A DNA stretch of 38,933 nucleotides from Rhodobiaceae bacterium (GTDB lineage Bacteria; Pseudomonadota; Alphaproteobacteria; Rhizobiales; Tepidamorphaceae): the NCBI GenBank assembly GCA_007118805.1, contig SKQW01000327.1, positions 1 to 38,933 on the forward strand. The letters run 5' to 3'. The first letter of the stretch is position 1. The number at the start of each line of letters is the position of its first letter. Under the pieces are notes generated by a model. The model saw only the letters and a program-made list of their open reading frames with translations, had not been told where the DNA came from and made no database searches. This document shows, in pieces, positions 1 through 38,933 of this stretch. The position numbers and the translations under genes were made by a program.

Positions 1-98
1 GCATCCCCGAGGCGGCCCGGCCATTCGCGCGGGTCGTTGCCGCCGCCTTCGACGGCTATCTTGCGCCGGCCGCCGACCGTCATTCTGCCGCCGTCTAG
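1..98 (+). CDS. C-terminal end of an unidentified protein (5' end outside window)
   Basis: An open frame enters from the left edge and runs through about 31 codons to a TAG at 96-98. The visible residues are rich in Ala, Val, Pro and Arg, which resembles coding sequence of this genome. The fragment is too short to assign a family. A C-terminal helix of an alpha/beta hydrolase would fit, but this is a guess. It lies 180 bases upstream of rplY on the same strand. Confidence 0.4.
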   Translation, partial: IPEAARPFARVVAAAFDGYLAPAADRHSAAV

Positions 99-277
99 CC
101 CGCACGGTTCCTGCTGGCATCAGCACTATGCTCTCTGGACAGCGTCCGGCGCCACGCTTGCCAGCTTCCCCGGCCTGTCCTATAAGCGCCGCGCGCGTGC
201 CCGTCCGCACCCCTGGAGGAGACGGGCGAAGTCGCGCCGGCCGTCGCGCCGGTGCGCGATTTTCAAGGAGACCTGAC

Positions 278-958
278 ATGGCAACAGCCGTTCCGCTCAA
301 GGCGACGGCGCGCGAACGGGTTGGCAAGGGGGCCGCCCGTGCCGAGCGTCGCGCCGGACGAGTCCCCGCCGTGATCTACGGCGACAAGAAGCCCGCACAG
401 CCGATCGCGCTCGACCACAGCGACGTGATCCAGCAGCTCAATACCGGCCACTTCCTGACCACGGTCTACGAGATCACCGTAGGCGGCGGCAAGAACCGCG
501 TCCTGCCGCGCGACGTACAGTTCGATCCCGTCAGGGACCTGCCGACCCACATCGACTTCCTGCGCCTGGCGGCCGGCTCAACCATCGACGTGTCGGTTCC
601 CGTGTCCTTCATCAACGAGGACGACTCGCCGGGCATCAGGCGAGGCGGCGTTCTCAACGTGGTGCGCTACGAGGTCGAGCTGACCTGCCCGGCGGACGCC
701 ATTCCCGACGAGATCGTCGCCGATCTGACCGGCCTCGATCTCGGCGACTCGCTGCACATCTCGTCGATCACGCTGCCCGCGGGGACCGTGCCCACGATCT
801 CCGATCGCGATTTCACGGTGGCCACCATTGCGGCGCCAGCCGGCCTCCAGAGCGAGGAAGAGGAAGAAGCCGAGGCCGCCGAGGCTGCCGAAGCTGCGGA
901 GGAAGCCGCGGCAGAGGCCGAGGAGGCTGGAGAATCCGGGGAAGCCGAGGAGGAGTAG
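278..958 (+). CDS. rplY: 50S ribosomal protein L25 (CTC/TL5 long form)
   Basis: This 226-residue protein is the long form of L25, which binds 5S rRNA in the large ribosomal subunit. Residues 1-95 form the N-terminal L25 domain, including the RVPAVIYG segment near 28-35 and HIDFLRL near 91-97. Residues 98-185 form the C-terminal TL5/CTC beta domain. From residue 192 on the chain is an almost pure Glu/Ala tail, low in complexity and encoded by near-repeated GAG/GCC codons. The ATG at 278 is chosen because AAGGAG lies at 265-270 and the family N-terminus begins there; the frame stays open further upstream without family similarity. pth follows after 6 bases, as is usual in alphaproteobacteria. 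Confidence 0.95.
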   Translation: MATAVPLKATARERVGKGAARAERRAGRVPAVIYGDKKPAQPIALDHSDVIQQLNTGHFLTTVYEITVGGGKNRVLPRDVQFDPVRDLPTHIDFLRLAAGSTIDVSVPVSFINEDDSPGIRRGGVLNVVRYEVELTCPADAIPDEIVADLTGLDLGDSLHISSITLPAGTVPTISDRDFTVATIAAPAGLQSEEEEEAEAAEAAEAAEEAAAEAEEAGESGEAEEE

Positions 959-964
959 ACCTCC

Positions 965-1606
965 TTGGCCGCCGCCGACTCCGACCGGACCGTTCTGCTG
1001 GTCGGCCTCGGAAATCCGGGGCCGCGCTACGCCCGCAATCGCCATAATGTCGGCTTCATGGCGCTCGATGCGATTGCCGAGCTGCATCGGCTGCCGGTCT
1101 GGCGCTCGCGCTTCCAAGGGCAGGTGAGCGAAGGACGCCTCGGTGCCGGCCGGGCGCTCCTGCTCAAGCCGATGACCTACATGAACGAGTCGGGCCGGGC
1201 GGTAGGTGCGGCCATGCGATGGCTCAGGATCGCGCCGGCCAACGTCGTGGTGTTCTATGACGAGATCGACCTCGCCCCCGGCAAGGTCAGGGTCAAGGCC
1301 GGGGGTGGCACAGCCGGCCACAACGGCATTCGCTCGGTCGCGGCGCATATCGGCCCGGACTTCCGGCGGGTACGGCTCGGCGTCGGGCATCCCGGCCACC
1401 GCGACGCGGTGCAGCGCCATGTGCTCTCGGATTTCGCCAAGGCCGACAGCGTCTGGCTGGGGCCGCTGCTGGCCGCCATCGCCGACAACGCGCAGATGCT
1501 GGTTGCCGGCGACGATCCCGGCTTCATGAACCGGGTGGCGGTGGCGCTGCAAGCCGGCAACAAGGAACGGGCGGCGCCGGCGCGCGACGCCGGCACGAGG
1601 GGTTGA
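965..1606 (+). CDS. pth: Peptidyl-tRNA hydrolase
   Basis: The protein (213 residues) cleaves the ester bond of peptidyl-tRNA released from stalled ribosomes and so recycles tRNA in the cytoplasm. Family motifs are intact: GLGNPG at 14-19 (substrate-binding Asn17), RHNVG with catalytic His27, MTYMNESG near 70-77, YDEIDL with Asp99, and AGHNGIRS with Asn120. The start is a TTG only 6 bases after the rplY stop. The GAGGAG at the end of rplY serves as ribosome binding site, so the two genes are probably translationally coupled. The C-terminal tail after about residue 190 is short and Ala/Arg-rich. Confidence 0.95.
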   Translation: MAAADSDRTVLLVGLGNPGPRYARNRHNVGFMALDAIAELHRLPVWRSRFQGQVSEGRLGAGRALLLKPMTYMNESGRAVGAAMRWLRIAPANVVVFYDEIDLAPGKVRVKAGGGTAGHNGIRSVAAHIGPDFRRVRLGVGHPGHRDAVQRHVLSDFAKADSVWLGPLLAAIADNAQMLVAGDDPGFMNRVAVALQAGNKERAAPARDAGTRG

Positions 1607-1615
1607 GACCAAGCA

Positions 1616-2737
1616 ATGGGATTTCGATGCGGTATCGTCGGCCTGCCGAATGTCGGCAAGTCGACCCTGTTCAACGCGCTCACCGAGACGGCGGCGGCGC
1701 AGGCCGAGAACTATCCCTTCTGCACCATAGATCCCAATGTCGGCGAGGTCGGCGTGCCCGACCCGCGGCTGACGGAGATAGGACGGATGGCAGGATCGAA
1801 GGAGATTGTCCCGACTCGGCTGACCTTCGTCGACATTGCCGGGCTGGTGCGCGGCGCCTCGGAGGGCGAAGGGCTCGGCAACCAGTTCCTCGCCCATATC
1901 CGCGAAGTCGATGCCATCGCCTTCGTCCTGCGCTGCTTCGAGGATGACGACATTGCCCATGTCGAGGGCCGGGTCGATCCCATCGCCGATGCCGAGACCA
2001 TCGAGACCGAGCTGATGCTCGCCGACCTGGAAAGCCTCGAAAAGCGCATCTTGCCGCTGGAAAAGCGCATCCGGGGCGGCGACCGCGAGGCGAAGAAGAC
2101 GCTGGCGCTGGTCGAGGGGGCTCTGGCCCTCTTGCGTGACGGCAAGCCGGCGCGGCTGGCCTATGTGCCGGAGGAGGACAAGGCCGCCTTCCGGGCCCTC
2201 AACCTGTTGACCTCCAAGCGCGTGCTGTATGTCTGCAATGTTGACGAGGGGTCCGCGGCGACGGGTAATGCCTACTCCCGGCGGGTGGAGGAACGGGTGG
2301 CCGAACAGGAGACCGGGCCAGGACAGCCCAAGCCGCCAGGCGTCGTCGTGATCTCCGCGAAGATCGAGGCCGAGCTCGCCCTGCTCGAACCGGCAGAGCG
2401 CGCCGAATATCTTGAGACGCTGGGCCTGGCTGAGCCGGGCCTTCACCGGCTCATACGGGCCGGCTATGAACTGCTCGACCTTGTCACCTACTTTACCGCC
2501 GGCCCCAAGGAGGCCCGTGCCTGGACGGTTCCGCGCGGCACGCGCGCGCCGCAGGCTGCCGGCGTCATTCATACCGACTTCGAGCGCGGTTTCATCCGCG
2601 CCGAGGTGATCGATTGCGAGGAGTTCGTGGCCCTGGGCGGGGAAGCCGGCGCCAAGGAGGCGGGCAGGATGCGCCTCGAAGGAAAGGACTATGTCGTTAC
2701 CGACGGCGACGTCATACATTTCCGCTTCGCTGCCTGA
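1616..2737 (+). CDS. ychF: Redox-regulated ATPase YchF (Obg-like, OLA1 family)
   Basis: This 373-residue protein is the universal YchF/OLA1 P-loop ATPase, which associates with ribosomes and is linked to translation and oxidative stress. The P-loop GLPNVGKST is at 9-17, the G3 motif DIAGLV is near residue 73, and the degenerate G4 motif reads NVDE instead of NKxD, as expected for a family that prefers ATP. A central coiled coil spans roughly 130-200. The C-terminal TGS domain holds AWTVPRGTRAPQAAG and HTDFERGFIRAEV. Length matches the family (about 365). It starts 9 bases after pth, so rplY-pth-ychF looks like one operon. Confidence 0.97.
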   Translation: MGFRCGIVGLPNVGKSTLFNALTETAAAQAENYPFCTIDPNVGEVGVPDPRLTEIGRMAGSKEIVPTRLTFVDIAGLVRGASEGEGLGNQFLAHIREVDAIAFVLRCFEDDDIAHVEGRVDPIADAETIETELMLADLESLEKRILPLEKRIRGGDREAKKTLALVEGALALLRDGKPARLAYVPEEDKAAFRALNLLTSKRVLYVCNVDEGSAATGNAYSRRVEERVAEQETGPGQPKPPGVVVISAKIEAELALLEPAERAEYLETLGLAEPGLHRLIRAGYELLDLVTYFTAGPKEARAWTVPRGTRAPQAAGVIHTDFERGFIRAEVIDCEEFVALGGEAGAKEAGRMRLEGKDYVVTDGDVIHFRFAA

Positions 2738-2760
2738 CCGGGGAGAAGGGGAGAAGGCTG

Positions 2761-3231
2761 ATGGCGGAGCCGCGCATCTGGTTTGAAGATCTCATCCCCG
2801 GCGAGGAATACGTTCTTGGCTCGATGACGCTCAGCGAGGCGGACATCGTCGCCTTCGCCAGCGCCTGGGATCCTCAGCCGATGCATCTGGGCCGCGCGGC
2901 GGCGGGCGAGACCTTTCTCGGCGAGTTCACCGCGAGCGGCTGGCATACGTGCTGCGTCCTGATGCGCCTGATGTGCGACGGGTTTCTGTGCGACGCCGCG
3001 AGCATGGGCGCGGCGAGCATTGAGGAGGTCCGCTGGCTCCAACCGGTGCACCCGGGCGATACCCTGACCGGCAAGCGAACCGTTCTGGAGGCCCGTCGCT
3101 CCAGGAGCCGGTCCGACCGGGGCATTGTGCGGTGCCGTTACGTGCTGGAGAATCAGCACGGCGAGACCGTGTTGGTGGCCACCTTCCCGGCCTTCTACGG
3201 ATGCCGGACGAGTGCGGAGGTCGCGTCGTGA
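2761..3231 (+). CDS. MaoC-family hotdog hydratase (first of a tandem pair)
   Basis: The product (156 residues) is a single-hotdog MaoC-type protein. Enzymes of this family hydrate trans-2-enoyl-CoA with R stereochemistry or dehydrate related thioesters. The family's D-x4-H pair is present as WDPQPMH with Asp37 and His42, followed by the SGWHT segment at about residues 59-63. The ATG at 2761 has GGGAGAAGG a few bases upstream. It begins 23 bases after ychF and overlaps the next MaoC gene by four bases. The substrate cannot be inferred from sequence. Confidence 0.85.
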   Translation: MAEPRIWFEDLIPGEEYVLGSMTLSEADIVAFASAWDPQPMHLGRAAAGETFLGEFTASGWHTCCVLMRLMCDGFLCDAASMGAASIEEVRWLQPVHPGDTLTGKRTVLEARRSRSRSDRGIVRCRYVLENQHGETVLVATFPAFYGCRTSAEVAS

Positions 3232-3719
3232 GGTTCTTCGAGGATATCCAGGTCGGGGAGGAGACCGACCTCGGCGCCCATCGCTTCACGCGGGAGGAGA
3301 TCGTCGCATTTGCCGCGCAATGGGACCCGCAGGGCTTCCATCTCGAAGACGACGCTGCCGAGCGGGGCCCGTTCGGCGCGTTGACGGCCAGCGGATGGCA
3401 CACCGCCTGTGTGTGGATGCGTCTTTATGTTGACCGGCTCCTGGCCAGCCGAGCTGCACGCGAAGACGCCGGACAGCCGGTTCCGCGGTTCGGCGCGTCG
3501 CCGGGGTTTCGCGATCTGGAGTGGCGCCGCCCGGTTTATGTCGATGATACGCTGTCCTTCTCCAGCCGCGTTGTCGACAAGCGCCTGTTGAACTCCCAAC
3601 CCGAGTGGGGGCTGGTGATCAGCCGCAATGAGGGCATCAACCAGCGCGGCGAGCTGGCCTACGCCTTTACCGGTCAGGTCTTCGTCGAACGGCGCCAAGG
3701 CGCCACTTCCGCCGGCTGA
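3228..3719 (+). CDS. MaoC-family hotdog hydratase (second of a tandem pair)
   Basis: The protein has 163 residues and is clearly paralogous to its upstream neighbour. It shares FxEDI at the N-terminus, the catalytic pair Asp33/His38 in WDPQGFH, and SGWHTACVWMRL near residues 57-68. The start is the GTG at 3228, which forms a GTGA overlap with the upstream stop and implies coupled translation. Both copies keep the Asp/His pair, so this is not an active/inactive subunit pair; heteromeric assembly or two related thioester substrates are both possible. The gene ends 7 bases from the convergent mtnA. Confidence 0.85.
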   Translation: MRFFEDIQVGEETDLGAHRFTREEIVAFAAQWDPQGFHLEDDAAERGPFGALTASGWHTACVWMRLYVDRLLASRAAREDAGQPVPRFGASPGFRDLEWRRPVYVDDTLSFSSRVVDKRLLNSQPEWGLVISRNEGINQRGELAYAFTGQVFVERRQGATSAG

Positions 3720-3726
3720 ACCGATA

Positions 3727-4836
<1,110 letters not shown>

Positions 4837-4978
4837 GGTGTCATTGTGCCGTCTACGCCGCCTTGGCGCTACCCATCGCCGCTTGATGCGGCTCAGCTCG
4901 GCCCGGTTTCGCCCCTTGCACTCCAGTAGCGGCTGGATAAGGCTCTTGATGGCTCAAGAATCGCGGGAGGCAACACGT

Positions 4979-5176
4979 ATGTCCAATCAGACACCTGTCA
5001 CCGTTACCGATGTCGAGATCCCGTTCTGGCGGCTGGTCGTCATCTTCATCAAATTCGGCCTTGCTGCGATCCCGGCCGCAATCATCGTGTCGATCGTGGT
5101 GTCGCTCGTCCTGGCCGCGGTCACCGGCCTGTTCGGCGGGATGGGCATGATGATGCGGGGCTGGCCGCCGATGTGA
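4979..5176 (+). CDS. Small single-pass membrane protein, unknown function
   Basis: This 65-residue protein has a short polar N-terminus, then a hydrophobic stretch at about residues 20-54 rich in Ile, Val and Ala, and a Gly/Met-rich C-terminus (GGMGMMMRGW). The ATG at 4979 has GGGAGG at 4965-4970 with 8-base spacing, which supports real translation. The upstream gene mtnA is divergent and the downstream ctaG-like gene is convergent. I do not recognise a family. The Met-rich tail next to a copper-related assembly gene might suggest metal binding, but that is only an inference. Confidence 0.6.
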   Translation: MSNQTPVTVTDVEIPFWRLVVIFIKFGLAAIPAAIIVSIVVSLVLAAVTGLFGGMGMMMRGWPPM

Positions 5177-5255
5177 CGTGCCGGGCCGTATCGAAAGAGG
5201 CCGCGGCACCGTATACCGGTTCGGGGTATCCACGACCTCAAGGCAGCGGCTCAGC

Positions 5256-6080
5256 TCAGGCAGCGCCGGACTCGGCTTCAAGGCTGCGAAGCATGCCCGC
5301 GAAGAGGACCGTTGCGGTGATCAGAAGGGCGAGCCCGCCCGGCACCCACATGATGAGCCCGCCGAGCTGCTGGTCCTGGAGCGGCGACAGGCCCCATGAC
5401 CAGGTGGTGGTAGCATGGCTGTCGAAATAGGGCTGTGCGGAGAATGTCAGAACGGCCCCGAGGAGCCCCATCTGCATGGAGGTGGCCAGCGCGCCGAGCG
5501 AACCGCGCAACCTTGCCGCCGCCTCGACGTCCAGCAGCGCCTTCCACAGAACGAGAGCACTGGCAAAAAGCGACAGATGCATGAGCCAGTAGATGCCGTC
5601 GCTGGACAGCGTCGCTTCATAGGGCGCCGGCATGTGCCACAGCCACAAGAGGGCGGCGAAAGAAATCGCGCCCCCGGTCAGCCCACCAGCTGGCAAGGCC
5701 GCCGAAAGCCGCGCGGCGATTGCGCCAAAGCGCGGCCATGCCGCGGCGAGCAGCATCTCCGGGCGGCCCAGGATCAGCAGCGGCGCCGCCGCCAGCGTCA
5801 GCACCATGTGCTGACCCACCCGAGCCGAGAACAGCGCGACGGTAAGATTGCAGATCGGCGAGACCAGCATGGCTGCGAGGACAACCCATCCGCCGGCGAA
5901 ACATCGCATGCGCCAGACCTCGAGCCCCAGCTCGCGCCCGAACCGTCGCGCGCCCCAGCCATAGGCAATCCCCAGCGCGCCCAGTGCCGCGATCAGAACC
6001 GGATCGAGGTTCCAATTCTGCCACAACTCGCCCGGCACCGGCGGCACGCCGCAATAGGGGACGTATTCGCTTGTTGACAT
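5256..6080 (-). CDS. ctaG: CtaG-like cytochrome c oxidase assembly membrane protein (caa3_CtaG)
   Basis: The protein (274 residues) is a polytopic membrane protein of the caa3-type CtaG family, linked to delivery of copper or folding of the oxidase Cu centres. About seven hydrophobic segments are visible. His residues sit in family-typical places: GQHMVLTLAAAPLLILG, LLWLWHMPAPYE and IYWLMHLSLFAS. The ATG at 6080 (MSTSEYVPYCG) is preferred because the longer open frame adds a non-hydrophobic, Cys/Arg-rich extension unlike the family. No cytochrome oxidase subunit gene lies in the window, so its partner is elsewhere. It is divergent from paaX. Confidence 0.82.
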   Translation of the reverse strand: MSTSEYVPYCGVPPVPGELWQNWNLDPVLIAALGALGIAYGWGARRFGRELGLEVWRMRCFAGGWVVLAAMLVSPICNLTVALFSARVGQHMVLTLAAAPLLILGRPEMLLAAAWPRFGAIAARLSAALPAGGLTGGAISFAALLWLWHMPAPYEATLSSDGIYWLMHLSLFASALVLWKALLDVEAAARLRGSLGALATSMQMGLLGAVLTFSAQPYFDSHATTTWSWGLSPLQDQQLGGLIMWVPGGLALLITATVLFAGMLRSLEAESGAA

Positions 6081-6292
6081 GGGAAGCCTCGCACTCCGGC
6101 AGTCATGGCGCCAAACGCAACAGGGGCCGCCCGCGTTCCCAATCGCGGACGCTAAGCAGACATGCGGAGTCTGCCCATGGCCCGGCGGGCTGGCAAGGGT
6201 TACAAATCGGGGCACGCACCCCACCAACGAGAACGAGACGGTGCGCAGGACGGCCCCGTCGCTAGGCGCCTCCATAAGGAATTTGCCGGACC

Positions 6293-7213
6293 ATGGACCA
6301 GTCAGTTGCGGATAGGACAGAGAACCGGGTAATCCACGATCTGGTCGACCGCATTCAGGCGCGCCGGCCGTTGCGGGCGTGGTCGCTCATCGTGACCATC
6401 TACGGCGATGCGGTGGTGCCGCGCGGCGGCTCGCTTTGGCTCGGCAGCCTGCTCGACATGATGGCGGCGTTCTCCATCGGCGGCGGGGTCGTCCGCACTG
6501 CGATGTCGCGGCTCGCCAAGGATGGCTGGATCGAACGTCGCCGTCTCGGCCGCCAGAGTTACTATCGCCTGTCCGCCGGGCGCGAACGGGAGTTCACGGC
6601 CGCCGCTCGGCAGATCTATGCGGCCGGCCCACCCGCCTGGGACGGACGCTGGACGGTCGCCCTCCTGCCCGAGCCGGCCGGTGCCGCCCGACAGGCCAAG
6701 CGCGCCGAGATGGAGCGTATCGGCTTTGCCCCGTTCGCGCCCAATGTGCTGCTTCGCCCGTCGATTACCGGCGAGCCCGCGCCACAAAGCGACGCCTTCC
6801 TGCTCGACGCCCTTGACGATGACCGCACTGAGGGGCGCCGCCTCGCCGCAACGCTTTGGCCATTGGATGAGCTGGCCTTGCGCTACCGGCGCTTCCTGGC
6901 GTGGTTCGATCCAGTGCTGCAGGAGATCGGCACGGCGCCGCCAAGCGACCTGGGCGCCTTTGTCGTAAGGATCGCGCTAACCCACGAATATCGCCGCCTT
7001 GTCCTGCACGACCCTGCCTTGCCCGCCGAGCTCCTGCCGGAGGACTGGCCGGGCACCATCGCACGAGCCCTTGCCCGGTCGATCTACACCCGTGTCCTTG
7101 AGCCGTCCGAGCGCTGGCTCGACGACCATGCCAAGAACGAGAACGGCTCGCTCCCCCCGCCGGACCCCGGCCTGTTCCAGCGTTTCGGTGGCATCGGCGG
7201 CCCCACAGTGTAA
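6293..7213 (+). CDS. paaX: PaaX-family repressor of phenylacetate degradation
   Basis: This 306-residue regulator matches PaaX in length and layout. An N-terminal winged helix covers about residues 20-95, including PLRAWSLIVTIYGDAVVPRGG and the recognition region VVRTAMSRLAKDGWIERR, followed by a central PaaX domain and the C-terminal PaaX_C helices with EYRRLVLHDPALPAELLP. In known systems PaaX represses the paa genes and phenylacetyl-CoA releases it. The gene lies 97 bases upstream of paaA on the same strand, and the gap holds an inverted repeat that may be its operator. AAGGA precedes the ATG. It faces away from ctaG. Confidence 0.93.
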   Translation: MDQSVADRTENRVIHDLVDRIQARRPLRAWSLIVTIYGDAVVPRGGSLWLGSLLDMMAAFSIGGGVVRTAMSRLAKDGWIERRRLGRQSYYRLSAGREREFTAAARQIYAAGPPAWDGRWTVALLPEPAGAARQAKRAEMERIGFAPFAPNVLLRPSITGEPAPQSDAFLLDALDDDRTEGRRLAATLWPLDELALRYRRFLAWFDPVLQEIGTAPPSDLGAFVVRIALTHEYRRLVLHDPALPAELLPEDWPGTIARALARSIYTRVLEPSERWLDDHAKNENGSLPPPDPGLFQRFGGIGGPTV

Positions 7214-7225
7214 GCGCACGACTTG

Positions 7226-7269
7226 ATATGTTACGAAATTATTGAATTCATCCTAATTTGGTGACATAT
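7226..7269. promoter_or_regulatory. Inverted repeat upstream of paaA, probable PaaX operator
   Basis: The arms ATATGTTAC (7226-7234) and GTGACATAT (7261-7269) are inverted copies matching at 8 of 9 positions and separated by 26 bases. They bracket a candidate promoter for paaABCDE. The arms differ from the published E. coli PaaX site, so assignment rests on position between the repressor gene and its likely target. Confidence 0.5.
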
Positions 7270-7270
7270 A
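7242..7270 (+). promoter_or_regulatory. Candidate sigma-70-type promoter of paaABCDE
   Basis: TTGAAT (7242-7247) and CATATA (7265-7270) are spaced by 17 bases in a short AT-rich island of an otherwise GC-rich region. The -10 element overlaps the right arm of the inverted repeat, so a protein bound there would block transcription. The match to consensus is only moderate. Confidence 0.4.
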
Positions 7271-7310
7271 CCTGCGATGGGACCGTCTCCGCCATGAGGA
7301 GAAACCACGC

Positions 7311-8306
7311 ATGTATTCGCAGGGCTTGAACAAGGATGTCTCGCCGGGAACCGGCCAGGAGGCCGCGGCGGAGCTCGAGGCGTTCCAGCGCCGCGTCGAC
7401 GCCGAGGACAAGATCGAGCCCAATGACTGGATGCCGGAGGCTTATCGCCGCACGCTGACGCGGCAGATCTCCCAGCACGCCCATTCCGAGATCATCGGCA
7501 TGCAGCCCGAGGGCAACTGGGTGACGCGGGCCCCCACCCTCAAGCGCAAATGCCAGCTCATCGCCAAGATTCAGGACGAAGCCGGCCACGGGCTATATCT
7601 TTACTCCGCCGCCGAGACGCTGGGCATGGCGCGCGCCGAGATGCTCGATCAGCTCCATACGGGCAAGGCCAAATACTCCTCGATCTTCAACTATCCGACG
7701 CTGAGCTGGGCCGATATCGGCGCCATTGGCTGGCTGGTGGACGGGGCGGCTATCATGAATCAGATCCCGCTGTGCCGCTGCTCCTACGGGCCCTATGCGC
7801 GGGCGATGATCCGCATCTGCAAGGAGGAGAGCTTTCACCAGCGCCAGGGCTACGAGATCATGCTCACTCTGGCCCGCGGAACGCCCGAGCAGAAGGCGAT
7901 GGCGCAGGATGCGCTGAACCGGTGGTGGTGGCCCTCGCTGATGATGTTCGGCCCGCCGGATGGCGATTCCAAGCATACCGCCCAATCGATGGCCTGGAAG
8001 ATCAAGCGCTTCACCAATGACGGGCTGCGTCAGAAGTTCATCGACGCCACCGTGCCCCAGGGCCACTACCTGGGGCTGGCGTTTCCCGATCCGGAGCTGA
8101 AATTCAACGAAGAGACGGGCCATTGGGAGATCGGCCCGATCGACTGGGACGAATTCCAGCGCGTCCTCAGAGGGGAGGGGCCGTGCAACCAGCAGCGGCT
8201 CGCGCGACGCCGCAAGGCGCACGAAGAAGGCGCCTGGGTGCGCGCGGCCGCGCTGGCTCATGCCGAGAAGCGCCGCGCGCGGGCGGCGAAGAAGCAGGCG
8301 GCATAG
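7311..8306 (+). CDS. paaA: Phenylacetyl-CoA 1,2-epoxidase catalytic subunit PaaA
   Basis: PaaA (331 residues) is the catalytic di-iron subunit of the multicomponent oxygenase that epoxidises the ring of phenylacetyl-CoA. It has a ferritin-like helical fold. Likely iron ligands are visible in two motifs, DEAGH with Glu90 and His93 and KEESFH with Glu173 and His176, with Glu60 as a further candidate. The ATG has GAGGAGA 9 bases upstream. It is the first gene of a tight paaABCDE run and follows the operator-like repeat. The Arg/Lys/Ala-rich C-terminus (from about residue 295) is longer and more basic than the core. Confidence 0.97.
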
Positions 8307-8319
8307 GGAGGCCCTGGGG

Positions 8320-8607
8320 ATGACGGAGAAGGACTGGCCGCTCTACGAGGTGTTCATCCGGGCGCGCAACGGGCTCGCCCATCGTCACGTCGGCAGCCTC
8401 CATGCGGTCGATGCCGAGATGGCGCTGCAGAACGCGCGCGACGTCTATACCCGGCTGGGCGATGCTGCCAGCATCTGGGTGGTGCCGTCGGCGGCGATCA
8501 CCGCCTCCGATCCGGCCAGGAAGGAGGAGATGTTCGAGCCGACCGCCACCAAGATCTATCGGCATCCGACCTTCTACGAGGTGCCGGACGAAGTCGGCAA
8601 TATGTGA
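8320..8607 (+). CDS. paaB: Phenylacetyl-CoA epoxidase subunit PaaB
   Basis: The 95-residue PaaB is a small subunit of the epoxidase that bridges PaaAC heterodimers in known complexes. Typical sequences are WPLYEVFIRARNGLAHRHVGSLHA at about residues 6-29 and VGN near the C-terminus. The ATG at 8320 has GGGAGG at 8306-8311 and lies 13 bases after the paaA stop. Length is standard for the family. Confidence 0.95.
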   Translation: MTEKDWPLYEVFIRARNGLAHRHVGSLHAVDAEMALQNARDVYTRLGDAASIWVVPSAAITASDPARKEEMFEPTATKIYRHPTFYEVPDEVGNM

Positions 8608-8615
8608 GGCGGGCA

Positions 8616-9371
8616 ATGGCGCGACACGGCACGCACCACTTCAATTACGTGCTCAGGCTGGCCGACAGCCCGTGCATTCTGGGCCAGCGGCTTACCGAAT
8701 GGACCGCCAATGCGCCGGCCATCGAGGAGGATATCGCGCTGGCCAACATCGCGCTCGACTGTTTCGGCCAGGCGCGGGCCCTCTATGGCCATGCGGCCCA
8801 TCTGGGCGGCCGCAGCGAGGACGATCTCGCCTTTCTGCGCGACGCCCCGGACTTCCGGAACCATCTCATTGTCGAGCAGCCCAACGGCGATTTCGCCCAC
8901 ACCATGATGCGCCAATTGCTCTATTCGGCATTCATGGAGCCCTATTACGAGGCGCTCGCCGCTTCCCGGGACGAAACGCTGGCCGGGATCGCCGCCAAGG
9001 CGGTCAAGGAGGTGACCTATCATGTGCGCCACAGTGCCGAGTGGGTGATCCGGCTCGGCGACGGCACCGAATACAGTCACCAACGGGCGCAGGCGGCGTT
9101 GGACGAATTGTGGATGTACACTGGCGAGATGTTCGAGCGAGACAGTCTCGACGCGGCGATGATCGCCGCCGGCATCGGGGTCGATGCCGCCGCCCTCAAG
9201 CCGCGGTGGGACGAAACACTGGATGAAATACTCGCACAAGCGACGCTGACACGTCCCGCCGATGGCTGGATGATCTCCGGCGGCCGGACCGGGACCCATA
9301 CCGAGCATCTCGGCCATATGCTGAGCGAGATGCAATTCCTCCAGCGCGCCTATCCGGGGGCGCAGTGGTGA
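8616..9371 (+). CDS. paaC: Phenylacetyl-CoA epoxidase structural subunit PaaC
   Basis: PaaC (251 residues) is the structural partner of PaaA with a degenerate ferritin-like fold. Family signatures include LADSPCILGQRLTEW near residue 15, ANIALDCFGQARALY near 45-60, and KEVTYHVRHSAEWVIRLGDGT near 135-155. The ATG at 8616 is preferred because GAGGCGGG lies just upstream. A GTG at 8604 that overlaps the paaB stop would add four residues. The C-terminus ends with LGHMLSEMQFLQRAYPGAQW, as usual for PaaC. Confidence 0.94.
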   Translation: MARHGTHHFNYVLRLADSPCILGQRLTEWTANAPAIEEDIALANIALDCFGQARALYGHAAHLGGRSEDDLAFLRDAPDFRNHLIVEQPNGDFAHTMMRQLLYSAFMEPYYEALAASRDETLAGIAAKAVKEVTYHVRHSAEWVIRLGDGTEYSHQRAQAALDELWMYTGEMFERDSLDAAMIAAGIGVDAAALKPRWDETLDEILAQATLTRPADGWMISGGRTGTHTEHLGHMLSEMQFLQRAYPGAQW

Positions 9372-9913
9372 CGGCGATGATCGCGCGCGCGGCCGAGAAT
9401 GCCGCCGAGAATGCCCAAGGCGAGCACGACCGGCAGCTCGTGGACGCGCGGGCGGCGCTGGAGGGGGTGTGCGATCCGGAGATTCCGGCGTTGACGATTG
9501 GCGATATCGGCATTCTGCGCGATGTGCGTCGCGATGCGGCGGGCCGCGTCGAGGTGGTGATCACGCCGACCTATTCGGGCTGCCCGGCGATGGGCGTGAT
9601 CGAATTCGAGATCCGCGCCGCGCTCGATGCCACCGGCCTTGAAGATGCCCGCATCTCGACGGTCTATTCGCCGGCCTGGACCACCGACTGGATCACCGAA
9701 CGGGGGCGGCAGCGGCTTCTCGAAGCGGGGATCGCGCCGCCGGCGCAATCGACCGGCAACAAGCGCGCCCTGTTCGGCGAGGTGGTGGTGCGCTGCCCGC
9801 GCTGCGACAGCGAGGATACCGAGCGGGTTAGCGAGTTCGGCGCCACCGCCTGCAAGGCGCTCTATCGCTGCCGCGCCTGCGCCGAACCGTTCGAATATTT
9901 CAAGTGCATCTGA
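9368..9913 (+). CDS. paaD: PaaD, iron-sulfur/metal maturation factor of the epoxidase
   Basis: The protein (about 181 residues) has an N-terminal MIP18/DUF59 domain with VCDPEIPALTIGDIGIL and the TPTYSGCPAMG loop, where the Cys is conserved. The C-terminus forms a zinc-ribbon-like unit with CPRCDS and CRAC plus a terminal FKC. PaaD is thought to help assemble the Fe-S cluster of PaaE or the di-iron site. The GTG at 9368 overlaps the paaC stop (GTGA), implying coupling; an ATG at 9377 is an alternative start that removes three residues. Confidence 0.93.
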   Translation: MTAMIARAAENAAENAQGEHDRQLVDARAALEGVCDPEIPALTIGDIGILRDVRRDAAGRVEVVITPTYSGCPAMGVIEFEIRAALDATGLEDARISTVYSPAWTTDWITERGRQRLLEAGIAPPAQSTGNKRALFGEVVVRCPRCDSEDTERVSEFGATACKALYRCRACAEPFEYFKCI

Positions 9914-9938
9914 TCGGGCGAGACCGGGCGAGCTGACC

Positions 9939-11036
9939 ATGCGCGACTTCCATCGACTGACGGTATCGGATGTGCGCCGGGAGACGCCGGATGCCGTCTC
10001 CATCGCCTTTGCGGTCCCCGAGGACCTGCGCGCGGCGTTCGGCTTCGAGCCAGGCCAGCATCTGACCGTGCGCGCCGACATCGACGGCGCCGAGGTGCGC
10101 CGCACCTATTCGATCTGCCGGGCGCCGGACGAGGGCGAGATGCGGGTCGCGATACGCCGCCAGGAGGGCGGCGCCTTCAGCTCTTTCGCCAGCGATAGGC
10201 TGGAGCCGGGCATGGCGCTCGACGTCATGCCGCCCTCGGGGCGCTTCACCCTTCCACCGGAAGAGGGCCCGCGGCATGTGGTGGCCTTCGCCGCCGGCAG
10301 CGGCATCACGCCGATCATGGCCATAGTGCGCACCCTGCTGGCACGCGAGCCGGACAGCCGCTTCACCCTGTTCTACGGTAATCGGGCGACCTCCAGCATC
10401 CTGTTCCGCGACGAGCTGGAGGACCTCAAGGACAGGTATCTCGGCCGCTTCCGGATCTTTCATTTCCTGACCCGCGAGCCGGATGCCGATGTGCCGCTCT
10501 TCGCGGGGCGGCTCGACGGGGACAAGGTCAAGGCGCTGGCAACGCGTCTCGTCGACATCGCCGATGTCGATGCGTTCTTCCTGTGCGGGCCCGGTAGCAT
10601 GATCGCCGATGCGCGCCAGGCGCTGAAGGAGCTCGGCATCGATCGCAAACGCATCCGTTCGGAGCATTTCGTCCCCGTCGACGGGGCCACCGGCCTGCCG
10701 CTGCGCCCCGCTCCGACGCCGCCCAAAGCCAATGGCGAGGCCGTGTCGGCGGCCATTGCCGAGATCGAGGTGATCCGGGACGGGGCGCGGCAGAGCTTTG
10801 CCTTTCCCGCCGACGCGCCCGGCGTGATCGATGCGGCGCTCGCCGCCGGCATCACCCTTCCTTATTCCTGCAAGGGCGGTATGTGCTGCACCTGCCGGGC
10901 CAAGGTGCTGGAAGGTGAGGCCGAGATGGCGCGCAATTACTCGCTGGAGCCCTGGGAGCTGGAGGAGGGGTATGTTCTGTCCTGCCAGGCGCGGCCCACC
11001 TCGGCGAAGCTCGTCCTCGACTACGACCAGGTCTGA
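9939..11036 (+). CDS. paaE: PaaE, NAD(P)H-dependent reductase of phenylacetyl-CoA epoxidase
   Basis: PaaE (365 residues) supplies electrons to PaaA. It has an FNR-like flavin domain (RTYSI near residue 55), a nucleotide-binding domain with GSGITPIMAI and FFLCGPGSMI, and a C-terminal plant-type 2Fe-2S ferredoxin domain whose cysteines appear in SCKGGMCCTC and LSCQ. The ATG at 9939 is chosen because the oxidoreductase domain begins directly after it. It lies 25 bases after paaD and ends the run. Downstream comes a convergent gene and REP-like repeats, so later pathway genes (paaG, paaZ, paaJ, paaK) are not in this cluster. Confidence 0.95.
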   Translation: MRDFHRLTVSDVRRETPDAVSIAFAVPEDLRAAFGFEPGQHLTVRADIDGAEVRRTYSICRAPDEGEMRVAIRRQEGGAFSSFASDRLEPGMALDVMPPSGRFTLPPEEGPRHVVAFAAGSGITPIMAIVRTLLAREPDSRFTLFYGNRATSSILFRDELEDLKDRYLGRFRIFHFLTREPDADVPLFAGRLDGDKVKALATRLVDIADVDAFFLCGPGSMIADARQALKELGIDRKRIRSEHFVPVDGATGLPLRPAPTPPKANGEAVSAAIAEIEVIRDGARQSFAFPADAPGVIDAALAAGITLPYSCKGGMCCTCRAKVLEGEAEMARNYSLEPWELEEGYVLSCQARPTSAKLVLDYDQV

Positions 11037-11111
11037 CCGCGCCCGCGCGGGCATGATGGAGGAGGCAGCGCTGTTCGCTTCGCTCGCATAGGTCGTGGGG
11101 GCACCGCAGCA

Positions 11112-11193
11112 CTGGATTGCCCGCTTTCGCGGGAATGAGCGAGCGGGGCCGGCCGTTTCCCAACCTTCGCTCATGCCCGCGCAGGGCGTCCAG
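11112..11193. repeat. Pair of REP-like palindromes in inverted orientation
   Basis: Unit one (11112-11142) starts CTGGATTGCCCGC and ends GAATGAGCGA, with the hairpin CCCGC-TTTC-GCGGG at 11120-11133. Unit two (11167-11193) is a diverged reverse-complement copy that starts TCGCTCATGCCCGCG and ends GCGTCCAG. A further similar palindrome, GCCCGCGCGGGC, lies at 11041-11052. This head-to-head layout resembles BIME-type elements, and the position between convergent paaE and fliJ is typical. The elements may also end transcription from both sides. Confidence 0.6.
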
Positions 11194-11261
11194 TTCCAAC
11201 GTCCCTGCCATCTCGGGGATCAGCGGCGAGCTGAGGCGCGTCGATCTGAACGGAATCCGCG

Positions 11262-11675
11262 CTAACCGGTGCGCACATACATGCGCAGGCCGATCTCGTC
11301 CATTTCCTGCTGGCCGCGCCGGTCCTCGCTCTTGCGTTCTGCCTCCTGGCTGCGTTCCTGAAGCAGCTCGATCTTCTTGAGCTCGTCATAGGCTTCGGCC
11401 AGCTCGGCTTGGGCGTCATCGAGCTGCTGCTTCAGGTTCTCGGCCGACTGGCGCAAATTGTCCCGGCGCGTCATCGCCGCCTTGGCGAAGGTCGGATAGG
11501 CAAAATGCGTCACGTCGGTGATGCCGGCCCGCTCCTCTTCCTCCAAAATCTGCCGGTCGAGCTCGGCCGCCATCTGTTCGAAATCGGCCATCATTGTCTC
11601 GATCTGGGTCACTTGTCGGCGCTTCTCGTCGACCTGGAACCGCCTTAGGCGGATGAGACTGTCACGCGACTTCAT
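11262..11675 (-). CDS. fliJ: Flagellar export chaperone FliJ
   Basis: The 137-residue protein is predicted to be almost entirely a helical coiled coil rich in Glu, Gln and Arg. It starts MKSRDSLIRLRRFQVDEKRR, a pattern typical of alphaproteobacterial FliJ. FliJ links the FliI ATPase ring to the FlhA export gate in the flagellar type III secretion apparatus. Its start is 21 bases after the fliI stop on the same strand, so they form an operon. Assignment rests on the N-terminal pattern, length and gene order, because FliJ sequences diverge strongly. Confidence 0.85.
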   Translation of the reverse strand: MKSRDSLIRLRRFQVDEKRRQVTQIETMMADFEQMAAELDRQILEEEERAGITDVTHFAYPTFAKAAMTRRDNLRQSAENLKQQLDDAQAELAEAYDELKKIELLQERSQEAERKSEDRRGQQEMDEIGLRMYVRTG

Positions 11676-11696
11676 CGATCCGGTGCTCCCAATTCA

Positions 11697-13025
11697 TCAC
11701 GCCGCATCTTTGCCCTCGTGAAGCACGATCCGTGCCAGCTGCTGATAGGCATCATCGATCGTGGTCACCTCGTCCTTGCCCTGGGCGAGAAACGCCTCGA
11801 GCGCCTCATTGCGTTCAATCGCTTCATCGACCGCCGGGTCGCTGCCCCGCCGATAGGCACCGAGCCGAATCAGTTCTTCCATGTCCGCATAGGTCGCCAT
11901 CAGCTTGCGCGCCTTGTGGATGGCCGGAAGAAATGCCGGGTCGGCCGATCTGGGCATGGTACGCGAGACCGATTTCGAAATGCTTATCGCGGGAAAGCGG
12001 CCCCGTTCGGCGACCGCGCGCTCCATCACGATATGGCCATCGACGATCGCCCGGACGGCGTCGGAGATCGGCTCGTTGTGATCGTCGCCCTCGACCAGAA
12101 CGGTGAACAGCCCGGTGATCGCGCCGCCGCAGGCGCCGGGCCCGGCCCGTTCGAGCAGGCGCGGCAGCTCGGTGAACACGGTGGGTGTGTAGCCCTTCGC
12201 GGTGGGCGGCTCACCGCCGGCAAGCCCGATTTCGCGCTGCGCCATGGCAAAGCGCGTCAAGGAATCGATGAGACACAGCACATTGCCGCCGCCGTACCGG
12301 AAATGCTCGGCCAGCGACATGGTCAACCAGGCCGCCTGGCGGCGCATCAGGGCGGTTTCGTCCGACGTGGCGACCACGACGACGGAGCGCTTCAGCCCCT
12401 CCGGCCCGAGGTCGTCCTCCAGGAACTCCTGCACCTCGCGGCCGCGCTCGCCGATCAGGCCGATCACCGAAACGTCGGCCTTTGCATTGCGCGCCAGCAT
12501 GGAGAACAGCACCGACTTGCCCACGCCGGACCCGGCGAAGATGCCCATGCGCTGGCCCTGGCAGCAGGTCAGAAAGGTGTTGATGGCCCGCACCCCGAGG
12601 TCGATCGGCGGCCCCAGGCGGACGCGCTCATGGGCCGGCGGCGGCGCGGCTCGCAGCGGACGCGCGAGCGGCCCGGAGGCAAGCGGTCCCTTTCCGTCGA
12701 TCGGCTCCCCGCGCGCATTGACCACCCGGCCAAGCCAGGCGCGACTGGGATGGATGACCGCCTCCGCTGCCTCGATGACCGCGCGCGCGCCCATCCGCAC
12801 ACCCTCGAGATGGGAGAATGGCATGCAGATCGCGCGTTCGTCCCGGAACCCGACCACCTCACATGGGATGGTGACGTCCGCGCCCGACTCGATGCGAATA
12901 CGGGAGCCGATGCGCATGGCATGAACCGGCCCGGCGACCTCTACCAGCAGGCCTTGGACGGCAACCACGCGGCCGAAGCATTCCACGGCTGGCAGCGCCA
13001 GGATCTCCTCCGTCAGTGCCCGCAA
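11697..13025 (-). CDS. fliI: Flagellum-specific ATP synthase/export ATPase FliI
   Basis: FliI (442 residues) is the ATPase of the flagellar protein export apparatus, homologous to F1 beta. The Walker A motif AGSGVGKS is at 164-171, GERGREV follows with the catalytic Glu, and the Walker B region reads CLIDSLTRFAMAQRE. NARGEPIDGKGPL near 103-115 is also typical. The frame is open for another 76 codons upstream, but the TTG at 13025 is chosen: it is preceded by a perfect AAGGAGG at 13032-13038 (minus strand) and yields the usual FliI length and N-terminus (MRALTEE). It is divergent from ctrA. Confidence 0.95.
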   Translation of the reverse strand: MRALTEEILALPAVECFGRVVAVQGLLVEVAGPVHAMRIGSRIRIESGADVTIPCEVVGFRDERAICMPFSHLEGVRMGARAVIEAAEAVIHPSRAWLGRVVNARGEPIDGKGPLASGPLARPLRAAPPPAHERVRLGPPIDLGVRAINTFLTCCQGQRMGIFAGSGVGKSVLFSMLARNAKADVSVIGLIGERGREVQEFLEDDLGPEGLKRSVVVVATSDETALMRRQAAWLTMSLAEHFRYGGGNVLCLIDSLTRFAMAQREIGLAGGEPPTAKGYTPTVFTELPRLLERAGPGACGGAITGLFTVLVEGDDHNEPISDAVRAIVDGHIVMERAVAERGRFPAISISKSVSRTMPRSADPAFLPAIHKARKLMATYADMEELIRLGAYRRGSDPAVDEAIERNEALEAFLAQGKDEVTTIDDAYQQLARIVLHEGKDAA

Positions 13026-13398
13026 GCCGATCCTCCTTGGTGGTGCGCGTAACGATTCGTTTACGGCTCCCGTCAATACTCGGTCAGAACCTATTAAGGG
13101 GCCGTAAACCAAGCGGCTTCCTCGGGAAGGGTAAAGGAATGGGAGTTCGCCGAGTCGGTTAGCCGAGGTTCTTGATCCGGCGCGAGAGGCTGGGGGTAGC
13201 GAGTCCTGTCGGTTCTGCAAGCGCTTCGCGGTTGCCGTCCCACGCAAATTCATCGGGTGCGGTTGACCGGAATGAGCATTTGTTAACCATTGAGGTTTAC
13301 AATTCCGATTCGCGAGGACCAGTCGGTGACCTGTCGAGCGCCGCTGGATTTAAACCAGCGGCGCCATGCCCAGAAGAGGCATATGGAAGGGGTTTGGC
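13026..13398. promoter_or_regulatory. fliI-ctrA divergent control region with CtrA box and GANTC cluster
   Basis: This 373-base gap has no gene. It holds a near-perfect CtrA box at 13094-13109 (TTAA-N7-TAAAC against TTAA-N7-TTAAC), a further TTAAC half-site at 13283-13287, and a -10-like TACAAT at 13298-13303. It also holds GANTC sites at 13054, 13152, 13201 and 13307, and a perfect 8-base inverted repeat GTTTACGG/CCGTAAAC at 13059-13066 and 13102-13109 whose right arm is part of the CtrA box. Autoregulation of ctrA and cell-cycle control of fliIJ are inferred from known CtrA biology. Confidence 0.6.
13338..13364 (+). promoter_or_regulatory. Strong hairpin in the ctrA leader
   Basis: GCGCCGCTGG (13338-13347) and CCAGCGGCGC (13355-13364) pair perfectly over 10 bases around the 7-base AT loop ATTTAAA. 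It lies 34 bases upstream of the ctrA ATG and is not followed by a T-run, so a simple terminator is unlikely. It may be an RNA structure that affects stability or translation, or a protein site at the DNA level. Confidence 0.6.
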
Positions 13399-14097
13399 AT
13401 GCGAGTTTTGCTGATCGAGGACGATGGCGCGACCGCACAAAGCATCCAGCTGATGCTCAAGTCGGAAAACTTCAACGTCTACACGACCGATCTCGGTGAA
13501 GAAGGCATCGATCTCGGCAAACTCTATGACTACGATATCATCCTTCTGGATCTAAACCTTCCCGACGTCAGCGGATACGAGGTCCTCAAGACCCTGCGCG
13601 TTGCCAAGGTCAAGACGCCGGTGCTCATCCTGTCGGGCCTGGCCGGCACCGAGGATAAGGTGCGCGGCCTCGGCTTCGGCGCCGACGACTACATGACCAA
13701 GCCGTTCCACAAGGACGAATTGGTCGCGCGCATCCAGGCCATCGTCCGCCGCTCCAAGGGCCACGCCGAATCGATCATCGAGACCGGCGATCTCAAGGTG
13801 AATCTCGATACCAAGACCGTCGATGTCGGCGGACAGCGGGTGCATCTGACCGGCAAGGAATATCAGATGCTCGAGCTGCTCAGCCTGCGCAAGGGCTCCA
13901 CCCTGACCAAGGAAATGTTCCTCAACCACCTCTATGGCGGCATGGACGAGCCGGAGCTCAAGATCATCGACGTGTTCATCTGCAAACTGCGCAAGAAGCT
14001 GTCGGCGGCGACCGGCGGCAAGAACTACATCGAGACGGTGTGGGGGCGCGGATACGTCCTGCGCGACCCGGAGCCCGAGCAGGCGTTGTCGGCCTGA
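13399..14097 (+). CDS. ctrA: Cell-cycle master response regulator CtrA
   Basis: CtrA (232 residues) is an OmpR-type response regulator that controls cell cycle, flagellum and chemotaxis genes in alphaproteobacteria. The receiver domain covers residues 1-120 with acidic pocket EDD at 7-9, phospho-acceptor Asp51 in LLDLNLPD, and Lys101 in DDYMTKPF. The winged-helix DNA-binding domain covers about 125-228 and includes [17 protein letters not shown] and [10 protein letters not shown]. The ATG at 13399 gives the invariant start MRVLLIEDD and has GGAAGGGG upstream. The C-terminus ends in LSA instead of the Ala-Ala end reported for Caulobacter CtrA, where it acts in ClpXP turnover. Confidence 0.97.
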
Positions 14098-14251
14098 CCT
14101 GGCCGCGCGGCCTTCCATAAAAGGACACTCTGCCACAGCAAGAGCCCCGGCCAAGGCGCGGGGGCAGACCGTCGTCCCAGCCAGCGCTCCGGTCAGCGCG
14201 TGGTGGGCGCGCCTCACACCGGCGCGATGCGGCGGGGACTTCCTGCCCGGT

Positions 14252-14617
<366 letters not shown>

Positions 14618-14949
14618 CACGGCACTCTCGCTATCGGACCGAGTCAACCGATACTCTAGCCCACATCACCTTCCGAAAGGTTACGCTCCGGGCTTTTCCG
14701 CAATTAGAACTTGCAGGATGCTGCGACGAGCGCCAGCGGTGGCCGGCGGGCGCGGCACCCGCAGGCGGTGCGGCCCGGAAATCCGCCGTCCAGCCCGCTT
14801 CGTTTCCCCGCACCTAGCAATGCGAAAAACCGCGCCCGGTCGTTGACCCCCCCTTTTCTTTCATGCTCAATTCGCGTTACCCAATCCGCGCATAATTCTG
14901 CATGCTGCGACAGAAGAACACAAAAGCCATTTGTTCCAGGGAGAAGGGC
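14618..14949. other. Intergenic region between cheY-like gene and peptide transporter
   Basis: The 332 bases hold no gene that I can support. Near the right end are possible promoter elements for the transporter: TTGACC at 14843-14848 and a good -10-like CATAAT at 14891-14896, which are not correctly spaced to each other. A T/C-rich tract follows TTGACC. I see no repeat or structured RNA. Confidence 0.4.
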
Positions 14950-16482
14950 ATGAACAAGCTACTGCACTTAACGCTGCTATCTGCAGGCGCATTTGCGTTT
15001 GCAAGTGTCAACACCGCGCCGTCGGCGCTGGCCGGCCCGGATAACGACACCCTGGTCTGGGCGTCGGACAGCGAGCCGGAGAATGTCAGCCCCTACCACA
15101 ACAATCTGCGCGAACGCGTGGTGCTGGCGCGCCATGTCTGGGACACGCTGATCTATCGCGATCCCGACACCGGCGAGTATCGCGGCCTGATCGCCACCGA
15201 CTGGGAATGGGTCGACGACACCACGCTGGAGGTCAATATCCGCGAGGGGCTTACCTTCCACAACGGCGATCCGCTCACCGCCGAGGATATCGAATTCACG
15301 TTCAATTATGTGGTCGATCCCGATTCGGGCGTGGTGACCCGCCAGAACACCGACTGGATCGGCAGCGCCGAGGCGGTCGACGACTACACGGTGCGGATCC
15401 ATCTCGACGAGCCGTTCCCGGCGGCGATCGAATATCTCGCCGGCCCGACGCCGATCTACCCGAAGGCCTATTTCGAGGAAGTCGGCCTTGACGGCTTCAG
15501 CCGCGAGCCGATTGGCTCCGGTCCCTACAAGATTACGGAAGTGCGGCCCGGCCAGCATGTCCGGATGGAACTCTTCGAGGATTACTTCGAGGACAGCCCG
15601 CGCGCCGAGGCGACCATCGGCACCCTTATCTTCCGCTATATCCCGGATGGCGAAACCCGGCTCGCCGAGCTGATGACCGGCTCGGTCGAGTGGCTCTGGC
15701 GGGTTCCCGCCGACCAGGCCGACCAGCTGGAGGCCGTCCCGGACGTCGCGGTGACGTCCGGCGAAACCATGCGCGTGGCCTATCTGCGTATGGATGCGGC
15801 CGGCCGCACCGGGGACGACAACCCGTTCACCAAGCTCGAGGTGCGCCGCGCGGTCAACCATGCCATCGACCGCCAGGCAATCGTCGATTCGCTGATCCGC
15901 GGCGGCGCCCGGGTCATCAACTCCGCCTGCTTCCCCGAGCAGTTCGGCTGCGAGCAGGACGTGATGGTCTATGACTATGATCCGGACAAGGCGCGCGCGC
16001 TTCTCGAGGAGGCGGGCTATGCTGACGGCATCGAGACGAACATCTACGCCTATCGCGAGCGCGAATACACCGAAGCCGTCATCGGCTATCTGCGCGAAGT
16101 GGGGATCACCGCCAACCTCCAGTTCATGCAGTATGCCGCGTTGCGCGATCTCGCCCGGGCCGGCGAGGTTCCCATCGACAACCAGACCTGGGGGTCGTTC
16201 TCGATCAATGACGTGTCCGCCATCACCACGACCTTCTTCAATCTGAGCGGCGACGACTTCGCCCAGGACGAGCAGGTCGCCGAGTGGCTTCAGATGGGGG
16301 ACACCCGGACCGACCCGGCCGAGCGCGAGGAATACTATTCCAAGGCGCTTCAGCGGATCGCCGAACAGGCATATTGGGTGCCGCTCTACAGCTACTCGAC
16401 CAATTACGCGCATATCGAGGAGCTGGACTTCCAGCCCTACCCCGATGAGGTGCCGCGCTTCTACGCGGCAAGCTGGAAATAG
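14950..16482 (+). CDS. Peptide-type ABC transporter substrate-binding protein (SBP family 5)
   Basis: The product (510 residues) is a periplasmic binding protein of the DppA/OppA type. A signal peptide covers residues 1-28 with a probable cleavage site after SALA. The mature protein starts with DTLVWASDSEPENVSPY, and FHNGDPLTAEDIEFTFNYV near residues 104-122 is typical of the family. The C-terminus ends RFYAASWK. The ATG at 14950 is preceded by GAGAAGGG. Two permease and two ATPase genes follow directly, so the system is complete. Ligands of such systems are di- or oligopeptides, nickel chelates or opines; the downstream M20 peptidase favours a peptide or acylated amino acid. Confidence 0.93.
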   Translation: MNKLLHLTLLSAGAFAFASVNTAPSALAGPDNDTLVWASDSEPENVSPYHNNLRERVVLARHVWDTLIYRDPDTGEYRGLIATDWEWVDDTTLEVNIREGLTFHNGDPLTAEDIEFTFNYVVDPDSGVVTRQNTDWIGSAEAVDDYTVRIHLDEPFPAAIEYLAGPTPIYPKAYFEEVGLDGFSREPIGSGPYKITEVRPGQHVRMELFEDYFEDSPRAEATIGTLIFRYIPDGETRLAELMTGSVEWLWRVPADQADQLEAVPDVAVTSGETMRVAYLRMDAAGRTGDDNPFTKLEVRRAVNHAIDRQAIVDSLIRGGARVINSACFPEQFGCEQDVMVYDYDPDKARALLEEAGYADGIETNIYAYREREYTEAVIGYLREVGITANLQFMQYAALRDLARAGEVPIDNQTWGSFSINDVSAITTTFFNLSGDDFAQDEQVAEWLQMGDTRTDPAEREEYYSKALQRIAEQAYWVPLYSYSTNYAHIEELDFQPYPDEVPRFYAASWK

Positions 16483-16506
16483 GCCGACGGTAAGGTCCCG
16501 ACGCGC

Positions 16507-16531
16507 GGGGGTGGCCCGATGGGCCGCCCCC
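16507..16531 (+). terminator. GC-rich hairpin after the binding-protein gene
   Basis: GGGGG-T-GGCCC (16507-16517) pairs with GGGCC-G-CCCCC (16521-16531) around a 3-base loop, with one T:G wobble. No T-run follows, so it is more likely an mRNA stabiliser or partial terminator between the binding-protein gene and the permease genes than a full stop. Confidence 0.5.
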
Positions 16532-16556
16532 GGCTGTCGCGCTTCAAGGCAGGTTG

Positions 16557-17474
16557 ATGCTGCTCTATACCCTGCGGCGGCTGCTTCTGGCAGTTCTGGT
16601 CGCCTTTACCGTGTCGATCATAAGCTTTGGTCTGCTGCGCCTGTCGGGGGACTTGGCCGCGGCCATCGCCGGCCCGGAAGCGACCGAGGCCCAGATCGAG
16701 GCGATCCGCGTGGATTTCGGCCTCGACCAGCCGCTCGTCATGCAATATGTGGACTGGCTGCTCGGAGCCCTCCGCTTCGATTTCGGCAACTCCTTCTATT
16801 TCCGCGACTCCGTCGTCAGTCTCGTCGCCGACCGGCTACCCGTCACGCTGACGCTCGGCGCACTCGCCATAATGTTCGCGCTCATCGTCTCGATCCCGCT
16901 CGGCGTGCTCGCCGCGGTCAAGCAGAACACCTGGATCGACCGCTCCGCCCTGACCATCGCCGTCTCCGGGCAGGCCATGCCGAGCTTCTGGTTCGCGCTG
17001 ATCCTCATTCTCGTCTTCGCGGTGAACCTGCGGTGGCTGCCGGTTTCCGGCAGCGGCACCTGGGCCCATTTCATCCTGCCCGCCGTGGCGCTGGGCTATT
17101 ACGCCACGCCGGCCATCATGCGGCTGACCCGCACCGGCATGCTCGACGTCCTCGCCTCGGACTACATCCGCACCGCCCGCGCCAAGGGGGTGCGGCCGGG
17201 CAAGGTTCTGTTCAAGCACGCCCTGCGCAACGCCGTCATTCCCGTGGTCGCGCTCGCCGTCGTCCAGTTCGGCTTCATCCTCTCGGGCTCGATCGTGATC
17301 GAGACCATCTTCTCGCTTCAGGGACTCGGCCTGCTGATGTGGGAATCGATCGGGCGCCGGGACTTCCCCGTCGTCCAGGCGGTCCTGCTGCTGATCGCCA
17401 TGATGTATGTCGCGCTCGCCTTCATCGCCGACCTGCTCAATGCCTGGCTGGACCCGAGGATCCGAGTCGCATGA
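16557..17474 (+). CDS. Peptide-type ABC transporter permease, DppB-like
   Basis: This inner-membrane permease (305 residues) begins with the DppB-type transmembrane segment LYTLRRLLLAVLVAFTVS and the periplasmic segment with LGLDQPL-type sequence (DFGLDQPLVMQYVDWL) near residue 55. About six transmembrane segments are visible. The ATPase-contact loop lies near DYIRTARAKGVRPGKVLFKH around residue 200, and ETIFSLQGLGLLMWESIGRRDFP follows. The ATG at 16557 is preferred over the TTG immediately before it. It overlaps the next permease gene by four bases. Confidence 0.94.
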   Translation: MLLYTLRRLLLAVLVAFTVSIISFGLLRLSGDLAAAIAGPEATEAQIEAIRVDFGLDQPLVMQYVDWLLGALRFDFGNSFYFRDSVVSLVADRLPVTLTLGALAIMFALIVSIPLGVLAAVKQNTWIDRSALTIAVSGQAMPSFWFALILILVFAVNLRWLPVSGSGTWAHFILPAVALGYYATPAIMRLTRTGMLDVLASDYIRTARAKGVRPGKVLFKHALRNAVIPVVALAVVQFGFILSGSIVIETIFSLQGLGLLMWESIGRRDFPVVQAVLLLIAMMYVALAFIADLLNAWLDPRIRVA

Positions 17475-18400
17475 GTACTGTCGAGCGCCATGACAGCCCG
17501 TTCCGGCGCATGAAGGCGGCGGCAGTCGAGGATTATATCGCGCCCAGCCCCTGGACGATGCTGCGGCGCCGCGTCTTCGGCAATGCCGGGCTCGTCGTCG
17601 GTGGCACCATCTTCGCTCTCATCGTCTTGATGGCGCTGGCGGCGCCGCTCATCGCGCCGCACGACCCCTACGCCCAGAGTCTGGCCAACCGGCTCGTGCC
17701 GCCGATCTGGCACGCCGACGGTACCTGGATCCATCCGCTGGGCACCGACGGACTGGGGCGCGACTATCTTAGCCGCCTCATCTACGGCTCCCGGATCTCC
17801 TTGATCATCGGCCTGGCAACCGCGCTGGTCTCGGGCTTCATCGGCGCCACGCTGGGGATCTGCGCGGGCTATTTCGGCGGACGCGTGGACATGGTGATCA
17901 GCTACATCATCACCACGCGCCTGGCCATGCCGGTGGTGCTGGTGGCGCTTGCCGTCGTCGCCATCGTCGGCACGTCTTTGCAGCTCATCATCCTCGTGTT
18001 GGGGCTTCTGCTATGGGACCAGTTCGCCGTGGTCACCCGAAGCGCCACCATGCAGGTCCGCGCCCAGGAATTCGTGACCGCGGCCGAGGCGCTCGGGTGC
18101 TCGCGGCTGCGCCTCTTGTGCTCGGAGATTCTGCCCAATGTCATGAATCCGCTGATCGTGGTCATGACGCTGGAGATGGCGAACGCCATCCTGCTCGAGG
18201 CGGCCCTGTCCTTTCTCGGCCTCGGCGTGCAGCCCCCCCTGCCCTCCTGGGGTCTGATGGTGGCCGAAGCCAAGCCGCACATGTTCTTCATGGCCTGGAT
18301 CATCATGCTGCCGGGGGCTGCCTTGTTCGCCCTCGTTCTGTCAATCTATCTGGTCGGCGACGGAATCCGCGACGTCACCGCCCCCGAGAACCGGAACTGA
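17471..18400 (+). CDS. Peptide-type ABC transporter permease, DppC-like
   Basis: The 309-residue protein is the second permease. It has the N-terminal OppC-type segment, then LAAPLIAPHDPYAQ near residues 56-69 and HPLGTDGLGRDYLSRLIYGSRISL near 92-115, a hallmark of DppC/OppC. The contact loop near residue 200 contains EFVTAAEALGCSRLRLL, and LEAALSFLGLGVQPPLPSWG follows. The start ATG forms an ATGA overlap with the upstream stop. It pairs with the DppB-like protein to form the channel. Confidence 0.95.
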   Translation: MSTVERHDSPFRRMKAAAVEDYIAPSPWTMLRRRVFGNAGLVVGGTIFALIVLMALAAPLIAPHDPYAQSLANRLVPPIWHADGTWIHPLGTDGLGRDYLSRLIYGSRISLIIGLATALVSGFIGATLGICAGYFGGRVDMVISYIITTRLAMPVVLVALAVVAIVGTSLQLIILVLGLLLWDQFAVVTRSATMQVRAQEFVTAAEALGCSRLRLLCSEILPNVMNPLIVVMTLEMANAILLEAALSFLGLGVQPPLPSWGLMVAEAKPHMFFMAWIIMLPGAALFALVLSIYLVGDGIRDVTAPENRN

Positions 18401-18404
18401 GGCC

Positions 18405-19412
18405 ATGGCCGAGTCCCTTCTCGACGTTCAGGGCCTCAAGGTCGATATCCCGCTGGCAACCGGCACCCTGCACGCGGTTCGCGGCATCGATTTCGCCGTC
18501 GACAAGGGCGAGACGCTATGCATCGTGGGCGAATCAGGGTGCGGCAAGTCGCTGACATCGCTGGCGCTGATGAACCTGCTGCCGCGCACGGCGAAGCGTT
18601 CCGCCGACCGCCTCCAGTTCGACGGCATCGACCTGCTTACCTATTCCGAGCACGGATATTCGCGCCTGCGCGGCAGCCGCATGGCGATGATCTTTCAGGA
18701 GCCGATGACCTCGCTCAACCCGGCCTATACCATCGGCGACCAGCTTACCGAGGCGCTGCTGACCCATCAGCCGGGAAGCCGGCGCAAGGCTCGCGATCGG
18801 GCGATCTATCTGCTGGAACGGGTCGGCATCACCGGGGCCGCCAACCGGCTCAGCCAGTATCCCCACCAGCTCTCCGGCGGCCTGCGCCAACGTGTCATGA
18901 TCGCCATGTCGCTGATGTGCGGGCCCGACCTGATCATCGCCGACGAGCCGACCACGGCGCTCGACGTCACCATCCAGGCCCAGATTCTCCACCTTCTCGC
19001 CGAGCTCCAGCGCGAGCTCGGCATGGCGCTCATCCTGATCACCCACGACCTCGGCATCGTTGCGCGGATCGCCCACAGGGTCGCGGTCATGTATGCCGGC
19101 CAGGTCGTCGAGACCGGTACCACCGAGGAGGTGTTCAACGCCCCCCAGCACCCCTACACGCTGGGACTCATGGACTGCATTCCGGTTCCTGGCAAGACCG
19201 AGCGCGGCGCGCGACTCGGCTCTATCCCCGGGGTCGTCCCCTCGCTCATCGGCGACTTGTCGGGCTGCGCGTTCCGAGGGCGTTGCCCCTTCGCCACCTC
19301 GCAATGCGATGACGCGCCCCGGCTGCGCGACATCTCCCGCGATCGCGCCTGCCGCTGTCACTTCCGCCCCGAGGAACGCCGGGTCACGGCGGAGTTGGTG
19401 CCGGGCCCATGA
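18405..19412 (+). CDS. Peptide-type ABC transporter ATP-binding protein, DppD-like
   Basis: This ATPase (335 residues) has Walker [10 protein letters not shown] at 42-50, Q-loop FQEPMTSLNPAYTI, signature LSGGLRQRV and Walker B LIIADEPTTALD. The C-terminal oligopeptide-transporter extension holds the Cys-rich stretch GCAFRGRCPFATSQC, which in related DppD proteins can bind an Fe-S cluster. It follows the DppC-like gene after four bases and overlaps the second ATPase by four bases. Confidence 0.95.
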   Translation: MAESLLDVQGLKVDIPLATGTLHAVRGIDFAVDKGETLCIVGESGCGKSLTSLALMNLLPRTAKRSADRLQFDGIDLLTYSEHGYSRLRGSRMAMIFQEPMTSLNPAYTIGDQLTEALLTHQPGSRRKARDRAIYLLERVGITGAANRLSQYPHQLSGGLRQRVMIAMSLMCGPDLIIADEPTTALDVTIQAQILHLLAELQRELGMALILITHDLGIVARIAHRVAVMYAGQVVETGTTEEVFNAPQHPYTLGLMDCIPVPGKTERGARLGSIPGVVPSLIGDLSGCAFRGRCPFATSQCDDAPRLRDISRDRACRCHFRPEERRVTAELVPGP

Positions 19413-20383
19413 CCGAGACCCCCGTCCTCGAACTCAAGCGTGTCAGCAAGACCTTCATGGTGGGACGCGGCCTGTTCAAGCGCCGCCAGCCGCTGCGCGC
19501 CGTCGACGAGGTGAGCCTGCGGCTGGAAGCCGGCGAAGTCCTCGGGCTTGTCGGCGAATCCGGCTGCGGCAAGTCGACTCTCGCCCGCATGCTGCTGGGC
19601 TTGCTCAGGCCGACCAGCGGCGAGGTGCTATTCGGCGGCCAGCACCTGGATGCGACCGACCGGAGCACCATCGCGCGGCGCATCCAGCCGGTCTTTCAGG
19701 ACCCCTATTCGTCGCTCAACCCACGCAAGACGGTAGGCGACATCGTGAGTCTTCCCCTGCGCGTGCATCGCCTGGCGGACGCCCCCGAGCGCCGCAAGCG
19801 GACCGAGGAGATGCTCGATCTCGTGGGCCTGCCCCGCCGGGTGTTGCGCAGCTATCCCAACCAGCTTTCCGGCGGCCAGCGCCAGCGCGTGGCGATCGCC
19901 CGGGCGCTGATCATGCGCCCCGATGTGGTGATCTGCGACGAGCCGACCTCGGCCCTCGACGTCTCCGTCCAGTCCCAGATCCTCAACTTGCTGATGGATC
20001 TGCGCCGCGAGCTAAATCTCACCTATCTTTTGATCAGCCACAACCTGGCCGTCGTCGAACATCTGGCGAGCCGCGTCGCGGTGATGTATCTCGGCCGCAT
20101 CGTCGAGGAAGCGGAGACCGGCGATCTGTTCACCCGCTCGCGCCATCCCTATACCGAGGCGCTGCTGGCATCGGTCCTGACGCCGGAGCCCGGCCTTGGC
20201 GTGCCCGATACCCATCTCGGCGCCGCCTATCCCAACCCGATCGATCCGCCGTCCGGATGCACCTTCCATCCGCGCTGTCCGCGCGCCTTACCCGAATGCA
20301 GCCGCGTGCGACCGGAGACCCGCTTCGACCGGCGCGGGCGCATCGAGTGCCATCTTCACGGCACGGCCGCCGCCGCCGAGTAG
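19409..20383 (+). CDS. Peptide-type ABC transporter ATP-binding protein, DppF-like
   Basis: The second ATPase (324 residues) carries Walker [10 protein letters not shown] at 49-57, Q-loop [14 protein letters not shown], signature LSGGQRQRV and Walker [13 protein letters not shown], with a shorter C-terminal extension ending in the [12 protein letters not shown] motif. Segment [18 protein letters not shown] near residue 20-37 is typical of DppF/OppF. It forms an ATGA overlap with the DppD-like gene. The M20 peptidase gene starts 35 bases downstream. Confidence 0.95.
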
Positions 20384-20418
20384 CTAGATGCCCCGACAGG
20401 ACCTTTCAGGAGACCACG

Positions 20419-21819
20419 ATGTCCCGCGATTCCGCCATTGCCCTGGCCCATGAGGCATTCGATTCGGGGACCTTCCTCGGCGATCTCGCCGAGCTGGTCG
20501 CCGTGCCGACCGAAAGCCAGAACCCGGCGCGCGGCGCGGAGCTTCGGCACTATCTCGACGCGCAGATGCGCCCCCGGCTCGAGGCCCTGGGCTACACCTG
20601 CACCATCCTTGCGAACCCGGTCGACGGGGCAGGGCCCTTCCTGTTCGCTGAGCGCATCGAGGACCCGGCCCTGCCGACTGTCCTCACCTACGGCCATGGC
20701 GATGTGATCCGCGGCATGGAGGGGAATTGGCGCGAAGGGCGGGACCCCTGGACCATGACCGTCGACGGTGAAAGGGTTTACGGTCGCGGCACCGCCGACA
20801 ATAAGGGCCAGCATCTCATAAACCTGCGCGCCTTGGGTTACGTGATCGCGGCCCGCGGCCGGCTGAACTTCAATTCGAAGTTCCTCATCGAGATGGGCGA
20901 GGAGGTTGGCTCGCCCGGCCTTGCCGAGCTGTTCGAGCAGGAAAAGGCGCGCCTTGCCGCCGATGTCCTGATCGCCTCGGACGGGCCGCGACTGAAGCCC
21001 GACCGGCCGACGCTGTTTCTCGGCTCGCGGGGCTCGATCAAGTTCTCGCTCGACCTGAACCTCCGCGAGGGGGCGCATCATTCCGGCAATTGGGGCGGTC
21101 TGATCGCCAATCCGGGCCTGATCCTTGCCCACGCGCTCGCCACCATCGCCGACCGGCGCGGCCAGATCCGCGTCCCGGAGTGGCGGCCGACCAGCCTGAC
21201 CGACGAGGTCCGGGCAGCGCTCGCCGACTGTGTGCTCGCTGATCTGCCCGGCCAACCCGCCATCGACCCCGACTGGGGCGAGGAGGGCTTGAGCCCGCAG
21301 GAGCGCGTCTTCGGCTGGAATTCCTTCGAGGTACTGGCCTATCGCACCGGCGATCCGGACCATCCCGTCAACGCAATTCCCGGCCGCGCGGAGGCCCATT
21401 GCCAATTGCGCTATGTGGTCGGCACGGATGTTGAGGATGTGGTGCCGGCGCTTGAGCGTCATCTCCAGCGCGAAGGCTTTGGCAACATTGTCGTGCGCCC
21501 CTCCGCCGAGCCGATAATGCGGGCCACGCGCCTGGCCCTCGACAATCCCTGGGTCAAGCTCGCAAGTGCATCGCTTCAGGCCACCAGCGGGACGAAGGCG
21601 GCCATCCTGCCCAATCTCGGCGGCTCCCTGCCGAATGATACCTTCTCCGAAATCCTCGGCCTGCCGACGGTCTGGGTTCCGCATTCCTATGCTGGCTGCT
21701 CCCAGCACGCCCCCGACGAGCACGCGCTCAAGCCCATGCTGCGGGAGTCGCTCGGGCTGATGACCGGCCTGTTCTGGGATGTCGGGGAGATCGAGACGCC
21801 AGGTTTGGCACCGACGTGA
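20419..21819 (+). CDS. M20-family metallopeptidase
   Basis: The 466-residue enzyme belongs to the M20/M28 zinc hydrolases (ArgE, DapE, carboxypeptidase G2 and dipeptidases). Metal ligands and catalytic residues are visible: YGHGDV with His93, RGTADNKGQ with bridging Asp127, GEEVGSPG with catalytic Glu161 and ligand Glu162, ASDGP with Asp188, and a C-terminal SQHAPDE with His430. The lid domain lies at about 200-330. The ATG at 20419 has AGGAGA upstream. It is the last gene of the peptide-transporter run, so it likely hydrolyses the imported compound in the cytoplasm. No signal peptide is seen. Confidence 0.92.
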   Translation: MSRDSAIALAHEAFDSGTFLGDLAELVAVPTESQNPARGAELRHYLDAQMRPRLEALGYTCTILANPVDGAGPFLFAERIEDPALPTVLTYGHGDVIRGMEGNWREGRDPWTMTVDGERVYGRGTADNKGQHLINLRALGYVIAARGRLNFNSKFLIEMGEEVGSPGLAELFEQEKARLAADVLIASDGPRLKPDRPTLFLGSRGSIKFSLDLNLREGAHHSGNWGGLIANPGLILAHALATIADRRGQIRVPEWRPTSLTDEVRAALADCVLADLPGQPAIDPDWGEEGLSPQERVFGWNSFEVLAYRTGDPDHPVNAIPGRAEAHCQLRYVVGTDVEDVVPALERHLQREGFGNIVVRPSAEPIMRATRLALDNPWVKLASASLQATSGTKAAILPNLGGSLPNDTFSEILGLPTVWVPHSYAGCSQHAPDEHALKPMLRESLGLMTGLFWDVGEIETPGLAPT

Positions 21820-21820
21820 C

Positions 21821-21834
21821 GCCGGCGCGCCGGC
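21821..21834. terminator. Short perfect palindrome between convergent genes
   Basis: GCCGGCGCGCCGGC is a perfect 14-base palindrome immediately after the peptidase stop and 21 bases from the end of the convergent monooxygenase gene. It could form a small hairpin on either transcript. No T-run is present, so a terminator role is only suggested by position. Confidence 0.35.
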
Positions 21835-21855
21835 CATCGCATCGCGCGTTATGGG

Positions 21856-23178
21856 TCACGACGGGCGGCGATCGGACCCGAACAGCACCTCGGCGAGAAT
21901 GCGCGGCTGCAACAAGGCCTGCGGCGGTTCGTCGAACCCCATGACCCGATAGAACTTCTCGGAAACCGCGGGGCTGCGGTGGGTCGCGCGTTGCACCCGA
22001 TCCATGTACCACTGAACCGGGCGCACCGTCGCCGGACGGTCGGCGGCAAGCTCGGGGAAGCGGTAGTCTTCCAGGGCCACGGCCTGCCAGGCGGGATCGA
22101 CGACGCGATCCGCCGCCTTGAAGAAGCGTTGCGGGAAATCGCCCGGCAGCCCTCCAGCCTGTTGGGCCGCGGTCAGCGCGCCGGAAAGGATTTCTGCTTC
22201 CAGCGCGGCCACGGTCATCCCCTGTCCGTAGATCGGATTGAAGCTGGATATGGCGTCGCCGACGGCGATCAGCCCTTGGGGAAAATCCCGCATCTTATGA
22301 TAGCGCCGGCGCTGGCTCGCCGGAAAGCGGTATCGCACCGGCTCTGAACACGGTGGGCAGTCGCGGATCGTTTCGTGCAATGCCGTGTTCGGCAAGGATT
22401 CGGCAAAAGCAAGAAACGCCTCAACATCGCGGGGCGCCGGCTCGTCGAACAGACTCACCATGGTGACCAGCCACTGACCATTCTCGATCGCCCAGGCAAA
22501 AGCTCCCCGCTTGGCGCCAGGCTTGGTGATCAGCAGAGCGTTCCAGTCCGGGCCGTCCGCCCGCCGCTCGAACATACAGGTCGAATAGGTCAGTGGCACC
22601 GGGATCTTCTCGGCGGCCGGTGGCTGTCGGTCGAGGTGTTCAAGCCATGTCGGGAGAGCACTTCCCCGGCCCGTTGCGTCGACGACGAGATCGGCCTCGA
22701 TCGTCTCGCCGTTTAGAATGACGCCCGTCACCGCCCGGCCATCTGACACGAGCCGCTCCACCCGCGCGCCTTGCCGGCTCGTGACATTCGGCAGGGCGCG
22801 GACCCGCTTGCTCACCTGCGTTTCGAGCAGCGGCCGGCTCATCGCCAGCATCCGCACGTCGCTGTCAAAGTTTGCCCGCCAATCGCCGTCGTGATGCCAG
22901 GCGATCCCGCGCCCGGCATCGAACTCGCACGCGCCGGCCACCCGCAACGCTTCGTCAATGCCTGGAAACTGGCCTTCGATAATACCCAGGCCGCGCGGCA
23001 GCAGGACATGGACATGTCGGCCCTGCGGCACCCCCTTCCGGGACACCGGTTCATCCCGGATTTCGTCCCGCTCGATCAGGCTCACGGTTTCGAAGTGATC
23101 GGACAGCACCCGCGCAGCGAGCAGGCCCGCCATGCCGGCGCCAATGACGATCGCGTGCTGGAAGTGGCCACGAGGCAT
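21856..23178 (-). CDS. FAD-dependent monooxygenase/oxidoreductase
   Basis: The protein (440 residues) has an N-terminal Rossmann motif AIVIGAGMAGLLAARVL near residues 9-25 with ERDEI after the second strand, a central DLVVDATGRGSALP segment, and the second FAD motif GLIAVGDAISSFNPIYGQGM near 300. This is the group A flavoprotein hydroxylase/halogenase/geranylgeranyl-reductase-like fold. No NAD(P)H domain or covalent flavin motif is evident. The ATG at 23178 is chosen for AAGGA 9-10 bases upstream; ATGs at 23208 and 23244 are alternatives. It is the last gene of the minus-strand cassette after a methyltransferase. The substrate is unknown. Confidence 0.85.
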   Translation of the reverse strand: MPRGHFQHAIVIGAGMAGLLAARVLSDHFETVSLIERDEIRDEPVSRKGVPQGRHVHVLLPRGLGIIEGQFPGIDEALRVAGACEFDAGRGIAWHHDGDWRANFDSDVRMLAMSRPLLETQVSKRVRALPNVTSRQGARVERLVSDGRAVTGVILNGETIEADLVVDATGRGSALPTWLEHLDRQPPAAEKIPVPLTYSTCMFERRADGPDWNALLITKPGAKRGAFAWAIENGQWLVTMVSLFDEPAPRDVEAFLAFAESLPNTALHETIRDCPPCSEPVRYRFPASQRRRYHKMRDFPQGLIAVGDAISSFNPIYGQGMTVAALEAEILSGALTAAQQAGGLPGDFPQRFFKAADRVVDPAWQAVALEDYRFPELAADRPATVRPVQWYMDRVQRATHRSPAVSEKFYRVMGFDEPPQALLQPRILAEVLFGSDRRPS

Positions 23179-23277
23179 GGACTGGCGTCCTTGACCTGCC
23201 GTTCCCATCTCAGCCTCGACGCAAGGCGGGGGTCGCGTCAACAACCAAGATGTCCAAGGGAAAATCCGAGGCCGGTG

Positions 23278-23472
23278 TCAGCCGGATAGTCCACGGTCGT
23301 CAGGATCCGGATGTGCTTTCAGCGCGTCGATATCGCCGGCAAGCTCGGCCTTGAGATGCCGGTCCCAGACCGCCTTGGCAGTGCTGCCGGCCTCGGCCTG
23401 GATCGACACGGTGGTCACGGACAGGAGAACTGCCAGCGCCGTGATGCTTGGAAGGATAAGCGCGTCTCTCAT
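23278..23472 (-). CDS. Small exported protein, possibly a truncated NTF2/SnoaL-like domain
   Basis: This 64-residue product begins with a probable signal peptide (MRDALILPSITALAVLLSV, cleavage near AEA) and continues with KAVWDRHLKAELAGDIDAL. The second part resembles the first helix of NTF2-like/DUF4440 domains, whose usual length is about 120-150 residues, and the remainder is missing. GGAGA lies 8 bases before the ATG, so translation is plausible. It sits 59 bases after the methyltransferase and 99 bases before the monooxygenase on the same strand. It may be a remnant of a longer gene. Confidence 0.45.
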   Translation of the reverse strand: MRDALILPSITALAVLLSVTTVSIQAEAGSTAKAVWDRHLKAELAGDIDALKAHPDPDDRGLSG

Positions 23473-23531
23473 AGTACGGTCTCCGCTTCAACTGATGACT
23501 CGTCGTTCGCGTCGTTGCGGAGGTTGAGGCC

Positions 23532-24362
23532 TCAGCGACGGGTTCCCGCGACCACCTGGTACTCGCGCGGCACGCAGATGCCGAGTTCGGTGGCAAAGCC
23601 ATCGTGGAAGGCGATGAAGTCACGCTCGAGCGCGGCGCGGCTTTCCGCGTCGAGCTTGCCGATCAGGGTGCGCAGCGGGCCATAGCCTGTCGAGAAGGTC
23701 TGCCACGCGGCACGCCCGCTCGGTTCGCGATAGAACGACGTGCCGCGTTCGAAGCTCAGCTCGAACGCATCGCCCAGCAAATCGGACACATAGTCCGGCC
23801 TGCCCCATTCGAAGGGTGAAGGCGGCGGAGATTCGCCTGGTGCCGGCATGTAGCGCTTCATGATCTTGAACATCTCAAAGACATTGCCATCGGGCGTCCA
23901 TGTGGCCAGCACCAGGCGCCCGCCGGGCTTGCACACACGCGCGATCTCACCGGCGGCGTCCTTGGGCCGCTGGGTGAACATCACCCCGAAGGTTGAGATG
24001 ACCGCGTCAAAAGCGGCATCGGCATAGTGCAGTGCCTCGGCATCACCGAGGTCGAACGCAATGTCGAGATTGCGGGCTTCCGCGAACTCCCGAGCGGCGG
24101 CCAGCATGTCGGGGGCGAAATCCGCCCCCGTCACGCGGAAGCTGCGCTCGGCAAGCCGCCGGGCGGCCCATCCCGTGCCTGTGGCAAGATCGAGGATTTG
24201 TTTGTCGAGCTTCGGGTCCAATCGATTGATGGCATGCTCGATCGCATCGAGATTGCCGCGGCTGACCTCGTCATAAGCGCTTCCAGCGGACGACCATGTG
24301 GCTGAAGCCATCGCATTATGAGACCGAACCGCGCTGTCTTGAGGATCGGTTGCCAGAGACAT
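23532..24362 (-). CDS. Class I SAM-dependent methyltransferase
   Basis: The 276-residue protein has the SAM-binding motif I LDLATGTGWAARRLAE near residues 57-72, an acidic residue ending strand 2 (GADFAPDML), and the GDAEALHYADAAFDAVISTFGVMF segment of motifs II-III. It resembles UbiE/Methyltransf_11 proteins that methylate small molecules. The ATG at 24362 is chosen because GGAGG lies 5-6 bases upstream; an ATG four codons earlier overlaps that site. It is the first gene of the minus-strand cassette and is divergent from the HxlR regulator across a palindromic site. Confidence 0.87.
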   Translation of the reverse strand: MSLATDPQDSAVRSHNAMASATWSSAGSAYDEVSRGNLDAIEHAINRLDPKLDKQILDLATGTGWAARRLAERSFRVTGADFAPDMLAAAREFAEARNLDIAFDLGDAEALHYADAAFDAVISTFGVMFTQRPKDAAGEIARVCKPGGRLVLATWTPDGNVFEMFKIMKRYMPAPGESPPPSPFEWGRPDYVSDLLGDAFELSFERGTSFYREPSGRAAWQTFSTGYGPLRTLIGKLDAESRAALERDFIAFHDGFATELGICVPREYQVVAGTRR

Positions 24363-24445
24363 TCTTTCCTCCATTGATCATGTGGTGTGATGGCGGAAGA
24401 GCCATCTATGCCCGGGAGGATTCCCATCCTGGTCGACGCATGCCA

Positions 24446-24460
24446 GTTCACTAAGTGAAC
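24446..24460. promoter_or_regulatory. Perfect palindrome between methyltransferase and HxlR genes
   Basis: GTTCACT and AGTGAAC form a perfect 7+1+7 inverted repeat centred at 24453. It lies 63 bases upstream of the HxlR-type regulator start and 84 bases upstream of the methyltransferase start. Dyads of this size are typical for dimeric winged-helix regulators, so it is probably the operator of the HxlR protein. Confidence 0.6.
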
Positions 24461-24522
24461 CTGACCGCCAGGCGATTGCGCCCTAATTGCCGAGGGGCAC
24501 GCCGATTGCGGAGGCAAGTGCG

Positions 24523-25224
24523 ATGAAGGAGGAGAAAGGATACGGCCAGTTCTGCCCCGTGGCGAAGGCAGCGGAAGTGCTCGCCACGCGCTGGACGCCG
24601 CTGATCCTGCGGGAACTGGTGAGCGGCAGCTCACGCTTCAACGAGATCCACCGGGGCGTGCCGCTGATTCCCCGGGCGCTGCTGTCGAAGCGGCTGAAGG
24701 AGCTTCGGGCGGCGGGGATCATCGAGCGAACGGCCGCGAACCGTTCGCAATCGGCGCAATACCAGCTGACACCGGCCGGTGAGGAGTTGAGGCCGATCGT
24801 CATCGCGATGGGTATCTGGGGCCAGCGCTGGGTGGAAAGCGCCCTGGAGGGCCCGGATTGGGATGCCGGCGTGCTGATGTGGGACATGCGGCGGCGGATC
24901 GACCATCCCCATCAGAAGGGTGAACGCATCGTGCTGCAGTTCGAATACGGCGATGCCCCGGCCGAGCTTCGCCTGTGGTGGCTGGTGATCGAGAATGGAG
25001 AGGTTGATCTTTGCCAATCCGATCCCGGATTCGAGGTTGACCTTTACGTGCTCACCACGGTTCCGGTCATGGCAAGCGTCTGGATCGGCAAGGAGTCGCT
25101 GGCCTTTGCCCTGGACAATGAACGCATTGTCCTTCACGGCGATGCTGCGCTGCGCCACAGCTTCAGCCGGATGCTCAAGCTGTCCGTGATCGTCGATGCG
25201 GCGAAGCAAACTGCTTCCCGGTGA
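24523..25224 (+). CDS. HxlR-family regulator with C-terminal SCP2-like domain
   Basis: The protein (233 residues) has an HxlR winged helix at about residues 8-105: CPVAKAAEVLATRWTPLILREL, RFNEIHRGVPLIPRALLSKRLKEL and AQYQLTPAGEEL are diagnostic. A second domain at about 120-225 (LWWLVIENGEVDLC, DPGFEVDLYVLTT, SRMLKLS) resembles SCP2 sterol-carrier folds that bind hydrophobic ligands. The ATG at 24523 has GGAGG at 24510-24514. The gene is divergent from the methyltransferase, and the palindrome in between suggests it controls both. A lipophilic effector is inferred from the second domain only. Confidence 0.88.
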   Translation: MKEEKGYGQFCPVAKAAEVLATRWTPLILRELVSGSSRFNEIHRGVPLIPRALLSKRLKELRAAGIIERTAANRSQSAQYQLTPAGEELRPIVIAMGIWGQRWVESALEGPDWDAGVLMWDMRRRIDHPHQKGERIVLQFEYGDAPAELRLWWLVIENGEVDLCQSDPGFEVDLYVLTTVPVMASVWIGKESLAFALDNERIVLHGDAALRHSFSRMLKLSVIVDAAKQTASR

Positions 25225-25572
25225 GCATTATCCGCTGAGATGGCTTGAGGGCCGAGGACTGGACGCAGCCGCTCCCTCGCTGCCTCGAAGCAGTCCACCT
25301 GAGCGCCCCGCCCGCTGGTTTTCTCGGTCGGAGAGGGTGCTTCCCACCTGCCTTAGAAGTCCCCGCTCGACACCAAACGTCAGCCCTGCACGACCAGGAC
25401 TGTCTTGCGGTGCGTCTCAGGCTGGACCGCGACACGGTTTCAGCGGGCAGGGGGCGCGGCCCATGGCCGACGCGCAATATCAGGAGCGTGGTCTCGTTCT
25501 TCAGGCCGAGCAGGGCGTATGCCGACAGCCTGGGCATGATGGGGTCTTTCGAAGCGAAGCCTATGGCCCGGC
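25225..25572. other. Gene-poor region between HxlR-type gene and DUF6544 gene
   Basis: The 348 bases between two converging transcripts contain open frames on both strands, but none shows a recognisable domain, signal peptide or convincing ribosome binding site. One minus-strand frame starts in an ATGA overlap with the DUF6544 stop and extends into the HxlR gene, but its composition (Arg/Ser/Pro-rich) looks non-coding. I see no repeat or terminator. Confidence 0.4.
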
Positions 25573-26421
25573 TCATCGATACCGCGCGTCGACGATCTCG
25601 GCGCGGAAGAAGGGGAAGTAATCGTCGGTGCCGAAGTGATTGCCGACCGCGATCCGGGTGGGGATGGTGTAGCCGCCGAACGCGCCCATCTCCTCGATCG
25701 TTCCGCCGAAGGGCTGCCAGCGGAATCTGCCTTCCGGGTTGGCATCGCTCCAGCGCATCATGCTGACGGTGAGCGGCCGTCCCTCCTCGGAAAGGGTGAG
25801 CGTCATGGCGAGTTCTTGCCCGGCGACCTCGAAATTCACCTGAGCCGCATCGTCTCCCGCTGCTTGCCAGCGGGCACCATTCTGCGGCAGGAGGCTTGCC
25901 GGCGCCCAGATCGCCTCCATGATCGAGCGGGCTGCCGCCGACAGCGCTAGATTGTCGGTGCCCGAGAGCCTTGCCACCGGGATCAGCCCCCAGACCCAGA
26001 ACCGGGTCCAGGCCTCGCCGTGGGTGTATCCATCCGAGCCCCAGATGCGCATCAGGCCGGAGCCGATGTCGGGTATCCACACAAAGCCATGCGGCGGGGC
26101 GAGCATCTGGCTTGCGATCATCGGCATGATCCGGTGGCTCTCCCGATCGCCCAACGCGAAGGTGCCCTCCATGCGCAGCTCGACCGTCGTGCTGAGGGCC
26201 GTCCCGGGGGCGATGGAGTAGGCGAGATAGCGCCGGGCCGGCTCGGGGAGATCGGCGAGCATCGCAGGATCGAAGGTCCCGGCCGCTGCATCCGGCGCCG
26301 CCAACACCATCGAGGCGCTGCGGGCCTGGCGCATGTCGAGGCGGTAGACGACGTGCGCGACCACCGCTGCCAAGACAGCGAGGAGCAGCAAGCCAAGCAG
26401 GAATGTCCTTAGAATGCTCAA
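25573..26421 (-). CDS. DUF6544-type membrane-anchored protein
   Basis: The product is about 282 residues with an N-terminal transmembrane helix at about 4-28 (RTFLLGLLLLAVLAAVVAHVV) and an extracytoplasmic domain. PEPARRYLAYSI near residue 60, the HGFVWIPDIGSG segment near 112, IWAPASLLPQNGARW near 172, and the C-terminal YTIPTRIAVGNHFGTDDYFPF are characteristic of DUF6544, a family of unknown function. The start is uncertain: the TTG at 26421 places the membrane helix at the N-terminus, whereas longer starts would overlap the neighbouring gene. It is the last gene of the TetR-controlled run, 169 bases after the 119-residue gene. Confidence 0.78.
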   Translation of the reverse strand: MSILRTFLLGLLLLAVLAAVVAHVVYRLDMRQARSASMVLAAPDAAAGTFDPAMLADLPEPARRYLAYSIAPGTALSTTVELRMEGTFALGDRESHRIMPMIASQMLAPPHGFVWIPDIGSGLMRIWGSDGYTHGEAWTRFWVWGLIPVARLSGTDNLALSAAARSIMEAIWAPASLLPQNGARWQAAGDDAAQVNFEVAGQELAMTLTLSEEGRPLTVSMMRWSDANPEGRFRWQPFGGTIEEMGAFGGYTIPTRIAVGNHFGTDDYFPFFRAEIVDARYR

Positions 26422-26590
26422 GCTGAAATCGCTCTTTGCCGATCGGGAGCCAATAACAGCTACGCGGCTTATGATCCCGCTATCGACGCAGCCTTGATGC
26501 AGATCATGTGACGCCAGGCAGCGCAGTTTGTGCGGCAATAGCTGATCCCGCCCCTCGTCGGGTGACGGGTGAGCGGGGTCAGTTGCGCAA

Positions 26591-26950
26591 TCAGAACGCC
26601 GGCTCGAAGCCGCGTGCCTGGCACGCCTCGCGTGGCTTGTGGACGGCAATCGCGCGGTCGGAGAAGGCTCGGAACGGCACTTCGACCTTGAACAGCTCGA
26701 AGCGCATCATGCCGCTCGCGCAGTCGATAAGAACGTTCACCACATGGCCGCGATGGGCCATGCCGTCGGCGGTGACATCGAGCCGCGCCCAGTCGATCGG
26801 CTCACCGGTATAGTCCGTGTAGGGCGCCTCGTAGCCGCCGCTGGTGCCGTCGAAGGAGCGGACGTCCTTCACCAAGCCGGCGACGAGAAGGACGGCAGAG
26901 AGGGCGCCGAACGCGGCGAAGGTGCGGGCAAGGCTCTTGCGGATGGCCAT
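26591..26950 (-). CDS. Membrane-anchored small protein, unknown function
   Basis: This 119-residue protein has an N-terminal hydrophobic helix at about 8-28 (ARTFAAFGALSAVLLVAGLV) and an extracytoplasmic part of about 90 residues containing YEAPYTDYTGEPIDWARLDV and FRAFSDRAIAVHKP. I recognise no domain. The ATG at 26950 is chosen; a GTG at 26977 would add nine residues but lacks a ribosome binding site. It lies 42 bases after the Acg-like gene and before the DUF6544 gene, so it shares their operon. Two Cys residues (in IDCASG and EACQAR) could form a disulfide. Confidence 0.7.
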   Translation of the reverse strand: MAIRKSLARTFAAFGALSAVLLVAGLVKDVRSFDGTSGGYEAPYTDYTGEPIDWARLDVTADGMAHRGHVVNVLIDCASGMMRFELFKVEVPFRAFSDRAIAVHKPREACQARGFEPAF

Positions 26951-26992
26951 GGCATAACCTGTCGGTTCGGGGTTCACAAGGAGTCGTGGGGT

Positions 26993-28192
26993 TCAGGCGA
27001 TGATAACCGCCTCGACCGGGCGGCGCGGGCTGAGGCGGGTGGGCCGCTCGGCATAGCCCATGCGGAAGACGAAGGTCGGCCGCCAATTGGCATCGCCGGT
27101 GACCGCGGCGAGCGCCGCCGCCATCCGTGGCTCGCGGCCGAGCTCGGCCTCGCGGTCGACCCGTTCGGGGGGCATGTTGAGCGGCTGGGCGGCAACCCCC
27201 TGCGCGGTCGCCCAGAGATGCAGGCGCTGCCACAGCCGCCCCGCCTGAAGCGTCAGCGGTTGGTCGTAGAGGTCATCGACAGCGATCATGCCAAGAAGCG
27301 GCGCTGTGGCAACATGAACGTCACGGGTTGCGTCGAGCCATTGCAGGTCGGCCTGTTCGGCCGACGGCGCCGGAACGATCTTGGCTGCGGCATTGATTAG
27401 CGGCGGCAGGCCGACCGTGTCGAGCGTGACGCCATCGCGGTGCTCCTGGATCGCGCGCCAGTCAAAGCGGAACCACGCGGCGCTATCCATCGCCATGTCG
27501 TGGTCTTCAATGATGTCCTCGGTTGCGGAGACGAGCAGCTCGCCGAGCCGCGCCTTGGCCGGGCCATCGTCGAACAGGAACAGGCGGATATCGTCGCGCC
27601 GGCCGATGAGCGCCTGCATCTTTTCCTGCCGCGCCGGCGAGACCGGCCGCGCCGGATCATAGGCGCCGCGATGGGTATGGCGGTCGGCGATAGCGCGGAA
27701 AAGCTCGCTTGCCTCCACCTCGCCGGGGGCCAGATGAAGGATCGCCACCGGCCGCTCCGGATGGGTGGGACCTCCCAGTTCGAAGCGATCCGGCGCCAAC
27801 TCGGCCCGCGCCGCATATCCTTGCGCCTTCGCGGTCAGCACCATGTTCTCCAGCGCGCAGCCGAGCGACAGCGCCATCTCGCGGCGATACGGATCGAAGG
27901 CGCCGAGATGGCGATCGTGATCGGCGAAGATCATGATTCCATCCTCGCTCACTTCGAAGCGCCAGGGCTGGGTGTTGTGGGCGTTTGAGGCGAGTATGGC
28001 GGCACGAACAAGCGCCAGGGACCCATCGCCCATGTCGTCGCGCCAAGCGTGCCACGGCTCGTAGGCCGGGCCGTCGCCGACATGGAATACGCCGTTGTCC
28101 CATGCCCGGTAGACGAGGCCACCGGCGGCGACAACGCTCAGCCCGGCGAGCCCCTTCAGAAGGCCGCGGCGGCTCATCGCTGTCCTGGTCAT
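26993..28192 (-). CDS. Acg-family nitroreductase-like flavoprotein with Tat-type leader
   Basis: The 399-residue protein begins with a twin-arginine-like leader (SRRGLLKGLAGLSVVAAGGL at 7-26), suggesting folded export or membrane anchoring. The rest resembles the Acg family (named after a mycobacterial dormancy protein), a duplicated nitroreductase-type FMN fold. ASNAHNTQPWRFEV near residues 68-81 and LSLGCALENMVLTAKAQGY near 107-125 are diagnostic, with AQPLNMPPER and FVFRMGYAERPT near the end. The ATG at 28192 has AAGGAG 7 bases upstream. It follows the TetR gene by 43 bases. A role in nitro/quinone chemistry or flavin storage is possible but unproven. Confidence 0.85.
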   Translation of the reverse strand: MTRTAMSRRGLLKGLAGLSVVAAGGLVYRAWDNGVFHVGDGPAYEPWHAWRDDMGDGSLALVRAAILASNAHNTQPWRFEVSEDGIMIFADHDRHLGAFDPYRREMALSLGCALENMVLTAKAQGYAARAELAPDRFELGGPTHPERPVAILHLAPGEVEASELFRAIADRHTHRGAYDPARPVSPARQEKMQALIGRRDDIRLFLFDDGPAKARLGELLVSATEDIIEDHDMAMDSAAWFRFDWRAIQEHRDGVTLDTVGLPPLINAAAKIVPAPSAEQADLQWLDATRDVHVATAPLLGMIAVDDLYDQPLTLQAGRLWQRLHLWATAQGVAAQPLNMPPERVDREAELGREPRMAAALAAVTGDANWRPTFVFRMGYAERPTRLSPRRPVEAVIIA

Positions 28193-28235
28193 GTCGTGTC
28201 TCCTTGTTGGCCCGCGAACAGCGGGCGCTTGTGCT

Positions 28236-28892
28236 TCAATCGGTGGAATGCGTTGACAAGGCTCCGCCCGCGACGCCCGCGATCATCCGCGCGGCCGACT
28301 GTTCGAGCGTCCGCCAGCCCGCGTCGGACTGCAGGTCAATGCCGTTGAAGATCTTCAGCCGACGCTCCCTTGCGGCAAGGTAGTTCGCCGCCGCGCCCAG
28401 GAGCGCGAACATAGGGCCGACGGAAGCGAGGAACTCAGCCACCTCGAGGTCGAAACGGGCGGCGAGCCGGCGCATCATCTCCTGGCTGCGGCCCTCCCGA
28501 ACGCTCTCCAGCGCTTCGGTCAGCTCATTGCGCTCGGCGATCTCCCAGGCGATCACCTCGAGCGTCACCGGATGGGCGCGCAGGAAGGCGGCGTGCCGGG
28601 CGAAGATGGCGGCCAGGCACCTGGACAGCCCATCGGCCTCGTGCGGGCCCGGCAGCGGCTCGGCCAGCATGTCGTCGACCTGCCACCAGAAATCGCCGTC
28701 CTCGGCATAGGCCGAGAGCAGCCCGGCCAGCCCGCCGAAATAGCGGTAGATGAGGACCTTGTCGGCGCCGGCGCGGCGGGCGATCGCATTGACGCCGATG
28801 GCGCCGAATCCATCCTCGGCGATGACCGCCTCGACCGCCTGCAAGAGGCGCGTCTTGGTCGCCGCTCGGTCGCGTTCCCGTGCCTCGGACAT
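28236..28892 (-). CDS. TetR-family transcriptional repressor
   Basis: The protein (218 residues) has the N-terminal TetR helix-turn-helix at about residues 10-55: RLLQAVEAVIAEDGFGAIGVNAIARRAGADKVLIYRYF is typical, split here as TRLLQAVEAVIAEDGFGAIG followed by NAIARRAGADKVLIYRYF. The C-terminal ligand-binding domain is all-helical with no obvious assignment. The ATG at 28892 is chosen because AAGGAG is at 28901-28906 on the minus strand; longer starts would read through the promoter. Two palindromes upstream indicate autoregulation, and the Acg-like, 119-residue and DUF6544 genes follow on the same strand as likely co-regulated targets. Confidence 0.93.
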   Translation of the reverse strand: MSEARERDRAATKTRLLQAVEAVIAEDGFGAIGVNAIARRAGADKVLIYRYFGGLAGLLSAYAEDGDFWWQVDDMLAEPLPGPHEADGLSRCLAAIFARHAAFLRAHPVTLEVIAWEIAERNELTEALESVREGRSQEMMRRLAARFDLEVAEFLASVGPMFALLGAAANYLAARERRLKIFNGIDLQSDAGWRTLEQSAARMIAGVAGGALSTHSTD

Positions 28893-28905
28893 GGGCTGGA
28901 CTCCT

Positions 28906-28925
28906 TTGTCACCTGTTAGTGACAA
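28906..28925. promoter_or_regulatory. TetR-type operator 1 (proximal)
   Basis: TTGTCAC (28906-28912) and GTGACAA (28919-28925) are perfect inverted arms with a 6-base spacer. The site lies directly between the -10 element and the ribosome binding site of the TetR gene, so bound repressor would cover the transcription start. Confidence 0.7.
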
Positions 28926-28955
28926 GCTATACGTCACCATACGGTGACATGTCAA
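28926..28955 (-). promoter_or_regulatory. Promoter of the TetR-Acg operon
   Basis: Read on the minus strand, a perfect -35 TTGACA (28955-28950) and a -10 TATAGC (28931-28926) are spaced by 18 bases. The spacer contains operator 2 entirely. The transcript would start about 30 bases before the TetR ATG, inside operator 1. Confidence 0.7.
28933..28948. promoter_or_regulatory. TetR-type operator 2 (inside promoter spacer)
   Basis: GTCACC (28933-28938) and GGTGAC (28943-28948) are perfect inverted arms around a 4-base spacer. They share the GTCAC/GTGAC core with operator 1 and their centre is 25 bases from it. The location between -35 and -10 is classical for TetR-type repression. Confidence 0.7.
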
Positions 28956-29168
28956 GCACAATCTTGCGGCCGTAAAGGCGGAAGCTCAGACCGCTCCAGT
29001 CAAGCTCGCGCCGGCCCGGCAGGACGGCCCATACTCTCAAGCGTCCGGCCGACGGATCTTGCGCGATATCAAATCCGCGCATCCTGTGCGGGGTTATGCG
29101 TGAAGCTCGGGAGACCACGGTTGGAGTGCCTGCCTTCGGCGCTTCCAAAGAGACTCGGAGTCACTTCG

Positions 29169-30143
29169 ATGCGACGTCGAGAGTTCCTTTGGCTCGGCGT
29201 GGCGGCAGCCGGGATTGCAGCGGCGGGGGTGCTCTCCTGGCGCGCCTTCACTGCGGAACGGCTAAGGGCTCGATCCAAGACCCAACTCGGCAGCGTCCCG
29301 GTCGGCAGCACGGTCTTCGAGAGCCGCTTCGGACCGATGGAATACGCCGTCGCCGGCGATGGCCCGCCCTGCCTCATGGTACACGGGACCGGCGGCGGCT
29401 TCGACCAGGGCCTCTTCTTCGCCGCGCCGCTGATCGCCGCGGGCTGGAGGATTATCGCGCCCTCGCGCTTCGGCTATCTACGCTCCGCCTTTCCGGAGAA
29501 TCCCTCGTCCGAGAACCAGGCCGACGCCTTCGTCGATCTCCTGGACGAGCTTGGCATCGATAGCATTCCGATCATCGGCGGCTCGGCCGGGGCCCTCTCG
29601 GCGATGCAGTTCGCCATCCGACATCCCGATCGCTGCAGCGCGCTCGTCTGCATCGTCCCGGTGGCCCACGTGCCGGATCGCCCTGCGCCTCTGCCTCCCA
29701 ACGCCGTCGCCCGCGCGATCATCGAATACGGGCTGCGCTCCGACGCTCTGTTCTGGCTCGGCCTGATGACGGCCGAGGACGCGATGATCCGCTCGCTGCT
29801 TGCCACCGATCCGGCGCTCGTCCATGCCGCCTCGCCCGAGGAGCAGGCCCGCGTCAGGTCGATCCTGTGGGACATCCAGCCAGTCAGCCTGCGCGCCGAT
29901 GGTCTCATGAACGACGCCGCCCTGGCGGGCGATCCCGCACCGATGGTGCTTGAGCTGATCGCTGCACCAACCTTGGCCGCCTCGCTCGAGGACGACCTTT
30001 TCGAGACCGCCGCCGCCGCCCGCCACATCGCGGCAAGCGTGCCGGACGCAGAGCTCGTCATCTATCCCGCCGGCGGCCATGTCTGGGTCGGCCGCAACAC
30101 GGATCTGTTCGGGCGGATCCACCGCTTCCTCTCGGCGCGTTGA
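29169..30143 (+). CDS. Alpha/beta hydrolase with twin-arginine-like leader
   Basis: The 324-residue enzyme has an N-terminal RRREFLWLG leader followed by a hydrophobic helix (about residues 7-24), as in Tat-exported or anchored proteins. The alpha/beta hydrolase core shows the oxyanion loop VHGTGGG at 71-77, nucleophile Ser139 in GGSAG, a candidate acid at Asp275/276 and His304 in GGHVW. The ATG at 29169 has GGAG 9 bases upstream. It starts 276 bases from the divergent TetR gene and is followed 80 bases later by ABC permease genes on the same strand. The substrate is unknown; an ester or lactone in the periplasm is likely. Confidence 0.88.
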   Translation: MRRREFLWLGVAAAGIAAAGVLSWRAFTAERLRARSKTQLGSVPVGSTVFESRFGPMEYAVAGDGPPCLMVHGTGGGFDQGLFFAAPLIAAGWRIIAPSRFGYLRSAFPENPSSENQADAFVDLLDELGIDSIPIIGGSAGALSAMQFAIRHPDRCSALVCIVPVAHVPDRPAPLPPNAVARAIIEYGLRSDALFWLGLMTAEDAMIRSLLATDPALVHAASPEEQARVRSILWDIQPVSLRADGLMNDAALAGDPAPMVLELIAAPTLAASLEDDLFETAAAARHIAASVPDAELVIYPAGGHVWVGRNTDLFGRIHRFLSAR

Positions 30144-30223
30144 GCTTGGGGCCACGGTGCAGAGGAACAGCAGTTCCACAATGCGACTGGACACGTTGCC
30201 CGCTCCCTTCCTAAGAATCCCGT

Positions 30224-31003
30224 ATGCGCCCCGAGGGACGACTCAAATCGATTGCGTATTTTTTCGCGCCGCTGCTCGCGCTCCTGGTGCTGTGGCAGGC
30301 GACAATCACGGTCTTTGACGTCAACCCGCGGGTCTTTCCCGGGATCAGTGCCGTATGGCACGCCGCGGTCACCTCGATTGCCGATGGCACGCTGATCCAG
30401 CACATCGGTGCGAGCCTTACGCGCGTTGCGGTGGGCACAGTGATCGGCATTGCCATCAGCGTGCCATTGGGCATGGCGATGGGGGTGCTTCCGGCGGTCG
30501 CCACCTTCCTGACACCGCTGATGCGCTTCTTCTCGGTGCTCGCGGGTATTGCTTGGATACCGATCGCAACGCTGTGGTTCGGCTACGGCTTCGGGGCGAT
30601 CACCTTCGTCATCTTCAACGCCGTCTTCTTTGTCGTCGCCTACAACGCGATGCTCGGCGTCTCAACCATTCCCATGCGGCTGCGCTACGCCGCGGCCTCG
30701 CTCGGGGCCGGGCCTTGGCGAACGCTGACAGAAGTGCTCCTGCCGGGTGCCCTGCCCAATATCGTGACAGGTATTCGCACCGGCCTCGGTTTCGCCTGGC
30801 GGGGGCTGATCGCGGCAGAGATGATCGCGACGAATGTCGGTCTGGGCTACATGCTGTTCATGGCCCGGGACTTTTACCGCACCGAGGTGATCGTCATGGG
30901 GATGATCGTGATCGGGCTGCTGTGGCTACTTCTCGATCGTCTTCTGCTGGCACCTCTTGAGCGGGCGACGGTCGAGCGCTGGGGCATGGTGGAGCGGACA
31001 TGA
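30224..31003 (+). CDS. NMT1/SsuC-type ABC transporter permease (first)
   Basis: The 259-residue protein is an inner-membrane permease of the SsuC/TauC class with about six transmembrane helices. AYFFAPLLALLVLWQATITV near the N-terminus, the RFFSVLAGIAWIPIATLWFGYG segment near 99-120, and the contact loop YAAASLGAGPWRTLTEVLLPGALPNI near 155-180 (EAA-like) are typical. It overlaps the second permease gene by four bases. The ribosome binding site is weak. The gene could be read from its own promoter or through from the hydrolase gene. Confidence 0.92.
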   Translation: MRPEGRLKSIAYFFAPLLALLVLWQATITVFDVNPRVFPGISAVWHAAVTSIADGTLIQHIGASLTRVAVGTVIGIAISVPLGMAMGVLPAVATFLTPLMRFFSVLAGIAWIPIATLWFGYGFGAITFVIFNAVFFVVAYNAMLGVSTIPMRLRYAAASLGAGPWRTLTEVLLPGALPNIVTGIRTGLGFAWRGLIAAEMIATNVGLGYMLFMARDFYRTEVIVMGMIVIGLLWLLLDRLLLAPLERATVERWGMVERT

Positions 31004-31806
31004 CGCTGCTCCTCAAGGCATGGGGCTATTACGCGCGGGTCTCGAAGCGCTGGCCGGTGATCGAAACCCTCGTCCCCTTTCTGCCGCTGATCGCAATCTG
31101 GTGGACCGTGGCGGAGCTTCAAATCTTTCCGCCGGCCTTCTTTCCTGGGCCGGCCGAGGTCGCGCAATCCTTCTGGACACTGCTCTACAAGGGAATATTG
31201 ACGGCCTATCTTTACGACAGTGTGGTTCGCCTGGCGGTCGGGGCAGCCGCTGGCATCGCACTCGGCATCCCGCTTGCAATCCTTATCGGCCTGAACTGGC
31301 GCGCCCATCTCGCCCTGTGGCCGATCCTGCTTTTCTTTCAAGCGATCGGCGACATTGCCTGGCTGCCCATCCTGCTGATCTGGTTTGGCTTTGGCCTGAC
31401 CACCATGACGTTCGTCATCGTTTACACCGTGTTGTTTCCGGTCGTATTGAATACGGTACTCGGCGTGCGATCGGTGCCGATCGAACTGCAACGCGCGGCG
31501 GCCAGCCTCGGCGCCTCGCGCTGGCGCATTCTCACTGAGGTGATCCTTCCCGGCGCCATGCCCAACATCATCACCGGCCTGCGAAACGGGCTTGGCTATG
31601 GCTGGCGCGCGCTGATCGCGGCCGAGATCATCGTGGGAACGAGCGGGATCGGGTTCATGATGTTCGACGCAAGGCGGGCCGGCTCGGTGGTCGAAATCGT
31701 GGTGGGGATGATCGTGCTCGGCGTGCTCTGGTATATCGTCGACAACTGGATTCTGGCGCCGCTGGAGCGGGCCACGGGAGAGCGTTGGGGGCTCGTGACC
31801 AAGTGA
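31000..31806 (+). CDS. NMT1/SsuC-type ABC transporter permease (second)
   Basis: The 268-residue protein is a paralogue of the upstream permease with the same fold: LPLIAIWWTVAELQIFPPAFFPGP near the N-terminus, IGDIAWLPILLIWFGFGLTT near residue 115-134 and the contact loop RAAASLGASRWRILTEVILPGAMPNI near 166-191. Most SsuABC-type systems use one permease gene as a homodimer, so two adjacent genes suggest a heterodimer. It starts in an ATGA overlap and its stop overlaps the ATPase start. Confidence 0.92.
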   Translation: MTLLLKAWGYYARVSKRWPVIETLVPFLPLIAIWWTVAELQIFPPAFFPGPAEVAQSFWTLLYKGILTAYLYDSVVRLAVGAAAGIALGIPLAILIGLNWRAHLALWPILLFFQAIGDIAWLPILLIWFGFGLTTMTFVIVYTVLFPVVLNTVLGVRSVPIELQRAAASLGASRWRILTEVILPGAMPNIITGLRNGLGYGWRALIAAEIIVGTSGIGFMMFDARRAGSVVEIVVGMIVLGVLWYIVDNWILAPLERATGERWGLVTK

Positions 31807-32561
31807 GAAGTCTGACGATTCGAGACCTGTCCAAGACCTATTTCGACGCCTATGCCGGGTCCCACGTCGACGCCGTGCGCGGCGTGTCGCTCGAGGTTAC
31901 CCAGGGAGAATTCGTCTCGCTTGTCGGGCCTTCCGGCTGCGGCAAGACGACAATACTCAACATGATCGCCGGCTTCATTCCCTGCTCGGGCGGCGAGATC
32001 CGGCTGGACGGCAGGGCAATCCACGGCCCAGGGCCGGACCGGGGCGTCGTCTTTCAGTCCTTTGCCTTGTTCCCGTGGAAGACCGTGCTCGACAATGTCG
32101 GCTTCGGGCCCAAGATGCGCGGCGTGCCCAAGGCGGAGCGCGACCGCACGGCGCGCGAATATCTTGAGCTGGTCGGCCTGGCGCATGCGGCTGACCGCTA
32201 CCCCAACGAGCTGTCCGGCGGCATGCAACAGCGGGTCGGCGTGGCGCGTGCCCTTGCCAACAATCCCGAAGTGCTGCTGATGGACGAGCCGTTCGCCAGC
32301 GTCGACGCCCAGACGCGGATGACGCTCCAGGAAGAGTTGACCCGGATCTGGCAGGAACGCCGTCCCACGATCATCTTCATTACCCATGACGTGTCGGAGG
32401 CGGTGTTCCTGGCCAATCGCGTCATCGTCTTGTCTAAAGGGCAGATCCTGGACGAGGTCGATATCGCGCTCCCGCGCCCGAGGGTCTGGGACAAGCTGCA
32501 CGAGGACGCGGCGTTCAAGTCGCTGTCGGGCAAGGTCCTACAGCTGGTGCGAAGCGCATGA
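31803..32561 (+). CDS. NMT1/SsuB-type ABC transporter ATP-binding protein
   Basis: The ATPase (252 residues) has Walker A GPSGCGKTT at 41-49, Q-loop FQSFALFPWKTVLDNV, signature LSGGMQQRV and Walker B VLLMDEPFASVD with the switch histidine in FITHDVSEAVF. This set is typical of SsuB/TauB/NrtD. The start is the GTG at 31803, which forms a GTGA overlap with the second permease. Its stop overlaps the start of the following 110-residue gene. Confidence 0.94.
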   Translation: MRSLTIRDLSKTYFDAYAGSHVDAVRGVSLEVTQGEFVSLVGPSGCGKTTILNMIAGFIPCSGGEIRLDGRAIHGPGPDRGVVFQSFALFPWKTVLDNVGFGPKMRGVPKAERDRTAREYLELVGLAHAADRYPNELSGGMQQRVGVARALANNPEVLLMDEPFASVDAQTRMTLQEELTRIWQERRPTIIFITHDVSEAVFLANRVIVLSKGQILDEVDIALPRPRVWDKLHEDAAFKSLSGKVLQLVRSA

Positions 32562-32890
32562 AGCTGATCCGCCCACTGTTGGCCTCGTCAAAGGGGCGCA
32601 TCGTGCTGCTCGTACTGGTAGCAATTGTCGGCTGGCAGGTCTGGCTCACGATTGCCGCCCCCGCTAAGATCGCCGCCGGCATTCCGCCCGACGCCAACCG
32701 GGTCGATGTGCGGGTCGTGCTGCCATTCGTTCCCGAACGCTTTCACGTTCAGGAGATGCAGTCATTCGGCAGGGTCTCGGGAACGCGGGAAAATTCGATA
32801 GAAGTGCGTGGCGTGAACCGCGACAAGCTGACTGCCCTCGCCCGGCCCTTCTGGGTGAGGCAGGTGGAACCACTCGAACAGGGAGGATAA
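32558..32890 (+). CDS. 110-residue membrane-anchored protein in the ABC operon, unrecognised
   Basis: The protein begins with a basic residue cluster and one membrane helix at about 13-34 (GRIVLLVLVAIVGWQVWLTI), then an extracytoplasmic part with PPDANRVDVRVVLPFVPERF and VRGVNRDKLTALARPFWVRQ. No family comes to mind. Overlap of its ATGA with the ATPase stop and the 2-base gap to the binding-protein gene show that it is a true operon member. It could dock the binding protein, modulate the permease or sense the ligand; these are inferences. Composition matches its neighbours. Confidence 0.75.
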   Translation: MKLIRPLLASSKGRIVLLVLVAIVGWQVWLTIAAPAKIAAGIPPDANRVDVRVVLPFVPERFHVQEMQSFGRVSGTRENSIEVRGVNRDKLTALARPFWVRQVEPLEQGG

Positions 32891-32892
32891 GA

Positions 32893-33954
32893 ATGTTTCG
32901 CAAACTTGCACTCACGCTGGCGATAGCGGTTGCCCTGCCAGGATTGGCAGCCGCCGAGGACGATCTTGTCCAACTGGATGCCGGCATGGTGACGGGGGTC
33001 GACCAGGTCGCCCTGCCGATCGCCCTGGAGCAAGGCTTCTTCGAAAAATGGGGGCTCGACGTAAATATTGCCCGCCCCTATGCGACCGGTGTCGATGCGC
33101 TCAACGCACTGCAGGCTGGCGAAAGCAATATCGTCCAGGTCGGCGTGCCGATGATAGGCGCGGTCGTGCGCGGCATGGACCTGGTGGCGCTCGGCAACTA
33201 CAGCGGCAACCCGGCCCAGCTCGGATCGGATACCACGATGGCGCTGGTCTCCAAGGAAGGTTCCGGGATCGACCCTGACGATCTGTCCACGCTCGAGGGC
33301 AAGCGGATCGCCGCCTCGTTCGGCACGATCAACCACCTCTACGCGCTTGCCCTTCTCGAGACTGCCGGGCTGACGCCGGACGACGTCACGCTGGTCAACA
33401 CGCCCCCGCCCGACATGACTGTCGCCCTGATGTCCGACGGCGTCGATGCGTTCTCGGCCTGGGACCCGTGGCCGATCGTGGCCCTCAAGGACGTGCCTGA
33501 CGCCGTCCAGGTCATCCGGGGCGGGGAAGTCATCTCCTATCTGGGCTTCAACGTGGCCACGCGCGACTGGGTGGCGGAGAATGGCGAGACGATCGAGAAG
33601 TTCCTTGCCGCCCTCTCCGAAGCGGATCAGTGGATGCGCGAGAATCCGGATGAAGCTGCCCAGGTGGCCACGCGCTGGATCCCCGGCCTTGATCCGGATG
33701 TCGCCGCCGAGGCGATGCAGTACAACATCCTGCAGGCTGATCGCCGCCTGTCGGACCACAATTACCGCGCGCTCTGGAGCGCAGTAGATACCCTGCACCG
33801 GCTCGACTTCATCGATGACACCTTCGATGTCAACGAGCATATCGAGCCACGGCATATCCTTGCGGCGATGGAGAATCACCCGGAGCTGTTCGACGATCTT
33901 CCGGAAATCCCTGAAGAGGCCATGATAGGCGAAGGTTACGTTTTCCAGCCCTGA
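32893..33954 (+). CDS. NMT1/SsuA-type ABC substrate-binding protein
   Basis: The 353-residue periplasmic protein has a signal peptide at 1-21 (cleavage after LAAAE-type site near AAA/ED) and the NMT1/SsuA fold. VDQVALPIALEQGFFEKWGL near residues 36-55, LEGKRIAASFGTINHLYALALLE near 134-156 and FSAWDPWPIVAL near 192-203 are typical. Such proteins bind sulfonates, nitrate/bicarbonate, pyrimidine or thiamine precursors, and sequence alone does not tell which. GGGAGG-like sequence precedes the ATG. It is last in the operon, unlike many related operons where it is first. Confidence 0.92.
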   Translation: MFRKLALTLAIAVALPGLAAAEDDLVQLDAGMVTGVDQVALPIALEQGFFEKWGLDVNIARPYATGVDALNALQAGESNIVQVGVPMIGAVVRGMDLVALGNYSGNPAQLGSDTTMALVSKEGSGIDPDDLSTLEGKRIAASFGTINHLYALALLETAGLTPDDVTLVNTPPPDMTVALMSDGVDAFSAWDPWPIVALKDVPDAVQVIRGGEVISYLGFNVATRDWVAENGETIEKFLAALSEADQWMRENPDEAAQVATRWIPGLDPDVAAEAMQYNILQADRRLSDHNYRALWSAVDTLHRLDFIDDTFDVNEHIEPRHILAAMENHPELFDDLPEIPEEAMIGEGYVFQP

Positions 33955-33966
33955 GTTTGATTCCAG

Positions 33967-33990
33967 CGGGCGGGGCCTCGGCCCCGCCCG
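33967..33990 (+). terminator. GC-rich hairpin after the NMT1/SsuA-type gene
   Basis: CGGGCGGGGCC (33967-33977) and GGCCCCGCCCG (33980-33990) are perfect inverted arms with two central bases. The hairpin starts 12 bases after the stop codon and is not followed by a T-run. It probably marks the operon's 3' end or protects the binding-protein mRNA. Confidence 0.6.
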
Positions 33991-34129
33991 AATCCAACCG
34001 ACGTTCGCCCCGCTCCATCCGGAGTCGGAAAGCCGTAGCCTGCATTTCTCGCATTCCCGACGATCTGCATTGCATTAGGGCGCGGCAGAGGGGGGTGAAG
34101 GATGCGACAAGCGTAGCGGGCGCTACGGT

Positions 34130-34618
34130 TGAGCGGGGCTTCGCGCGCGGATGCCCCCTTTCTTTGCCGAGCACGGCTTGCCGGTGGCCATCCGAAGCGA
34201 CAACGGCCTACCCTTTGCCAGCCCCAATGGCCCCTTCACTCTCTCCAATCTCTCGGCGTGGTGGCTCAGGGTCGGCTTGCGGCTCGAGCGGAGCATCAGC
34301 CCAGCTCTCCCCATGAGAGCGGCCGCCATGAACGCATGCATTTGACGCTGAAAAAGGAGACCACCCGTCCCCGGGCGCAAACAGCCTGCAACAGCAGGCC
34401 CACTTCGATGCGTTCGTTGCGGCGTTCAACACCGAGCGGCCGCACGAGGCGCTCGCCATACCCTGCCCCGCCGAGCTCTGCAACCCGGCACCGTGGCCCT
34501 ATCAGGGCCTGCCCGAGATCAGACTACCCGTTCCATAACCGCGACGTCCTGGTTACCTCACGCGGCCACATCTGCACGCACCGCAACGAGATCAACATCT
34601 CGACCGTGATGGCCAGTC
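34130..34618 (+). pseudogene. Decayed IS481-type transposase fragment
   Basis: Parts of an IS481-type integrase core can be read only by switching frame at least three times. HGLPVAIRSDNGLPFASPNG and LSNLSAWWLRVGLRLERSIS lie in one frame from about 34160. GRHERMHLTLKKETTRP lies in the second, QQQAHFDAFVAAFNTERPHEAL in the third, and YPFHNRDVLVTSRG with NEINISTV again in the second. The N-terminal half and the C-terminal end are missing, so it is inactive. The right end stops at the aapP stop codon. The about 140 bases to its left have no assignable content. Confidence 0.85.
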
Positions 34619-35402
34619 AGTGCCCGAGGACCTGGCTGAGGAACAGTCTGGTGCGCTCGCTCTGCGGATTATTGAAGAACGTTTCCGGGTCGTTCTGCTC
34701 CACGATGCGGCCCTCGTCCATGAAGATGACACGGTTGGCCACCTTGCGGGCGAATCCCATCTCATGGGTCACCACAAGCATCGTCATGCCCTCCTTGGCC
34801 AGTTCGGTCATGGTATCCAGGACCTCCTTGATCATTTCGGGATCGAGCGCCGAGGTGGGCTCGTCGAAGAGCATGATCTTGGGCTTCATGCACAAGCTGC
34901 GGGCGATCGCGACCCGCTGCTGTTGCCCGCCCGAGAGCTGACCCGGATACTTGTCCGCCTGTTCGGGAATGCGCACCCGTTCAAGGTAATAGCGCGCCGT
35001 CTCCTCGGCCTCGGCGCGCGGGATCTTGCGCACCCAGATCGGCGCCAGCGTGAGATTGTCGAGAACGGTCAGATGGGGGAACAGATTGAATTGCTGGAAC
35101 ACCATGCCGACCTCGGAACGGACCGCGTCGATGTTCTTTAGATTGTCGGAGACCGGTATCCCGTCGACGAGCAGCTCGCCCTTCTGGTAGGGCTCCAGCG
35201 CATTGATGCATCTGATCAGCGTCGACTTGCCCGATCCCGAAGGGCCGCAAATGACGATCCGTTCGCGACGCGATACCGTCAGGTCAATATTGTCCAGCGC
35301 CTGGAAGTTGCCGAACCACTTGCTGAGCTGCCGGATCTGAATCATCGGCTCGCCGCTTCCGCGTCCGACAGATGGCGCTTGCTGGGTATCCGTCGCACTC
35401 AT
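34617..35402 (-). CDS. aapP: General L-amino acid ABC transporter ATP-binding protein AapP
   Basis: The ATPase (261 residues) has Walker [10 protein letters not shown] at 53-61, Q-loop [15 protein letters not shown], signature LSGGQQQRV, Walker [13 protein letters not shown] and switch His in [13 protein letters not shown], the pattern of the polar amino acid family (GlnQ/AapP). The C-terminus FLSQVLGH is complete. The start ATG at 35402 overlaps the aapM stop by four bases. A 20-residue N-terminal extension rich in Gln, Gly and Ser precedes the domain. An IS481 remnant abuts the 3' end. Confidence 0.95.
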
Positions 35403-36508
35403 CCCAGGTCTCCCTTGCGACGATTGCTGTGATCCAGCGTCCGTTCGAGGTGCTGACTGTAGGCCGACATCATGTAGCAGAAGAAGAAATAGATGAGGGC
35501 GATGAACAGATAGGCCTCCTTGTAGAAGCCACGCCATTCGGCGTCGGCCAGGGAGGCTCGTGCCGCCCCCACGAGGTCGAACAGGCCGATGATGATGACC
35601 AGCGAGGTATCCTTGAAGAATCCGATGAAGGTGTTGACGATCGGCGGGATCGAGATTCGCAGGGCCTGCGGCAGGATGATCAGGCGCTGCTTCTGCCAGT
35701 AGCTGAGCCCGAGGCTGTCGGCCGCCTCATACTGGCCCTTCGGGATCGCCTGCAGCCCACCCCGTATGACCTCCGCCAGATAGGCCGCAGCGAACATGAT
35801 CATGCCGATCTGCGCTCGGGCGAGGCGGTCGAAGTTCACCCCTGACGGCAGGAACAGCGGGATGATCAGGGATGCCATGAACAGGATGGTGATCAGGGGA
35901 ACGCCGCGGATCAACTCGATGTAGATGATCGCAACCGCCCGCACCGCCGGCATGTCGGAACGCCGTGCCAGCGCCAGCAATATGCCAAGCGGGAAGGCGA
36001 CGACGAGCCCGATAACGGCAAGCCCGAGGGTCAATGGCAGGCCGCCCCACCTCGTGTTGGGAACATGGGTCAGGCCGAGTATCCCGCCCGACATCAGTAT
36101 CCCGATAGCCGGCAGGCCAATCAGCCAGCCCAGCGCCAGCCAGCGGTTCCACAGGGCACGGTTGCAGCTCGCCGCCAGCAGGCCCAGCCCGATTACCATA
36201 GCAAGGGCGGGCCGCCATTGCTCGGCGTGAGGGTAGAAGCCGAAGACAATGAAGCGCCACTTTTCGTGGATGAACGCCCAGCAGGCGCCGGCGGCCTCCC
36301 GGCAGACTTCGGAGGGTGCCGCCCACCACACGGCGTCGACGGTCAGCCATGTCACGATCGGCGGCACAAGCTGGTAGGCGATCCACAGCAGCAGGATCGT
36401 GAGCAGGGAATTATACCATGTGTTGAACAGGTTCTGGCGGATCCAGTTGAGCGGGCTGGTCGCCTGTGCGGGGGGTGGTGCGGTGGTTGGTGCGGCCAGA
36501 TCCGTCAT
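35399..36508 (-). CDS. aapM: General L-amino acid ABC transporter permease AapM
   Basis: The 369-residue permease of the HisM/AapM class has an N-terminal membrane helix, a periplasmic segment (residues 55-95), then four to five further helices. The [14 protein letters not shown] loop near residue 210, the contact motif [14 protein letters not shown] near 263-276 and [26 protein letters not shown] near 280-305 are typical. Position after aapQ and before aapP matches aapJQMP of Rhizobium. The start ATG lies three bases after the aapQ stop. Confidence 0.95.
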
Positions 36509-36511
36509 CGC

Positions 36512-37705
36512 CTATCGCTCCACCAGCGCAATGTGTCTGTTGTACCAGTTCATGAAGGCGGAGATCGACAGGCTGATGGTGAGATAGACCGCCATGAAGA
36601 TGGTGATGGCCTCGATCGCCTGGCCCGTCTGGTTCATGGTCGTGTTGCCAACCGAGACCAGGTCGGGATAGCCAACTGCCACGGCCAGGGAGCTGTTCTT
36701 GGTCAGGTTGAGGTATTGCGACGTCGTCGGCGGTATGATCAGGCGCAGCGCCTGGGGCAGCACCACGAGGCGCAGCACCAAGCCCTGACGCAGCCCAAGC
36801 GACGCCGCCGCTTCCGTCTGACCCCACGAGACCGCCAGGATGCCTGCCCGGACAATCTCGGCAATGAAGCCGGCGGTGTAGAATGTCAGCCCGAACAGCA
36901 CGGCGGCATATTCCGGGCTGATGACCATGCCGCCCTGAAAGTTGAAGCCCTGCAGGACCGGCACGCTCATCTCGCTGGGCGCGCCGAAGGCGAGCCATAT
37001 GACGAGAGGTGGCCCGAGGAGCGCTACGAGACAGTAGCGTAATGCCGGCAGCCTTTGGCCAGTCCGATCCTGGTAGCGCCTGATATAGCGGTAAACCAGC
37101 ACAGCCGCGGCAATGCCGAACAGCAACGCCAGGCCGATCCAGAAGTGCGAGGGGTCTTCGGCCGGTACAGCGAAGCGGATGCCGCGATTGGAGATCACCA
37201 GCCCGGTAAATGGCTCGAGCGCATTCCGGGGGCCGGGCATCGAGACGGTGATGATCGCGTACCAGATGAAGAGCTGCAGCAGCAGCGGCAGGTTGCGCAT
37301 CACCTCGACGTAGCCGGACGCCACCTTGGCGACCAGCCAGTTGGAGGACAGTCTCAGAATGCCGACCACTGTGCCCAGGACCGTCGCCAGGACGATGCCG
37401 ATGAAGGCGACCTGGAAGGTGTTCAGCAGCCCGACCAGGAAAGCGCGGCCATAGGTGTCCGCCGCACCATAGGGTATGAGGCTTTCGCTGATCTCGAAAC
37501 CGGCCTCGCGCCACAGGAATCCAAAGCCGGTGGATATGTTCTGTCGCTCGAGATTGGAGACAAGGTTCGATACCAGATACCACAGCAGCAGAAGAAGCCC
37601 GCCGACCAGCGCGACCTGATAGATCAGCGCGCGCGTCTGGGGATTGTACCAGACCTTCAGTATCCCTCTCTCGGTGCGCTCACCAGGTCGCGTGCCAACT
37701 GCCAC
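36512..37705 (-). CDS. aapQ: General L-amino acid ABC transporter permease AapQ
   Basis: The 397-residue permease is the partner of AapM, with a long N-terminal region, a helix near 25-45 and a large periplasmic segment containing ISTGFGFLWREAGFEISE near 56-73. The conserved loop MRNLPLLLQLFIWY near 139-152 and the contact motif EAAASLGLRQGLVLRLVVLPQALRLIIPP near 297-325 define the family. The GTG at 37705 is preferred, since GGGAGA precedes it with about 7-base spacing and the family length is about 400. An upstream in-frame ATG would run into the hairpin region. Confidence 0.93.
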   Translation of the reverse strand: MAVGTRPGERTERGILKVWYNPQTRALIYQVALVGGLLLLLWYLVSNLVSNLERQNISTGFGFLWREAGFEISESLIPYGAADTYGRAFLVGLLNTFQVAFIGIVLATVLGTVVGILRLSSNWLVAKVASGYVEVMRNLPLLLQLFIWYAIITVSMPGPRNALEPFTGLVISNRGIRFAVPAEDPSHFWIGLALLFGIAAAVLVYRYIRRYQDRTGQRLPALRYCLVALLGPPLVIWLAFGAPSEMSVPVLQGFNFQGGMVISPEYAAVLFGLTFYTAGFIAEIVRAGILAVSWGQTEAAASLGLRQGLVLRLVVLPQALRLIIPPTTSQYLNLTKNSSLAVAVGYPDLVSVGNTTMNQTGQAIEAITIFMAVYLTISLSISAFMNWYNRHIALVER

Positions 37706-37875
37706 ACCGCGTCTCCCGGGATTGTCAGGCAACCGCTGGGCCGGCCCAAGGCCCTTGGCAAGCCTGTGGATGGCGCGGCCAATGCGGCGGCACGTAGCCC
37801 CGCTTTGTGCATGCGTTTGACGGCGCATCCATCATGGCGGCGATCGGACCGTGATCGAAGAACTTAGCGAGTGGC

Positions 37876-37908
37876 GCGTGGACCCGCCCCGCCGGGGCGG
37901 GTCCACGC
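37876..37908 (-). terminator. Very strong hairpin between aapJ and aapQ
   Basis: Perfect 15-base arms GCGTGGACCCGCCCC (37876-37890) and GGGGCGGGTCCACGC (37894-37908) enclose a 3-base loop. It lies 20 bases after the aapJ stop and about 170 bases before aapQ. Without a T-run it probably acts as an mRNA-end stabiliser and partial terminator, so that binding-protein mRNA exceeds permease mRNA. Confidence 0.7.
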
Positions 37909-37928
37909 AGCGTCAGACGCCTGCCGAT

Positions 37929-38933
37929 TTACCGTACCGGCATCGCATACATCAGGCCGCCATTGGTCCAGAGATCGTTGAGGCCGCGCTGAAGGCCGAG
38001 TGGCGTGTTCGCGCCGACATTGCGCTCAAAGATCTCACCATAGTTGCCGACGGCCATAATGGCATTGTAGGCCCACTTCTCGTCGAGATTCAGATGCTCG
38101 CCCATGCCGGGGCTGGTACCTAGCAGCCGCTGGATTGCGGGATTGTCGCTGTCCAGCATTTCCTCCAGGTTCTCGGAGTTCACTCCGAGTTCCTCCGCTT
38201 CGACGAGCGCATACACCACCCACTTCACGACATTGAACAAATCGTCCTCGCCCTGACGCACCACCGGGCCGAGCGGCTCCTTGGAGATCGTCTCGTCCAG
38301 AATGACGTGGGCTTCGGGATCCTCGGCCACCGTGGAGCGGATCGATGCCAGCCCGGATCGGTCCGTGGTGTAGACGTCGCAACGTCCTGCGAAATAAGCG
38401 GCATTCACCTCATCGAGCTGCTCGATCACCACAGGCTCGAATTCCATGCCGTTGGCGCGGAAGTAATCGGCGAGATTGAGTTCGGTAGTCGTGCCCGGCT
38501 GCACGCATACCGAGGCCCCGCTCAGTTCAAGCGCGCTTTCGACACCCAGATCGGCCGGCACCATGAATCCCTGCCCGTCATAGAAGGTGACCCCGGCGAA
38601 ATGCAGGCCAAGGGAGGTGTCGCGGGTAAGCGTCCAGGTTGTGTTGCGCGACAGGAGATCGACCTCGCCGCCTTGCAGGGCGGTGAACCGCTGCTGCGCC
38701 GTCAGCGCCTGATACTCGACGGCGTCGGGATCGCCGAGGATGGCGGCGGCGATCGCCTTGCAGACGTCAACGTCGAGACCGGTCCAGTTGCCTTCGGAAT
38801 CAGCGTTGGAGAAACCGGCCAGGCCGGTGCTGACGCCACAATTGAGCGTTCCACGTTCGACGATGGTGTCGAGATCGGCCATGGCCGCACCGGCTGTTCC
38901 CATGACCATCGCCGCTGTGGCCGCGGCCCATAC
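37929..38933 (-). CDS. aapJ: General L-amino acid ABC transporter binding protein AapJ (5' end outside window)
   Basis: The periplasmic binding protein lacks only its first residues, because the open frame runs to the window end. The visible part of the signal peptide ends AGAAMA before DLDTIVERGTLNCGVSTGL. Family sequences are GLDVDVCKAIAAAI, ALQGGEVDLLSRNTTWTLTRDT and the C-terminal LNLDEKWAYNAIMAVGNYGE and GLNDLWTNGGLMYAMPVR. This is the extended SBP family 3 binding protein of general amino acid transporters. It is first in the aapJQMP operon and the promoter lies outside the window. Confidence 0.95.
   Translation of the reverse strand, partial: VWAAATAAMVMGTAGAAMADLDTIVERGTLNCGVSTGLAGFSNADSEGNWTGLDVDVCKAIAAAILGDPDAVEYQALTAQQRFTALQGGEVDLLSRNTTWTLTRDTSLGLHFAGVTFYDGQGFMVPADLGVESALELSGASVCVQPGTTTELNLADYFRANGMEFEPVVIEQLDEVNAAYFAGRCDVYTTDRSGLASIRSTVAEDPEAHVILDETISKEPLGPVVRQGEDDLFNVVKWVVYALVEAEELGVNSENLEEMLDSDNPAIQRLLGTSPGMGEHLNLDEKWAYNAIMAVGNYGEIFERNVGANTPLGLQRGLNDLWTNGGLMYAMPVR

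Follow-up and report, generated by a model that had tools for sequence, protein, structure and literature searches.

A three-hairpin ctrA leader RNA proposed in a Rhodobiaceae bacterium and its relatives

Control of ctrA through its leader

The levels of CtrA decide the timing of replication and division in many alphaproteobacteria; the best-studied routes of CtrA control are transcription, phosphorylation, and proteolysis, and a few inputs by small RNAs (sRNAs) have been published. Regulation acting on the ctrA leader has been published for Sinorhizobium and Caulobacter. In S. meliloti, the ctrA 5' UTR is described as forming the stem-loops SLA and SLB, on which the sRNA GspR and CspA5 act, the latter being thought to melt SLB (PMC5928217). 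The non-coding RNA CcnA acts on the P2 leader of C. crescentus ctrA and is proposed to pair with a GGGG near the ctrA ATG in S. meliloti (PMC8959179); regulation of the ctrA 5' UTR is reviewed in PMC7143759. The layer of CtrA control that the original prediction held to be not commonly described is, in fact, already published in these GspR/CspA5 and CcnA reports. None of the excerpts of open-licence literature covered by the search describes a conserved array of hairpins in the leaders of ctrA.

The window considered here is the whole stretch of DNA analysed (38,933 nucleotides) and contains, on the plus strand, a ctrA coding sequence of 232 aa plus stop codon (13399–14097); the original assignment of this ORF to ctrA agrees with its match to NCBIfam NF045991 (418.8 bits, cut-off 350). 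A single-domain response regulator (CheY/CpdR-like; 14252–14611, minus strand) is convergent with ctrA and close to fliI/fliJ. A leader structure recurring in several families of the order would mean that the ctrA mRNA itself carries a control element; it also supplies precisely defined stems that can be tested beyond the two model species.

The H1 hairpin and the predicted ctrA mRNA

The hairpin H1 (13338–13364, plus strand), analysed by sequence, folding, and shuffling, is GCGCCGCTGG-ATTTAAA-CCAGCGGCGC, a perfect stem of 10+10 bases closed by a 7-base AT loop; it is separated from the ctrA ATG (13399) by 34 nt (13365–13398) and is followed by CATGCCCA, with no T-run, all as originally reported. 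In ViennaRNA folding its ten pairs have pairing probabilities of 0.83–1.00 and the loop is predicted to be unpaired at 0.94–1.00. In the predicted 88-nt leader, a perfect stem of at least 10 bp with a loop of 3–10 nt is found in 7 of 20,000 dinucleotide shuffles; across the whole 38.9-kb window, perfect stems of at least 10 are not rare (3 observed vs 0.67 expected from 12 shuffles). The exact arms occur only once without mismatch in the 4.1-Mb genome, so H1 is not a dispersed repeat, and a REP element is also rejected with up to 3 mismatches (249 places vs 718 for the reversed control pattern).

Other stems without a U-tract are present elsewhere in the window. A perfect 15-bp U-less stem-loop (37876–37908), located between a substrate-binding-protein-like ORF (37929–38909, minus strand) and a permease-like ORF (36512–37828, minus strand), forms an intercistronic stem with a possible terminating or stabilising role; a perfect 10-bp GC stem with no T-run (33967–33990), 12 nt past the stop codon of the ORF 32893–33954, looks like a U-less terminator.

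Upstream of H1, the sequence TTAACC (13283–13288, plus strand) is a half site of the CtrA type in the proximal promoter of ctrA, and TTAACCW is present between -160 and -80 in 143 of 205 ctrA leaders. The probable -10 element, TACAAT (13298–13303, plus strand), is suggested by alignment by eye with the TAnnnT of relatives. The proximal transcription start site (TSS2) of S. meliloti ctrA lies 69 nt before the ATG (PMC5928217, PMC3616915); when this coordinate is carried over, as we infer it can be, to an S. fredii leader (L042) whose TTAACC starts at -97, the TSS falls 28 nt after TTAACC. In the window TTAACC starts at -116 and, by this homology, the ctrA transcript is predicted to begin near 13311, give or take a few nt, yielding a leader RNA of 88 nt (13311–13398, plus strand). 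With such a start H1 would lie within the ctrA mRNA; a TSS downstream of the hairpin, which the original prediction had named as its own refutation, appears unlikely. The earlier suggestion of a likely selected RNA structure in the ctrA leader is supported; H1 is real and probably a selected RNA element. An N-terminally extended ctrA starting from the in-frame ATG at 13366 was rejected, as the frame is broken by an indel in the leader of a member of the window's family (L022, by eye).

The Shine-Dalgarno (SD) sequence GGAAGGGG (13385–13392, plus strand) includes a GGGG (13389–13392) located 6 nt before the ATG, within the 3–6 nt before the ctrA start used to define a CcnA-type GGGG; the motif coincides with the SD and hence argues only weakly for a CcnA target. 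A CcrM-type GANTC site, GATTC (13308–13312, plus strand), is found at the predicted TSS and GANTC is present in all six leaders of the window's family. The arrangement of GANTC at the predicted ctrA TSS, 22–24 nt after TTAAC, is seen in the window (13283–13312) and in relatives, with 72 counts, taken per TTAAC site, in 205 distinct leaders; GANTC itself is not enriched in ctrA leaders with respect to a control stretch (78 vs 107 of 205), so only the spacing is informative.

Neighbouring hairpins and the leaders of relatives

H1 is flanked by two hairpins that the original prediction overlooked, H2 one base downstream and a weak H0 upstream. H2 (13366–13382, plus strand), identified by folding, covariation, and the covariance model R2 described below, is ATGCC-CAGAAGA-GGCAT and has covarying relatives. 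Among the 205 distinct ctrA leaders kept from 216 collected, 52 contain a CC-(C)AG...-GG core at most 50 nt from the ATG, and these represent 40 distinct versions. Of the 40, 35 have a Watson-Crick first flanking pair (15.2 in shuffles) and 28 a Watson-Crick second pair (12.9), values reached in 0 of 5000 shuffles in both cases; the third is borderline (15 vs 10.4; 306 of 5000) and the fourth pairs at chance level among the same versions. Where a leader has several cores the best-paired one was used, so pairing is somewhat favoured, and many of the 40 versions, as well as of the 22 class leaders considered below, are related to one another, so that the shuffles overstate their independence. 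H2 covaries strongly among leaders of the order.

H0 (13315–13332, plus strand), AGGACC-AGTC-GGT(GA)CCT, is a weak 5' hairpin with a CC-AGNN-GG core, recognised by core counts and by R2; its first base lies about 4 nt past the predicted TSS. An H0-like core near the predicted TSS is found in 29 of 205 leaders (shuffled mean 10.7, largest 20; 10 of 203 in a control stretch). Covariation is supported for its first flanking pair (17 of 22 vs 9.9 shuffled; 11 of 5000); the support is weak at the fourth pair (10 vs 5.8; 87 of 5000) and absent at the second and third.

The letters of H1, including its loop, are not conserved, and DNA similarity between the window and its relatives usually starts at or after 13360. 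Within the window's family, one leader (L023) has an 8-bp stem of unrelated letters ending at the same 34 nt, L022 has an interrupted stem at this place (by eye), and the other three (L020, L021, L024) have only short or imperfect stems; the consensus that RNAalifold gives for all six leaders of this family lacks H1. When one leader per cluster is considered, as in all the energy, best-hairpin, and position tests (114 or 115 clusters), perfect stems of at least 7 bp ending 30–39 nt before the ATG are found in 8 of 115 clusters (1.1 on average and at most 4 in 40 shuffles), a count that includes the window and becomes 7 of 114 when it is left out, and stems ending at 20–29 nt in 6 of 115 (1.2, largest 3). 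Among 98 control leaders, taken from other genes of these loci, the two bins contain 1 and 0, respectively. Some farther bins are also in excess in ctrA leaders, e.g., 7 vs 1.7 shuffled at 80–99 nt, and control leaders are raised at 60–69 nt (5 vs 1.0) and 10–19 nt (4 vs 1.4). The folding energy of the whole leader is no better than in upstream controls (mean z -0.34 vs -0.44 and -0.51), and leaders whose best hairpin has p ≤ 0.05 are not clearly commoner (18 of 114 vs 16 and 7 of 114 in two control stretches). In an underpowered replication with the criterion fixed beforehand, 57 of 66 new leaders resembled those of the first set and were removed, and the remaining 9 formed 6 clusters, one of which has such a stem, a result reached in 17 of 200 shuffles.

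The three hairpins are also seen in a related family, f6, for which 17 leaders were gathered. An alignment (A2) of 14 distinct leaders, one of which (L037) comes from a record titled Devosia, omits two exact duplicates and L290, near-identical to L277. In single-sequence folds, H0, a middle stem, and H2 follow one another before the SD in 12 of 15 leaders, with H0 mostly TATCC-AGTA-GGGT and H2 mostly GTTCC-AGCA-GGAAC; among the exceptions, L144 folds otherwise, L178 is without this H2, and L202 forms H0 differently. In a plain MAFFT alignment, five of the six pairs in the middle stem have changed on both sides, and 70.7% of its cells are paired. The covariation score of the whole A2 structure is 0.151 vs 0.109 (5 of 500 shuffles) and the number of further pair types is at chance level; RNAalifold on A2 reports H0 and H2, the middle stem being absent. 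The covariation looked for in the original prediction is thus found in the middle stem of this related family and strongly in H2, while the H1 sequence itself is too divergent for alignment across families. What appears to be conserved is the existence of the stem, not its letters, and those of H1 are lineage-specific.

A first covariance model (R1), built from the 14 f6 leaders and searched against 67 chosen loci, matches L028, L212, L022, L183, and L204 at E < 0.01, in addition to L178, itself in the model; in the window, its best match is the ctrA leader, although at a non-significant E of 2.5. The second model (R2) derives from an alignment of 19 leaders (A3) that excludes the window and includes L022 of the same family; A3 was fitted to the structure and so leans towards it, showing changes on both sides in 6 of 6 pairs of the middle stem and a whole-structure score of 0.389 vs 0.144 (0 of 500 shuffles). 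R2 matches the window leader at 13317–13398 with 20.9 bits and a rough E of 2.3e-6, the next match having an E of 0.034. A structure-free model of A3 gives 5.6 bits (E 0.48) on the same leader, hence most of the R2 score comes from pairing.

In an unselected scan of 211 ctrA loci, 16 of which are in the model and from which L105, L106, L109, L113, and L120 were omitted as second copies, the best R2 match away from a ctrA leader has 15.0 bits (L046). This value is exceeded at the leader in 16 of 195 non-model loci, the window's (L019) included; several of these leaders are near relatives and the end of the match at the ATG was checked for some of them. The three-hairpin class is a minority in the order. 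In the window's family, R2 matches two of six leaders, the window and L022, which is in the model, with no match up to E 0.1 in L020, L021, L023, and L024; the putative membership of the window in the class is therefore read from a model with one leader of its own family, four of the six family leaders being unmatched. On whole genomes, the ctrA leader is the sole R2 match below E 0.05 in five cases (G007, G194, G127, G043, G083); in a sixth (G000) it was not returned among the 150 of 2308 first-look candidates that were scored, which presumably explains why it was missed and makes this a weak test for the absence of other copies. Rfam families have no match in the window at gathering score, and at E ≤ 1 six loci give only two weak matches, both outside leaders.

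Other arrangements are seen in further relatives. In family f11, the leaders L119, L126, L130, and L133 carry a series of small hairpins upstream of the SD (in L119, TGTCCGG-CGGAAGA-CCGGACA, CCGAC-AGAAG-GTCGG, and GGGCC-CGA-GGCCC), possibly a further variant of the array. In Rhizobiaceae leaders (L042, L030, L041, and others), a CCTT stretch shortly upstream of the SD might base-pair with the AAGG inside it, a fold different from that of the three-hairpin class (by eye), and GCATGC may pair over the start codon in relatives.

Proposed role, alternatives, and known systems

H1 is read here, with evenly balanced confidence, as the central and rapidly evolving stem in a ctrA leader RNA of three hairpins (H0-H1-H2-SD) that would set mRNA lifetime and basal translation. 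The hairpins, their order, and the covariation of H2 and of the relatives' middle stem are shown by sequence comparison. In the proposed mechanism, the leader would be folded from just after the 5' end to the SD, exposing little single-stranded RNA to nucleases and, as it would not pair with the SD, leaving the ribosome site free; this packing would set the lifetime and the basal translation of the ctrA mRNA, and chaperones or sRNAs may alter the folding. In predicted folds of 22 class leaders, the mean z of SD opening relative to shuffled upstream sequence is +0.60 (sem 0.13), with 18 of 22 above zero, and the shift over 116 leaders is +0.24 (sem 0.09); the window's own SD is predicted to be no more open than in shuffles (0.49 vs 0.48). 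The slightly more open SD of the class and the position of H0 near the predicted 5' end favour mRNA protection or insulation over hiding of the SD, and a mechanical role of H1 (packing, protecting) fits better than sequence-specific binding since the stem is conserved and its letters are not.

The main rival, considered unlikely, is an inhibitory or chaperone-controlled stem, like S. meliloti SLB, or an sRNA target exposed in the open AUUUAAA loop. Both have precedents on the same gene (PMC5928217; CcnA, PMC8959179), the H1 loop is predicted to be unpaired, and a GGGG lies 6 nt before the ATG, as in the CcnA pairing proposed in S. meliloti; however, the 10-nt GspR target taken from the S. fredii leader is absent from the plus strand of 13311–13398 with up to 2 mismatches, the letters of the H1 loop are unconserved, and the SD in the class is slightly more open, not less. 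A further reading, held to be improbable, makes H0 and H2 duplicates of a single recognition hairpin, CC-AGNA-GG, placed about 45 nt apart at the 5' end and at the SD, with H1 as a variable spacer stem. A search for a regulon of tandem CCAGNAGG hairpins in 11 genomes returned many matches, mostly coding-like by eye, among which no second gene stood out.

That H1 arose by chance as a palindrome of GC-rich leader sequence, beside a genuinely conserved H2, is rather improbable: stems of at least 10 occur 0.67 times per shuffled window and the global tests of folding energy are negative, but only 7 of 20,000 shuffles produce such a stem within the leader, and relatives show both the positional excess and the covariation of the middle stem. 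There is little likelihood of H1 acting as an intrinsic terminator of the U-less (I-shaped) type, or as a pause site, that attenuates ctrA transcription in the leader. Most structured transcript ends in Methylosinus sporium are reported to be U-less stems (PMC12403871) and the window itself has a U-less 10-bp stem 12 nt after a stop codon (33967–33990), yet a terminator in the leader of an essential gene would require an antiterminator, no alternative fold opening H1 is seen, and the terminator scan is empty at H1. An intrinsic terminator with a U-tract is rejected, there being no T-run after the stem and no such call in the scan. Very improbable is a DNA operator, in which the 27-bp dyad, perfect and close to the predicted TSS, would be bound by a protein dimer immediately after the promoter, as relatives whose stem occupies this position (L023, L107) have entirely different arms and the genome has a single exact site.

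The proposed three-hairpin leader can be compared with several known systems. The double-hairpin targets of CsrA/RsmA have two small hairpins with similar loops, one of them just before the SD; H0 and H2 of the window resemble them in layout, their loop core being AGNA and not always GGA. A CsrA target was rejected since PF02599 is found in 0 of 16 genomes searched, with positive controls in E. coli, B. subtilis, and T. maritima. E. coli ompA has a stabilising stem-loop at its 5' terminus and, similarly, the window hairpins are near the predicted 5' end and upstream of the SD; unlike ompA, they are three in a row, with a TSS placed by homology and a stabilising role that is proposed. As in C. 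crescentus ctrA P2, leader structure is accompanied by a GGGG next to the start codon; in that species a stem is proposed to occlude the RBS, whereas in the window the hairpins lie upstream of an SD predicted to be partly open. Unlike in S. meliloti, the window leader is without a GspR-type target, GspR being reported only in Sinorhizobium; R2 does not match the S. fredii leader L042 up to E 0.1, and a scan of 70 chosen loci gave this leader 8.7 bits and an E of 0.38. Post-transcriptional control is described for S. meliloti ctrA and is proposed for the window leader, which shares with the S. meliloti ctrA 5' UTR the same gene, a structured leader before the SD, and a proximal TTAACC promoter.
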